Shown here one piece after another: positions 1 through 64,000 of a DNA stretch of 64,000 nt. The notes below the pieces were generated by a model that was not told the DNA's origin, made no database searches, and saw only the letters and a list, made by a program, of their open reading frames with translations. The number at the start of each line of letters is the position of its first letter. Within the stretch, counting starts at the first letter, position 1. The stretch is taken from assembly GCA_026419785.1 (NCBI GenBank), contig JAODTK010003821.1, positions 352,763-416,762 of the forward strand. The letters are read 5' to 3'. The stretch comes from Sclerodactyla briareus. Lineage: Eukaryota; Echinodermata; Holothuroidea; Dendrochirotida; Sclerodactylidae. A program made the position numbers and the translations under genes.

Positions 1-45
1 GGTAGTCCACAAGCCTTTTCGGGTCATGTCCAACACGATATACTC
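1..45 (-). CDS. CHUK/IKBKB-like: IKK exon: start of the ubiquitin-like domain (runs off the window)
   Basis: A polypyrimidine stretch ending in TTGCAAG precedes an open frame reading EYIVLDMTRKGLWTT, cut by the window edge. Read after the previous exon (ending VKEIVATQ) it matches the point in IKK kinases where the kinase C-lobe passes into the ubiquitin-like domain (pattern ILN-LVHILNM in vertebrates). The phase is 0 on both sides. The weak acceptor and short length limit certainty, but position, phase and similarity agree. Confidence 0.65.
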
Positions 46-189
46 CTTGCAAGAAAACAAAAGTTCAAGAAAATGAGGATAGTTGATATCAATTAACACA
101 AGGCTAGTTCTTGACAGTCTTTTATGAGTGAAAACTGACACACATTCTCTGTGCTGACCCAATAACTCAATGATGGGCCTGACCTAAGG

Positions 190-935
190 AACTGTTGTCG
201 TATGTTAAGCGGCGTTTCCATGCACGCGGGAGGGCGGGTCGGCGTCTAAAATCGCTCATCATTATCTCAATTGAGGCCGTTTCCCCGTGCCCCTTGGCGT
301 CGGAGGGGTAGCTTTTTCCCCTCAATCGGTCTTTACCTTTTTTTTTCCCCCACCGGGAGTTCGTAAGCGATTTCCAGATTCCCTGCAATCTTACCGGCTA
401 TTGTTAAGCCAGATAATGGAGATAGAAGGAAATTTCATGTTCAAATAATGTTCCAAACAACATTCAATACCTGGTTTGTTCACACTCAGGATGAGATTTT
501 TTATAAAGATTGCTCTTTTTTAATCCGGCCACACACCTCTTATTTAACACAACTGGTTAAAACCATTGATTATGTCAAGTAGTTGCTAAATAAAATCTCT
601 CCAAACCTGTCAATTGTGCAGTTTTAATCGTTGGCCCTATATCGTTGACATTTAGAACAACGGTTTTCATAAAATAAAACCGGGTGTTTAGTCTTAAAAC
701 ATATATGCCGTCAGTGTTTGAATAACTAATCATAACCTACTAGAATAATAGCTACAAATCGTTTCCTTAATAGCGCATATCCACACTAAAAGTGAAAGAG
801 GTGCGTGACTTCGAGAAACCTGCCCCGCCGCGTCCCCGCCCGCGTGCCTGGAAACGGTCACGTCGCATTGCCGGTCCCCCTCACTACCGCCCTCGTGCAT
901 GGCAACGCGGCTTTTTCGAATATAGTAAGTTTGGT
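190..935. repeat. possible decayed inverted-repeat element with GC-rich ends
   Basis: The left block has 'gcggcgtttccatgcacgcg' near 209. The reverse complement of the right block has 'gccgcgttgccatgcacgag' near 911. The arms are short and diverged, and the AT-rich centre is unremarkable. It could be a MITE or just two copies of one CpG-rich repeat. Confidence 0.3.
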
Positions 936-1000
936 AACATTGTTCCAGGTGGCTAGTAATCACTCCTAGACATGGCTGAATTGTCAGCTAGTCTGTGTTC

Positions 1001-1081
1001 CAGTGCAACTAAGGGCCACATCAAAATCTAACCTACAGACACCAACTACTCAACCTAGGCTGGGGGCCCTTAGCTGCACTG
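1001..1081. repeat. 16-17 bp inverted repeat (hairpin)
   Basis: The segment 'agtgcaactaagggcc' at 1002 is mirrored by 'ggcccttagctgcact' ending at 1080, with one mismatch and a loop of about 45 bases. It could be a small foldback element; no transcription signal is visible. Confidence 0.5.
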
Positions 1082-1333
1082 AAACCACCACTTCCAATCA
1101 CTCAGGTCTCCTTCAGGAAGTGAGTCATTCCCCCCTCCCCAACCCCCTGAGGTACCCACAATAGCTTTTTCCAACCAGGGACTTTGAATGAAGAATGGAA
1201 GGGACAGTGAATGAACAGGAGTCATTGGGTCATCCAATATATTTTAGCAGTAGAACATTAATGCATAGTTTTCATATTTAATATCATAGTCATCATTCAG
1301 CTACAGTTTGGTTACCTGAGGTGATGGGGGCTA

Positions 1334-1585
1334 TGTCAATGTTCCCGGGGTTCCATGTTCCTGAGTTCAATGTTCCTGAGGTTTAATGTTCCCACCTCAG
1401 GAACATCAGACCCCGAGGAGAACATTGAACCTCGTAAATTTGGGTATCATTGAACTTATACGAAACGGGGGACTCGAACCCCGGGAACATCAAACCTTGT
1501 AAACTCAGGTGCCATTAAAACTTATACACAAACGGGGAACATCGAACCCCGGGAACATCGAACCTCTGGAACATCAGACCCCGGA
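1334..1585. repeat. clustered 15-bp repeats in opposite orientations
   Basis: The motif GGAACATCGAACCCC and close variants occurs about six times from 1400 to 1585. Its reverse complement (for example 'ggggttccatgttcc') occurs three or four times from 1334 to 1395. A 60-bp part of the forward section is itself duplicated ('cttatacgaaacggggga' near 1456 and 'cttatacacaaacgggga' near 1530). The whole forms a large imperfect palindrome. Confidence 0.6.
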
Positions 1586-1789
1586 ACAGCGAGTAGAACC
1601 CTTACCCAATACCATAACATGATTATCTACATGCTAGTATAGGCCCTCCACATCCTTCTAATCAACAGTCATCATATTTAGAAGGGGTATAACCTACACA
1701 ACACACATACACAACATTGCACACCAGTAGATTTGCATTTGCGTAGATTTCATTTTTACCTCTGGCCTCTGGCAATAAAAGAAGCTTAC

Positions 1790-2037
1790 CTGTGTAGCGA
1801 CTATCTCTTTCACCATGCCATAAACCAGTGGTGTTCTTGTATTGCCCATCCTCTGCCCCCGCCTGTCCCTCTTCATTGGATCAAGAAGGAGCATGTGCTT
1901 CAGCCACACCTCGAAGACTTCCGAAAATTCCTGGAAATGGCAGTCAAGAGCATCGGTCAATTCGTTCTTAACAATGGAACATGTAAAGTGTGAGAGCCTA
2001 TCAGAAACCTGAAGCAACCAATCGTACTCTTCCATAT
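1790..2037 (-). CDS. CHUK/IKBKB-like: IKK exon: end of the kinase C-lobe
   Basis: The exon is bounded by acceptor AAACAG/AT and a consensus donor ACACAG/GTAAGC. It reads MEEYDWLLQVSDRLSHF, then FSEVFEVWLKHMLLLDP and MKRDRRGQR, ending VKEIVATQ. The block with two spaced hydrophobic residues, W-L, H-M-L and D-P-x-x-R is the C-terminal alpha-helix region of IKK kinase domains (W-L-x-x-M-L-x-x-x-P-x-x-R). It begins with two bases of a split codon and ends in phase 0; both fit its neighbours. The stretch before the W-L motif is longer than in vertebrate IKKs. Confidence 0.8.
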
Positions 2038-2167
2038 CTGTTTTCTACAGCCGGAAACTTCTCGACAAAACACATATGACCTATTGATGCAGTCTGTGGC
2101 TGCTCAAGTCACCTTTTGCCTAGCATTACAACGTTGATCATAAGTTTTCTGGGATGGAGGCGCTAAC

Positions 2168-2265
2168 TTGCATGGTTGGCATCAGGTTTGCCCATTTTTG
2201 GGGCGTAGAGCTCTTCCCAGTCAATATAAGAAATCTGTGCTCTCATGACTTTTTCACCCCAAATT
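2168..2265 (-). CDS. CHUK/IKBKB-like: IKK exon: after the C-lobe Trp, with W-G-E-K-V motif
   Basis: After acceptor ATATCACAG the exon reads IWGEKVMRAQISYIDW and ends KPDANHA at donor GCAA/GTTAGC. W-G-E-K-V corresponds to the conserved W-H-E-K-V of IKK kinases. It starts with one base and ends with one base of split codons, which matches the next exon's two-base start. Joined to the preceding exon as annotated, the split codon would be TGA, so either the upstream boundary is slightly different or a base is wrong. Confidence 0.65.
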
Positions 2266-3221
2266 CTGTGATATTCAATGCAAAAAGCAGGCCTATCACC
2301 TGACAGAAAATTGCACATGCAAGTCACCTGGATATCAGAATATATATTATACTGAACATTTCTGCACATTTATTCAAATATCATGACTTCTAAGAGAGCA
2401 AAGTGAGCCATTCAAGGACTTCCCAATAACCCTGTGTAACAGCTAGGTAATGGTGCTCAAAATTCCTAGATTTGTTTCAAGAAATCCTCCACCATTTTGG
2501 TTTTCTTGAGGTGCCATTTGCATCTAGTTCTGGTTCCTGCATCATGTGCTTGGAGGTCTCATAGACCCCCCTCTTTTTACCCCTTCACAAAAGGGGGAGC
2601 CCCCTTCTTAAAAATCAATAAGTAGTGCATCAGTGATGGAGTGCTGTTACACAGTGGAATAATTTGTTGTCTCCTCAAATAGCTTTTCAATACAGCGTGG
2701 TCAAACTGCACCTTGAAATCTACACCCAAATTGCGATGCGGTATCGGGGACCCTGAGACAGAAGCTCTGGTTTGGACTTGCAGCCAAGGTACTCTGACCT
2801 GGATGGGAGAGGGGGGGGGGTGCAGGGCGGCAGGAACGATGCCAGTAACATACAAAGGGAACTTGGCACAAAATACTGAAGAAATTGGCACAAGAAGGGT
2901 GGGAATTCTCCGGGGAGATCTCCAACCAAAATCAGTGCACTCCACACTAAGGCAGGAATTCAACCAATGAGTTCAGGTGAATGGGGTCGCCAATTGAGAG
3001 GAGTCAGGTGACTACGGTTGCTGGGGATGCGGCTGTTTCATATTCTGGTACATTTAGCAAGGGCAAGGGCTAATGGTTCACAGGTAATGGGACAACTGCA
3101 GTGAATTCAGAAGACGCTAAGCCAAAAGTCCATAAAAAATGACTATATTAGTGTCAAGACCTACTATGTCATCCAACGATCCATCAAGCAGCCCTAGAAA
3201 TAGAGGATGAAACAGTAAGGC

Positions 3222-3400
3222 GGGAGAATAGTAGAGCGGTATCATGTGTCGCTTGCATGCAACAGGTCCCGGGTTTCAAATTCCAGCCGATCAGCACCGG
3301 GCATTTTTCCAGAAGTGGCTGTACTTGCAGTTCGACAGGCGTGTTCCTGGTTTAGGTCCTGGTCTGCTGTGCGGCAGTGGGCTTGGTAATTTCGGGGGGT
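3222..3400 (+). mobile_element. tRNA-derived SINE-like element
   Basis: A polymerase III A-box-like sequence (AGTAGAGCGGTATCATG, 3230-3246) is followed 24 bp later by a B-box-like CGGGTTTCAAATTCC (3270-3284), the spacing of a tRNA head. The tail beyond 3285 has no recognised partner in this window. The end is uncertain. A 10-bp inverted repeat (aataggttcg ... cgaacctatt) lies just downstream near 3418-3463. Confidence 0.5.
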
Positions 3401-5164
3401 TGTCTCGGGGGCACTTGCAATAGGTTCGTCGGTCGGCGTGAGGCGTCGCCGTTCGAACCTATTCTGCGCCTCAGGTTTGAGAAAGTGGTAAGGTCTGGAG
3501 TTCACTGATCGTCCACGCGGATGGGGACGTAAAATTGCGGTCCCGGGAGCAAGGATTGGTGTCACTCACTCCTGCCTTGTTATCATCTAGCACTAGTCGA
3601 GAAGAGAAGGCGAGTTGTCGCCGCTGCTCATCCACGATCAAAAATTTGGTTAGGGTTCCACGATGAGTCAATTGGCTTCCTGAACCGTAGCAATCAATCC
3701 AATCGAATCAAATCAAATCGTGTATATGAACGCGTAAAGCACAAACCTTGAGATGTTGTTATGTACAGGAAGATTTTCTGAGAAATTACATTGCCTGTTG
3801 GGAGAAGAAGAATATTCTCATAATAGCATTTCACGGAAACCAATAGTGCAGTTTTCAACATGAAGCCTACCTCTATTCAAAGTGTTGGATGGGCCTGTCC
3901 CATATGCACAGCCTTATGGTAGGGTACGGTAGGGTATGGTCCTTAGCTACCACCTACCAAGACTGACCAGTACCATGGAACAACAGGAACAGAATACCCT
4001 CACAGAATACTCCAAAATTATTCAAAAAGCAGAACTTAACAAATTTGTAGTTCCTATTCATGGTCTTGACCAGGAGTCTGGTCTCTCCTTCAATTGGGCC
4101 TAAAACTGGAAAGGTGTTGTACTTTCTTTTTTCCAGAGCTGTTAAGTGTGTGTCAGTGGAGTTAGAATTTAGTGTGATAAACCCCGTTTCAGAGAATAGC
4201 TCTGCACATAGCGTCTTATCCCCCTGCGCGGGCATCTGAAAAAATTCCATACATGCTGGCCAATCTGCCTCAGTATACTCGAACTTTGAGACACTTAACA
4301 TTATTATAGTCCCTAGTTGTTCAGCGATATAATTTCAAATTGGGCTCTTCGTGAAAAGTAACAAGTTGTATATTAGTTTTAGCATTTACCGTATGCTAAT
4401 AAAATCAGAAAACGCGAGCATCCTGCAAAATTTACCACTGTCCCCTTGTCAGTGCCATCCCACGCACGTTCGAAGATTTCTAAGATTGTTGGTAATCTTG
4501 CGTAAAATGGTCCTCTTAACCTTAATGTACAGTGCAATTTCAATTAAGTGAGAGGTGTTGATTGGCTTGCATCTTTGAATTGCAGTCCATTGGTGATATG
4601 TTTCGTTCTGTTCTGAAGGTTCCCATGTTTGTTGGTGACCTACTAGTTTTCAGGAAATAATTTGACAGATTTCCTGCATTTATCTGCTGGAATCAGCTGG
4701 TTTTAATGAAGTTATCGCTACTTTTACACTGACTAATTTGGGAGCGTTGGAGTCACACCGATGTGGCTGCATGAATGAAACGTTGCGATCAGTACAGACA
4801 ATGGTTCATTGTGCAGCACAGTTAAGTCTGAACATCGCAAGGCACTATGTTCGCTATGCCAACAGTTTGAGCACTGGTAGGTATAATCCATCTGCGTTTG
4901 AACAACTAACCACCTATGTCATGGCCAACTAATTGTACATGGATTGGAACGCCATATGGACAGGGACGGCCTGTTAAGAAAGTTATCACGAATGGATAAA
5001 TTGCACAATGCCCTTGCTGTAACTTTGAAGTGGCTTATTGAGCTAGTGGCTTTAAACATATTGCCAGCTGCAGATGTGTAATTGAAAGGGCGCTCTACCA
5101 AAAATATAGGGAAGGGCATATGAGGACTGGCAAGGATAAGAGGTATGGAGAAAACTAGGGTGGA

Positions 5165-5745
5165 GGGGTATGCTGGTACTCATGTTAGTACTGATACTCA
5201 TGTTAGTACTGTTATCGCGTTGGTACTGGTACTCACGTCGGAACTGGTACTCACGTTAGTACTGATACTCATGTTAGTAAGGGTATCATGTTAGTACTGA
5301 TACTCATGTTAGTAAGGGTACTCATGTTATACTGATACTCATGTTATAAGGGTACTCATGTTAGTATGATACTCATGTTTATAAGGGTACTCATGTTAGT
5401 ACCGATACTCATGTTAGTAAGGTACTCATGTTAGTACTGATACTCATGTTAGTAAGGGTACTCATGTTAGTACTGATTACTCATGTTAGTAGGGTACTCA
5501 TGTTAGTAAGGTACTCATGTTAGTTACTGTACTCATGTTAGTAAGGGTACTATGTTAGTACTGATACTAGTGTTAGTAAGGGTACTCATGTTAGTACTGA
5601 TATCATGTTAGTAAGGGTACTCATGTTAGTACTGCTGGTACTGAGTTATAGTACTGGTACTCATATTAGTACTGGCATCGCATTAGTACTGGTACTCACG
5701 TTAGTACTGGTACTCTTGTTAGTACAGTACTAATATTGGTTATCG
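5165..5745. repeat. 17-18 bp minisatellite, roughly 30 copies
   Basis: The unit is GTACTCATGTTAGTAMKG with alternating 'ctgata' and 'agggta' junctions, giving a higher-order pair of about 35 bp through much of the array. Many units have single-base losses. Both edges decay into degenerate GTACTGGTACT copies, as expected for an old array edge. Confidence 0.9.
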
Positions 5746-7547
5746 TACTTGCAGTACTGACGGTATCAATGCACCGTTACCAATACAGGTCCCAGCATGA
5801 TAATACCGAGGCTGTCGGTACAAGCAGTGAGCCATGAACACTGTCAGTTAACATCGCTACCTCAGCATCCATTCAACAAACTATTTATGAACAGAGGCAC
5901 CATGCATTAAATTGCATACATCTGGCTGCATTACTGCTTGTTCATTGTTAAGTCATTCCTTTTGCAAATTGAAAAATTGCAACTAAAGTCAGAAATGGAC
6001 GAATGATTGGGGATTCATTATTCCCCCATGTAGACTTCCACCTACCAATGTAGAACAATCTGTTAATACAACATTAGGCAGCAATTCTTTGATGATGACG
6101 TGATGCAAATCTCATGAGTATTCAGAGGAATTTGTCATACTCAGATTTGCTGTTCACATCCAAATTAATGGTTGTATTCTTTGAGGAAATATGGTATCTT
6201 GCATAAATTTTCCTGCAGAATTTTGCAGCTATTTCAACAGCATTTGCACTGAAGAGGTGAAGTAGAATATTGTGACTCTTTTTTTTTTTCAATTCTTCTC
6301 ACAAAATATTTGCCAGAAGGGAATTACCTCCCAAGTTTTTTTATTTTTCTCATCATCTCAGCTCAAATGAACACTATGCTGATTGGAAATTTCTCCTTGA
6401 TTTTGAGAATCCCTCTCATGGAGAAATCCAGAAAACAACCACCTACTATATTACATTCCTTAACGCTTACACTATTTTGTGGTTAAAATCTTTTCCCGAC
6501 AGTTTTTCCGACAGACCAACGCACTGTGACAGGGAAACGCCAAGCACTGCAGAACACAGCAACTTTTTGGTAATGCAGCAATGTGTGTGATTTTATTAGT
6601 CAGTTGAGACTTCTCTCCTATCACTGTTGAGGCTTAATAAAATGACGGTCCATCCAGGTAATTCATAATAAATGCAGGTTTTGAGAAAGGCTGATTATGG
6701 AGCCTACGAATCATGAAGTGGGTCTGGGTTCTATAATTAAGCTTTGGCCACTGATTCCCTAGCCTGGGCATGCTACTCTATGGATTTTTTTATACTCGAG
6801 TATGTGTTAGGATGCTGAATTAATGATAACACTTTTTTAACATTGACTCATTCAGTACACTACTCACCTAAGCCATATCAATTGCGGCTTTAGCATAAAC
6901 AATACTGCTTGTTTTGAAATGGAAACCACAGTAGCATATTCATTCCAATAAAAGCTCCTGTTCTAATGAAAAAAAGGAATATTTAAATTGAATTCAGGAT
7001 TCAGAATAGAGGCACAGTGTGAATGGAACAACGAATGGTTTGACCTAAAGTTTTGGCGTAATGATGGTTGTCTCCGAAAGCCAGAAAACCAAGAATCGAG
7101 CCCTTATTACATCAACTATGGTGTTCTCTCCCATGGTTGTGATAAATGCATTTCTGCTCCGATTAATTTTGTTTGTACGACATTTATAATATACCCTTCA
7201 ACAAATGCATATCAACCCAACATGAGCAAGTCATCGCTGATACCGCACAACTCTGGCGAAAAGCTAGCAAAACTGCCAAGAAAAGTTTCAAGTTCATCGA
7301 AAGTGATAATTCAATGACAATTTGACTGTCAGAATGTTCAATCAAGGTCCACAGGATGCATTTCCTCTACAAAGATGTATCAAGTCAGTGCATCACAGTT
7401 TCAATATTCGTATTGAATAAAATGCTTAATTTTATTTGAAATTGAATTTAATATACACTTCAGGAGACCCTCAGCATCTAATACTCTTCCTGAATTGGTC
7501 ACCTTACTTCTACAGGGGGTAACACTCACTCTTAGTGGGGGTGTGGG

Positions 7548-7580
7548 AGGGGGGGGGGGGGGGGAGGAGGGGGGCAGAAG
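7548..7580 (+). repeat. interrupted G-rich tract
   Basis: A run of about 20 G is followed by (AGG)-type purine repeats. It is one of more than ten G or C tracts of 9 bases or longer in the window, and may form G-quadruplex or triplex structure. Confidence 0.7.
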
Positions 7581-8891
7581 GAGCAGAAGGATCTTTGGTA
7601 AGGAATTACCTAGCAATTTGGGTTTTGTTGTCTTTTTCAACCATACATATACAGTTGTCCGGCCTGCTGTTGATGCTATTAAACCTGTAACAGAGAATGT
7701 TCAATGTACGTCAGTTGATACAGCACATGAATGGTTAAATATTTATAATAACATTGGCATAAAAGCAAAGACAGTGACCAATGCAACCCCTTGCCCGCAA
7801 GGTTTTAGCTAGTGACCCATCTCGCAATCACTCAAATGAGATGGCCAAAGTTTTCACAGCAGGTCAACCAGGACGGCCAATTTTAGCCCAATGGCTGTCA
7901 TAATAAGCTATTTATTTGGTCGCCAGAATGATAAAAACTTCTACCGACTATCAAGGGTGACTGGAAATGGAAATACTGCAGTAAAACAGTTGTTAGCCAT
8001 CAATTATGTCATTGAGACCCAATCATAAGACCCAGAGATAGGCAAGTGGCTGCCTGAGGTCTGCTTCTGGTTCTTGAGTCCCTTAATATCAAAATTAGGC
8101 AACCAGTCACCCGCATATTAAATATGGAGATGTATCCTTCAAAGTGGGGTACAGTACATATTCCCAAGTGGGACTCTGTGCATGCACTGCTTTAGACCCA
8201 ATGATAAACTGATGAAAAGTTTATGGGAATCAAATATTTTCTAAACCATATTTCGCCATCATTTTCATGTGTTCTAATGCCAAACACTGAGACAAATTCT
8301 TGAACCATGGTACTAAACAGGTCAAGAGTATACAGCGTGAGTGTGTTTCGAAAGTGGTCACAGTAGTGTTCAAAGTGTTCATTTCTTTATCACTATTTAT
8401 AATGTTCAATGCATTTGCGGATCCATGCAGTGTTTGTGTGAGTCATTCTGTGCAGATGGACACCCTAAATTTTAATACTGGCTGAGGCCTTGCTCCCCCC
8501 TCCAGCCCCCCCCTCCAGGCCAATATTAGAGAAGGTGGCTAAACAACTGATACTCACTGCCTGTACCAATGATTATCATTTTACACTGAAACTTCGCACC
8601 ACAAGGGTAGCATGCCAGCAAGTGTGAATATGTGGCACTTTGGCTAGTTATTTTCTGTCAGAAAGGGATTGAAACAATTTTACCAATCATTAATTGACAA
8701 CTAACACCATCTGCTATTGATTTATCAAGTACTAAACCCATAGGTGAAGGGAGGTCAGAAGCAAATATGTTGTAAATGAGTTGACTTGCAAAAGAATTAT
8801 ACCGGAGTTGCTTCCTCAATGTAGGATGAACGTATGTGCTCATTTTCAACAAAGTGATCTGATTGATCTTCAGTAGAGTTGTAATGTGTGA

Positions 8892-8914
8892 TTGTGTGTG
8901 TGTGTGTGTGTGTG
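8892..8914 (+). repeat. GT dinucleotide microsatellite
   Basis: About eleven GT units, almost uninterrupted, within the IKK intron. Confidence 0.85.
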
Positions 8915-9217
8915 GGCAGGAGGGAGGCAGCCCAGTTCATCATGTCATTAAGCAGCCTTGAACTGATTACCTTGTCTAGTGGTCAGGGGAGTGGCTTGCA
9001 AACTTTTCACATTGGCAACTCATTGCAAAGTGATAAGCCTCAGAATAAAATTCTGGGTTATGAATCTTCACACTTCTACCCGTGTCTTGGGGATTTTGCT
9101 TATAGAAAGCTACCACAGGAATGTTGGAGCAGCCACAGACTTGCTATTAGCCATGAAATAAATTGGACCATATACGGCTGTGATGGCAGTGAGAAAAGGA
9201 AGAAAGAAAGTCTTTAC

Positions 9218-9348
9218 CATCCAACAACAGGGTCGTTGTCTACTGGACTAAAAGGACGCCTCCCAACAATCATCTCGAAGCTGAGTATCCCAAGACTCCA
9301 ATAGTCAACGCTCTTACTGTAAGGCCTCTTCTGCAGTAGGTCGGGAGC
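9218..9348 (-). CDS. CHUK/IKBKB-like: IKK exon: kinase subdomains VIII-X
   Basis: The exon starts after acceptor ATGTTAG and reads APDLLQKRPYSKSVDYWSLG, then ILSFEMIVGRRPFSP, ending at donor GGATG/GTAAAG. A-P-D is the A-P-E motif that anchors the activation loop; D-Y-W-S-L-G holds the invariant Asp of the F-helix, and G-x-R-P-F is typical of IKKs. It starts in phase 0, matching the upstream exon, and ends with two bases of a split codon. The frame is open throughout, so this exon looks intact. Confidence 0.9.
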
Positions 9349-9561
9349 CTAACATTTGGTGAGAACAAAAAATTAGATCAGATTGCCAAACTGCAAGACA
9401 AGCCATTGATGAAAGAAATAGCAATAATAACTCGGGCCAACCCTTCTGAAAGAACCTGTTGTGAACTCTTTCAGCTGCTGAAGCTTCAAACAGGTAAACG
9501 GTTTCGGTTTTGGCCATGAAATTGATTCAGATCTATACAGTGCCTGATATGTGGAATCATC

Positions 9562-9976
9562 GAAACAGAACAGGTTTGGAATCTGTGAATTTATGAATAC
9601 TAATATCCCACATGGACTAAGCAACCACCCCAATGCCACGTCAAGCTTCTGGCAATTACACAAATACAGGTTGGCCACCCCATCGCACTTCTCTTTCTGT
9701 CAAAACTTACTTAAGTCAGAAGATACTTGAACGAAAGGTGTCGAAAACGCTGACAAATTCCAGCAAATGTAAGTAAAGAGGTAGAAGCCAGAAAAATGCT
9801 ACTAGGAACAATTTTTGGGCAAATATCTTAGAGCCAAAAAACTCGACGAAGAGACAAATCGCAGGCGAAAAAGAAGTGCGATGGGGTGGCCAACCGGCAT
9901 TTGTGTAATGCCAGAAGCTCTTCGTGGCATTAGGGTGGATGCAAAGTCCAAGTGGGGTAAGTTGAATAAATGAGAT
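9562..9976. mobile_element. short DIRS-type non-autonomous element (two terminal repeats only)
   Basis: The left arm (about 9562-9702) and right arm (about 9853-9976) are inverted copies sharing 'ggttggccaccccatcgcac' and a 'cttctggca-ttacacaaat' core. The outer left end matches the outer left end of the 6.25 kb element at 19396, and the outer right end matches that element's right end. The two outer ends differ from each other in the same way in both elements. The spacer of about 150 bp shows no coding capacity. It sits in the IKK intron between the activation-loop exon and the A-P-D exon. Confidence 0.75.
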
Positions 9977-10333
9977 TGATCCAACATCCCAAAGCACTTA
10001 ACAATTACAACCCTTGGTCATCTGTAACTCATTAAACTCAAACACCCATTCTCAAAACACAATATTACTTCATCAAAGCTGCCACATATGGCACATTGTA
10101 CGTGCCGACCTTACAACACAAATAAACCCAGTCATCAGAAAACGTTTAATTGTATTTCAGATCAAAATAATGTCGCAATGATATATACAATGATTTGCCG
10201 TGTGCCATATCCATCAATAAAACATTTCTGAGCACTATTGTTGAATCTGGATAGTTGGCCTCCTTCAAGATCGATGTGACGCCCTAACACAGGTGGTTAC
10301 AAAGAACCAGGAATCGATACAGACAGCACTTAC
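9977..10333. other. IKK intron, no feature seen
   Basis: AT-rich unique-looking sequence with no recognised coding or repeat signal. Confidence 0.5.
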
Positions 10334-10433
10334 GGCATATTGCAAAGTTCCAGCAAAGGATTGTGGGATACTACCATGGCCGATGTTTTTTGCCCCTTGT
10401 TTAGCATAAACCAGGTCGATATTTGTATTCAAA
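10334..10433 (-). CDS. CHUK/IKBKB-like: IKK exon: Mg-binding and activation loop
   Basis: After acceptor CTTTACAG the exon reads LNTNIDLVYAKQGAKNI, then GHGSIPQSFAGTLQYA, and ends at a strong donor GCC/GTAAGT. I-D-L-V aligns with the I-D-L-G (DFG-equivalent) of IKKs; the Gly is replaced by Val through a single base at 10409-10411. S-I-P-Q-S keeps the S-x-x-x-S spacing of the two serines phosphorylated to activate IKK. G-T-L-Q-Y leads in phase 0 into the A-P-D exon. The Val may be a real variant or a base-call error. Confidence 0.88.
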
Positions 10434-11083
10434 CTGTAAAGAGAGGAGAAAGTAAGGGAGAGAATTTTATTATGAATGGTGGGTTCCTGCTATGAATGAC
10501 TGTTTAAATATTATTTGGCCACAGGGATGGCTTCCATCAAATTATTGTTAGACACCTAACTTGTTTCTTGAGCAGATGCATTACTAAAAATCTTACCAAA
10601 ACTCTCTAAGTATGAAGCAAAACAACGAGTCGGCACCAAAGATGAATGAATGTAGATGTGGGATATGTATACTGCACGTGTATAATTGCCTCACAATCTA
10701 ACTATGGACGAGAACAGTGGATTTAGAGCTCCCAGGGAGAGAATGTTAAACATTTTTAGAGTCCTTGGAAGCTCAGTTGAGCCATATTGTTAGGGTTTAG
10801 TGAACAAAAGATGCAAAGTAGGGTAAACAAATGTGTGCAGGTGTACAGGCATTGGGGGTTCCTGACGAAGGAACTGAAAAAAATTTCCCGAAGTCAATAA
10901 AAGTTCACAACATGACTTCAATATGAGATCCAAGTGATCAAAACATCAAAGTAATCAACAGTTTTGCTGAAAAGTCTAGTTACGGATAGTATGTAAGTGC
11001 ATGTATGTGTATAGATCTGTGTGTGTTGTGGTGTGGTCCCACAGCTTCATTTAGCCCTAGAGTCATTAGCAATAAATGCCCAC
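10434..11083. other. IKK intron, no feature seen
   Basis: No recognised repeat or coding sequence; ordinary AT-rich intron. Confidence 0.5.
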
Positions 11084-11245
11084 CAAATCTCGTCGATCTT
11101 GGGTTCAGGACCTATATTCTCTGCGTTCAGGTCCCTATGGATGATTTCATTCTCGTGGAGATAGTGGAGGCCATCACAGATCTGGGAGAGGATGGTCTTT
11201 ACATCCTTCTGAGAAAATCCATAGCACCTCTCTGGGGGAGAAGAC
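11084..11245 (-). CDS. CHUK/IKBKB-like: IKK exon: alpha-E helix and HRD catalytic loop
   Basis: The exon follows acceptor CCCCTCAG and ends at TTTG/GTGGGC. It reads YGFSQKDVKTILSQICDGLH, then YLHENEIIHRDLNAEN and GPEPKIDEI. H-R-D-L-N-A-E-N is the catalytic loop; the Lys two after Asp in H-R-D-L-K-P-E-N is Asn here. A run of five C (plus-strand G at 11234-11238) is one base too long to keep the frame from the acceptor. Removing one C gives VFSPERCYG, which matches the family, and makes the exon length fit both neighbours' phases. The Lys-to-Asn change needs confirmation, since that Lys is conserved in active Ser/Thr kinases. Confidence 0.87.
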
Positions 11246-12483
11246 CTGAGGGGAAAGAGCGATCGAATAAATGCAAAAAACTTATAATGATCGCGAGCAA
11301 CAGTGAATAGAAATTATATCAAAATGCAAAGAACTGCCTACCTGGGAGCCGCAAACGCACATAAGATCTATTGTCTCACATTTCATTGTAAGGAGGACTT
11401 GGTAATGTTCACCCGAGGACTTCACAAAACAAAAAATGTGTTTTAAACTTCAACTCCAGGTGAGCTTCGACATTTGACAAAGGTAGCTTTGGACAATTAG
11501 GGATAATCTATTCCATAAGACCAAGCCTACATGTCAGGTCTGAAGCTTTCTTCATCTTTCCAGCATAGATATTGTATTACAAGGTTCCCAACTCTTACTT
11601 ATGTTGACCCTAGGCGACTTGGACCTCCCCTCCCCCAAACAATACAAACCCCCTACATCATGTCTTTGAGACTTTTGAACTATACCCTCTAAGACCTGAC
11701 TAAAAATAAATAGGAATAGTGGGACAATTCCTCTATTCCAAGTATGAACCTTCCACATCTCTTCATTGCACTGTTTAATGTGTTCACAAGTTTTGTAGAG
11801 TTCAGCTACAGTAATCTCAGCTAACCTTATTGCTAAAATATATACCAGCATGACACATACACAAAGGGACACATGACAGCATGGTCGCATAGATTCTACA
11901 ACATAACATGGCGAGCATAGGCAGATGGCAGGAGGAGTCGGAGTGCCGGTTTCTAGACCCCTTCTACCAAACCTCCCTGCACTATGTTTGTGACCCCTGT
12001 TTGTGTCTCAAGTCACCCCGCTAGGCTGCAGTCGTCCATAGCCAGTACAGGCAGCTGGCTGCAGAATCTGAGCATATCTGGTTCTAGACCAGCTTCCTTT
12101 CCCCCCCCCCCCCCACTCCTCCACTTCCTCTACCTGAGATCATATCCAGTTTTTAAAAAAACCCTGTGAAGTACACAACACATTATTCCAATCATCAGCT
12201 TTACAGGCAGCTGGTTGGAGAGTCTGATATGATCTGGTACTTAGGGGGGGGGGAAACGGCCCCCCCCCCCCCCCTCTACCAACCCCCCTCCCACTCTCCC
12301 ATCCCCCTTTCTCTGCCTATGACCCTGTCCTGTTACCTGTCAAGTCACCCAACTACATTATTCCATCATCAGTACAGGCAGCTGCCTGGAGGAGTCTGAT
12401 CTGATCTGGTACTAGACCAGCTCTACCAACCCCCCTCCCACTCTCCCATCCCCCTTTCTCTGCCTATGACCCTGTCCTGTTAC
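11246..12483. other. IKK intron with tandem copies of an exon end
   Basis: The first 700 bp show nothing recognisable. From about 11985 the interval holds degenerate copies of the 3' part of the next exon (separate entry) with C-rich runs at about 12103-12114 and 12257-12274. Confidence 0.6.
11985..12483 (-). pseudogene. tandem partial duplicates of an IKK exon end with its splice donor
   Basis: Three degraded copies, near 12020-12065, 12183-12225 and 12340-12395, repeat the exon segment coding QLPVLAMEYCSGGDLRQ plus the adjoining donor and intron. The marker 'caggcagctg' recurs about every 150-170 bp up to the intact exon at 12526. The copy at 12340-12395 still reads Q-L-P-V-L-x-M-E before a TAA and keeps CAG/GTAACAGG. 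All carry stops or indels, so they are unlikely to be used. Confidence 0.75.
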
Positions 12484-12690
12484 CTGTCTCAGGTCACCCC
12501 CGCTACAGTATTCCATCGCCAGTACAGGCAGCTGGCTGGAGGAGTCTTTCAGCTCGAGCGGACATCGGAGGCACGACGACGATGTTCCGGTTGCTTTCAG
12601 GTTCTTCATGATGTTGACCTCCTTGACCCACCTTTCACAGTTCTTCATGTCCATGCTACCCTTGTAGTGCTTCAAGGCCAAGGTTCATCC
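12484..12690 (-). CDS. CHUK/IKBKB-like: IKK exon: kinase N-lobe (Lys, alpha-C helix) to hinge
   Basis: The exon reads LALKHYKGSMDMKNCERWVK, then EVNIMKNLK, and later VPLELKDSSSQLPV and LAMEYCSGGDLRQ, ending at donor AGACAG/GTAACA. A-L-K is the VAIK lysine, E in C-E-R-W-x-x-E the alpha-C glutamate region, and M-E-Y-C-S-G-G-D-L the hinge. Between N-L-K and V-P-L (about 12560-12605) homology passes through all three frames (N-R-N-I-V-V, then R-A-S-D-V) and returns to the first. Upstream of A-L-K a stop lies three codons away unless one base is added to give D-E-T-L-A-L-K. These breaks argue for sequence errors or decay. Confidence 0.85.
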
Positions 12691-12845
12691 CTGTCTCAAC
12701 TGTCAAAAACCCAGAAAGTCAGAGGGCACAGGTGACAGCAGGGCGACAGAGGTCTACATATTAATCCAGGACTTATGATCTGACACCTCGTTCAGAGCCA
12801 GGAATTCAGGACAACAGGCCCAGGGCCAGTGCTGTCTGAATACTC

Positions 12846-12965
12846 TAGTGCTGAGGTGCCAGCAAGGAGGCAACAGGTACCATTGTCCAAGTTGTTGGCA
12901 TTACCCGACCAGGTTTCGAACTCTAGATCCATGGTGAGAGGCCGACGTCTACCGATTGCTGCCGC
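12846..12965 (-). mobile_element. tRNA-derived SINE, copy 1 of a family of three
   Basis: On the minus strand an A-box-like AATCGGTAGACGTCGG (12941-12957) is followed by a B-box-like GAGTTCGAAACCT (12911-12923), then a tail ending in GGTACCTGTTGCCTCCTTGC. The same head and tail order and very similar tail sequence occur at 49140 and 60748. Confidence 0.75.
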
Positions 12966-13239
12966 ACTCAGTATAGTGGCTAAATTTGATCCATGGATTG
13001 CATATCAATGCATTAAGGATGACAAAGGCACCAAATAGGACAATAAATTAATGCTGCCTCGCAGCTGAGAGAGGCCATTTCCCGTGTCTGAGGGTCCTTA
13101 TTTAAAAACAACAGAAAGTCAAAAGGCTTAGTGATTCCTTGACTCTTTCTGACAACCTATAGATAGACACAAGGACAAATGGGAGATTGCAACAGCTCAT
13201 TATGGGCCAATCATACATCTGACAAATTTCCCATTTATC

Positions 13240-14186
13240 CCAACAACAATAGGGGTCCTGTACTTACCATAAGAAAGCAACAACGATTTTCCGAATCTTT
13301 GAACCTATGGTGACCTCAGATGACCCCTCTGACCTGACCCCAAAACAATAGGGCTCATGTACTCATTGTGAGGAACACACATACCATGTATGGGCCTCAT
13401 CAATTCACGTGAAGTTGAGATATCATGATTTACAAGCCAAAATGGGCAAATACTTGACTATTCACAAATTTTGAACCAAAATTCACCCCGAACCAAACCA
13501 AAAAGAATAGGGTTCCTGTACTCCCCATATAAAAGCGACACACCAAATTTCAACCTGATCAGACCGACTGACTATTCTGTTTACAAGTTTTCCACCAATT
13601 TGACCGCTGGTGACCTCAAGGAAGACTCGGACCTGACCCCACAAAATAGGGGTTCATGTACTTATCATGGGGAACCACACATACCAAATATGAACTTGAT
13701 CCATCCAAGTGGGGTCAAGTTATCGTGTTAACGAGCGGAAATTGGCCACCATACAAATTATCAATTTTTCACAATTTCCCAATTTTTTCCTGAATCTGAC
13801 CACCGATTTACACCAAAAACAATAGGTTTCTGTTGTACCCTCATGAAGAAAGCTGCATACCGAGTATCAACCTGATCGGATCAGGCATTCTGGACTTATC
13901 GGGTTAACAAGATTTTTCAGACTTCGACCTCTCTTGACTTCAGATGACCTTTGACCTGACCCCAAAACAATAGGAATCATGTACTCAATATGGGGAACCC
14001 ATATACCAAGTATGAACTTCATCCATCTGAGTGGGGTCGTTAACAAGTCAAATTGGCCAAATTATAAATTATGATCGTGTTAACAAGGCTAGGCGTCACA
14101 AACACACACACATAACACACACCACACAACACACACACACACTGAATGACTGCATAGATCTCTCTAACTTCGTCAAGGATTCAAAA
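13240..14186 (+). repeat. dimeric tandem array with CA tract and terminal hairpin, copy 1
   Basis: About three units of roughly 300-320 bp are present (CTGACCCCAAAACAATAGG-type marker near 13330, 13630 and 13947). Each unit is two diverged halves of about 155 bp that both contain ACAATAGGG-x-T-x-TGTACTC and end in TTATCGTGTTAACAAG. The array ends in CAAGGCTAGGCGTCACA, a CA microsatellite (14098-14142) and an imperfect hairpin (14160-14181). The same order recurs at 33.4, 42-44.4 and 53.5 kb. Confidence 0.8.
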
Positions 14187-17100
14187 ACCTGTACACTACA
14201 TGCCAACTGATTGTGGCACTCCGCTTGCAACAATTCCATGTGGCTCTATTTTGCTAAGGGTTTGGACATTCTTAATTTGGGCCATTTCACAGGTACGATT
14301 GTGTGCAAACTGATATACCACACACATTTTCATGGGAACAATTACAGCCATCCTTCCTTCCATTCAATCGAACACATATTCTACTCCCCGAATCCAATTG
14401 ACCCCATTACCAATTGTTTTTTTTATGAGGTAGGGAAGAGTATTGTGCAAGAGGGATAAGTATAGTTTACTTCAGGTTTGTTAAGCTTCCGCTTTAGATG
14501 TGTGATTTGCAAGGGCCCACTTCCTGGCCTGCACAATTTGTCAGAAATTGTTACAATGTCGCACCACCTTTCCTAATAATAACAAGGAAGATATATCCAT
14601 CCATGTAAACTGAAGCCATATGTGACCTTCGACACACATTGACATTGAACATGACAAACATTATCATACCTGTAACACAATAATATCATTAATTCAAGTC
14701 TATCCATGATTAGATCCATTTACATATAATTCTTCGATTGCACCCATACTCATTATAGAGAATATGAGCATGATCATTAACTGGTAGACTATAGTTCAAC
14801 CAACTAAAAGACAGTGGCGTAACCCACGGAAGGGGGATTGTGGGGTCAGACCCCCCCCCCCATGACCTAAGGAACAATAAAAAAGTTAACACAAAAACTG
14901 ATTTTTTGCTGTCAGTAGAGGTTTTGCTGTCAATTAGCAAATAGTGTACCGCATGTGGTCTATGCCCTAAATTGTACTATTTGCCCACAGGAGGGTGAGC
15001 CAATTTTGAGGGCACTTCCCTTTTAGGGTCCAATCTCAAACCTCCCCCCCCCCCCCCCCCCCGCCCCCCCAAGACAATCTCTCAGTATATGCGCTACGCC
15101 TGATAAAAGAGCAAATGAGAACACTCTTTGATTTGAAACTAAAACTACAAACCTCTCCATGAACTTAAGGCTGTCATGAATCAATATCGGGATTACGCAG
15201 AGCCAATAACTGAACTTTTTAGTTGACCCCTGAGTCCCAGCATATAGGGGATTATACTAGCTTCACTTGAATAGCACGAAGGTTATGATTTCTCGGCCCA
15301 AAACTAAAGTTAATATCATGCGTGATCGCACCTTCCTCTTTTCTGGAATCAAGGCCATTTCTCACGCCTACCAGAAAATCATTTCACTGATATGTTTTAA
15401 TGCTTATTAGATCTAAAAATAACTGATTTAAATAATTCCTTGTACTGATTTTTCGAATTCAGGCCAATCAGACTTTTTTTAACGTTTCTGGTGCTTGCAT
15501 CTGTTACCGGGCCTGCAGCCGCGCTGTTTGTTCTGTGCAGTTTACATGTAGGCTCCTCATTCTTTAAAGTTTCAACCTTTTGGTATTTTATCGTTTAGGT
15601 TGGCCTAAAGATTAGTAAAACAATTATATTAAACTTTTAGGGATCTTCCCCAATTTTGATAGACCAGTCTCATAATTCTCTAGTAATTTGAGGCCATATT
15701 GGAGTTCCTTTCATTCATTGCGTTCACTGAATAAGAACAACACAACCAGCTGATCGAAAACCAGATCCAAAATTTGTGTAGCTTTGATCCATGACAGTCT
15801 TAACTGATTAAATTTGTCCACCAGAAATTTCAAAATAGTGATAGAAGTACATGAATTTACCTTTCTTTATTTCTCTCCTGAATGGCTAATACTTAACTAA
15901 AAATTTACATCAATATAAACAAAATACATTTTATAAATTTCCATATTAGGCTAAATCATGGCCTTAAAGTACAAATGTCACGGAAAAAAACAAATTTTTA
16001 TAATCTTGTGGGGAATGTTATCAAAAGATACAAATGGTAATTTAAAACTGCAGAATCGACTTCTAAAGTCCGTGAAAATGGGATTTTGTACATGTACAGA
16101 GGGTTCACTGTGCTTCACAGGGACCTTTCTGCTAGAATTGTGCACAAACTGTTCTATTCAACATGCCAGTCCTAAAAAGATTGTTGAACATAGCAGGCAC
16201 CCAAATCAAGCACTGATGTGAAGAAGTAAGCTGTTGTTTCCAAGTTTTGCGCGCGTGTCTAAATTAGCTACAGAGAATCTGTGACAGAAACCACGCACAC
16301 CACCACGCGTCGTTTCTGCAGCATAGGTTTTGATGGACATTTGTTAGCGGCGTGAATGTAAGAAATACAGTGCCTGTCCTTTGCTGCCTGCTCTACGAAT
16401 AGTGCATGTGCAGTGTTCTGGCCAAGCATTATTTAAAAAACTTACTCGGCCAATAAAATGGCAGTACACACAATAAATCAAATTGAATTTTGGTGGATGC
16501 ATTAATTGTGAACGTACAGAAATAGTCAATGATTCAAAGAAAATTATTCGTGACCTTGTACTTTAAGGTAGTAGAGAGGGATTGAAGGATATGACCGACT
16601 CATGAAACAAAAGGGAAGGTACTGAATACCAGGACTCATCAGTGCCCTTCGATGTCATATGTCAGTGCCCCCCTCCCCCCCCCCCCTCCTTCTTAGGGGT
16701 TCCTGATAGGGTGATCTAGATATGGTGACAAATATGGGAAGTGGGGGTGGGGGGGAAGGGAAGTGGTGGAACATTTTGGATGGTAATGGTATTGTCAATT
16801 GGCCTCGCCCTACTACCCCCTACAAAATAACATTGCTCAATCAAATTGCATTTTCGGCAAATAAAATGTTGGTTCAAAATATGCACTACCCCGCCTCTTC
16901 CCCCACCCCCTCCCCCACCCCCCTCACTTCCCCCCCACACATAAGTGCAGGAATGACTGCATACATACCAAATTCCGCCATAGTACTACCAGTCGCCAAT
17001 GTTCCAGACCCCAGTCGCTTGCCCTTCGTCCACTTTGTTCAATTTTGTTTTAACCCTCCTGATGAACAACGAAAGCAAAAAATAATTGAATACAAGAGTT

Positions 17101-17559
17101 TCCTAGAAATCACTGTTTACCACCAGAAAATAGGTCACAGTAAAGGACAACTGGCAAGGCTCGGATAAACCAGAGGTTATATCGTGTGGAGAATGGAAAA
17201 AACTGTATATATAAGTCCAACCCCTTTCAATTCGATGTTCCTATTTGGAATTATTGGTCCAGTTGCAGAGAATCGGGGAGAATCCAATTGCACATAAACG
17301 CATGCGTAAACACTTTGACAACCCGGGAAGTTATGGGGGGTTTATGTATTTCATTGTTTCATTTTGTTGAATAGGTCAAAATTTAGCAGAAGTTCCAATG
17401 CTTTCTCTCCAACAAAGTAACCATCAACTGCCTGCACCTACCACTCACTACAGCACTCTCTCCCTAACTAATTCTTTTCCGAAGTGAAACAGACAAACCA
17501 AGGTGCTGTAGCTCAAATGCACAAATGTACCAAGAGACGAATGTACAATACTAATGTGG
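14187..17559. other. no gene recognised
   Basis: AT-rich sequence with C-rich runs near 14851, 15045-15067 and 16671-16686 and a mixed G-rich/C-rich stretch at 16740-16935. A 148-codon frame across the last stretch is low-complexity and unlike any known protein. No repeat family is identified. Confidence 0.5.
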
Positions 17560-17815
17560 TATTGTTCAGGTCCATGAGGCCAAGGAGGCAGAGTCGGAAG
17601 GCATGGCTTTTGTGCTTTTGACATTGATCTTCATATGGGCGACATGTCCTTGCATTCAATGACCATTTTGACCTCATTCAGTCAACATCATGGAGACAGC
17701 GGAGGAGGCAGTCTGAAGCACTGGCTTATTGTGCTTTTGAACATGATCTTCATATGGGCGAACACGTCTTAGCAGTCAATGAAACATTGTACTCACTTAG
17801 TCAACATTCAATGGA
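17560..17815. repeat. two tandem units of about 120 bp
   Basis: 'cttcatatgggcga' recurs at 17630 and 17750, with matching flanks ('gaggaggcag', 'tcaatgaa/cattttgac', 'agtcaacat-catggag'). The second unit runs into the dispersed repeat that begins near 17820. Confidence 0.75.
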
Positions 17816-17819
17816 GTAA

Positions 17820-18240
17820 AGGCCGAATTAAGAGAAAAAACAATTTCACACAATGGCATATGTGCCCTTTAAATGACCTCTGGTGTTGACCTTCACAAAT
17901 CCCAAGAGTCAATGAACATTGGGTCCAAGTTGGTTCAAACATATCAAAGAAGACTTTCTTGTTTTCATCAGAATGATCAGATGTTACTGCTTCAATTCTA
18001 ACAAAACTATATGATATTGTATCAAAAATCTGCATACAAGTTGGAAAGAGCACCTCCAATAGAAAATTAGACACAGTTTCAAGAAAATCTAATGTACTTT
18101 GTAGGAGGAGGGCGATACATTCTGAAATTTTATAACATAATGGCCTATACTTCCCCTTGCCCTTCACCAAGTCAAACATGTCTATGAGTCAATTAACATT
18201 GGTCCCAGTTTGGTTGACATCTGTCACAGAATGACTGTTT
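17820..18240. repeat. dispersed repeat with TGACCTT-rich ends, copy 1
   Basis: Segment order 'cagatgtTACTGCTTCAATTCT', 'TATGATATTGTATCAAAAAT', 'GTTGGAAAGAGCACC', 'TTTGTAGGAGGAGGGCGATACA' matches the copy at 26740-27265 in the same orientation. Function unknown; it is interspersed repeat DNA, and the 123-codon minus-strand frame across it is not conserved in the other copy. Confidence 0.65.
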
Positions 18241-19395
18241 GGGGGTCCATAACAATGCGGACACACGGGATAGAGTAGATAGGCATTTTGGGAATGCACA
18301 GATGGGCTTTCGGGCTCAAACTAGGCTTCGGGTCCATAATTCTTGAGACCCCTGAAGGTACGGCAACTAGGCTTTAATTATGACTGTAAATCAGGCACTG
18401 AGTGGGCATCAGCCTTGTAGAGCCATTTTGCATATTTACTTGGTGCGCTCTCAGTGGAAATCAGTTGGAGGAAAACTCAGTTTCGCCAAATCCAAACGTC
18501 CAGACAACCCTCTGTTCTGACAATTTATAAGCAATACTTACCTTTTTTGATTGCAGTAACAGGACTACAAGTCGGTAGGATCTGGAGTGGTAAAGTGAGT
18601 ATAATTTGTGCAATAAACTGGCTGCGTCAGAGCGGTTGGGTGCCGTCATTTTTTACTTATTCAGATTTCCATCAGACGATCCATGTGTGCCGAATCTCAA
18701 TTGATCTGATCAGGACAATAGAGAGTTATTGTGTTACAAGATCAATTCAGTTCTGTTGATAATCAAAGATGCGGTCTGCTAGACGGGGTGGGTGATTGGC
18801 CCACCATTCGAACTCCTCCCGAGAGATTTTGTAAGGGCGAACACGTGAACTAAGTCAACGAGAAGAAGGGAAGCTTTGAACTTCAATTCCCCCAAAATAG
18901 CCTGTTGGCGGTTCCATACTCTTTGCAGAATTGTGCACGTTTTCACTGCATGCACAATTTCAAATCCAATATAAATTTTCTCGTGCGATAAAATTTTTCT
19001 AACTCGACATCTGATAAATTTATCGCAATCTCTCCTGGCATGCTCTACTTATGTCGACGTGTAAGAGGAATGCATGAAGATTCAGATACCAAAGGTCTAT
19101 AGTATTCTGACAACCATATTCCTCCCCCTGTTTTGCTGCATTCTGAATAGAACCTCTAGTTGCTTGAATGTATCCAATCAGAGCTAAAAAAAATGTTCGG
19201 GGCTGCTTTCGATGTATCACCATATCAACTAAGTAAGAAGAATACCTCGGTTTGTGAATGGGAAGTTCCTAATTACACTACACATTAGGCCCCTAAATTA
19301 GTTAAGGGAGGCGAAGAAGAGGCTGACAATTATTTGTCATTTTTTTTTTGCAGTGGCGACGTAATCACGTCCGAAATCGACCAGGGCCACTAGTT
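18241..19395. other. no gene recognised
   Basis: Unique-looking sequence of mixed composition. Short open frames show no motif. A T tract at about 19341 precedes the DIRS-like insertion. Confidence 0.45.
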
Positions 19396-19545
19396 TCCTA
19401 CAAAACAGTACGGGTTTGTGAATCTGTGAGACTACGAATACTTACCCCTTATCGACCATGCCCCCCTCAATATGCTACCGAGTGTCTGGCATTTTAACAT
19501 AGTACCGGTTGGCCACCCCATCGCCCTTCTTTTTCGGTTCTTTTT
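19396..19545 (+). repeat. left inverted terminal repeat of the DIRS-like element
   Basis: The outer 45 bp (starting ACAAAACAGTACGGGTTTG) match in inverse the left half of the internal region at 19640-19702. The inner part, from ACTTACCCCTTAT through TGTCTGGCATTTT to CATCGCCCTTCT, matches the right end in inverse. It also resembles the arms of the 415-bp element at 9562. Confidence 0.8.
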
Positions 19546-19631
19546 TCCAGGCTAAGCGTCCTGCATTCTCGAGGGGTTACCCCGGAAGCGAATGTGTGGA
19601 CGCCTGCAACGGCCCTGGAGGGGGATGATGG

Positions 19632-19740
19632 GTGGACGGTCCGTATAAGGGGTAAGTATCCATAGGCTCACAGATTCCAAACCCGTACTGTTTTGCAGAA
19701 TCTATTTCACCTACTCTACTTATCGGACGCCATGCACCAA
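19632..19740. repeat. internal complementary region (joined copies of both outer ends)
   Basis: Left half 19639-19698 is the reverse complement of the left outer end (GGGGTAAGTAT ... CCCGTACTGTTTTGCAG). The right half 19699-19740 is the reverse complement of the right outer end (AATCTATTTCACCTACTC ... CATGCACC), with an 8-bp gap. They meet at about 19698. In DIRS elements this junction mirrors the closed circle of the replication intermediate. Confidence 0.75.
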
Positions 19741-19989
19741 GTCTTGCACAGGGCGCTTGGTGGTGGTCCCGTGGTTCGGCCGTCGCGCCGTTAGGCGGAT
19801 GCTGAGTAGTCCGGAGGTGCAGAGCCGCTATGGCAACTGCCCTTCCTTGTACAGGGGTGGGCCGCGTCCGTCCCATGCACGCGACAAAGGTGTTCGGAGA
19901 CTTCCACGCCGCCGCTTTCTCTCACGACTTCTGTCTAGCGGGGCTCGAGAAGCATGCTGCCGCGATGCGGAAGCCAACATTGATCGCCG
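19740..19989 (-). other. GC-rich 3' part of the DIRS-like element, no domain seen
   Basis: Only about 250 bp separate the RNase H-like region from the internal complementary region. That is too short for a tyrosine recombinase, which DIRS elements normally carry at this end. No R/H-x-x-R/Y pattern was found. Confidence 0.45.
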
Positions 19990-20330
19990 TGACGGATCAA
20001 ACGAGTTCCGCCCTCGATAACCAAGCCCATGCCTGGCGGCACATAGTGCTTGTCCTGTGTCCCTCCGGGTTTTCCTGAGAGCGACCCGATCGCGGGGAAT
20101 CTCTCCTCCGGCGCGAACGCCACCGACTGACCTTTGGCCAAGAAAGCCGGACCCGAGCGGGAACGGATCCCGTCTGGACCGTGCCAGGGAAGGACGGCTT
20201 AGTAGTAATCGCCAAGACAGCTCCTGCGGGCTCGCGGAGGCCACTGACCCCCCACAACCGCGTTGAGGTTGAGGAGCTCCAGCTCTCGTAAGCGTTTCGC
20301 GGATGTGCGAGGAAACATGGCCCGGAGCCA
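19990..20330 (-). pseudogene. RNase H-like domain of the DIRS-like element
   Basis: Minus strand near 20260-20305 reads S-H-I-R-E ... followed one frame away by ELELLNLNAVVGGQW. This resembles the H-I-N-x-L-E-L-x-A-V motif holding the catalytic Glu of DIRS RNase H. Further on (20050-20070) is KPGGTQDKH, similar to the Q-G-G-T-R-S motif. The catalytic D-N segment between them is not clear. At least two frame changes occur. Confidence 0.45.
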
Positions 20331-21149
20331 AAAAGAGCGGCAGGAGACGCCTCCGCTACGTTTCGCCTGAGCTGGCTGTCAGTGACCTGCCCCGCCCTGG
20401 AGGACCCATCCGGGAAAAACCTCGATGTATCGCCGCAAGGGCGGAACGGAAGACCCGGATCGTCGAGCCCTGCTTTCCCCTGGAGAAGAGGGCCCATACG
20501 AATGACATCGCCGGCCTACGGAGGCAACCACGGGGTTACAACCGAGTATGTTTGCGACCGTCCGCAAACGTCCCCCCGGAACACCGCTTGTTTCGGAACA
20601 CTGTTGTCCTCGTCTCCCCGCAAAGAGCCAAACGAGGGCGCAAGTGCCGTGGTATACCAAGCTAACCCATCTGCCGGGCCGGAAAGGATCCGGAAGCAGA
20701 GGGTCCGAAGTCGCGCATTGTTAGCCGCCACAAGTGAAGATCGACGAACGGGGGGTCGTGGGGGGCGGTCGGACCGTCACTCTGCGTGCCCTTCCGCTGA
20801 TCCCCCAAAAGGGGGGCCGCGTCGTCCTAAGCTGGCCCCTCAAACCGAGAACGACGTGCCCGTGGTCACTGTCGCCCTGGAAGGGAGTCGCAAAATGCGA
20901 CTATACCGCAGCCACCCATGTGGCTCTGTTCACCCACCGCCGCCCACCAATTTGGCTCGTCCACAGGACATGAAGAGCCGAGATCCCCAACGAAGAGGTA
21001 TCGGCTTGGCGGATCAGACCAACATACTTGCGCCGCAACGGCCGCGCGCGTGACGGCAGAGATCGAGAATATCGATCATAGTGGCCGCCGCGAACAATGG
21101 GGCCGAGTCCCGCCCTGGCGGGGAATACTCGGAGGCAGGATAACGCTGC

Positions 21150-21650
21150 ACGCCGCGGCAACGTCCGAAACGCGCTGAGATCCGCGCCATATGAGCATCG
21201 GACCCCCGCTTTCGCGGGGCCACCCGGGCCAATCGTCGGTGTGAGCGACGACCGGATGCCCTCCTGCCGCAAGAAGCGCAGATGGGGCTGCATACCCAGG
21301 TGAAGAGCTGGGGGCCGTCGGGAGGCCGAATGGGAAGGGACCACCAAGCGTAGTCACCCCCTGTACGGAACCTAGGATCGGCCGTGAAGGGGGTGCCGGG
21401 GCAGATGAGCGTCCCGAAGGTCTCTCGACGTCGCCCCAACGCGCTCTCTCGGAAGGATCGGGATGCGGTGCAGGGACCTCCACGCCGGATTGCCTTGGGG
21501 CGGACGGCGATACCTTCCGCGTGTGCTTCCTCCGAGAACGATGACGTGCGTAAACACCTCGACCTCGCTTCGCCTAGGTCTCGGGCCTCCCTTCAGCGAG
21601 AGGTCGAGGTCGGCGGCGCTGGCCCGAGGCCGCCTCCTGCCGGTTCTCGC
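21150..21650 (-). pseudogene. reverse transcriptase-like domain of the DIRS-like element
   Basis: Across three minus-strand frames the expected DIRS order appears: G-V-Y-A-R (about 21560), D-L-R-D-A-H-L-P (about 21400), FPFGLPTAP (21312-21338), QLFTWV then MQPHLRFLRQEGIR, and VVAHTDDWPGWP (about 21216-21252). FPFGL-x-TAP and the x-DDW box match the L-P-F-G-L-S-x-A-P and Y-L-D-D-W motifs of DIRS reverse transcriptases. T replaces the usual hydrophobic residue before D-D. Frame changes every 50-100 bp make it non-functional as read. Confidence 0.6.
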
Positions 21651-22599
21651 CTGCCGGGCGGCATTGAAGCCGTCCACAAAAGGGGTCTACTACGCCCAGG
21701 AGGGCCAATCCGCACGAAGCAGCGTCATGGCCTCCGCAGGTTATGACCCGCCCCCCTCGAGGACGATGTCCCGACACGCTGCCCGTGGGCCCATACGGAT
21801 CATTTCCGGTGTCCGCTGAGAGCTCGCTCCTCTACGCCGTGGAAAACGACGTAACCACGATTTCCTTCCCGACGAGCCGGTAAGCCGCATGCGTAACATG
21901 TGCGGACAGACGAGTCGAGGTCCCAGATTTCATTTTAGAGAGGCCCCGCCTCAGAGTTTCGAGACATCCCTCTTTGGGGAGGTCCCCGGGCGATGGACTC
22001 GAAGCGGGTGGAACCCCCTCGCCCGATCGGCCCCGACAGGTGGTTGTCTCCGGCCCGGCAATGAGGGAAGGCGGGCACGGTGGCGCGGTGGCTGTTCCGA
22101 TCGGGAACGGCTCTTGGAGCCATCCCCGTTGGAAGTGGGCGACCGCGCATCCGGAGCGTCACGGGAATGTCCGAGCCAAGGAACCCGCCCCGCTCGTAGC
22201 CCTCTAAACCTTTGGGTCTCCGAGGCGAGTGAACTACCGAAACAAAGGCGGCCCTAACCGGGACCGGTTACAACCGGTGGCGAGGCCTGCCTCAATGGAC
22301 CCGAGACTGGCTCCAGAAACTGTTTTCAGTTCAGGGCACTTAAGAACTGGGTCCGGAGGAGGGGGAGGCGGGTGGTCGAAGACGACCCAAACAAAACTCT
22401 CGTCCGGTCGCGCCAACCTCTCGCGCACGTGCTGCGAGAACGACAGAGTGGGCCTGCGCCCCTCCACCTCCGATGGCTCGTGCGGTAAGAAGTCCCGCCG
22501 GGACTCCTCCCCGAGCGGGCGGCATGGGCCTGCCTCGGCGGAACCCCCCACCGGTGAGGACGGGCCCACGGGCATCACTCTGGCTCTGGGCTGACCAAA
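21651..22599 (-). other. GC-rich internal part of the DIRS-like element, no domain recognised
   Basis: High-GC frames stay open on both strands by composition alone. No gag or zinc-knuckle motif was recognised. Confidence 0.4.
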
Positions 22600-23893
22600 A
22601 AAAAATAGATCGGTTCGGCCAGTTGAAGCCCGACTGGCTCTCCTGCGCCAAACCCCCAAACGAGCGTGGTCCACTCTCCCCAGGGTCCTACCTCGGTGTT
22701 CGGAAACCCACCGGAGCCCCTGGCGCCTAAAGTGGTTTTCGGCCAGCCGGAGCCAACCGTGCGCCCCGTGGGTGTCTCGAAATCTGCGCGTCCAGCCCTC
22801 TAGATGGCCGTTCCGGGCCCTGCCGCTTCCGATGCCGCCCAGCGGGCCCCGACCGAGCCGTTGGTCTCCGTCGGGCCCTTGGCGATTGGTTCTTTCTGCC
22901 GTGCCCCAGGATCATAATCGATCTGGTCGGCTGAAAAACGGATCTGTGCTCTCTCATGCGCCGGGCCCCCAGCGAGCCAATCGGTAACCTCGCGAACCGA
23001 AGCAACCAGCGCCCCAGGAGCCGAACCAGAGCGACGGTCGGTTTTCGGCAGGCTGGAAAAACGGCGGCTTCTCTTCTCATTCGCCGGGACTCTAACCTCA
23101 TGCGTCGGCCCTTTCATGAGGTCCGTATCTCTCTCGGTACGACCTAACCGGGCCAACGAGACCCTGGCCCTCGGTGGTTGGCCAAGTCTACCGAGTCTGA
23201 CCGGATGTGCTCTGCATGCGCCCTAGGATCCGACCGTCCGTTTGAAGCGCCACCTGGCGCTCCTCGCGCCCAAACCAGCTAGAACCAACCCCGCCCGTCA
23301 CAACCTTCGCTGGACTGCTGTCTTTCCACGTCCACCGGCCCGGCTCTCCTGCCACCCCGGGCCCCAACCCGAGTCGTTACCCCTCTCGAATACCGGACAA
23401 CATCGGTGTCAGAACCGCCGGCGTCGCCGTGGGTCGGTTCGGGCGGGGCGGCCGAAAAAACAGCGCGATCTGTGGCGGCCCCGCCGGCGCCACTGTCTCA
23501 GGTACTGATCTCCTCGGTGTCTGGTCCACGAGCCCTGCGCCCGGGCGGTTGGTCCGGCTGTAGCCGACCGGCTCTCCCCAGGGCGCCCTAACCGAGCCGT
23601 CGACAACCCTCGGAGTCCGGACTTTTCGGTGTCCCGATCCACTGGAGCCCCCGGCTCCCAGTGTCCTGTTCGGTCGGCCGGTCGAGCCGACCGGGCGCCC
23701 GCCGGCGCCTACCGAGCCGTCGACCCCTCTCCGAGTCCGTATCCGTTTCTAACCCAACTCGGAGCCTCCTTCCAGATGGTCGTTCGGGCCGCCCGAAGCC
23801 GACCGGGCGCTCTGCCGGCGCCCTAACAGAGCCGTCGACCCCCCTCGGAGTCCGGATTTTCGGAGTCCAACCCACCGGAGCACCCCGGTCCCT

Positions 23894-23927
<34 letters not shown>

Positions 23928-24350
23928 GGGTCTGTTCGGCACCCCGGACGCCCCGCAGGCGCCCTAACCCAGCCGTCGACCCCTCGGGGTCCGGACCTCG
24001 GTGTCCAACCAACCCAGAGCCCCCCTGCTCCGGTGTCGTTGGCCGCAAAAGCCGGCCCGGGCGCTCCGCCCGCCGGCGCCCGCGGGGCCGTAGACTCTCC
24101 TCGGAATCCGGACCTTCGGTATCCGACCCCCACCAGAGCCCCCCCCGGCGTCCCGGTGTCGGTTCAGGTCGCCGAAGCCGGCCGGCGGAGGCCCATCGCC
24201 CGGCCCCCTCCGAGCGTAGACCCTCCTCGGATCCCCGGACCTCGGTATCCGACCCATCCCGGTGCCCCGGCACCCGGTGGTCGCATCGGCGGCACTGAGA
24301 GCCGCCGGGACGGCCCCCCCTACTGAAACGCCCCTGGATCCGACCGTCCG
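22600..24350. repeat. GC-rich tandem repeats of about 120 bp
   Basis: A unit containing GAGCCGTCGACCCCTC, GGAGTCCGG, a GTCCGACCCACCGGAGC part, GGTCGGCCGAAGCCGACCGG and GCTCCGCCGGCGCC repeats at about 23600, 23720, 23836, 23977, 24092 and 24218. More diverged copies (GGCTGAAAAACGG ... CTCATGCGCCGGGCCC) extend left to about 22740. On the minus strand the better copies stay open and give a peptide period near 40 residues with GWTPK-R-TPRGVDG and RAPAERP. Coding or not cannot be decided. Confidence 0.7.
23896..23926 (+). repeat. run of 31 G
   Basis: Uninterrupted G tract inside one 120-bp unit, making that unit longer than its neighbours (141 bp). Its length in this sequence is unlikely to be exact. 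Confidence 0.85.
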
Positions 24351-24601
24351 AGCCACCCGATAGGACGCGGTTCGGCCGGCTTTCGCAGACCTGGGCGCTG
24401 CCAATTGCGCCTGGGTTCGGGACCGCCCAGCCCAGCCGGAGCAGGTTGTGACGATCCCAGGTTCCTTTCCCCTGCGGAGTGACTCGGACACTGCCTGGTC
24501 CATCCACCTGAGTCGCCCACCCCGAACCCCCCCCCGCCCGGAGGGAGCTAGTCCCCCTGCGTCTTGAACCTTCTTACCCTTGGTCTCCCTTGGGCTTCTT
24601 T

Positions 24602-24660
24602 TTTCGGCTGTCCCCCCGATGAACTGCAGGTTTCGGCTGTCACCCCGATGAACTGCAGGG
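24602..24660 (+). repeat. 29-bp direct duplication
   Basis: TTTCGGCTGTCMCCCCGATG followed by AACTGCAGG occurs twice head to tail with one difference. Confidence 0.85.
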
Positions 24661-24940
24661 TTTCGGACCGTGAAAACCACCTGCCCTACGGACTCCCGGC
24701 CCACGGGACCGACAGGGGGAGTCCTCGAACGGTACTACCCAGTCAGGCGTCTTCCCACGGTTGGTCGTACTGCCTGCGGGGAACCACCTTGTGCCCGGGC
24801 CCGACGTCCGTTCCGGCACGGCGCTCCACTTGCTTGCTGAGGCCAGCGGTTGCTGCCGCAAACCTAGGTCTCCCTGGCTCTTGACTCTCCCCAGGATGTG
24901 AACCGCCGAACTTCCTATTAAAACTACTACCTATCTCTCC

Positions 24941-24962
24941 GTCTCTCTCTCTCTCTCTCTCT
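24941..24962 (+). repeat. CT microsatellite
   Basis: About ten CT units near the 5' end of the DIRS-like element (minus-strand sense). Confidence 0.8.
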
Positions 24963-25524
24963 CGCCTTCGTCGGCCCGCCCGCACGCGAAAAAACTTCCC
25001 CCGCGCACACCCGACAGCAACCAAACCACAACCCCACCCCCGGGCCGGTAAGGGACGGGGAGGGGACAGGGGACCCCCCCGGGACGGCTGGGAGTAGGGA
25101 CCCGAGGGAGGAGTGAGGTAGGGGGAAGGAGGAATCCGGGTACTTCTGACCAACTTACGAACCAAACACCCCCAAAACACGCCAAAGCCCAAAAGCGAAC
25201 CTCCCAGAGGTGAGAAGCCATACGCCCAAATGTGTACCACACAAGTGACTGTTTTAGGCAACGGGAGTACACAACAACCTCCACTAACATTAGGCGCAGC
25301 ATACGCTGTCGGAACGTTTACTTACCGCGCGACGGCGACAAAGAGAGAAACAAAACGACCAAAACATCGCGAAAACGAACACAACTCTTTCCAAATAGCT
25401 TCTCCACGAAGCTGAATGATAGCTTCGGTCCCCTCCAAACGTTCACCACCGACCAACTTCCTTTGGTCCAAAATTTTTGACTTTTTTCCATGCCGAAAAA
25501 CCACTCGTTGCAGACGAAAGTCTG

Positions 25525-25649
25525 GCAAAGAGAAGGGCGCTGGGGTTTGCCAACCCGGTACTATGCTAAAATGCCAGACACTCGGTAGCCATATTGATGG
25601 GGTGCATGGTCCGATAAGGGGTAAGTAGAGTAGGTGAAATAGATTATGA
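25525..25649 (-). repeat. right inverted terminal repeat of the DIRS-like element
   Basis: Inner part (AGAAGGGCGC ... AAAATGCCAGACACTCGGTAG ... TCCGATAAGGGGTAAGT in pieces) is inverse to the left repeat. The outer AGAGTAGGTGAAATAGATT is not found at the left outer end but is found, inverted, in the internal region at 19699-19722. Confidence 0.8.
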
Positions 25650-26739
25650 ACACATAATGTTGACCCAGCCTGTATAAATCAATACGAAGTAAAATACCGC
25701 ACAACTGACATTTTTGTCTTTTTGACAAGTTGCGATCGTAATCACTTACTAAGATCTGACCGGAGCACAGTTTAATGATGGTTACGCTAGCCTGTAAATC
25801 AATACGAATTAAATTACTGACACAATGGATGAGAAAACATACTTAATTAAACAAGAAGTTAAGGAACTGCTGTTAGGCCTATATAATTTATACAGTTGTC
25901 TGGATCCGATCTGACAAACTTTCTAATGTGTAAACATGTGGTTAGTTGAGAAAATTCACACCGCAAAACTATCGGACCATTCCTATGCCACCCCCGCGTC
26001 AAACCACACGGGTTCGTAGAATACGTTGACTTGTGCTGTAATAATCGTAATACTTAGGACTAGTATCTCAACTAGTATTATATAGGCTTATTATACGTTC
26101 AACGCTACGAATTCGAAACCTTCTGCTCAAACCTTCTGCAATTGCTTGCTCCAAACTCCGTGGTCCCAATAGCTCTATTGTTCCCGATCTTTCTCTGTAG
26201 GCTACTTCACATCTCACTATAGAAGGAGTATTCGCATGATTATTCCTTAGACGAGAAATATCAAGTGTGCCCTCCAGTTATATCCCTAGCGAACTTTTCG
26301 AAGGTTGGAAATACACGGTACAAGATACTTTCGAGTAACTGCGCGAATCGCTCGCTCGGGCTGTGTAACGTACGTCGGAATATGCGTCGGTACTAACCAT
26401 CGCGTCCGCCGATTCGGGTCAGATCTCACTCGCGATAGTCCACGCGTTCTCGACCTCGTACATCTGTATATACCACCGTATACAATGACCATGTAGAGCG
26501 GACAAAAACTGAGGGGGTTTGTTATTCGCGTCCATCATCTTTGAAGCACGTACGGTTTGTAATCACTCTATCTGGTAATTAACAAAGTCCCACGTTCGAA
26601 AGAACTCACCATAAATTGCGAGGTCAGATCTCCGAGTGAATTATTGGAGAAATGAAAAGGATCCTGGGAAAATTCACTTTCCATGGAAATCAACCTTAAA
26701 CTACTCAGATAACATGACATGTAATTTTGTGAACTTTCA
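25650..26739. other. no gene recognised
   Basis: 'cctg-taaatcaatacgaa' occurs at 25670 and 25792, a short direct repeat of about 120 bp spacing. A CpG-rich patch at 26290-26490 has a 63-codon frame of no known type. Confidence 0.4.
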
Positions 26740-27265
26740 TGAAGAAGCACTTTTTTGAGAACTTTGAATCATTTGAGAACAGTCCAATCCTTTTCATAGC
26801 AGAAAATGCATTTTGTATATTTTGAACAAGATAGTCCCTTATTCCTCTTTATAACCTTGACCTTGACCTTAACAAGGTCAAAATTGTCCAGGGCGTCAAT
26901 GACATTGTTTCCAAGGTCGGTCCACATTCATCAAAAGTATGACCGTGTCAGGGCCTATGTATTTCTTTTCACCAGATGTAACTGTTTTAACTCTTAAGGC
27001 ACTCTATGATGTCGCATCCAAAAAATCTGGTACAATTGAAGGAGCGCTACCCACTGAACATTATGACGAGTTCGAGACAATCTAAAGGTTTTTGTAGGAG
27101 AAGATACATTTTGTAGTTGTGAACAAATGGCCAATTGTGAGCTTTAATGACCTTGACCTTGACCTTCACAAGGATAGAAATGTCCGTAGTGGTAAGATCA
27201 TTATGGTCAATTTTGGTCAACATCAATCAAGATTTGATCGAAGTGGCAGCCAAAAGTAAAAAAAA
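26740..27265. repeat. dispersed repeat with TGACCTT-rich ends, copy 2
   Basis: It holds the same segment order as 17820-18240 (CCAGATGTAACTG, CTATGATGTCGCATCC, AATTGAAGGAGCGC, TTTGTAGGAGAAGATACATT). It is flanked by CCTTGACCTTGACCTT blocks on both sides, at 26860 and 27145, each followed by 'aaggtc/aaggatagaa-atgtcc'. Confidence 0.7.
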
Positions 27266-28599
27266 AGAAGCACAAAGTCAATGGTGGACACACAGGAATT
27301 AGTAGTAGAATGGACATGGGCATCACAATAGCTCAACCAGCTTAGCTGACCCCGGTTTGAGCTATAATTTGTGAATTTCAATAGGAAGCAAAGAATGTTG
27401 CAGGGGTGTGCAAGTATGACATCAGTCATTATTGCATGATGGAAGCTTTTCGATCTTGTGCAAACACATGCACAAATTCAAAGACAAATCCTCAACGGAA
27501 AGTGGATGTACTTCAGTTTGGACTGACGCATCGCTTCTCCAGTTAATATAATAGTTAAATAGTGTCTTAACTTTTCAAGCAACAGCTAAGACGGAAAGCT
27601 CCGAACAGTTTTGCAGTGACAGTGGCAGTGCAATAGGGCGGAGAAAATAATCAGGTTAGCACTGTTTACATGGCATAGCAGAGTATGTCAAGGAACCACA
27701 ACACATGACCAAACATTAACATCATTTTTACTTGCCCAGATGTGAAAATTGAACTTGAACTATTTTTTCAATTATAAATTCGGTAGTACGAAGTTCTAAA
27801 ATACATGCCTCTACAAAAAAAGGAGGGGCCTGTGAGTCTGTGAATGCAGTTGAAATCCTACCCCATATTGGACCTGCACCGCATGTCCATCTACAATGAT
27901 CCTTTTCACTGTTGTGATGTGTGCATGCTCCACTAAACAGCTCAGGGGCACAGACAAGAATCTCCCCATAGCGCTATCATTACGGTCTACCGAATCTTTC
28001 CATATTCTCGGGAGTTGTTGTTGATAAGTGGGGTGGGGGGAATCCTTAAGTTCGGCGCTGGTAGGAAGAAGTGTAATTTTTGCCCAAGGGTTTTGTAAAG
28101 GTCGTTCTGCACACTGTACATGTGCAACGTTCAACTGTCAGTGTCCCCCTTAGATGACCTTTGACACAATTGACACAATTACAATCTCATTAACTGTTAT
28201 TTGTTACTGAAGAGGCCTATACAATTGATTATTCACTCACTTCACTTAAATACCATAATACTTGGGGTGCTGTTGGTTGATATTCTGTCTCATAGGAGTC
28301 ACACGCTGAGTTGAATGCTGAAGTCCTGTATCAGCATATTCCATGATTCACATAGCGTTGTCCCGTAGTGGTGAATTTCCTATTCATACACTATTCTAGT
28401 ATTAGAAACAAACTTTTCCAAAGAAGTATTAGCCTATTCAATGTTGCATTTCTGGGAATGCTCAATAGCTTTTGCCCACTGTAGCTCAATGTGGGAAGTG
28501 TAGGTCGAAAGATTGCCCAAGCTGATAAACTAACCCAAATACTAAAGATTTGTAAAGATGGCTGTGATTTGAGTTGCTGTGGTACTGTTGTCAACGTCG
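27266..28599. other. no gene recognised
   Basis: AT-rich sequence. No repeat partner or coding signal was identified. Confidence 0.4.
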
Positions 28600-30150
28600 C
28601 CAGTGCTAGTGCATATGCCAGGGGCTCTGCGCTTTTGGAGGCCCTGCAGTCCCGCACTACCTGACACTCACCTTGATTTCTCGGCATTGCACTTCACATT
28701 GTCCAACCCAAAGGCCCAAATGCAGAGCCCTTTAGAAGTGCGGCCTGGTGGCGAGTGTGCAGGCTTCAAATTTTGTCAAGGACAGAAGTCAATTGATTTT
28801 GTTCACACTTTACTATAGAGAAATGTAGATGTGGACAAAATTTGAGAAGTTTGAGGCTGAAGGGAAGGAGCTAAGTGAATGTGAAAACCCCAGAATAAGT
28901 TAGATGCGTACGTGAACGGAGTCAGTGTTATGACGAGCCAGGAACCGTGCCTGAGCTGTCGCAGTCTCCTGCTGACAAGTTTCACACACAGTTTCCGAGT
29001 TATTGTCAACAGTTTGGACGAAGCATTGCAGAAACGGCTGGACGTTTAAAAGAATCTTGCAGTGAAGTTTGGGTTCCTGCGAGACCAGACGATCGAGTGA
29101 TCAAGAATGCCTACAAAAAGCTTACCCACAGATCTTGAAGAGTCTGCCAGATGAATTAGTACATTTTTCAAGTTTTCTCAAAGTTCCATATAACCTAGGA
29201 ACGGGAACATTGGTTACGCGGGCCACTTCCCCGAAAATTCACAGACTGATCACCATTTTCTCCCAAATAGAAATGATTTGAGAGCTGTATTTTTGACTGA
29301 AGTTCTCTTTGTAGATGAGGCATTGAATGATGGCAATCATTTTCATATCACTGATGCTTATTTTCTCAAATATTCCAAAGGCTGAATGGAACTTTAACAA
29401 GTGCTGAATTTGCTACTTGAGCATTAAAGTGCAATTGTTCCAGCAACAATCTCTGCTGCTAATTCTACAACCCAAACAATGGCTGATGAAGCCGATGGTG
29501 TTGCTTCGATTAGAGATAGCGATGACGTTAGATTAAATGTGGAGTCAGTGGAATTGCGAATGTACGAACTTCTTTTAGACAATAACTTAGAAACTTCAGA
29601 CCAGAAACTTTAATTGCATTTCGCATTTATCACTCTCTAATGATCTCCAAATGTACTGGCAAAAGATCATTCTCTTCACTGAAGCGAATAAAAAGCGAAA
29701 TTCGATAATGCATAGCGCAGAAGGACTAAACAGCCTTAACCTGCCACCCTGAGTCCTGCTCAGCGTGGAACGTCACCAGCTAGTGTGGAAAATGGAATTG
29801 TCCCAACTAATTAATGATTTGTTCGTCAGAAATCTCGTAAAAAATGTGTAGTTAGTGTGATAGTTAATGTTTATGAGAAGGTGTTTGGGACTTGAGACCC
29901 ACATTATTTTGATTTACTGGTAGCTGCTGGCTTACGTTTTCATTTGTGTGCACTTATGCCACGCCTTAAAACACTGTTTATCACTGTATGATGTGTAAAA
30001 GCAACTATTAGTTAAAGTATTAACTGTTAGAGCTAAAAGTTAATCTTTTCAGTTTTAATTATTTTGTGTAATCGAGGGGGAGGGGGAAGGAGGTTAAACT
30101 TGTAAAGGGGCCCCGCTATGGAAAGTGCCAGGGCCCCACACAATGCAATA
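28600..30150 (+). mobile_element. hAT-type DNA transposon remnant
   Basis: A broken transposase reading frame (28930-29755) is followed by a segment with paired 'ggggcccc' and 'agggcccc' boxes at 30107-30136. A related 'ccaggggctctgcgctttt' with 'ggaggccc' lies at 28618. GGGGCCCC-rich ends are common in this hAT group. The exact ends and the 8-bp target duplication were not found. Confidence 0.45.
28930..29755 (+). pseudogene. hAT transposase (ZMYM1-like group), C-terminal half, decayed
   Basis: Reading across frames gives SFRVIVNSLDEALQKRLDV, KNLAVKFGFLRDQ, then SLPDELVHFSSFLK, and at 29650-29750 TGKRSFSSLKRIKSEIR and MHSAEGLNSLNL. The last blocks match the hAT dimerisation region (S-E-R-S-F-S-x-L-K-x-I-K-x-x-L-R-S-T-M ... 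L-x-L). In-frame stops and shifts separate the blocks, so no functional protein is expected. The N-terminal zinc finger and most of the catalytic core are missing. Confidence 0.6.
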
Positions 30151-33064
30151 ATCAGATCTGATGGAAGCATATTCTAATGAGCCAGTCTGGAGTTACAAAA
30201 ATAATGAGATGATAATGATATTGTGTCAGAGGTCATGAGTTAATGATAGCAGTTTGACATTGAATGTGTCGTACAGTGTGCAGAACATTTTTTGTAACTC
30301 CTCTGCTAATTTCAAGTAGTGGTGACAGTTTAAAAATGAGCTGTAGGGGAATCTGTCCTTACCCCGAATGTTCAGTGTGAGCATGCGCACTCAAACCACG
30401 AACTGGGCTCATTGTTTCGCATTGGTATCCCCACATCTTGTGCACTTGTACACAACAAGTAGGCCTATGTTCTGCCATTTGTGAAAGCCTATGATATGAT
30501 TTGAATTCCATGGGTTCAGGATTCGAATAATTAATTGACTGGTATGATTGCATAATGATACCCCATGTCAGGAATGTGTACCTGGATGTAGTATGAGAAT
30601 TTAGTCTTAGAACTATTAGAGATGAGGTGAGGGTTAGGCTTTGTGGCAATAAGAATTTTGAGATTACATCTGGAATTGGAATGCGACCCTTACACTACCC
30701 CTAATCTCTAACACTGAATAACACATGGGTAGGCTATAACATTATGCAATCATGCCAAATTGACTCAATTAAATCATTTTCTGAGCATGAAAATAGAACA
30801 ATATATCGATTTGGGATGGGGCTCAGTGTTTGTATTTAGCCTAGGCCTAGGGGCCTAGTTTTTGGTGTTTACGCGACAGCAACTGTGTAGGTTAGTGCAA
30901 GTACTGCAACGTAACCGAATACACATTTGTGAGTTGTAAAGGGCTCCTCTAGGAACCCTAGCCATACTGATCATGGATGAGCACCGGCGATAATTGACTT
31001 TTCTCTTTGTAGTGCAATTTGACGGAACGCATGGGTGTACAACTACAAGTTTGGTGGTAAGATTGTCAATTATTAATGTTACGCCCTTAGCCTTAGGCTA
31101 GGCCCTACCTAGCCTAACAATAAATACCAATACTTTAGTTAATGTTTATTGGGTAAAAAAGTTTATTATCATACATTTGGGCTTACCTCGGCCATTGCAA
31201 TGTCACTGTCAAAAAACAGTTACAGTAACATTAACTTAGCTAGTTTCACCATACAAGACGGTCACAACACCCACTGTGCCCGATTATTTTATTCTCCTAC
31301 TCGCTTTTTTCCGACAAGTCGAGTTGAACCAATATACGTAGCTAGATAATTACATTTGTCGACTTAGCCTCCATCCCATCGGATGTGGAGTTTCCCTTTT
31401 GCGTAAGAGATGTGTCTGGAATCTAGGAAGAACGTGCGTGAAGGAGAGACTTGGTGGACGATTTCACATTTGGTGTTGCCTACATCGAATTGCGACCTAT
31501 ATATGAATCTTCGGTGCTACCCTACAAATCCGACAATCGTAAACTCATCAAATTAATAGGATAGAACTATCTCTAAAATATTTTTTTCCATTCTAGAAGG
31601 CTATCTAGAATATTTGTAGAATTCTAGCATTCTGCGTTTTAGCTATGATTATTCCCAGGATGATTGAGGTTAGCTTGCTCTTCTGACGGAGCTCCTAATG
31701 GGAATTCCCCTAAAATAACTTTGGCAGAGAAGGTATCTACGGTGGCCTAGTCAATACATTATAAAATCTCACTCCACGAGGATAATTTACACGGGAAAAA
31801 TAGTTGTGGATCAATGCCAGCAAATATGTTGGCCATAACAGAAGCAACCCAAAAGGCTATAAGGCTCTCGGTTTCATTCATTATCATTAAATCTCATGCA
31901 ATCTTCAAACCCCTGGAGTAGCTAGGCTTATGTTTCCCACACGCCACTGTATTTCAGCCTGTTAGTAGACCCCTCACGATCCACGATTCCTTCCTCAAAT
32001 TGACTCGGAGAGCTCTTCTATCGCTCATACCCGGTAAGGTATGTGATGTACCACCCCACCCCCCCCTGCCTCCCCCCCCCCCCCCCCTCAAAAAAAAATC
32101 GTCGGGTTACTGGCGGCATTTCTAAGATTCTAGGTCACTTTTCTAGTTTTTAAACCAATCTAGACCTGGACGCCATGATTATTTATCACACTGAACTTAC
32201 ATTGCCATGAAAAGTTGATACCCATTGCTTTTGAGATCAGGGCCAAAATAAAGAAAGACAGGTGGTCGTTGAACATTTGGCGTCGCCAATGGGGGGGGGG
32301 GCGAGAGAGGCAGGTCCCCCCCTCGAAAACCGCCTGCCCCCCGTGTGCCCGCCCCCCCCCAATGAATTTGGGTGATTTTCGAAAAAATATTCTGGAGTCA
32401 GTATTCAATCGACTTACCAGTTAATATTACCAGGCTAATTTGTTGTTTTATGACAGAAAGGCAGTAATTATGTCCAACTTTGCCTCGAATTCACTAAAAA
32501 GAAAGTGTACAAAGTTCGTGGCGTCGCGCGTGTGTACTATAGCGGTGGATTTCGTCCCGTTGCTCTCCGCCCGTCCCCTACAACCCCGCAAGCTCTGGGA
32601 AATGGGGAATGTCTGCCTCATTGGCCCTCCTCTTATCCAATATCTGTGAGGTGACAATTCTCATTGACCTTGAAAACTACAATCACCCATCTGTTGAGTT
32701 ACTAAACCCTTTCCTGAGCCTCTTGTCCGTTTGTTCCCCTCACAACCACGCGCAATTTCGAACTGCAGTAGCCTAGGCTATCAGATTGCTTATATGTTGC
32801 AATGCTTGTGTTAATAGGCCTCCATGGTCTCTATAGCTAGTATATGTTTTTCTCCAGGAGACTTCTACTCGGAAGTTCTCTGCTCTCTATGGCATGAAGC
32901 TTATATCACGGTTGGGACCGTAAGCTAAATGTGTCCTAATTTTGCTGGGATCCTGATTTCCTCAATGTGCCCTGGAAATACGGAAAAATTTGCGCGCTTG
33001 CACTTGTGTACGGTAGTGACTAAAACACAAAAACGTTTTTTAAAAACAGTCTAAATGTTTCGTG
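30151..33064. other. no gene recognised
   Basis: Mixed unique-looking sequence with palindromic 'taggcctaggggccta' near 30840, C and A runs at 32060-32097 and a G run at 32291-32300. No domain or repeat pair was found. Confidence 0.4.
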
Positions 33065-33415
33065 ATTGTTTCGAAAACGTTTTTTGTTGAGTAACACGAA
33101 GGTTATGAGAAGGTTTCCATAACGTTTCACAAAACGTTTTGAAGAATCGTTTTGGCAACATTTCCAAACGTTTCGACGTGGTCTTAAAACGTTTTGGTGG
33201 CAAAAGATTTGGCGCCAAAACTGATTTAAGTTATGTTACTGTTGTCGAAGTATATTATATTATCGTTTTGTTTCCTAGGTTTGCTGTGACTCCTAAATTT
33301 GAAGTAAAATTGAAATGTTTCTAGAATATTTCCCCAAAACATTTTTGGGGTTGGTATGGAAACGTTTCCGTAACATTCGTGTTCTCAACATGAAACGTTT
33401 TCAAAAAACAAAACA
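33065..33415. mobile_element. MITE-like element with AACGTT-rich inverted ends
   Basis: The left arm 33070-33125 (CGAAAACGTTTTTTGTTGAG, AACACGAAGGTTATG, GGTTTCCATAACG) is the inverse of the right arm 33352-33412 (TGGTATGGAAACGTTTCCG, AACATTCGTGTTCTCAACAT, GAAACGTTTTC). The interior has several more AAACGTTT palindromes. Length about 350 bp, non-coding. Confidence 0.75.
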
Positions 33416-33600
33416 AATTTGACCTGACCCCCAAGAGTGTATAGGGATCATGTACTTAGTATGGGAAACACACATACCATGGGCTTCATCCATACGATGA
33501 AGAACATCGTTGTTTTAACAAGACAAGGCGTCGCACACGCACACACACACCCATTCGCCGAACTACATTGATTCTTCGACTCTCGTCAATGAATCAGAAA
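33416..33600 (+). repeat. dimeric-array family, single partial unit with CA tract and hairpin
   Basis: Begins in TTTGACCTGACCCCCAAGAG, runs through GGGATCATGTACTTAGTATG, then GACAAGGCGTCGCACACG, a short CA tract and the hairpin 'gattcttcgactctcgtcaa' (33569-33597). It has the same order and orientation as the end of the arrays at 14.1 and 44.4 kb. Confidence 0.75.
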
Positions 33601-36600
33601 CACAAATTTCCGGGTGCTACACACCATCTGGTTCCGTTGCCTATTTTCTAACGGTTGCCAAATGGAATCGGCAGTAGCAGGTGAAACGGAATCAACTGTC
33701 TTTAGCTGCTATAATGAGTGAGGTGAAATAATTGTCACAATTTTAATTTCTGAGTGACTCATTTTATCGAATCTTCCAATCGCTTCCTTTATAAAAGAAC
33801 TCCGAAGAACCCATACCTACAATTCACGAAGGAATGTGTACATTATTATATCCCCGCACCCTAGAAGTGGTCGGGGTTATTATGGTTTCGGGGCATGTCC
33901 GCTGTAGGTTTTACGGCCATTCTCATTCAACGTTTATCCTATGCTCTAGTAAATTTCGGATGGGCCTCGAAAGTGGGCATCACTGAATGTCTGATGCCTC
34001 TATTTTGCAGGTTTTTGACGGAAAAATAACAGATAATCATACGAAACTTGGTGGTGGGGACCAAAGTTGTTCCCAGAACATTAGCCGTGATTTTCGAGTA
34101 CCGGTAATCGAGGGTCAAATTATTTTTCTTGGTGTTTTAAATTAAAATTGTTCCGGATTTGAAAGAACTTTGTAGAAGATGTGGACGTTGTCAAGAGCCT
34201 CAATCCGTTTCGAAAAGTGGGGGGACGAGGCTGATGCGATACACTATCTAAGTGGAGCCCCCTCCATTGGTTGGCGCGTAGCGTACCGCGAGAATTAGAG
34301 TATACCTCCCGATCGGCCGGAAATGGCACTTTGCCGGCCAAGTGCAACCATCTATGTGCAATTTTAGTGGAAAAAAATTGTGACGAGCTGCCACGCAATC
34401 TACGACCCTCTTTTTTTGTGTGAACAGAAAATGTCAGAAAGTGACTACAAACCAATACCAAGAACCCACTGGAGGTTTACAATTTGGGTAGCTTGGAACA
34501 GATCCTTGAGGAATTTTGAAGAAATAGGTCACTCAGATTGCGGGAAACGGTACTTCCGGTACGCGAAAGCTTCGGAATCCAGTGTCCGTAGCTATGATGC
34601 TTTTTCAGTGGGCGGGCCTGAGGCGGGGAGGGGGTGAGCTGGATGTTTTTTATGGGGTCCGTTACTATCTAAGCGGAGAGCCACAGCATCGTTGACGCGT
34701 GCGTACACGGGAATTTTTAGAACTTGATAAGGCCTCCTAGATACCAGCAAACTTCCCGTATTCCTATTTTACGGAGCTGTTGCAGTGGCGCAGCCATGGT
34801 ATGTTGTAGAGGCTCAGGGCATTGGAATGGTGGGCTTGTCATATTTTTCACCAAAATTACCCAAATCTCATAAAGTTGCCTATAGTTTCATTGAAGTCAT
34901 GTAGCCTACAGTCCCACAATTTTTTTCACACATTCTGGGGGCATTCAATGAAAATGTTGGCACTCAGTGAAGATTCGGGTGAACATTTCATTTCGCTCAC
35001 CCGCTCGTATTTCTTCCATTCTTGCGGCCCCGAATTATGTTCACTTGCACTACTCGTGTTTTCGGGTTTACCCAACGTGATTTCACTATTCCACCTGCTG
35101 TACTGTCTGACCATATTTTTGGACACTGGGCAGGAACTTTGTCCCAATCCCAGGAAATGTTTACGCTTCCTGAATAAGATACTCCAAGGTTGTGTTAAAA
35201 AAGTTCACAGAATGCGATATACGGTGTACCAGCTAGGGCGAAAATGGGAAATCTTTGTAATGCCACAACCAGGCAAAAGAACTCGTTAGGGGCCAAGCAC
35301 AACGTCACACGCGATTCATTAGTCTTCATACCTCATGGGGCGTTTTCCGCGCTGGTCAACATGGCCTCCACCCATAGCAAAGCGGGTTAATGTTACTTCC
35401 GACTATAATGAACGCCTTCCGCCGATTGGCAGGCCGGATTTTGATGAAGGATCAGACGGAATTTGTTGGAGAGAATTATAGAACCAAGTGGCGTAGGAAC
35501 GTAATTTTGAAGGGGGGTGCTGACGGCTGATGACGATCGTTGGGGATGGGTCACTGCAAAAAAAAAATGCATTTTTCCATTGCCTTAGATGCTATTTGGT
35601 GCAATATATCACTTCTCAAACACTCACTGAAGTATTCCAAATATTAGATGGCGATTGCGCTCTAAATCTTGTGCTTTTTCTTTTTTTTTTCTCTGCCAAA
35701 ATCAAATCGATGCAGTAAATTTTAGAAAGTCTAAATCTTCCCTTTTTCATGTCAGGGGACCGCTGAGCCCCCCTCCTCCACTTTAGAAAATGTTTGCATT
35801 TCGGTGGCCTTAGATGCAGCTGATGCAATAACATTCCTAAACACTTATTCGTTTCACAATCTCGCATATATACCGCATTTTCAAGTCCTTAGATGCGACT
35901 TGCTACTCAGGTTCTTGTTTATTTTTTTCTGACTGAGCTCCATGGGCAGTAAGTAGCCGCTCCTTTGGAGTTGGTTGTAATCTTACCGTAACACGGACCG
36001 GCTAAAATAGGCGTATGGAACCATTCCAATTTAGGGGTCCAATATTTTTGGGCCCTGAAATGTTAAGGTGGGTCATCGAAGACTGGTACGGCGCGGATTT
36101 TTTTCAGGCATTTTTTCATAAATCTGGCCAGTCAGCAGAAAATTTCGAAGATTCGGCCATTTGTTCTTTTCAACTTGCCTTTTTCGCTGCCCAAAATTTT
36201 GCATGAAAACTTTTGTCATGTTTGCCCCCGAATTTCCCTCTCAGAAAAATGTGTGCGGCAGTCTGTCAAATAGCCCCCTCCCACCTCGTAAAATAATTGC
36301 TCTGAATCCGGTGTTATTTTTTCTCTTTTCTGCCAAAAATGTTGCTGAGCACAAGGGCAAGTAGGTTCCTTCGTTGGGAGTGGTCGAAATCTCCACTTCT
36401 CAGGGACCGTTAGATCCCCATTAGTCCCATTCAAAGATACCCAGGTTATAATTTGTTTTTTAACACACAGTTTAAGTAACTTCGGAAAAAAAATTTTGGC
36501 AAAAAAATGATATTTTTTAATAGTAATCATGCTAGAATATCGTATGAATACACCATTTGGGCTCTGAGGGGTTCAGTTGCAAAATTCCAATGGGGAGGGG

Positions 36601-37634
36601 GACCCCTCCCCTTATACCCCTACCCCAGGATCATCTCCAACAGATCATAAAGAAACATCGATTGTCACCCGTTCGGGGACCCAGAGCACCCTCCACGGCC
36701 GCAGTGCGCGCCTCGGTACAATGGATAATAAGAATCGTCTCACGAAAATCTCGTCGATCTCACTATGATCACACCCCCCTGGAAATTGATGTCAAAGTAA
36801 GAAGTAGCAAACCGTGACCGGGGAAGGTTCGCATGCAAAACACGCCAAGATTTACACCAATTCATCTGGGCCTATATCGCTCTATGGGCCATTTCGTGAC
36901 TCGCCGCGACTCTCACATTTTCAGAAGTAGGTCTGAATCGTTTTTGTTTCACACTGCCTAAGTGGTGATCAAAGATCTCCTTCAGGTAGAAGTCCGTCAC
37001 CACATTGCAAATTCGGTCATAAATAATTCTAACGCCGAGTTTAAACAGAACTCCGAGCGTGTACGACGCCATGTTCAGACCTGCTAGTGCTAGTGATCGG
37101 CACTGTGTAATATCACACTACTTGAGTGGTGACCGGGAGCGCACGCTCGGCGAGTTGCAAGAAATATACATCGAAGAAGTGCTATCAGCCCCACACTGTG
37201 TTGTCGCTCTCATCAGCTTTGCTACATTTGTATGAGAACACTATTAAAATATGTAGGGCTGAAGGTTTAATTAATTTAAAGTTAATTTGACAGTTTACAC
37301 TGATCGTGGAGGTATTATGTTCAAATTTCCATGTCGTTGCAATGATTGTTGTTTTTCATTAAGAAATTTTATTGCAAAACTATCACTATTCTTACATCTC
37401 AGGTGCGAGTGGCAACACTGATAGTGCTCCAAAAGTTTGGAAGGTAGTGGCCGTCTGGCACTGCGACTCACTGCAATTCTCGCCGCCACCATGCGCCCAG
37501 GCCCAGCAGTAATTTGATCTTTGTGATGAACGTTTCCAAGCCATTTACATAGCCCCGCCGTGCAACGCGCGGCTCCAACGTTCCCTGTTCTAGGCTACGA
37601 AAACTTTTAAACTTGTCGCGGGAGTAGTAGTTCC
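33601..37634. other. no gene recognised; diverged local duplications
   Basis: Two related segments at 34222-34300 and 34648-34725 share ACTATCTAAGYGGAG and a 'ttgRcgcgt-gcgtac' part. 'gccttagatg' segments recur at 35582, 35808 and 35889 with similar flanks. A 155-codon plus-strand frame (34822-35289) shows no known motif. Confidence 0.5.
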
Positions 37635-37800
37635 AGAGCTGGGGACTCGAGTCAAGTGACTTGGAATGAGTCCGACTCGAGTCCCGACTTTCGTGACTTG
37701 CGACTTGACTTGCGATTAACGTAAATTGAGCTTGGCTTGAATGGACTTGCAACCGTCTGACTGTGACTTGACGTGGACTTGCAATAAAAATGCACTTGGG
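37635..37800. repeat. ACTTG-rich minisatellite, left block
   Basis: Repeats of CGACTTGACTTG, GTGACTTG and GACTCGAGTC. A related block lies at 41530-41665. Confidence 0.75.
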
Positions 37801-37892
37801 CGCCATCGGCAAGTCGCAGCCAAAACTGTTACGATTTTTCACCGTGACAGAAATCACAGAATTTGCAAAACCGTCAGCAAGAGCGACACGGC

Positions 37893-39726
37893 CGACTACG
37901 GCGCGAGAAAAGGGAATATATTATCAATAAGAAATATAAATTATCTATTGTTAAATATATAGCCTATGCCAAATCAAGAAATATTTTCTGATTGTGGAAA
38001 TATTTGTTCACAATGGAAAATATTGTTCCCCTCAAAAATTATTTCGGAAGCACAAATAGGTTTTCCGATGGAAAAATTGTTCGTAAAAGAAATAAGTTTG
38101 CCCAATGAAAAAATATATGTAGATATATTTCATTTGCAACAAATAAGTGTTTGCAACCAATATAGTTAGGCAACGAAAATTTGATTGCTAAAAATATATG
38201 TATCCTAGGAAAAAAAAATATTTTTGGCAAGAGTTACTCATGTTTTCCAGCGAAATATATATGTGCAAGGAAATAATTATATTGTTTTACAAAGTGTGTT
38301 TGTAACCAAAAATATATTTCCATTGCAGATATTGTCCATGACAAGAAACTGTTCCCAGCACGAATATTGTAGATATCAGAAAGAAAATGTTAAAAAACCA
38401 AAAATATATTTGGCTACAATTATTTGTTGCAACAAAAAATACGTTTTCTGTCGAAAATATGTTTGCACAACGAAAAAATATATATTATCAACGTAGCCTC
38501 ATGGACAGCCGTTGCTTCTAATCGTCAGAGTACCGTTAGCCCGGAAATGCACGTAATCCACTGTACTGTACTGAGGGTACCTGAGTACTTCCGTCAAACC
38601 TGCACCCGCGGCTTTCCACTGTTCGTACTAATATCTATAACCGGTTTCAAGGCTTATATAGGAAGATACTGATTATGAGGAATCGCAAGAACCCAACCGA
38701 CGGAGAACTATTTTTTTTAATGTGGTTTTCATATTGATGATGCATGCTTGGTAGAAATCGAGGGGTCCAGAATAGAAGAATGAAATGCATCGCAAGTGAT
38801 TCCATTCCTTGGAGTTGTCGTCGTAAATTGTGGAAGTTTGAACACCGATGACCGGAGGCATGCTCGCGTAATTTTCTTCTCAGGATATTTGAGAGCAGGG
38901 CTCTAGAATGTCCCTGTTCAGCGGCTAATAATCATTGAAACCTTGATATTTCCGACTTTTTATTATTTCCCATTTTTACTATCACCATGCGTTCAACGGA
39001 AACTAGAACCGCGGCAACGGAGCAAGAACTTTGAGCCATATTACTCAATCCATTTTGCTCCGCAGAATTAAGATCCCAGAGCCCCGTCGCACACATCCAC
39101 TTCAAGTTCCAAGTTGAAGGTCCTGTGGTAGCGTACGCTTGGTGCCATTGCAGCATGGCGTGGATCTTGCCAGTGAAAACGATGAATCAAAAAAAACTGA
39201 AACACTGAAACTAAGACGACGTTGATAACATATATTTTTCCGTTGATGCATATTAGTATGGTAAGCAAACAATTTCCGTGGCCAACCATTATTTTGTTGC
39301 AAACATATCAGGGTTGCAAAGACTCACTTACGTTGATAATATATCTTTTTTACGATGATATATAATTGAAGAGCAAACAAAATTTCAATGCCACAAATAT
39401 TTAGTGTTGGTCAAAAAATTATTTGTTGCAAATGAATATATCTACATATATTTATCCTTGGGAAACTTCTTTTATGAATAATTTCTTTCTCCATCGCAAC
39501 TATTTGTGCTTCCGGAATATTGATATGATTCTTCCGAAATATTTTCTCGAGGGAACAGTATGTTCCATTGTGAACAATATTTCAACAATCGAAAATAATA
39601 TCTTGATTTGCAACTGACTATTTTTTTAAAATAGGGATAAACTACTTCCTCCCATCGCGTATATTTTAAAAATAGATATATATTATTCCTGTTATAATAT
39701 CATTCCCTTTTCTCGCGCCATAGCCG
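37893..39726. repeat. large AT-rich inverted repeat (foldback element)
   Basis: The left arm 37893-38497 and right arm 39226-39726 are inverse copies. Shared landmarks: GGCGCGAGAAAAGGGAAT at both outer ends, TTGTTCACAATGGAA, ATTTCGGAAGCACAAATA, ATATATGTAGATATAT, CATTTGCAACAAATAA and TATCAACGTA at the inner ends. Arms differ by indels and a few extra segments. The central spacer (38498-39225) is unrelated to the arms and has no recognised gene. Arm sequence is built from short AATATTTGTTGCAAC-like words. Confidence 0.85.
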
Positions 39727-41529
39727 ACAAACCAATTTTTGGAATACCGTGTATACGTAGGCCTATGTCGTCCCCGGTCAGCGCGGCGCGCGTATCGTAC
39801 AACACAAATAAGGCCTTGCCCCCTAGTCTGTCCCCGGCACCGTACCGTATTGGCAGAGAAGTCGGCGTACTGCATGGATAGCTCCGCTAGTCATGTCCTC
39901 GGATCCAAGTACACATGTAGAGAATCTATACAGCTACAGCGGGTTTGCCCCCCAAATTGGTCTAGATTTTTTGTTTTTAAAATGAGAACCCACTGCTATA
40001 AAACATCGATTACAGTCTCATGATGTAAGCTCGGTGTGACCATGGATAAGGACGGGACCATATTTTTTTTCTGATTTTTGCATATGGATGGACTAGGTTT
40101 GTTAGATTTTTTCTTTTTCAAGAACAAAGTGGACTGTTGTAATGGGGTTTTTGTTGTCCTAACAAGAGTACAAGTATATTACACCGATATGTAGTTGTTG
40201 AGAGGCAGTTGAGAGCCTGAAGTGATATAAAGGCAAACTGGGATGTTGTCATTCATATACCCAACTTCCTAGGTTTCCGACTTCCTCCTAATTCAACATA
40301 TTGGCCTTTAGATCGACAGCCATGTACACCCACGATTTGTTATCCTGTAATTAATCCTATTGAAAATTGCCGGTTTACATGCTGATTAAATTTCACGATC
40401 CATAACAGGTTTGCTCATGATGGCACCATTTTCCGCATGCTGAGCTTGAATTTTGATGTGATTAAGGTAAAAGCGTTGACAACCCCTACACAAACCCATT
40501 TGGCAACCCAAGCTGTCACCAGTAGGTGGAGCATCAGCCTTCCGCCAAAGGAGGCCCATGTCGTATTCTTAGTGCTGGATACATTAAATGATTTTCTGCG
40601 GTAGAGGTCATGGTCAAATAATTAGGTGCCCCACATTGTGAGGATTATGAACTGAAAGGAATAAAACGGTATCTAAATGTGAGTGCAAGCTTCTCATTAA
40701 TTACCAGGAAGAGTGCAGCATCGCCTTGATGACATCCTTTGCCCCGGACGGTATATGGAAGTGAAAATCTGAACTTAGTATCCTCTGGCATGGTTACGAT
40801 GAATGTATGTAACTATGTAATGGTTTTCAAGTAGGAAACACCAGAATTTCAATTTCACACGAAGTAACTTGACGAATTGCAATGCATTTTATGATTTATA
40901 TTCAAGCTCATGTTTCTAGTTTCTTCACGTTGATGTCGGCTGAAAACATGTTATTATTTCACTGAATCAATGTTATATAACATTAATTTTTTTCAGAGTT
41001 TCAGAAAGCTCTAGAGTGCAACAATTCCCATAAGAGCTCTGGTCAATAACCATCCTGGCACTTTGTTCATTGGCAATGTGGACTTCAATTGAGCAGCACA
41101 ACAACATGTGGACACTGGGCACCAACTAAGCAAAGTAAATCCCTAGATTGGGGCGATTTAAGGCACTTCATTCAAAAGTGACTATTTGCAACTTTCAATG
41201 AGAGCCGGTAGTACCAAAACATTATCCAAAAAGAAAAATATCAATCTACTAGTTTTTTTTTTTTTAACCTCAATTTGGAGACTGGTTGATTATGTGAATA
41301 TTTACAGCTTTATGGGTTCATACCTCGTGTGTTATTATTGCAATCATGACTCGGTTTCATATCTAGCACAATTCTGGCTGTGATCCGCAAACACTCAAAG
41401 CGCTTGAGTTAATTATCATTAATCTAGGCATTGCCACTGTGTGAATCGGTCACAGTTTTTGGTGCACTTCTGATCTTTATCGTCACCCATACCGTAGATG
41501 TACAGTTTGACGCTAACCAGGCCCCTCCG
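39727..41529. other. no gene recognised
   Basis: CpG-rich patch at 39765-39870, then AT-rich unique-looking sequence with T runs near 40063 and 41253. Confidence 0.4.
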
Positions 41530-41665
41530 AGACTTCACTGACTGTGAACTTGGACTTGGACTTTGAATTTTTCCAATTGACTTGTGACTTGACTTGACTT
41601 GCTCCAGCTGACTTGCGACTTGCTTGACTTGAAGAAGTGACTTGTCACCACTCTGAGTAATTTCG
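41530..41665. repeat. ACTTG-rich minisatellite, right block
   Basis: GTGACTTGACTTGACTTGC and TGACTTGCGACTTGCTTGAC units in the same sense as the block at 37635-37800. Confidence 0.75.
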
Positions 41666-41959
41666 GGAAATTAGAGCCAAGGGTAGGACAGGTTCATGAT
41701 ACAGAACAGTTTTCATCGATGAGTCACGGCCGCACGGACTGGCATACTCCCACATGTATGTGTATATTGGGTTTATAATTGGGTGTTAAGACGACGATCG
41801 AACAGGGAAAGTTTTTTTGTGACGGAAATGTAATCATTTGCAAGCAGAACAAGAAATTAAAAAATATTGAAAGTAAAATTAATGTTCGGAGCGGAATTAA
41901 ATTTCGGAGCGGGCGGTGGAGGACTAACAAGCAAATTTTTTGAGGCCTGAGAAAAGCTA

Positions 41960-44307
41960 CACACTGATTTCAAGATTTTTCAGACTTTGACCTATGGGTT
42001 GAACTCAGATGACCTCTGACCTAAACCCCAAAACAATCGTGGCTCATGTACTCGTTGTGGGGAACCCACATACCATGTATGGGCCCATCCATCCCAAGTG
42101 AGTTGAGATAATCATGTTACAATCCAAATTATTGACTATTCCCAAATTTTCAATCTTGGACCCAAATTCCCCCCGAACTAAACCACAAACATATGGTTCC
42201 TGTACTCCCTATATAAAAGCTACACACCAAAATTTCAACCGGCTCAACCGACCGACTCTTCTGTTGACAAGGTTTTCACACTTTGACCTCTGGTGACCTC
42301 AGACGACCTCGTGACCTGACCCCAAAACAATAGCGTTTCAGTCCTCATCATGGGGAACCACACACCAAGTATGAGCTTCATCCTCCAGGTGGGGGTCGAG
42401 GTTATCGTGTTACCAAATTTTTTCACAATATCACAATTTTTCCCCCGATCTGACCCCGAAATTACAAACCGAAACAATAGGAATTCTGTATCCTCATAAA
42501 AATCTGCATACCGAGTTCCACCCCGATCGGACCAGGCCATTCTGGACTTATCGTGTAAACAAGATTTTCAGAATTTGAACCTCTCTGACCTCAGATGACC
42601 TTTGACCTGACCCCAAGAAAATAGGGATTATGTACTCATTAATGGGGAACCCATATACCAAGTATGACACTCATCCATCGAATTGGGGTCGAGTAATCGT
42701 GTTAACGAGCTAAAATTGGCAAATATCAATTTTTCACAATTGTCCATGTTTGTCCCCACATCTGGACCCCTGCTTTACACCAAAACAATAGGGTTTCTGT
42801 ACGCCTCAGAGAAAGCTGCATACCGAGTTTCAAACCGACGGACCAGGCATTCTGGCTATCGTGTTAACAAGATTTTTCAGACTTTGACTCTCTTACCTCA
42901 GATGACTTTGACCTGACCCCAAGACAATAGGGATTATGTACTATTATGGGGACCCCATATACCAGTAATGAAACTCGATCATCCAGGTGGGGTCTATTCA
43001 TCGTGTTTACAAGCTTAAAATTGGCCAAATTAAATCAATTTTTCACAATTGTCCATTTTTTCCCCAAACTTGACCCCTGAACCTCGGACCCCTCCCTGCT
43101 TTTAAACACCAAACATAGGTTTCTGTACTCCGAATGAAAAGCTGCATAACCGAGTTTCACCGATCGGACCAGGCATTCTGGACTTATTAATCGTGTTAAC
43201 AGATTTTTCAGACTTTTTGACCTCTCTTGACCCTCAGATTATCTTTGACCTGACCCCAAAACAATAGGGATCATGTACTCATGGGGGACCCAAACACAAT
43301 ATGGAACTTTATCCATCTACCGTGGGGTCGAGTTATCGTGTTAACGAGCCTAAATTGGCCAAATCAATCAATTTTTTCACAATTTCACATTTTTCCCAGA
43401 ATCTGAGCATCCCCGATTTACATAAAAAACAATAGGGTTTTCTGTACTCCTCATGAGAAAGCGGCATACAAAATTTCAACCTGATCGAACCAAGGCATTC
43501 GGACTTAACAATGTTACCAAAAAAAATCAGACTTTGACCTCTCTTGGCTCAGATTACCCTTGACCTGAACCCAAACCATTGATATCATGTACTCATTAGG
43601 GGGAAACCATATACCAAGTATGACTTTATCCATCTAAGTGGGGTCGAGTTATCATGTTTAAATACTAAATTGGCCAACTTAATTATCAATTTTTCACGAA
43701 TTTTTTCCCGAATCTGAATCTGAGACCCCCGGTTTATAACCAAACACAATAGGGTTTCCTTTACTCCTCATGAGAAAGCTGCATTCCGAGTTTCAACTCG
43801 ATCGGACCAGCATCTGGACTTTTCATTTTAACAAGATTTTTTCAACTCTGACCTCTCTTGAACCTCAGATGAACCTTTGCCTGACCCCAAAACAATAGAG
43901 TTCCTATACTCATTTAGGGAACCCATATACCAGTAATGAAATTTATCCATCTAAGTGGGGTCGAGTTATCGTGTTAACGAGCTAAAATGGCCCAAATTAT
44001 CAATTTTTCACAATTTTCCATTTTTTCCCCCAATCCGACCCCCGATTTACGAAAAAAAAAAAATAAAATAGGGTTCTGTACTCCCTCTAAGAAAGTAGCA
44101 TACCGAATTTCAACCCGATCGGACCTAGGCATTCTCGACGTATCGAGTAAACAATATTTTCAACTTTGACCTCTCTTGACCTCAGATGATCTTTGACCTG
44201 ACCCCAAAACAATAGGGATCATGTACTCATTATGGGGAACTGATATATAAAGTATGAACTTGATCATCCAAGCGGGGTTGACTTATCATGTTAACAAGGC
44301 TAGGCGT
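41960..44307 (+). repeat. dimeric tandem array, about eight units of 290-340 bp
   Basis: The CTGACCCCAAAACAATAG-type marker recurs near 42017, 42311, 42602, 42909, 43246, 43560, 43872 and 44196. Each unit holds half A (GGGATCATGTACTCATTATG, then CCATATACCAAGTATGAAC, then GTGGGGTCGAGTTATCGTG) and half B (GGGTTTCTGTACTCCTCATG, then AAAGCTGCATACCGAGTTTC, then GGCATTCTGGACTTATCGTG). A and B are diverged copies of one monomer of about 155 bp. Indels are frequent. Confidence 0.9.
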
Positions 44308-44423
44308 CACACACACACACCACACACACACACACACACACCACACACACACACACCACACACACACACACACGCACACACTGTCATGACTGCATAGATT
44401 CCTTTGACTTCGTCAAGGAATCA
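44308..44423 (+). repeat. CA microsatellite and terminal hairpin of the dimeric array
   Basis: CA-rich tract 44308-44380, then CTGCATAGATTCCTTTGAC, loop TTC and GTCAAGGAATC, an 11-bp stem with one bulged base (44397-44422). Confidence 0.85.
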
Positions 44424-45255
44424 AAAATTAGTTTTTTGTCCATAAGTGACCTGGAATGACTTTTGATGACATGACAGATTTAAAGGAAAATGTTACTCTC
44501 GATGAGATACACGCAGTCTCACAAGCAGTATGTAGCCGCAAGTAAACTGCCGATGCTATTGCCAAAAGGTATCATAACCAACCTTGACCCCTTGTAACTT
44601 GAGAACCGAGAGCCCGATTGAAGCGGGTGTTTGTTTCGTCTATTCAGCACACAGAGCTCTGTCACATATTCAAAAATTGACAGTTTTGATTTTCTTCGCC
44701 CTGTTACTCTGAAAATAGGCACATCCATTCGACATTTGACCTTTGACCTTTTGACCTCAGTTTTAGGGGTAGTTTGACCTGCTAATTCTGAAAATCACCA
44801 TGACAAATCACTATGAACATCCTAATTGCACTTAATTTCAAATGGAAAACTTTGACCTCTGATATCTTCACACACAAAGGTCACATGGAGTCAAATTATG
44901 GTCCATTTCGATCAGAGGGTACCTTTGAGATCCGAAAATGGCCACGAAAATTTGATTCGGCCAAAAACATGGTAAAGGTCAAATGAGGTCAAGGTCACAC
45001 AAATGGAGGTCAACGAGTGGATCACAATGGTGCACCTCCCAACCTCGGCAGAATTTGGTTTCCATGTTATGGCCAAAAAACTAGTTTTTGACCGCGATTG
45101 ACCTTGATGACCGTTTTTACGCTGAAAAATTAATCAGTTCATCTACCTTATATCCCGACATCTATGTGCCCAAATCAAGTCACAATAGCACTACGTTAAT
45201 ACGAATCTTGATCACGAGGCAAACAATAAATACATAAATAGGATATTACCTTACT
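44424..45255. repeat. TGACCTT-rich interspersed sequence
   Basis: Many GACCTTTGACC, GGTCAAGGTCA and related words in both senses over 700 bp, in the style of the repeats at 17.8 and 26.8 kb but without a clear alignment to them. Confidence 0.45.
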
Positions 45256-45440
45256 TAATTAGTGAATTGTGTGGCCCAAAATCTAATCAGATCGTGTTCA
45301 CCCAACCCCGATGCTACCCTGACAATTTTGTTGCAATTGCACTTCCGTTGAAAAGATATCCTGCTAACGAGAAAGTGTGACAAACACACACACAGGTTAC
45401 ACACGCACGCACACACACACAAACCACTACACACACACGC
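45256..45440. repeat. repeat pair member A: CTAATCAGATCGTG block plus CA tract
   Basis: GCCCAAAATCTAATCAGATC, GTGTTCACC, then CCTGCTAACGAGAAAGTGTG and a CA-rich tract (45381-45440). Member B at 62925-63250 has the same order. Confidence 0.75.
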
Positions 45441-48400
45441 CATTAGTGAGTCCTAAGGCTCCTCCTGAATTTATTCAGGTGAGACAAAAAGGGGGCTTCA
45501 AACTAGAGAGTGGGAGACGGAAGGGTATCCGCCCCACATTTTCACTGGGAACTGGCGACCCTCCCACACCCCCCTCCAGCCCCGGTTCCACGCCCTTGGT
45601 AGCAACCGCGCCTGGTGAATTGGTTTCGGGGCAAAGGACACGGACGCTACGGTAATTTTGTGGAATTTAAAGGAACCAAATTCTTTAGAATTCTGACTTT
45701 GGAACTTCGAGAAGTTTACATATGTCAAGCAATGAACGATGAATAAAGACACACTTATAGGCTCTGCAGTTGCCCGGAAGGCTAGAATGATGCACTTAAT
45801 CGATTAGGCGCCATTGCAAATTGTTGTTTTGGGTATAACTCATCTCGTCATTCGAAGATGTCGGTAAGTGTTATTAGTTAATCAAGTTTGGAAACGTGAG
45901 TAAAAAGCTGTTCAGATGGAGTTGGCTATAACTAAAGGTAATCTTCAGGAGATAATACCAACAAACTAAAATCATATGTTGTTTTTGATCGAGTTACTTA
46001 TTGAATTGAGTTCTTTGTACGTTTTGAAGAATACCTAATCTATCGGAAACGGGTGAACAAACCATGCTCCATACATGGCATTCAATCGCAGAAAACCAGC
46101 TGCGCGCAAGCGCGCAAAAAAAATCTTCCCAGATTTTGTGCGCTTTGCAACACATCGCGAATTCTAAGCCGTCAAGGTCAGTTAGGGGTAACATTTTCAT
46201 CCTAGAAAAATGTGGGACATTTTAAGGTTGCACCAAACATAGGGGTTACCCCACCCCTGTTACATGATATTTTATCCTAAATGCTTCATGAAGACTAAAT
46301 ACTGCACAAAGTTGGTTGATTATCACGTGTCATATTCAATTTTAGAATGGTTTTAGCTCAAAACTTGACTAATTTCGTATCAATTTTAGCATGAAAACGT
46401 AGATAATCCTGATAATCAGGACAGATGGTAACCCTAGGTACAGTGTGGATTAGAAGTGAATTTCTCCTGGGCTCAGCAGCTCATCGAAGGAAGTCAATTC
46501 AGCGTGTAATTCTGAGCAATGGGCGGCTAATTGTGGGGAGTCCTTCGCAATTCAGGGACTTAGATGTTGAATTTAGATCATTTCCCCTCCTCGAAAAGTA
46601 GGGGACGCGTCCCCCCGCACCCCCCCCCCCCCCCCTCAGGATTGACGCCATGACTGTTGTCAGCCCTAAACAACATAAAGGCCTTTTCAAGGTCACAGGA
46701 GGCCAAATTTGTAGGATTTAATGTGCTTTCTCTAAATGAGGTCCATAGAGGAATTCCTGCTGGGATTTACACGTCGGCGTTTTCCCCGCCTGCCTTTCTT
46801 AGTTCCGCTAAAAGTTGGGAGTTATCCGGAACACTCAATTCTAATCGGTCGTCACAGTTTTACAACCGTGCCATTTTACCACCCATGATCGACTCGAGTG
46901 GACCTAAATGCAGCGTTAATGTTTGCGACTCGGGCTGAATCACCACCCGGCGAGTCAATGTACTACTTCAAATTTAATTGAAGTGATTCGAGTGATTTCG
47001 TTATTGCAGGTAGTGAGTGACCCGATTCGCAAATCACAGCAGGTCTGTCTCATGGGAACCACGCTGGTTCATGTGTATGATGGAAAAACAACCTTACCTT
47101 TATTTGCTTTCCATAGAAGGACCACAAAATTGCTGTATAAGCACTAACACAGTCAGCATCAAGGCAGTCACCGGAAAGACACATCAAATGAATATTTATG
47201 AAATAGGTGTTTCTCTCTTCTCGAGCAGTCGAATAGCAAGAAGCAAGTATTTCGGCAGTACGGTACTTGAAGTGCGGCTGTCAAGTGTATCCAGATTTAT
47301 CACGCTGGTTCGTCCTGGAGCACATACGGAACACGTTTTTTTTCACCTGTTGTGCTTTCGTCCTACATGAACGCCGCGGCGCAGACTAGCCCAGGCTGGT
47401 AACAGGCCTCTATATTCGAGCAATCCAGATGTCCTTAAAGCGAAATTGAAATGAAAAGAACTATTTCGATGAGGTTCAAAATTATTAAACTTAGATCCAG
47501 ATTATATGTCAGGAATGTTTTACAGAATATAGCATTTATTTTCTTGCAATCGTCATTTACTTTGTGGCACGAGAAGAATTGATCGATTGCATAATCACCG
47601 TTAACTTTCGCATTTCGCAGTTGAGAAATCTAATTCCTTTGCGGTATTCGAATATTATAGTAATATTCCTGTACGGGATGGCCATGTAATCTACTTCTGG
47701 GAAGTAAAGAACCCATGTTGACAAGGGTCAACAAAGCTCACATTACGTATTTTTGTTTCACTCTACATCTTATTCATGCAAGACCGTCTCGAAGTAACTT
47801 TGAGTACCTCGGATTTGCAATTGTGACAACGGCTAGCGACAAGTGCAACTAATTCCCTAATGGGTGCACTGACGAGACACAGCAACAGGGCAATAAAAGT
47901 CCATGATTGTACTGGGTCCGGAACCTCTCTCCTCCGTCACCATGAATGAACAGGGATCGTTTCAAATGAATGTCGTTGTTTGTATCCTATCTGGACAAAT
48001 CGCTACGTTTCATGTTCCCGGGCGCTGCGATTTGATTTGACATAAAATTTAAGGCCACCCCCCCCCTTCCCGCCCGAAAAAAGTTCGCAACGGATAAAAA
48101 GTAAATTCACCCCTCCCAATATTACAACTAACTCATCCCCGGTACGGGGTTCGGTGGGTCCCCTCTGCCCCAGCCCCCCCCCCACCGCGTCCATGAATTA
48201 ACGTTTATCTCGAATGCCGCTTCCAGTTTTTCCCTTTTGTTTGTCGCGCGTCTAGCCGGCAGTTGTCTAGCAACGGAGCCGTAAACAATAGATGGCGAGA
48301 TACAACCGTCTGTTTCTGGATTCTCCAGTTGGAACTGCTGAATCACTATTCCTGAAAAAAAACATCTGGAGGATTATTACGGTCGATATAAAATTGGGTC

Positions 48401-49139
48401 CATCCCGGACTGATCACTCATCGAGAGACTGATTCGCCGAACGCCGCCAAGGTATTTTCTCAACAATTTTGAGAAACGTTAGAAAAATCGGGCGAGACCG
48501 ACAAGTAAATTTCGACGTGAAGAGAGGACAGCCAAGTGAACCGAAGGAGTGGCTCGTTTTTTCCGATTGGGGTATCAATTAACTGTGTTGGGCATGGATT
48601 TTCGACAAGTTTCGGAATTCAACCAGCGGCAACCGGTGCGGGGGATAATCACTGTATGGAAACGAGAATCACCACAGCTATGGAGTTGGTTGTACCGGAA
48701 GTCAGCACAGTCAAGAAGGACATCGAAAGCCGCACGCGCCGCGTATAAGTTATCTTAATGTTAAGATTTGCGAACACCGGATATGTTATTTTTGTAAATC
48801 TATATGATTAAATTCCGGATCGCTATTCTGAAATTTTTTCAGAGAGCAAATATTGTTAATATAAACCAGTTATCACCTGTTTTAAACTTTCAGAAACCTC
48901 TCATTAGTTCTCTTGGCTGTTCATCAGCAGGTGATTACGACCTTGTGTGGGAGCCTAAGAAAAGGTGTCCTAGTAATCAAATGCACATGCTGTGAACAGC
49001 GTCTAACTGCGGGCGTCTAATGATCCCGACAACGTTGGCTCCGAGCCGCCCCCGCCCCCCCCCCCCTCCCATGCTGTGAATGTCCAGCCGACGGGCCATG
49101 CTGCCTAACAACAGTTTCCTTCCAAGTTCTACAGTCTCT
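45441..49139. other. no gene recognised
   Basis: Unique-looking sequence with C runs at 46619-46635, 48057-48066 and 48174-48182. Short frames have no known motif. Confidence 0.4.
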
Positions 49140-49275
49140 TTGTGCTGAGCGCCCCAGCGAGATGGCAACATGTATCATTATTAAATTCTTTGGTAGGCGT
49201 CGACCGGTATTCGAACCCCGACCTCCCGGAAGGGGCCGACGCTCTACCAATTGGTCGCCACTTCGGTCACTAATT
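49140..49275 (-). mobile_element. tRNA-derived SINE, copy 2 of a family of three
   Basis: Minus strand: CCAATTGGTAGAGCGTCGG (A box, 49236-49254), GGGGTTCGAATACC (B box, 49206-49219), tail with ATGTTGCCATCTCGCTGG and GCTCAGCACA. Head and tail match the copies at 12846 and 60748. Confidence 0.8.
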
Positions 49276-52200
49276 CCACCCCAGCTCCTAGTCCGCGCAT
49301 TACTGTTTTCCTTTTCCCCATAACCCCCTGCACTGGAGGAGATATTTTTTAAACTAGCTCCAGAAATTAGCCTATGCCTATACAATATCGGCCTTGCATT
49401 TCCAATCAGAACAAGCCGTCTATCCAGACTGCAGTGCGAATGCCCATTCGGAGACCGGCGGGGTGTGATGTCCCGGGCAGGGTGTTGATGTATTACTCTA
49501 ACGTTATATCGTCAACATGACAATTTTGGGCGCATAACTTCTGGATGGAAGCCGCTCGAGAACGCCCCTCTTTTATAACTCGCCCGACATGGTCTATGGA
49601 GGGCGGCGAGAGGCTGCTCAGTTATTTGAGTGGATTGACTCAGTTCCAGTCACTTGTCATTGCGACGACAGCTATGTACACATGTACATGCTTTAGATAT
49701 ACCCTCACCTGTCCGGGTTTCGCAAGCCTAGAGGGCGCCGATATGACCTAAAATATGACCACATTTTTTTTTTTTTTCGGGGGAAAGCGCGCGAACTTTC
49801 AGTTTTATTACTGAATTTTCCGCTATATAGAAGGTTGGAAATATTTAATGCCGGGCAGTAGGCTCTCGTCGGGGTGGGTAAATTTTGGCGTACCCACTCG
49901 GACTCCCCGCAGTAACTGGGAAAATTTCCCGACGGGTGGGGGGAGCAGCCCCCCCCCCCCTCCGCTTGGCCACCCTTGAAGATCGGTATATACGGCGAAT
50001 AACCACAGAGGCGATTTTCATCATACTATATTTCCCATTAATTCTACCTTCTCTGACGGAGTTGAATTAGGGTCCATCGATCAAGCGCCCCTTATTCTTG
50101 TGCGAGAAGCATCATTGATCTATCACAAGATGGTATGAAAGTACAAATTCATGGGCTCAATTACTACTGAGATAATTTACGTTAATGTTACTGGTGCCTA
50201 TATTCAGAAGCTTTCCTGTCTCCTCCCACGTGAAATTGTGCACTGATCAAGTCATGACGCAGTTGCAACCTCGGTTCTAGCCTAGATAACGTGAGTTTGA
50301 ATCAATATCTCCTCTGAAGCAGAACTGTATCGCGATTGCTTGGGTTTGGCCAGTTGGCAATGGAAAGAAATGATTCACTATTCCTGTTGTGTCTTTTCCC
50401 ACGCTCGTGGACGAATTAGGTACCAGTGTTTTGGTATTAATCCCTCCGAAAACTGCAGTCGTCAGACGATCACGAGGTACCTCAATTGCCCAATTGTTTT
50501 TCAGTTTCAGTTAATCTGGTACAATAGAAACAGGTCTCGCCTGGTTGCGCGATCAGTGTTTCCATCAAGAGTCACCAGCAAACAATTACAAGGCATTTAA
50601 TGTGTTGCTTAAGATTTTGGTATTAGCATTAACACCCGACTAATCAGTGATCCATTTCAATTTGTAAGGACTGATTATTGACATGTCTACTACAAAGAAA
50701 GTATAAGTTTTTGTGTGTAAATGTGCTAAGATGGCCTAAATTGTGCAAATTAGACACAATATTCAACCTTCCTATTGACCCTTTGCTCACCACATATCTC
50801 GGGGACCACCTCTTAAATTTCATCATGGGAATTTCACAAACTTGAACATTTGCATGAATGAAGCAATTTAATACAACACTGCTAACCCCCATTGACTCGA
50901 TGTCGATGTTAACATTTGGGGGGACTAAAGTAGACCATCCAATCAAGCTTCAGGAAAATCGAAACACAGGCGAAAAAGACACACTGAATGACCTCCAGCC
51001 TATGTGAATAATACAACAATTTTATATGGTGGTGATTAACCACAGGAGTGCTCTATTCACAGAATGAGTGGTGATGGAATGAAAAAAATGAATAAAGCAA
51101 AGTGATTGGAACTTGTGTACAACGTAAATGTAGCTTCAATACCTCTTAAATATTTAAACATCCATTGCCATCATTGACTAATCATCCCCTTAAAACATAG
51201 GCACCATACCAGCAGACTGGGTCATCAGCACGATCCTACCTACCCCGGACTCTCTGGTTATAAACCAATTACTGAGTTTGATAAAACAAACCGAGGTCAG
51301 CCCATTAACCTTGACCTGCTGGCGCTTTTTATGATCGCTCTGCCTCACATACAGTTCCTCGTCATCCAAAATGTCCACAAAATGTCGACATTCATACCTC
51401 ACCTCGTATCCACGCGCCGATATGGAAATTCCGTAACTCAACGAGTTCGATAAAGAAGTAATGTTGTCTGGTCATCAGGCGTCTATACATAAAATTCCAG
51501 GGGGGGGTGGTGAATCATTTTTGAGACCGGAACAAGTTTTTCGTGAGACCGACTCTTATATTATTCGGTTTTATCCAGACGGCGCCGTGCGGTCGTGGAG
51601 GGTGCTCTGGATCCCTGACTGGGTGGCCACTGCGTCCCCCCTCCCCTTGGAAATTTTTGAAACCTTGAGACCCCTCAGACGCAAAATGGTGCCTATTCTA
51701 GGACGATATTCTATCATGAGTTTAACTGTTAAAAAATTGATCTTCTTTTTGCCAAGTTCATATTTTTTCCCGACTAGTAAACTGGTAGTTGAAAATGTGT
51801 GTCAAAACGGTTCTGTAACCTAGCTACATGAAAACCGTGCACTCTTAGTGGGTTAGCTATAAAGATTACTAGATTGCTTTACGCTGGATATGAGGTTATG
51901 ACCCGTGACTTTTCGAGTGCTTGGACCTAAATTTACATAATGATGACTGGTACTGGAAGAATGAGGAGGAATCGCATGCACTCATGGTCTTGCAAGCCCA
52001 TCAGAGCTGATACCGATATTTAATAATGTCCGATGGGGCTGAAACTTGGCACACATGTCCATCAGAGTTAAATCAATTTCCAACACCAGTGGCGTCACCA
52101 GACTTTTCAAACTAGGGAGGCATAAGGGGGGACACAGGCATTTGTGTGTGGGGGGCACGAGAATAATTATCTGAGCGTAGCGCCACCATAGGTTTGGAGC

Positions 52201-52689
52201 GATAGTACAAGAAATTTTTTGGGTGCGCAAGCCCCCAGATGGCCGGAAAGACTTCCCCGAGCGCACCCCCACCCCTTGAGGCTGCAGTACCAAGCTAAAA
52301 ATCTCCATTTTGTGTGTCACAAATTCTATAATTCTAGATACGAAATTTTTTATATTTTGTAAGACCCTCGGTCTTATTGATGCCCGAATTTTTGGCCAGA
52401 ACGTTCAACATTTGTTTTCTGCTCGACACTACTGGTCACCAGTGTGCGCGAAGCGCGCCACAAGTTTTTGTGGGTTTTCCGGAATTAGGAGAACAGGATC
52501 TTCACCAAAAATGAGACATTTCAGCTGAATCTTCAGCTATACTTCCAACCATGATATCGAAGTCAGTAGCAGTTTACCTGGAGAAAAACCTGCGTTGAAA
52601 ATTGAAGGCAGTCTGCGTAGCCTAAGCTACTGCAAGTTTCAATATCGCGGTGGTCGAGGAGGAGAAACGGGCCGGAGGATAGGTTCAGT
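49276..52689. other. no gene recognised
   Basis: Contains T run 49767-49778, C run 49951-49960 and G run 51501-51507. A 100-codon minus-strand frame (50644-50946) has no recognisable domain. Confidence 0.4.
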
Positions 52690-52845
52690 GTTGTCGTCGA
52701 GGCAGTGCACCGAGGCAAAGGGGCCGAGGCCGAGGCCGAGGCAGCAGCACCCGAGGCCGAGGCGAGGCTGCGCACCCTCGAGGCCGAGGCCGAGGCCGAG
52801 GCACACCTTCCGAGGCCGAGGCCGTGGCCGAGGCTCCGGGCAAAA
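52690..52845 (+). repeat. GAGGCC hexanucleotide-rich cluster
   Basis: Around fifteen GAGGCC words, often as (GAGGCC)2-3, interspersed with CCCGAGG and CACCTTCC. All in one sense. A second cluster lies at 54712-54865. Confidence 0.85.
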
Positions 52846-53500
52846 TATAACAGCATAAAATTTAAATACCAGTGTGTTAAATACATAAGTTAATTTTGTT
52901 TTGTCTTCCCAGGGACTACAGTAGTCAGATGATGATTATATGGAGACAAGGAATGTTTGAAGTCCGAAAATGGAGATTGAACAAGCACAAGTTGATATGC
53001 AAAAATTGTATTTTGAACGACGGTACTCAGAAATTCAGAATGAAAAAAATATGAAGCAGTTGTGAAAAGTGGAAGGCTTGTGAGATTGGCTTAGGTTAAC
53101 CATACCATCACATTAAATACACTCTTCAATATGACTTTCATAAGTGCAGGGACGGTAATAGTTAGATGTAAGGACACTGCCACTGCATTTTGGAAAACAT
53201 CATATTCCAGCATCTGTGGAGAAAGCAGAGTCTTGATTCTGGCGGCACCATCGGGCTTCCAAAGGGCTGTGGATTTCACTCAGCAAGATGACCTGCCCAT
53301 CCAATCTATGTGTGTACGACAATTTTTTTTTGATCTATAAAAGTTAATTTTAAATCCATCTGGCTAGCAATGCATTTCACTCAATATCAATCCAACATAT
53401 GCAGTGACTCAAACCTACAAAAAAACAAAACCAGAGAGCAAAGAGGCTAGTGATACCCTGACTGCCCTGAAGTTTGTTGACTCAGATTTTTTGGGGGAAA
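52846..53500. other. no gene recognised
   Basis: AT-rich sequence between repeats; nothing seen. Confidence 0.4.
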
Positions 53501-53694
53501 CCTTTGGCCTGACCGAAAACAATAGGGTTCTTGTACTCATTATGGGGAACCCACATCCAAGTATGAGCTTTGATCCATCCAAAGTGGGGTCGATTATCGT
53601 GTTAACAATCCAGGCGGCACACACACACACACACACACACAACACCACACACAACAACACGCAACAACACACACGCACACACCACACACACACA

Positions 53695-53725
<31 letters not shown>

Positions 53726-53765
53726 CAACTGCCAGACTGCATAAATTCCTTTGACTAAAGTCAAT
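53501..53765 (+). repeat. dimeric-array family, partial unit with long CA tract and hairpin
   Basis: GGCCTGACCGAAAACAATAG to TTATCGTGTTAACAATCC, then CA-rich tract 53618-53728 and ATTCCTTTGACTAAAGTCAA (53743-53762), a shortened form of the terminal hairpin. Confidence 0.8.
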
Positions 53766-54711
53766 CATAAACAACCACACGCTCGGAGGAGGAAAACCAG
53801 CAAACGTACATCAGGGGTCAGGAGAAGAGACAATGCGATCTAATTCGATACTACTGAGATTGGTGGGGTCCCATGAGGATAACACGAAAGCTAGTCTTAA
53901 AACGATCGCCATGTTCCAAAACACGCAATCAGCGATAAAAAAGTAACGTCAAAAATCCAGGTTGCCCGCCCTCGTGGTAGGGGCCGGGATGCGCCCCATT
54001 TTTGAACTCATCCGAGATTTAATTCGATAAAAATGTGTGCAAAGTTTCAAGTCAACCCGACAATGCGTTGGAGAGTTTATCCGCGCTAACATGAAAATTC
54101 TCCGTCGACGGCGGCAGCGCTGGCAAAGACCGAATATATCCCCATGAAGGAATCAAAATATTTTGGTGTGATATTATCATGTACACACTTACAAACTCAC
54201 AGGTCAGTATAATAAAATATAAAGTTATATTGAATAAATAAATACATTCACGATCTGCAGAACAGCGGACCACATTCTTCGTATTTTAATGGTCCAGGCT
54301 TATGCACTGTTATGCATGGAGACTAGAATTTCATCTCGCAAACTCTACTACGACATAAGGGGGGCGATCATATGAGTGAGTGTTCACACGTGGTTCGCCG
54401 CCAGTGCAGGATTCGCTGTTTTGTTCACAAAGCTATACATTATGCCGAGGTGTGACGTTGCAAGTGCAGTGCATTCAGTACTGTAAGATTTCTATGGCCA
54501 GCGAGCTCGCTAGGCAGCCCGTACTCTACACTGCACTTGGGGAATTGCACGCGGGACGAGCGCAGCGCCAGTAAATTTTATGGCATGTCTTTGGGTGATA
54601 ACGAGTATTGCTTACTTTAGTTCAAATTGTAAGCGAAATTCAAACAAAATCAGAAGCCCATTTGTGAAACAAATTTTCAATTGTTCTTTATTTTATAGCA
54701 CAAACACATAT
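53766..54711. other. no gene recognised
   Basis: Unique-looking sequence; nothing identified. Confidence 0.35.
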
Positions 54712-54865
54712 GCCGGCCTCGACCCGGCCTCGGGCCCAAATCCGAGCCGGAACTCCGAGGCCGAGCCGAGCCGCCGGCCTCCGAGGCCAAGGCCGAGAGC
54801 CCGAGGCCGCCAAAAAACTGGCCTCGAGGCCGGCCTCGAGGCCGAGGCCGGCCTCGGAGACCATA
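54712..54865. repeat. GGCCTC/GAGGCC palindromic cluster
   Basis: GGCCTC and GAGGCC alternate, for example CTGGCCTCGAGGCCGGCCTC, forming strong palindromes. This differs from the one-sense cluster at 52690. Confidence 0.85.
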
Positions 54866-56099
54866 CCAACACTGAAGTGTTTAGTATAAAAAGAGGTGGA
54901 CTGTAGTTTTCAAGGTCAATGAAAATGTTGTTGTATAATTCCAGTATTTCACCTCACAGATATGTTGAGTAGGGGGCCAAGGAAGTAGAAATTCCCATAG
55001 AGTGATGCGGAGCAGGACGGGAAAGCGACGGAACAAACTCCACCACTAGTACACGCTCGAAGCGCGAATTTTTCCACTTTTTTTATCGCATTCGAGGCGA
55101 ATTTGGCACAATTACTCCCTTTCTTGTGATATCTTTGTTTTGTTGCCGAGATCTTATTTCGAAACTGGTAGTCAAAAATACTGACTACAGATTTTTTATT
55201 ATATAGTAGGTCATGGCTATAATTCAATCAATTTTTCACCTAACTCGAGTCGAGACCGACTTTTCGTCGCGATGAGGACCGACTTCTGATTTGCACAGGG
55301 GGGGCACCCACCCCCCCCCCCCCCCCCCCCGTATTTAACCGACTCCCCTGTGGCTGGTAGTAACTGATGACAAGATCATTCCAGACGAATTACGATATAT
55401 CGTCACTATTAATGCCAATTAGTATTGATTTATATATACCGTGGACGGTTTCCCTTCGGAACGTCATATCAAGGGCGTAACCACCATTCGTATCGCTACG
55501 AGATTATTATGAATCTTTTTTTATGGAGAAAAGTGCTATAATTACGTTTTCATGTTACTTAAGCGAAATATAATCCCATGAAGGCATGCATTCCATTTCA
55601 TTGTGAATTTTTAGGGCGACTTGAGTCTTTGGCTGCCATAAGATGGATACCTCTAAACGAGAAGCAGAACAATACACCTATCCCAGTGTTCGAATCACAC
55701 GTTTTGAATAGAGTCGCACCTCCAGTGAAATCACGGAAAACGTTTGAAACAAGATTTTAGACGTTCTACAAACTCTAACGCACTAAACAGACGAACGCAC
55801 ACCGTTCTGGTCGTTCCTATATTAATCTCTTGCCACCCCTACTACTGTCGTTCAAATTGTGTACCATTATCGAATCTTCTTCCACACATGCTGATTTTTG
55901 CGTTGTACAGTTTTAGAACATCCGCTCCAAGAACAACAATTAAACTACAATGCCATTCCCTACATGTATTCTTATAGTTTAGTTAATTTTAGTTGGTAGG
56001 AACGGTCCGGGAGGACGTAGTCCTCATTAACGACCATGAAACCATAACAACCCAAAGAGAACACAACAGACGAAAGAATTCGCCACAATTCCTGAAAAA
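54866..56099. other. no gene recognised
   Basis: C run at 55311-55330. No coding motif found. Confidence 0.4.
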
Positions 56100-56300
56100 C
56101 AGTCAAGATTGTTCTTGGAGACAATAACACTACCAGACCAAACAAACATCTGCAAGGGGCTATTCCACGCATTAAACAACTCTTTGTCAAAGAGATACTT
56201 CCGAATATTTAATCTGCCACGTTTACCAGGAATTAAGCTTGACTGATGGCCCCTATTATTGGTAACAATGAAAAATTCACAAAAACAAGGTCGAGGGAAC
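56100..56300 (-). pseudogene. LINE reverse transcriptase protein, C-terminal tail
   Basis: The frame reads TNNRGHQSSLIPGKRGRLNI, then RKYLFDKELFNAWNSPL and SVIVSKNNLDCF. R-G-H ... R-L-x-I-R-K-Y-x-F ... W-N-S-x ... S-V-x-x-x-K-N-x-L-D is the common end of LINE ORF2 proteins (jockey/CR1/RTE type). The reverse transcriptase core is not found in the window, so this is a 5'-truncated copy. Confidence 0.6.
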
Positions 56301-56337
56301 ACGCATTCTAGTCGTGTTTACAAAAAATTCATATTTT

Positions 56338-56375
56338 TTACATCTGTTGACCTCAGATGACCTGACCCCCAACAA
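56338..56375 (+). repeat. small fragment of the dimeric-array family
   Basis: ACCTCAGATGACCTGACCCC followed by CAACAATAGAG matches the A-half marker. No CA tract follows. Confidence 0.5.
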
Positions 56376-56636
56376 TAGAGTGCGGATAACATACAAGGCA
56401 ATAATAATGATTACAAGGGAGAAGGTAATAGCAGTAAAACTGTGAGGTCAACAGACAGTACGAGAAACAGTGCCCCATCCGATTACATGGCCAAACATCT
56501 TGGCACGCTTCCCCCAAACTTTGTTAGAACCTATGGTTGCACTTACACTTAAAAATTTTACAACAGTTTTTTTTACAACAGCTTTACTTTTTCCATTAGT
56601 AAAGCCAAGCATTTTTAGACCAGGAACAGCCCGATC

Positions 56637-56757
56637 ATGCACACATCCATACTACGATGACATAACGACCGTTTTACAGGAGTAAGGTGATCCAGCGTAA
56701 TTAAATTGTTGAGCAGTTTAATTTTTGAAACTTTGATTAAAAGGTTTGATTTAGGAA
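56637..56757 (+). repeat. dispersed repeat, copy 1 (ACGACCGTTTTACAGG)
   Basis: Shares CATAACGACCGTTTTACAGG and AGGTTTGATTTA with 61179-61300 in the same order and spacing, about 70 percent alike by eye over 110 bp. Confidence 0.65.
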
Positions 56758-57460
56758 GGCAAAAACCGTTTTTTTTCTTTTTTTCTGGTAATCCGATCCA
56801 CAATCCAGAGGGCTGGCTTTCTGTGTGGACCGCAATGAGTTTGAATCAACACGAAGCTGATCACCATACATAGTAGTAATCCTATTACTGAAAATCTCGA
56901 CCGCTGAGTTGTGCTTCAATAATTTCATTTCATCCCTTATAAAGGTCCTATCGTGTCTGGCAATATAGATATTGCGAAACACTATGCACCCATTTAAATA
57001 TGAGGACCAGTGTCACAGGGGCTATACAAAGTGTCACGACATTGGGAAGGTATCGGGGAAATATGTATGGAGAAGGAATTGCACTCCAACAGTTGCATGC
57101 GGGATTTAAGGATGAATCGGATTAAATCATCAGCCAGGGCCAGGTTGGATAAATATACAGAAGACAGGGCTTGGTGCAGATGGTTTTAGCTAATTCTGCC
57201 CTGTGAACGCAGATTATGCAGGCCTCAGGAGTATGGCTGCCGCCGTGGGCCTCTCCTTGATATAAGTTGAGAGACCAGTGTACACTGAAAGACCATTTGA
57301 ATACCATCCTCATATGTATGTGTGGATTTTGACCATGATTGCGTCAAATTCAATGGATGTGGACTCAAGTTGGGAATCTGGAGCTTTACCATCCAAAACA
57401 TCTGGTGAATATGGGGAGCGTCGTAATGAGGACGGCTGTTCTCCCGCCAATATAAAGACA
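56758..57460. other. no gene recognised
   Basis: T-rich run at 56770-56786 then mixed sequence; nothing seen. Confidence 0.35.
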
Positions 57461-57530
57461 GACATACATACATCATACATACATAATACATACATACATA
57501 CATACATACAAAATACAAATACTACATACA
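57461..57530 (+). repeat. CATA microsatellite
   Basis: ACATACATACATAC-type repeats with interruptions, continuing as 'aatac' words. Confidence 0.85.
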
Positions 57531-57774
57531 TCTTTCTTCAATTGGTGTATGACACCTGCGCAACATAGCCGGCCAGACCAGTCAGTTGTCTTCATGGCTG
57601 AATCTTAACCGCGATCACTTCAAGTATTCCCAACGTTATTGGACATAGATTAGAAAGACGATGTCCTGAGGCTCAATATTAGGCCTCTAAGCCATAATCC
57701 AAGAACATATAACGACCTTAATACCGTCCGACGAATTTCATCCTTTTCATTTTTTCTTCTTGATGGTGAACTCG

Positions 57775-59487
57775 AGGAAGCGATTCCGTCCCGTAAGGTT
57801 ATTCATCGGTCGTCGATGGACCCTAAACATGAATGGGACAACCTTATTCCGCATCCGCCGAAAGTCCCTCATGGTCCATCGGCCACCCTTCTCGAATACC
57901 TCTGTGACCCTTGGAAGGAGGTCCTTACCGGAGGGGCCACCTTCGGCTCCACCCTCTTTCGACTGACCCGTAACGGCGAGATTGCCTGGCTCGAAGGTAT
58001 TCTAACTCTACGACCATACTCTGCTGGCCCATGACTAGGGATTCCGGAAGGTAGGCGGACTTCTTCGCGACGGCGAAGTGATGGTCCTCCTCGCTGTGAA
58101 GGATGTCAGTCTCCTTCAGACCCCTGACGCTGTTATGGAGGGAATACCATTGGGTGGTCTCAGTGATCACCACTGCCATCGGGTTCTCTGGATTCACCAA
58201 GTCCCTGTAGTTATCGAGGAGACGGGATATCCCAGCGGTGTCCGTGAAGCACGCCGAGAAGAAGATGCGATCAAACTTGTCGTTACCGACGAATTGCCGG
58301 ATCGAGGAGTCGCTCTGTTAGCGCGGGATGTTAATCTTGGCCACCAGCCGATCATCGGAAAACAACTTCTGGCTACGAGAAATCATCTTGGTGATAAACC
58401 TGGAAACGAGCTCGACAGCAGACACCGGGGTCTCAGCAAACGATCCTGCCATGGTGGTGTAGTCGAATACCTTAAACGGCAGCCAGTCACATCGCAGCGC
58501 AAACCTGCTTCCCTTGAGTTATTGTACCAACTTGTTCAGGACGTTAAGATCATCAGGTCCCATGGACGTCAAGTACGGTCGTTGATTCGGTTGTTTGGTA
58601 ATAGCGGGTTGTAGTGCGTGAAGACCTCGCGAGACTGCTCACTGGGAAGAAAGAAGTTACCGTTGGCGAACCATTGATCAACAGAGGGATGTGAGTTCCG
58701 GGAGGAACTCTCTGTATTCTTCAATTCCTTGAGAGTTCTTGGAGAAGTGAGGAGTCCTTCCGCTCCTTGTCCAGAGCCATGGAATCCTTACAGTCTATCA
58801 GACAGATCACGTCACGCCACTGCACCCATACTTGCGCAGCTCTTGAAGTGCCTGGCCTTGAGCACGATATGACCTCGGGTTTCGAGGTGAATGGTTTCAA
58901 ATCCATCCCAGCGAGTTCGGGGATGATCCGGAATTGAGGAATTCCGCAACTTCCGCGCTGAGTCGAAAGGAGAAACCAGATTACTCGGGATGATGTCCGG
59001 GATAGGCCTCCAAGAGTTCGGTTTGTTACATGGAAGACAGGTAGCGGCACATCCATGGCTATGCCGCGGGGAAGCTCCCTTCGATGATGAGCGAGAACAT
59101 GACCTCTGTGCGAAATAATCGGGTAGAGAGACCCGGAAACGAGAAAAGTCCGCTAGGAAGTTCCGGTGAGGGTCAGGACCTTGTACGGATGGATTTTGTG
59201 GGTACTGAGGAACATCTAATTCTGTGGTGGTGAGTGAGGAGATCCAAGGCGAAATGGAAGGCAGTCGAAATCACGCCGGAGTCGCTAGATACATCCTTGA
59301 GGCTTCGTTGGAAAAAAAGTAGTACGGCTTTCTTTTAAAGTTCAGACACGTTAGGATTATTAGGCCATCTGGTGGGTATAAGAATCTTGTGGTCTTCACA
59401 ATTTTCTGCTTGTGCTCGAGTTTCCAGTGCTTTCGTTGGCATTCTTTGCTGCAATACCCAAGATTCGCTTGCACCAAGAACACTGTA
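57775..59487 (-). pseudogene. MYND zinc-finger protein, unidentified long C-terminal part, several frame breaks
   Basis: The 5' exon part follows acceptor ACCTACAG and carries CSWCKRILG in one frame and YCSKECQRKHWKLEHKQK in the next. Together they make C-x2-C-x5-C-x3-C-x7-H, the second half of a MYND finger (a protein-binding zinc domain). Downstream, one frame is largely open for about 1 kb: ETRGHIVLKARHFK, CLIDCKDSMALDKERKD, WFANGNFFLPSEQSREVF, LVSRFITKMISRSQKLF, DRIFFSACFTDTAGISRLLD, TTQWYSLHNSVRGLKETD, VMGQQSMVVELEYL, and after a shift FEKGGRWTMRDFRRMRN and NRFLEFTIKKKK before a stop. Two in-frame TAA codons and several shifts occur. I do not recognise the C-terminal domain. It is either a recent pseudogene or a gene with sequence errors. 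Confidence 0.5.
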
Positions 59488-59601
59488 GGTTGGAGGAGTA
59501 AAAATATACGAGAACTCATGTTATTTCAGTAATGAGAGGAAAAAGCCGTGGACTAACTAGTGATTAAATTTCAAACAAGTCTAAGAAAATTATACCGTTA
59601 A

Positions 59602-59892
59602 TTAACCGACCTAGGTCAATATTATAAGGTTAACTATTAACAAAACAAAAAAACGGTATCGGTAAATTACAAGGAACAATACCTGGGTGCCATGAAAATG
59701 CTTCCATGAACTCCAGACTGTCAAACAGGATCTCAGGTACTGGGACGTAGAGAAAGCTTATAGCGTAATTCACACGACCTAGGTCAATATTATAAGTTAA
59801 CTGTCAACAAAACAAAAAACGGTTATCGGTGGTAAATACAAGACAATAACATGAGGCCTATGAAAATGTTCCTGAACTCCAGAAACGTGGTT
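59602..59892. repeat. two diverged direct copies, about 175 bp apart
   Basis: CGACCTAGGTCAATATTATA, GTTAACTRTYAACAAAACAA, and CATGAACTCCAGA/CCTGAACTCCAGA occur in order at 59609-59723 and 59778-59886. Confidence 0.8.
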
Positions 59893-60747
59893 TGAAAGGT
59901 CATTTCTATTTGCTGGGGCTATGACAAGGACTGAACGTTGAATTCAAATGAGTCCATCTGAAAAGTTGTCTTCCCGGATTGTTCGAGGGAGGGAAATGAT
60001 AGGATGCCAACCAGAAGGAAAAACACTCGAACTCATGGGATGAAACTCTGAAAAGTTAGCTGCCGTTTTTAATCGCCCGGCCTCCTTCGAACAGCGACAA
60101 GGCCTGAGCGGGACCCAAACTAACGCCATGAAAGATAAACCGCGAATCTGAGCTACCGAAAGCTTCTGTCGGGCGGTTGGCCCCACCAAACCGGCTCCCG
60201 TTCGCAACTAAACGTGGGTAGTTCCCTGGGTAAACGCTCTCGGAGCGCAGTGACCGCCGCGGAGCAGCAACAGACATTGATGTGCCAAGCCCATCTTTTG
60301 CACACATATCCTTAGTGTTCCTGGCAGATCTGATCTGTATTATGTGTGATGGTGTCGTTCCTGGCTTCCTACTGAATCCTAGTAGGGGAGTCGGGCTGAG
60401 TGTACGCTAGATGCCCTCCAACAGTTTCGCAAAACCTGTATGGACTGGATTATGGGATGGTGGCCAGGTGGGCACTAGGTTGTCCAGTTCTGGTGAAGTG
60501 GGGTTTCTGCGGCTGCTTACCCTGTATGGTATACTTGCCGAGCAGAGGATCGTTCCTATTCAAGGGCCCTGCAAGGGTGCAGACCTGGTATACTGCACTA
60601 TTGTCATTGCGAATCCTCACAAGGACACGGAATAAGGCAATACCTTCTGGTGGTATTGGTGGGGGTGGTGGGGGTGGGGGGGGGGTATTAACAAGCAGCG
60701 GCAACTTGAAAGTTGCCCACCCCTTGTTTGTTCCCGGCTCCAATCCC
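59893..60747. other. possible 5' flank of the MYND gene, no exon defined
   Basis: A GC-richer patch at 60050-60300 has minus-strand frames (for example ALSLFEGGRAIKNGS), but no motif or splice arrangement is convincing. A G-rich run follows at 60660-60687. Confidence 0.35.
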
Positions 60748-60885
60748 TTGTGCTGATGGTCCAGCGAGGAGGCAATAAGTACCATTTTTAAAATCTTGTA
60801 AATATTCTCGGTATGACCCCGACCGGGATATCGAACCCAGGTCACCCGGGGGAAGGCCCGACGCTCTACCGTTAAACTGTTGCAA
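60748..60885 (-). mobile_element. tRNA-derived SINE, copy 3 of a family of three
   Basis: Minus strand: TAACGGTAGAGCGTCGGG (A box, 60857-60874), GGGTTCGATATCCC (B box, 60825-60838), tail AATGGTACTTATTGCCTCC and TCGCTGGACCATCAGCACAA. It is the best-preserved copy. Confidence 0.85.
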
Positions 60886-61178
60886 ACTATGCTTGCCGAT
60901 CTCGGAGGAGGTACTCTGGTGGACGATGTGAGGCACTACTTCGACGAGAGAGGCTTAATCTGTCAGGCCCTAGGTGATCATGGACTTGGACAAGAAGACC
61001 TCGTCAACTGTTCATTGAATAATCGAACGCGGCTACAGGCACATTAATACTCCACCGCGTCCTGCGGGTATAACGAACCCGGTTGGTGGGGCCGCCCGGG
61101 ACAGCTACCTAGCTCAGTGTGGCCGCAGCCTCGGCAGAGGTACCCAGGGAGTTATATACCTCAGACCGGAACCAGCCA

Positions 61179-61300
61179 GAATATGCACATAATCCCATAG
61201 CCATAACGACCGTTTTACAGGGAGTACGGGTATCTAGCGAATGATATTGCTGAAGGCAGTTGATATTTCTGAACTCGTTATAGGTTTGATTTATGAAGCG
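61179..61300 (+). repeat. dispersed repeat, copy 2 (ACGACCGTTTTACAGG)
   Basis: Pairs with 56637-56757. It runs into the open frame preceding the gene candidate below. Confidence 0.6.
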
Positions 61301-61594
61301 TCGCAAAGGACAGGAAATTTCGACCAAACGATTTTTCCAAAAACTCGTCTGTTTGAGCGAAAACTTGGTAAAAAAAACAAAGTTAAAGGTCATTATTTAA
61401 GGCCGTTTGTGGCGGTCAAAAATTCGCATAATTTATGTGATTTTGTTCAATGGATTTACAACCAAAAAACTTGGTGGTTGGATATGAAGGCTATCTTAGT
61501 TTATGACCGAAATGAACTAGTCTTTATGGGGGTGTTAGGATACTTCTTTTCCAATGATTGCTCGCGAAAGCGGGATGTACAGAGATGCGGTTAG
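61241..61594 (+). CDS. open frame of unknown nature upstream of the spliced gene end
   Basis: A 117-codon frame (SELVIGLIYEASQRTG, KGHYLRPFVAVKNSHNLCDF, WWLDMKAILVYDRNELVFMG) has protein-like composition and could be an exon of the gene that ends at 61955, but it is in another frame and no clear donor was found. Low confidence. Confidence 0.25.
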   Translation: MILLKAVDISELVIGLIYEASQRTGNFDQTIFPKTRLFERKLGKKNKVKGHYLRPFVAVKNSHNLCDFVQWIYNQKTWWLDMKAILVYDRNELVFMGVLGYFFSNDCSRKRDVQRCG

Positions 61595-61691
61595 CGGTTA
61601 CCCCGCCTACACCTGTCTAGTTGGTCATTGCCATCAGTGGCGAGTGTCGATTTGCGATCACTGCCACAAGAGACAAAGAGCCAGTTGGGAG
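61554..61691 (+). CDS. penultimate exon of an unidentified gene, Cys/His-rich
   Basis: Reads SGMYRDAVSGYPAYTCLVGH, then CHQWRVSICDHCHKRQRASW, ending W-E at donor GGGAG/GTAAAA in phase 0. The C-x4-H-C ... C-x2-C-H pattern could bind zinc. The start is not fixed; an acceptor GTACAG lies at 61574-61579. Confidence 0.35.
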
Positions 61692-61853
61692 GTAAAATAC
61701 GTTAGTAATTCAAGGTCGTTACTTTGCTTGAGTTAGCTTTAAGTTTGCTGGATTGCTATCAAACGTTGCGATCCACCGTTGGTATTGAGATATTTCAAAT
61801 TAGAGGAATAGGTCAAAGGTCACTGGAAGTCAAGTAATGTGTCCTAATTGCAG

Positions 61854-61955
61854 GGTTTCCTCGATGAGCCTTACTTGGTTCCTGAACCCGTGGAAATCAA
61901 TGAACAAGCGTGCCGGTCTGAGGCTTGCATCGTGACTAACATCTACACCGATTAG
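61854..61955 (+). CDS. terminal exon of the same unidentified gene
   Basis: After acceptor CTAATTGCAG and in phase 0 with the exon above (intron 61692-61853, 162 bp) it reads GFLDEPYLVPEPVEINEQAC, then RSEACIVTNIYTD and a TAG stop. The in-phase join, acidic ending and following ATTAAA signal support a real 3' end. No family recognised. Confidence 0.4.
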   Translation, partial: GFLDEPYLVPEPVEINEQACRSEACIVTNIYTD

Positions 61956-61984
61956 TTTTTATTGCAAACAGAAGGCCAATATAA

Positions 61985-61992
61985 TTAAATAC
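61985..61992 (+). promoter_or_regulatory. candidate polyadenylation signal ATTAAA
   Basis: ATTAAA lies about 30 bases after the stop of the terminal exon. It is a common variant of the AATAAA signal, but the short 3' UTR is unusual. Confidence 0.3.
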
Positions 61993-62924
61993 CAGGAATG
62001 AGGTTTTACAGGACTCTATAAGGCGGGAGGAAACTGACCAACTTACACAAGGGGTGTCATCAACGTGCTTGTCACAGTAGTCGCAGAGAGTTTATGAGCG
62101 ATCATGAGACATTCTCTGGTCACGTGACACCCAGGCCGTCAACTTCCCGGCATTCATTTAGAACAATAGAGGGCGGTCTCACATTTGGAGCACCTCTCTG
62201 GACACGTGACCACGCCGTCACATCGCCAACAAAACCCGTCGTCCACTCAATGCGATTTGTCATGTGAATCTGAGAAACGGATGGTGTGGGTTTTTCCTTT
62301 TATTTAGTATTCAATTCAGACCGGCGATTGAGATCTTCACATATTAAAAAATGGTACATAAGAATGCAGGAGATGAGAGAAGCAGTGAATAATTAATACC
62401 TTGTCAAATATGGGCAAAGAACCTGCCAACTGGATGACATAGTAAAATGTTCGTAATTCGGTAAATATGGTCTCAGATTATTCGAACAAGGTGCATTACG
62501 TCATCAAGTGTAGACTTACGATGATGTGAAAAACCGTCATGTCACTTAGACGGGCAAAGTCCATTATAGGCAACCCCAGATCCGAGATACGCGCAAAATG
62601 CCTAAGGCACAATAGCGAAATAACACCCACTGACATCAACTAGGTGGAAACAGGAGCTAAAACCCTGTACATCAAACTATCCGTAGTTCCTTGTAATTTC
62701 TCCAGAAATACGAATACCTTGCAAATAGTAGATCAATATTCTGTACCTGTGCAAACTTGACAACACGCGGGTACCGGTACAAGAAATTGACATGCAAAGT
62801 TTAGGATAGGCCCTTCAACGTGTATCGAATAACGTTAGGCCACTGTACTTACACGCATGAGTAACGGCGAATCCATGAGGGCTTTTAGAAGGACATGTGT
62901 CTTGCATCACACAGCACTAATTAG
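61993..62924. other. no gene recognised
   Basis: Mixed composition, no repeat or coding signal seen. Confidence 0.4.
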
Positions 62925-63250
62925 GACTTTGCGCCAAAACTAATCAGATCGTGTTCACCGAAACCCGATATACATTCGGAAGAAAACTAAACCTGCTAAC
63001 GAGAAGTGGGACACACACAACATACATACATAAATGACACCAAACACACACCCACACAGCCAAACAAACAAACGCACGCACGCACACCAACACACTACTT
63101 TACATTCACACGCGCGCCCACACACAACCACACACCCACACACGCCACACACGCACACACCACACCACGCACCACACGCAACACACACACACACGCACAC
63201 GCACACACACATACAAAAACAAAACACAATCACATGCACACACACACGCA
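62925..63250. repeat. repeat pair member B: CTAATCAGATCGTG block plus CA-rich tract
   Basis: GCGCCAAAACTAATCAGATC, GTGTTCACCG, CCTGCTAACGAGAA and GTGGGACACACAC lead into a 240-bp CA-rich tract (63010-63250). Same order as 45256-45440. A 189-codon plus-strand frame crossing the tract is a microsatellite translation. Confidence 0.8.
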
Positions 63251-64000
63251 CGGACTAGGGACGCTAACCAACGAGTTACCCGATCGAGTTCATCCACCAA
63301 TCAATACAAATCAGCGTACCCTCCAGAGGAATTCCGTTAACGGGCGAGTGGGACCTAGAATAGCGCGCGCACAGATACGACAGATGATCGATAGTATCGA
63401 TATTAGCATTCTGCTGAAATTCGTGATTCGCAACTTACCCCGGCGAGCCGCGCGCCCTCCCCAGTCTGAACTGAACAGAACTGCAAAGAATCTGCAAGTT
63501 GGCTACCTTATGAGATGCAGTCTCCACGGAATACCCAAACAATCACAGAGGAAGGAGGAAATGGACATCGGATAAAGGAGCCCTGGTGGTTCTACAGTAC
63601 GAGCAGTCAAGCACGAATAGAACGTATAGTCACGTAATGTCGACTAGTCAGTTTGAGCGATTGAAATCTATTTTCTGTTTCGGGGCTTTCCATGCCGTTA
63701 TGCGTAATAGAGTAGGGGCCTAACAACACGTGAATAATAAATGGGAGAAAATGCAAACAATACATGTCGGGTCTCGTCTAGTGATCAAGTAAGGGACGTG
63801 TCATAGGCGGTGAGGATTGTATGCACCAACGAGGGAGCGGGGGGTTGGGTGGGCGAACCGCCCCCCCCCCCCATTCCACGGGAATTTCTCAAATTCGATC
63901 AGGGAACCCACGTGGGGCGGCCTACGCCTTACTATGCGACGTCCATGCTACGTAGGCACGATAGGTTGCATGGTCCGATCGATTATTCGGAACTTGGGTT
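63251..64000. other. no gene recognised
   Basis: Mixed sequence, C run at 63861-63872. Nothing else seen. Confidence 0.4.

Follow-up and report, generated by a model that had tools for sequence, protein, structure and literature searches.

Between 20 and 25 kb of a 64,000-nucleotide stretch of the Sclerodactyla briareus genome (the window), GC content stands at 62-69% per kilobase, against about 36-53% elsewhere in the window, which raises the question of what kind of element occupies this locus. The original prediction, which had noted that GC in this block is well above that of the flanks, held it to be a DIRS-like element on the minus strand. We found that both the anatomy of its ends and reverse transcriptase (RT) motifs ordered on the minus strand support this reading, and we regard it as nearly certain that the element at 19398-25645 is one copy of a multi-copy DIRS1-like tyrosine-recombinase retrotransposon. 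A genome search for copies with the same ends, a check that had been proposed, revealed many of them, with layout and boundaries repeated. The left end plus internal region matched at least 41 genome places at 243 bits or more (best 40 of 375 candidates scored), the right end at least 40 (best 40 of 363) and the outer left terminus at least 40 at 157 bits or more (best 40 of 618), the window being included each time; the RT piece gave 74 matches, window included and some copies counted more than once. Nine loci gave long matches. Matching begins at 19398 in seven of them, at 19397 in one and at 19406 in one, and it runs to 25643-25645 in seven, the fetched pieces of loci L025 and L027 ending before that point. 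Seven other copies have a GC content of 61-63%. The element and its terminal parts are as follows.

19398..25645, minus strand: full extent of the DIRS1-like element (6248 bp), from its coding 5' end (25645) to its 3' end (19398); termini aligned across copies
19398..19438, minus strand: outermost 3' segment, made up of the right extension and the divergent repeat; its complement lies in the internal region and not at the other end
19439..19534, minus strand: 3' inverted terminal repeat (aligned to the reverse complement of 25527-25627)
19626..19698, minus strand: right internal complementary region, matching the 3' end in reverse complement (BLAST E 2e-12; gapped alignment)
19699..19738, minus strand: left internal complementary region, matching the 5' end in reverse complement (BLAST E 1e-7; the window copy is without 7 nt of the shared core)
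25527..25627, minus strand: 5' inverted terminal repeat (aligned to 19439-19534)
25628..25645, minus strand: outer part of the 5' terminus (coding strand starts AATC)

Alignment of 19439-19534 with the reverse complement of 25527-25627 gave 91 matches, 5 mismatches and 5 gaps (self-BLAST E 1e-17), which refines the inverted ends first placed at 19442-19538 and 25530-25626 and recognized then as differing in their outermost bases. The differing outer parts recur in complement inside the element: 19401-19452, at the left outer end, matches 19645-19695 in reverse complement at 92% identity, and 25622-25645, at the right outer end, matches 19699-19722 in reverse complement without a difference. 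The bipartite internal region at 19626-19738, which the original prediction had put at 19632-19740 and had described as joining the complements of the outer ends, comes close to complementing a head-to-tail fusion of the outer ends and, given the RT motifs on the minus strand, lies near the 3' end of the element. The self-comparison suggested as a check thus returned ends and internal segments beyond chance similarity (E 1e-17, 2e-12 and 1e-7). In addition, the right end is joined to the left end, with small differences, in the internal region of 16 other loci read by eye; because this junction recurs and boundaries are shared among copies, we dismiss a chance origin of the matches between ends and internal region.

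The four segments also share a core. TACTTACCCCTTAT is present in both ends and in the right internal region of the window copy; in the left internal region, among four copies compared, L021 and L023 hold it, L024 holds it with small differences and the window copy is without 7 nt of it. A core of at least 10 nt is thereby common to both ends and both internal regions. PMC3266345 lists as features of DIRS1-like elements inverted repeats, two adjacent 3' internal complementary regions, shared stretches of at least 10 nt and a right extension, and the three-part layout that had been called specific to DIRS-1-type elements agrees with that list. Set beside the DIRS1-like elements described there (Dictyostelium DIRS1 and animal families), the element is alike in its unlike outermost ends, its two adjacent internal complementary regions, its right extension, its shared core (about 14 nt here) and its integration without target-site duplication, and its 6248 bp lie near the top of the size range given (3974-6283).

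No target-site duplication was seen in the copies whose flanks were compared. Left and right flanks of seven copies share 0, 0, 1, 1, 1, 0 and 3 nt (the 3 nt being GTT in L028), with flank cuts that were set by BLAST ends and are possibly 1-2 bases off; the cut in L026 lies 8 bases inside the element, and L024 has another copy as its left flank. These results bear on an alternative reading of the locus, as a foldback element or DNA transposon bounded by terminal inverted repeats, with an internal match that arose by chance. Ends inverted over about 100 bp and the lack of an RT profile match (see below) would suit such an element, but 16 other loci likewise join the outer ends in their internal region, target-site duplication is absent in the compared copies (one sharing 3 nt) and the RT motifs lie in order. 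All of this speaks against it, and we find this explanation scarcely credible.

The DIRS1-like reading is further supported by RT motifs on the minus strand, listed here with other candidate pieces.

21408..21422, minus strand: RT motif DLRDA, in a frame other than that of the next two motifs
21310..21336, minus strand: RT motif FPFGLPTAP (motif search)
21229..21243, minus strand: RT motif HTDDW, in place of YXDD (motif search and codon alignment of copies)
20852..20869, minus strand: degenerate RNase H-type piece VTTGTS (TTDAS in relatives), found by reading and positioned by hand; the pattern search misses it in the window
19883..19906, minus strand: piece WKSPNTFV, weak, possibly the end of a tyrosine recombinase (reading; TM_HPP E 0.041 only)
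23541..24283, minus strand: units of about 115-125 bp, repeated imperfectly, in what is presumed to be the gag part (repeat families and self-overlapping matches)

We take DLRDA, FPFGLPTAP and HTDDW to be RT motifs A, B and C. They occur together and in order on the coding strand; none of 300 resampled sequences contains all three, and none of the five motifs sought lies on the opposite strand of the window. FPFGLPTAP and HTDDW had been cited in support of a minus-strand element, and both were located there. TDASL pieces are present in 8 loci, 6 of which have TTDASL; pattern search of the window found no TTDAS and no VDLF. The likeness of WKSPNTFV to a tyrosine recombinase C-terminus is presumed, and a DPPY-type pattern search for a methyltransferase gave no convincing piece. 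The order of RT motifs followed by a putative RNase H motif, the latter in relatives, is a further likeness to the DIRS1-like elements described, and LTTDAS is named in PMC2685390 as common to this group. Within the repeated-unit stretch at 23541-24283 lies a run of 31 G (23896-23926), which is all that Tandem Repeats Finder reported there; it gave a period of 114 in L021 and 125 in L028, and no comparable repeat in L023.

Tyrosine recombinases are also carried by the PAT, Ngaro and Viper retrotransposons; PAT has split direct repeats, and Ngaro and Viper are without a methyltransferase, according to the descriptions in PMC3266345. RT motifs alone do not separate these groups from DIRS, and the recombinase and methyltransferase are unread here. 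DIRS1-like and PAT elements are, however, told apart by inverted versus split direct repeats in the accounts of PMC3266345 and PMC4157794, and the inverted ends and adjacent internal complementary regions at this locus argue against all three groups. Among the window's direct repeats 20 nt or longer, no split direct repeats were found; the sole direct-repeat pair near both ends arises from the ends together with the internal region. We therefore consider membership of the PAT, Ngaro or Viper group very unlikely, and the DIRS1-like assignment stands.

Profile searches named none of these coding pieces. Neither 10 window pieces, nor 64 pieces nearly all from copies (one among the 10), nor 19 distinct selected pieces (three among the 64) matched an RT, RNase H or recombinase family in Pfam, and a profile of ten RT pieces matched no PDB chain. 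We attribute this to one-base gaps that cut up the frames: with frames broken every 50-100 codons or so, the searches, which used the general Pfam and PDB collections, have little power. The original prediction had staked itself on a DIRS RT hit in some frame; the profiles gave none, the RT motifs are present in order, and the broken frames weaken the profile test. We regarded several weak hits as chance matches: Glyco_hydro_76 (E 0.31) among the 10 window pieces; Microvir_lysis (E 0.0029) and the integrase DNA-binding domain IN_DBD_C (E 0.16), in one each of the 64; HVO_A0261_N (E 0.33), SH3_9 (E 0.13), DUF7092 (E 0.025) and TM_HPP (E 0.041) among selected pieces; and a tRNA-Val call inside the RT region. 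Rfam gave no match in the window. Outside the element, 139 of the 142 listed window pieces were scanned; the kinase and MYND-finger families alone reached E ≤0.001, and a second look at ten of these pieces added nothing further.

Reading frames are cut by one-base gaps in the copies read, and the window copy is non-coding as assembled. Part of this breakage is probably assembly noise, because some host actin pieces also jump frame. We judge it evenly balanced whether noise accounts for most of the many breaks, in which case the animal itself may carry some intact copies and the element would not be long dead. Gaps to mismatches number 105:90 when repeats inside one copy are compared (eight copies) and 3528:6342 when the window is compared with nine loci, against 843:2801 in 29 matches among other window repeats, which are more diverged and largely overlapping. 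Frame jumps within some host actin and HSP70 pieces, and CA repeats with single dropped bases, point the same way. On the other hand, one-base gaps beside identical bases are not enriched (864/1640, 53% versus a background of 53%), other actin stretches are unbroken (e.g., C2792 242651-243052) and the broken ones could be pseudogenes, and substitutions of 6% also occur between repeats of one copy. Mismatches by codon position showed no clear periodicity and did not reveal the frames, and an alignment of 203 RT pieces was discarded because its frames were mixed. Frame breaks in this assembly should not be taken as decay without better reads.

Flanking bases and the internal junction bear on how the element may integrate. 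Across 30 left flanks, base -1 is T in 27 (P 2e-12) and base -3 is A in 20 (P 2e-5), while base -2, the middle one of the 3-bp junction motif that DIRS1-like elements are expected to share with their target, is not conserved (A 15, T 9, C 5, G 1). T at -1 is also found in 11 of 14 further left ends read by eye, window excluded; the window copy's own left flank ends TTTC, not T. The 3' side is not fixed, with coding ATT in 10/30 flanks and AAT in 3/30, and the junction in the internal regions reads AGATT/CTAC (window orientation). Following the published model, the transcript would be reverse transcribed, the internal region would act as a splint that brings the outer ends together to close a DNA circle, and an element-encoded tyrosine recombinase would carry out strand exchange between a short target and a few bases where the circle was closed (AGATT/CTAC). 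In that model strand exchange by the recombinase leaves no target-site duplication, and DIRS1-like elements are described in PMC3266345 as integrating without one.

The nearest counterpart in the table of PMC3266345 is LgDIRS2 of Lottia gigantea, the sole row of 28 that starts with AAT and has ATT at the internal junction, as the element does here. Compared by table row, its internal regions are 46 and 67 nt, versus about 45 and 52-73 here. LgDIRS2 is 5036 bp long with repeat lengths of 34, 141 and 46, versus 6248 bp here, and is listed as ending AAT, whereas the 3' side here is variable. Unlike the DIRS1-like elements described, the present element has repeated units in its 5' part and a histidine for the YXDD tyrosine.

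The histidine recurs across copies. Alignment of 38 distinct copies, 35 of them ungapped at the first YXDD codon, revealed CAC in 33, CAA in 1 and CCC in 1, with tyrosine in 0/35; in 33 of these 35 readable copies, histidine thus replaces the catalytic tyrosine. Among the 8 papers listed of 173, a literature search met no occurrence of the HTDD motif, which does not show it to be unpublished. We lean toward the view that a DIRS1 lineage whose RT bears histidine in place of this tyrosine (HTDDW) still amplified to many copies.

Together, these data describe a new family of the already known DIRS1 type in which the published DIRS1-like anatomy is reproduced, adding one more multi-copy DIRS1-like family to a genome. 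They also indicate that terminal anatomy by itself can identify such an element even when its proteins are unreadable. If accurate, HTDD would represent natural variation in the active site of a functional reverse transcriptase and, if borne out, would provide a natural test of the variation tolerated at the YXDD tyrosine.

Our reading and repeat search covered window positions 19001-26100. Self-comparison revealed three pairs of segments in inverted orientation: 19439-19508 and 25555-25627 (E 1e-17); 19401-19452 and 19645-19695 (92%, E 2e-12); and 25622-25645 and 19699-19722 (24/24, E 1e-7). In a finer alignment the inverted repeat grows to cover 19439-19534 and 25527-25627, with 91 matches, 5 mismatches and 5 gaps. 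The internal region likewise lengthens, to 19626-19698 and the adjoining 19699-19738. The internal region thus nearly complements the two outer ends joined together, right to left. These results bear out the original prediction of inverted ends and of an internal region joining the complements of the two outer ends, here as a near-complement. The GC-rich body that it described was likewise recovered, at 62-69% GC per kilobase at 20-25 kb vs about 36-53% elsewhere. The 5' part carries imperfect repeated units of ~114-125 bp, both in the window element (23541-24283) and at two other loci (L021, 3536-3797; L028, 4296-4725). Elsewhere, the window carries a tandem array of ~317 bp units, beside CA repeats and with similar sequence at further places (43120-44292, 13279-14187 and about 53500), a minisatellite at 5173-5725 (18 bp units, ~31 copies), and an exact 68-bp duplicate (12274-12341 and 12421-12488, 147 bp spacing).

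We searched for copies with the same ends in the host genome to which the window belongs (3171 contigs totalling 319 Mb) and found many matches to both ends and to the internal region. With the window included throughout, the left end plus internal region gave at least 71 matches, of which at least 41 reached 243 bits (best 40 of 375 candidates scored); the right end gave at least 40 (best 40 of 363 scored); the outer left terminus gave at least 58, of which at least 40 reached 157 bits (best 40 of 618 scored); and a 165-residue reverse transcriptase (RT) piece gave 74 (all 135 scored). Ten regions were retrieved as long copies, and nine of them contained long matches, the longest at ~74-82% identity to the window element. 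The first match begins at 19398 in seven of these nine loci, at 19397 in one and at 19406 in one, and the last match runs to 25643-25645 in seven, the remaining two being truncated before that end; locus L019 is a piece cut short that carries an end only. Read by eye, the internal junction is AGATT followed by CTAC, or near it, in 16 loci besides the window. A near-identical outside flank is common to two copies in L027 and to L050, L053 and L054, which suggests that the element was duplicated together with its flank.

The predicted FPFGLPTAP and HTDDW motifs were confirmed on the minus strand, together with a third:

21422, minus strand: DLRDA, in a frame other than that of the next two
21336, minus strand: FPFGLPTAP, RT motif
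21243, minus strand: HTDDW, RT motif

These three, RT motifs A, B and C, occurred together in 0 of 300 resampled sequences (motif C in 2/300; the last of the five patterns sought in 8/300), and none of the five motifs was found on the opposite (plus) strand. Neither of two RNase H patterns sought was found in the window element. Two or more of the five are present in 20 of 78 loci, many of which do not span the motif region; the 20 include the window itself (L009) and one copy represented by both L016 and L028. TDASL pieces occur in eight loci, six reading TTDASL, and PMC2685390 includes RMPFGL, YLDD and LTTDAS in its motifs of, or common to, this group. Pfam and PDB profile searches gave no match as RT, RNase H or recombinase, so the case for RT is made by the motifs and their order, that for RNase H by one motif in relatives, and that for a recombinase by a weak piece only. 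ARAGORN called a tRNA-Val within the RT region (21182-21280, minus strand), probably by chance.

The DIRS1 overview (PMC3266345) found YL/IDD in 25/28 elements; the corresponding motif here reads HTDD. Among 38 distinct copies aligned over HTDDW, window left out, the first codon is ungapped in 35 (CAC 33, CAA 1, CCC 1) and never encodes tyrosine. All five codons are ungapped in 12, five of which read HTDDW, the remainder being one or two residues away. Because nearly all readable copies have histidine, it was probably already present in the family ancestor.

Over 50634 bases aligned to nine loci, the window showed 6342 mismatches and 3528 gaps (2221 of one base), counts that take in overlapping matches within the repeated part. 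Repeat pairs within eight copies showed 105 gaps and 90 mismatches, and other repeats of the window 843 gaps vs 2801 mismatches in 29 matches. Some host actin exons have adjacent pieces in different frames (C2792, 267684/267689; C1260, 170539/170529 and 170651/170653), other actin stretches are unbroken, and two overlapping HSP70 pieces differ in frame. CA repeats at 14097, 44308, 53618 and 63119 show single-base dropouts, which may point to assembly noise. Given these frame jumps, dropped bases and gap-to-mismatch counts, part of the frame damage is probably assembly noise, worse in repeats. The broken actin pieces could instead be actin pseudogenes, and one-base gaps are not enriched beside identical neighbours, which counts against assembly noise.

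From 40 strong places matching the outer left terminus, 30 left ends were fetched. Their flanks have T at -1 in 27/30 (binomial P 2e-12 vs flank composition) and A at -3 in 20/30 (P 2e-5), with A 15, T 9, C 5 and G 1 at -2. By eye, 11 of 14 further left ends have T at -1; the window's own flank has C. Across seven copies, the two flanks share 0, 0, 1, 1, 1, 0 and 3 nt (GTT); one of these copies (L024) adjoins another copy so that its left flank is element sequence; an eighth (L026) is cut 8 bases inside the element.

In the published DIRS1 model, as outlined in PMC3266345, ends pair with internal regions, a circle follows, and short-junction recombination yields insertion without duplication. 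By this model, the ends of our element would pair with its internal complementary regions, a DNA circle would form, and the circle would be inserted at a short junction with no target duplication; at the sequence level, anatomy, junction and flanks are consistent with this. Compared by table row only (PMC3266345), LgDIRS2 is similar in having AAT at the coding start and, at the internal junction, ATT; the 3' side, however, is variable here. Together, these data support the DIRS reading down to the DIRS1-like group. The element is a new family within this known group, and the only unusual traits seen in it are its HTDD sequence and its repeated 5' units.
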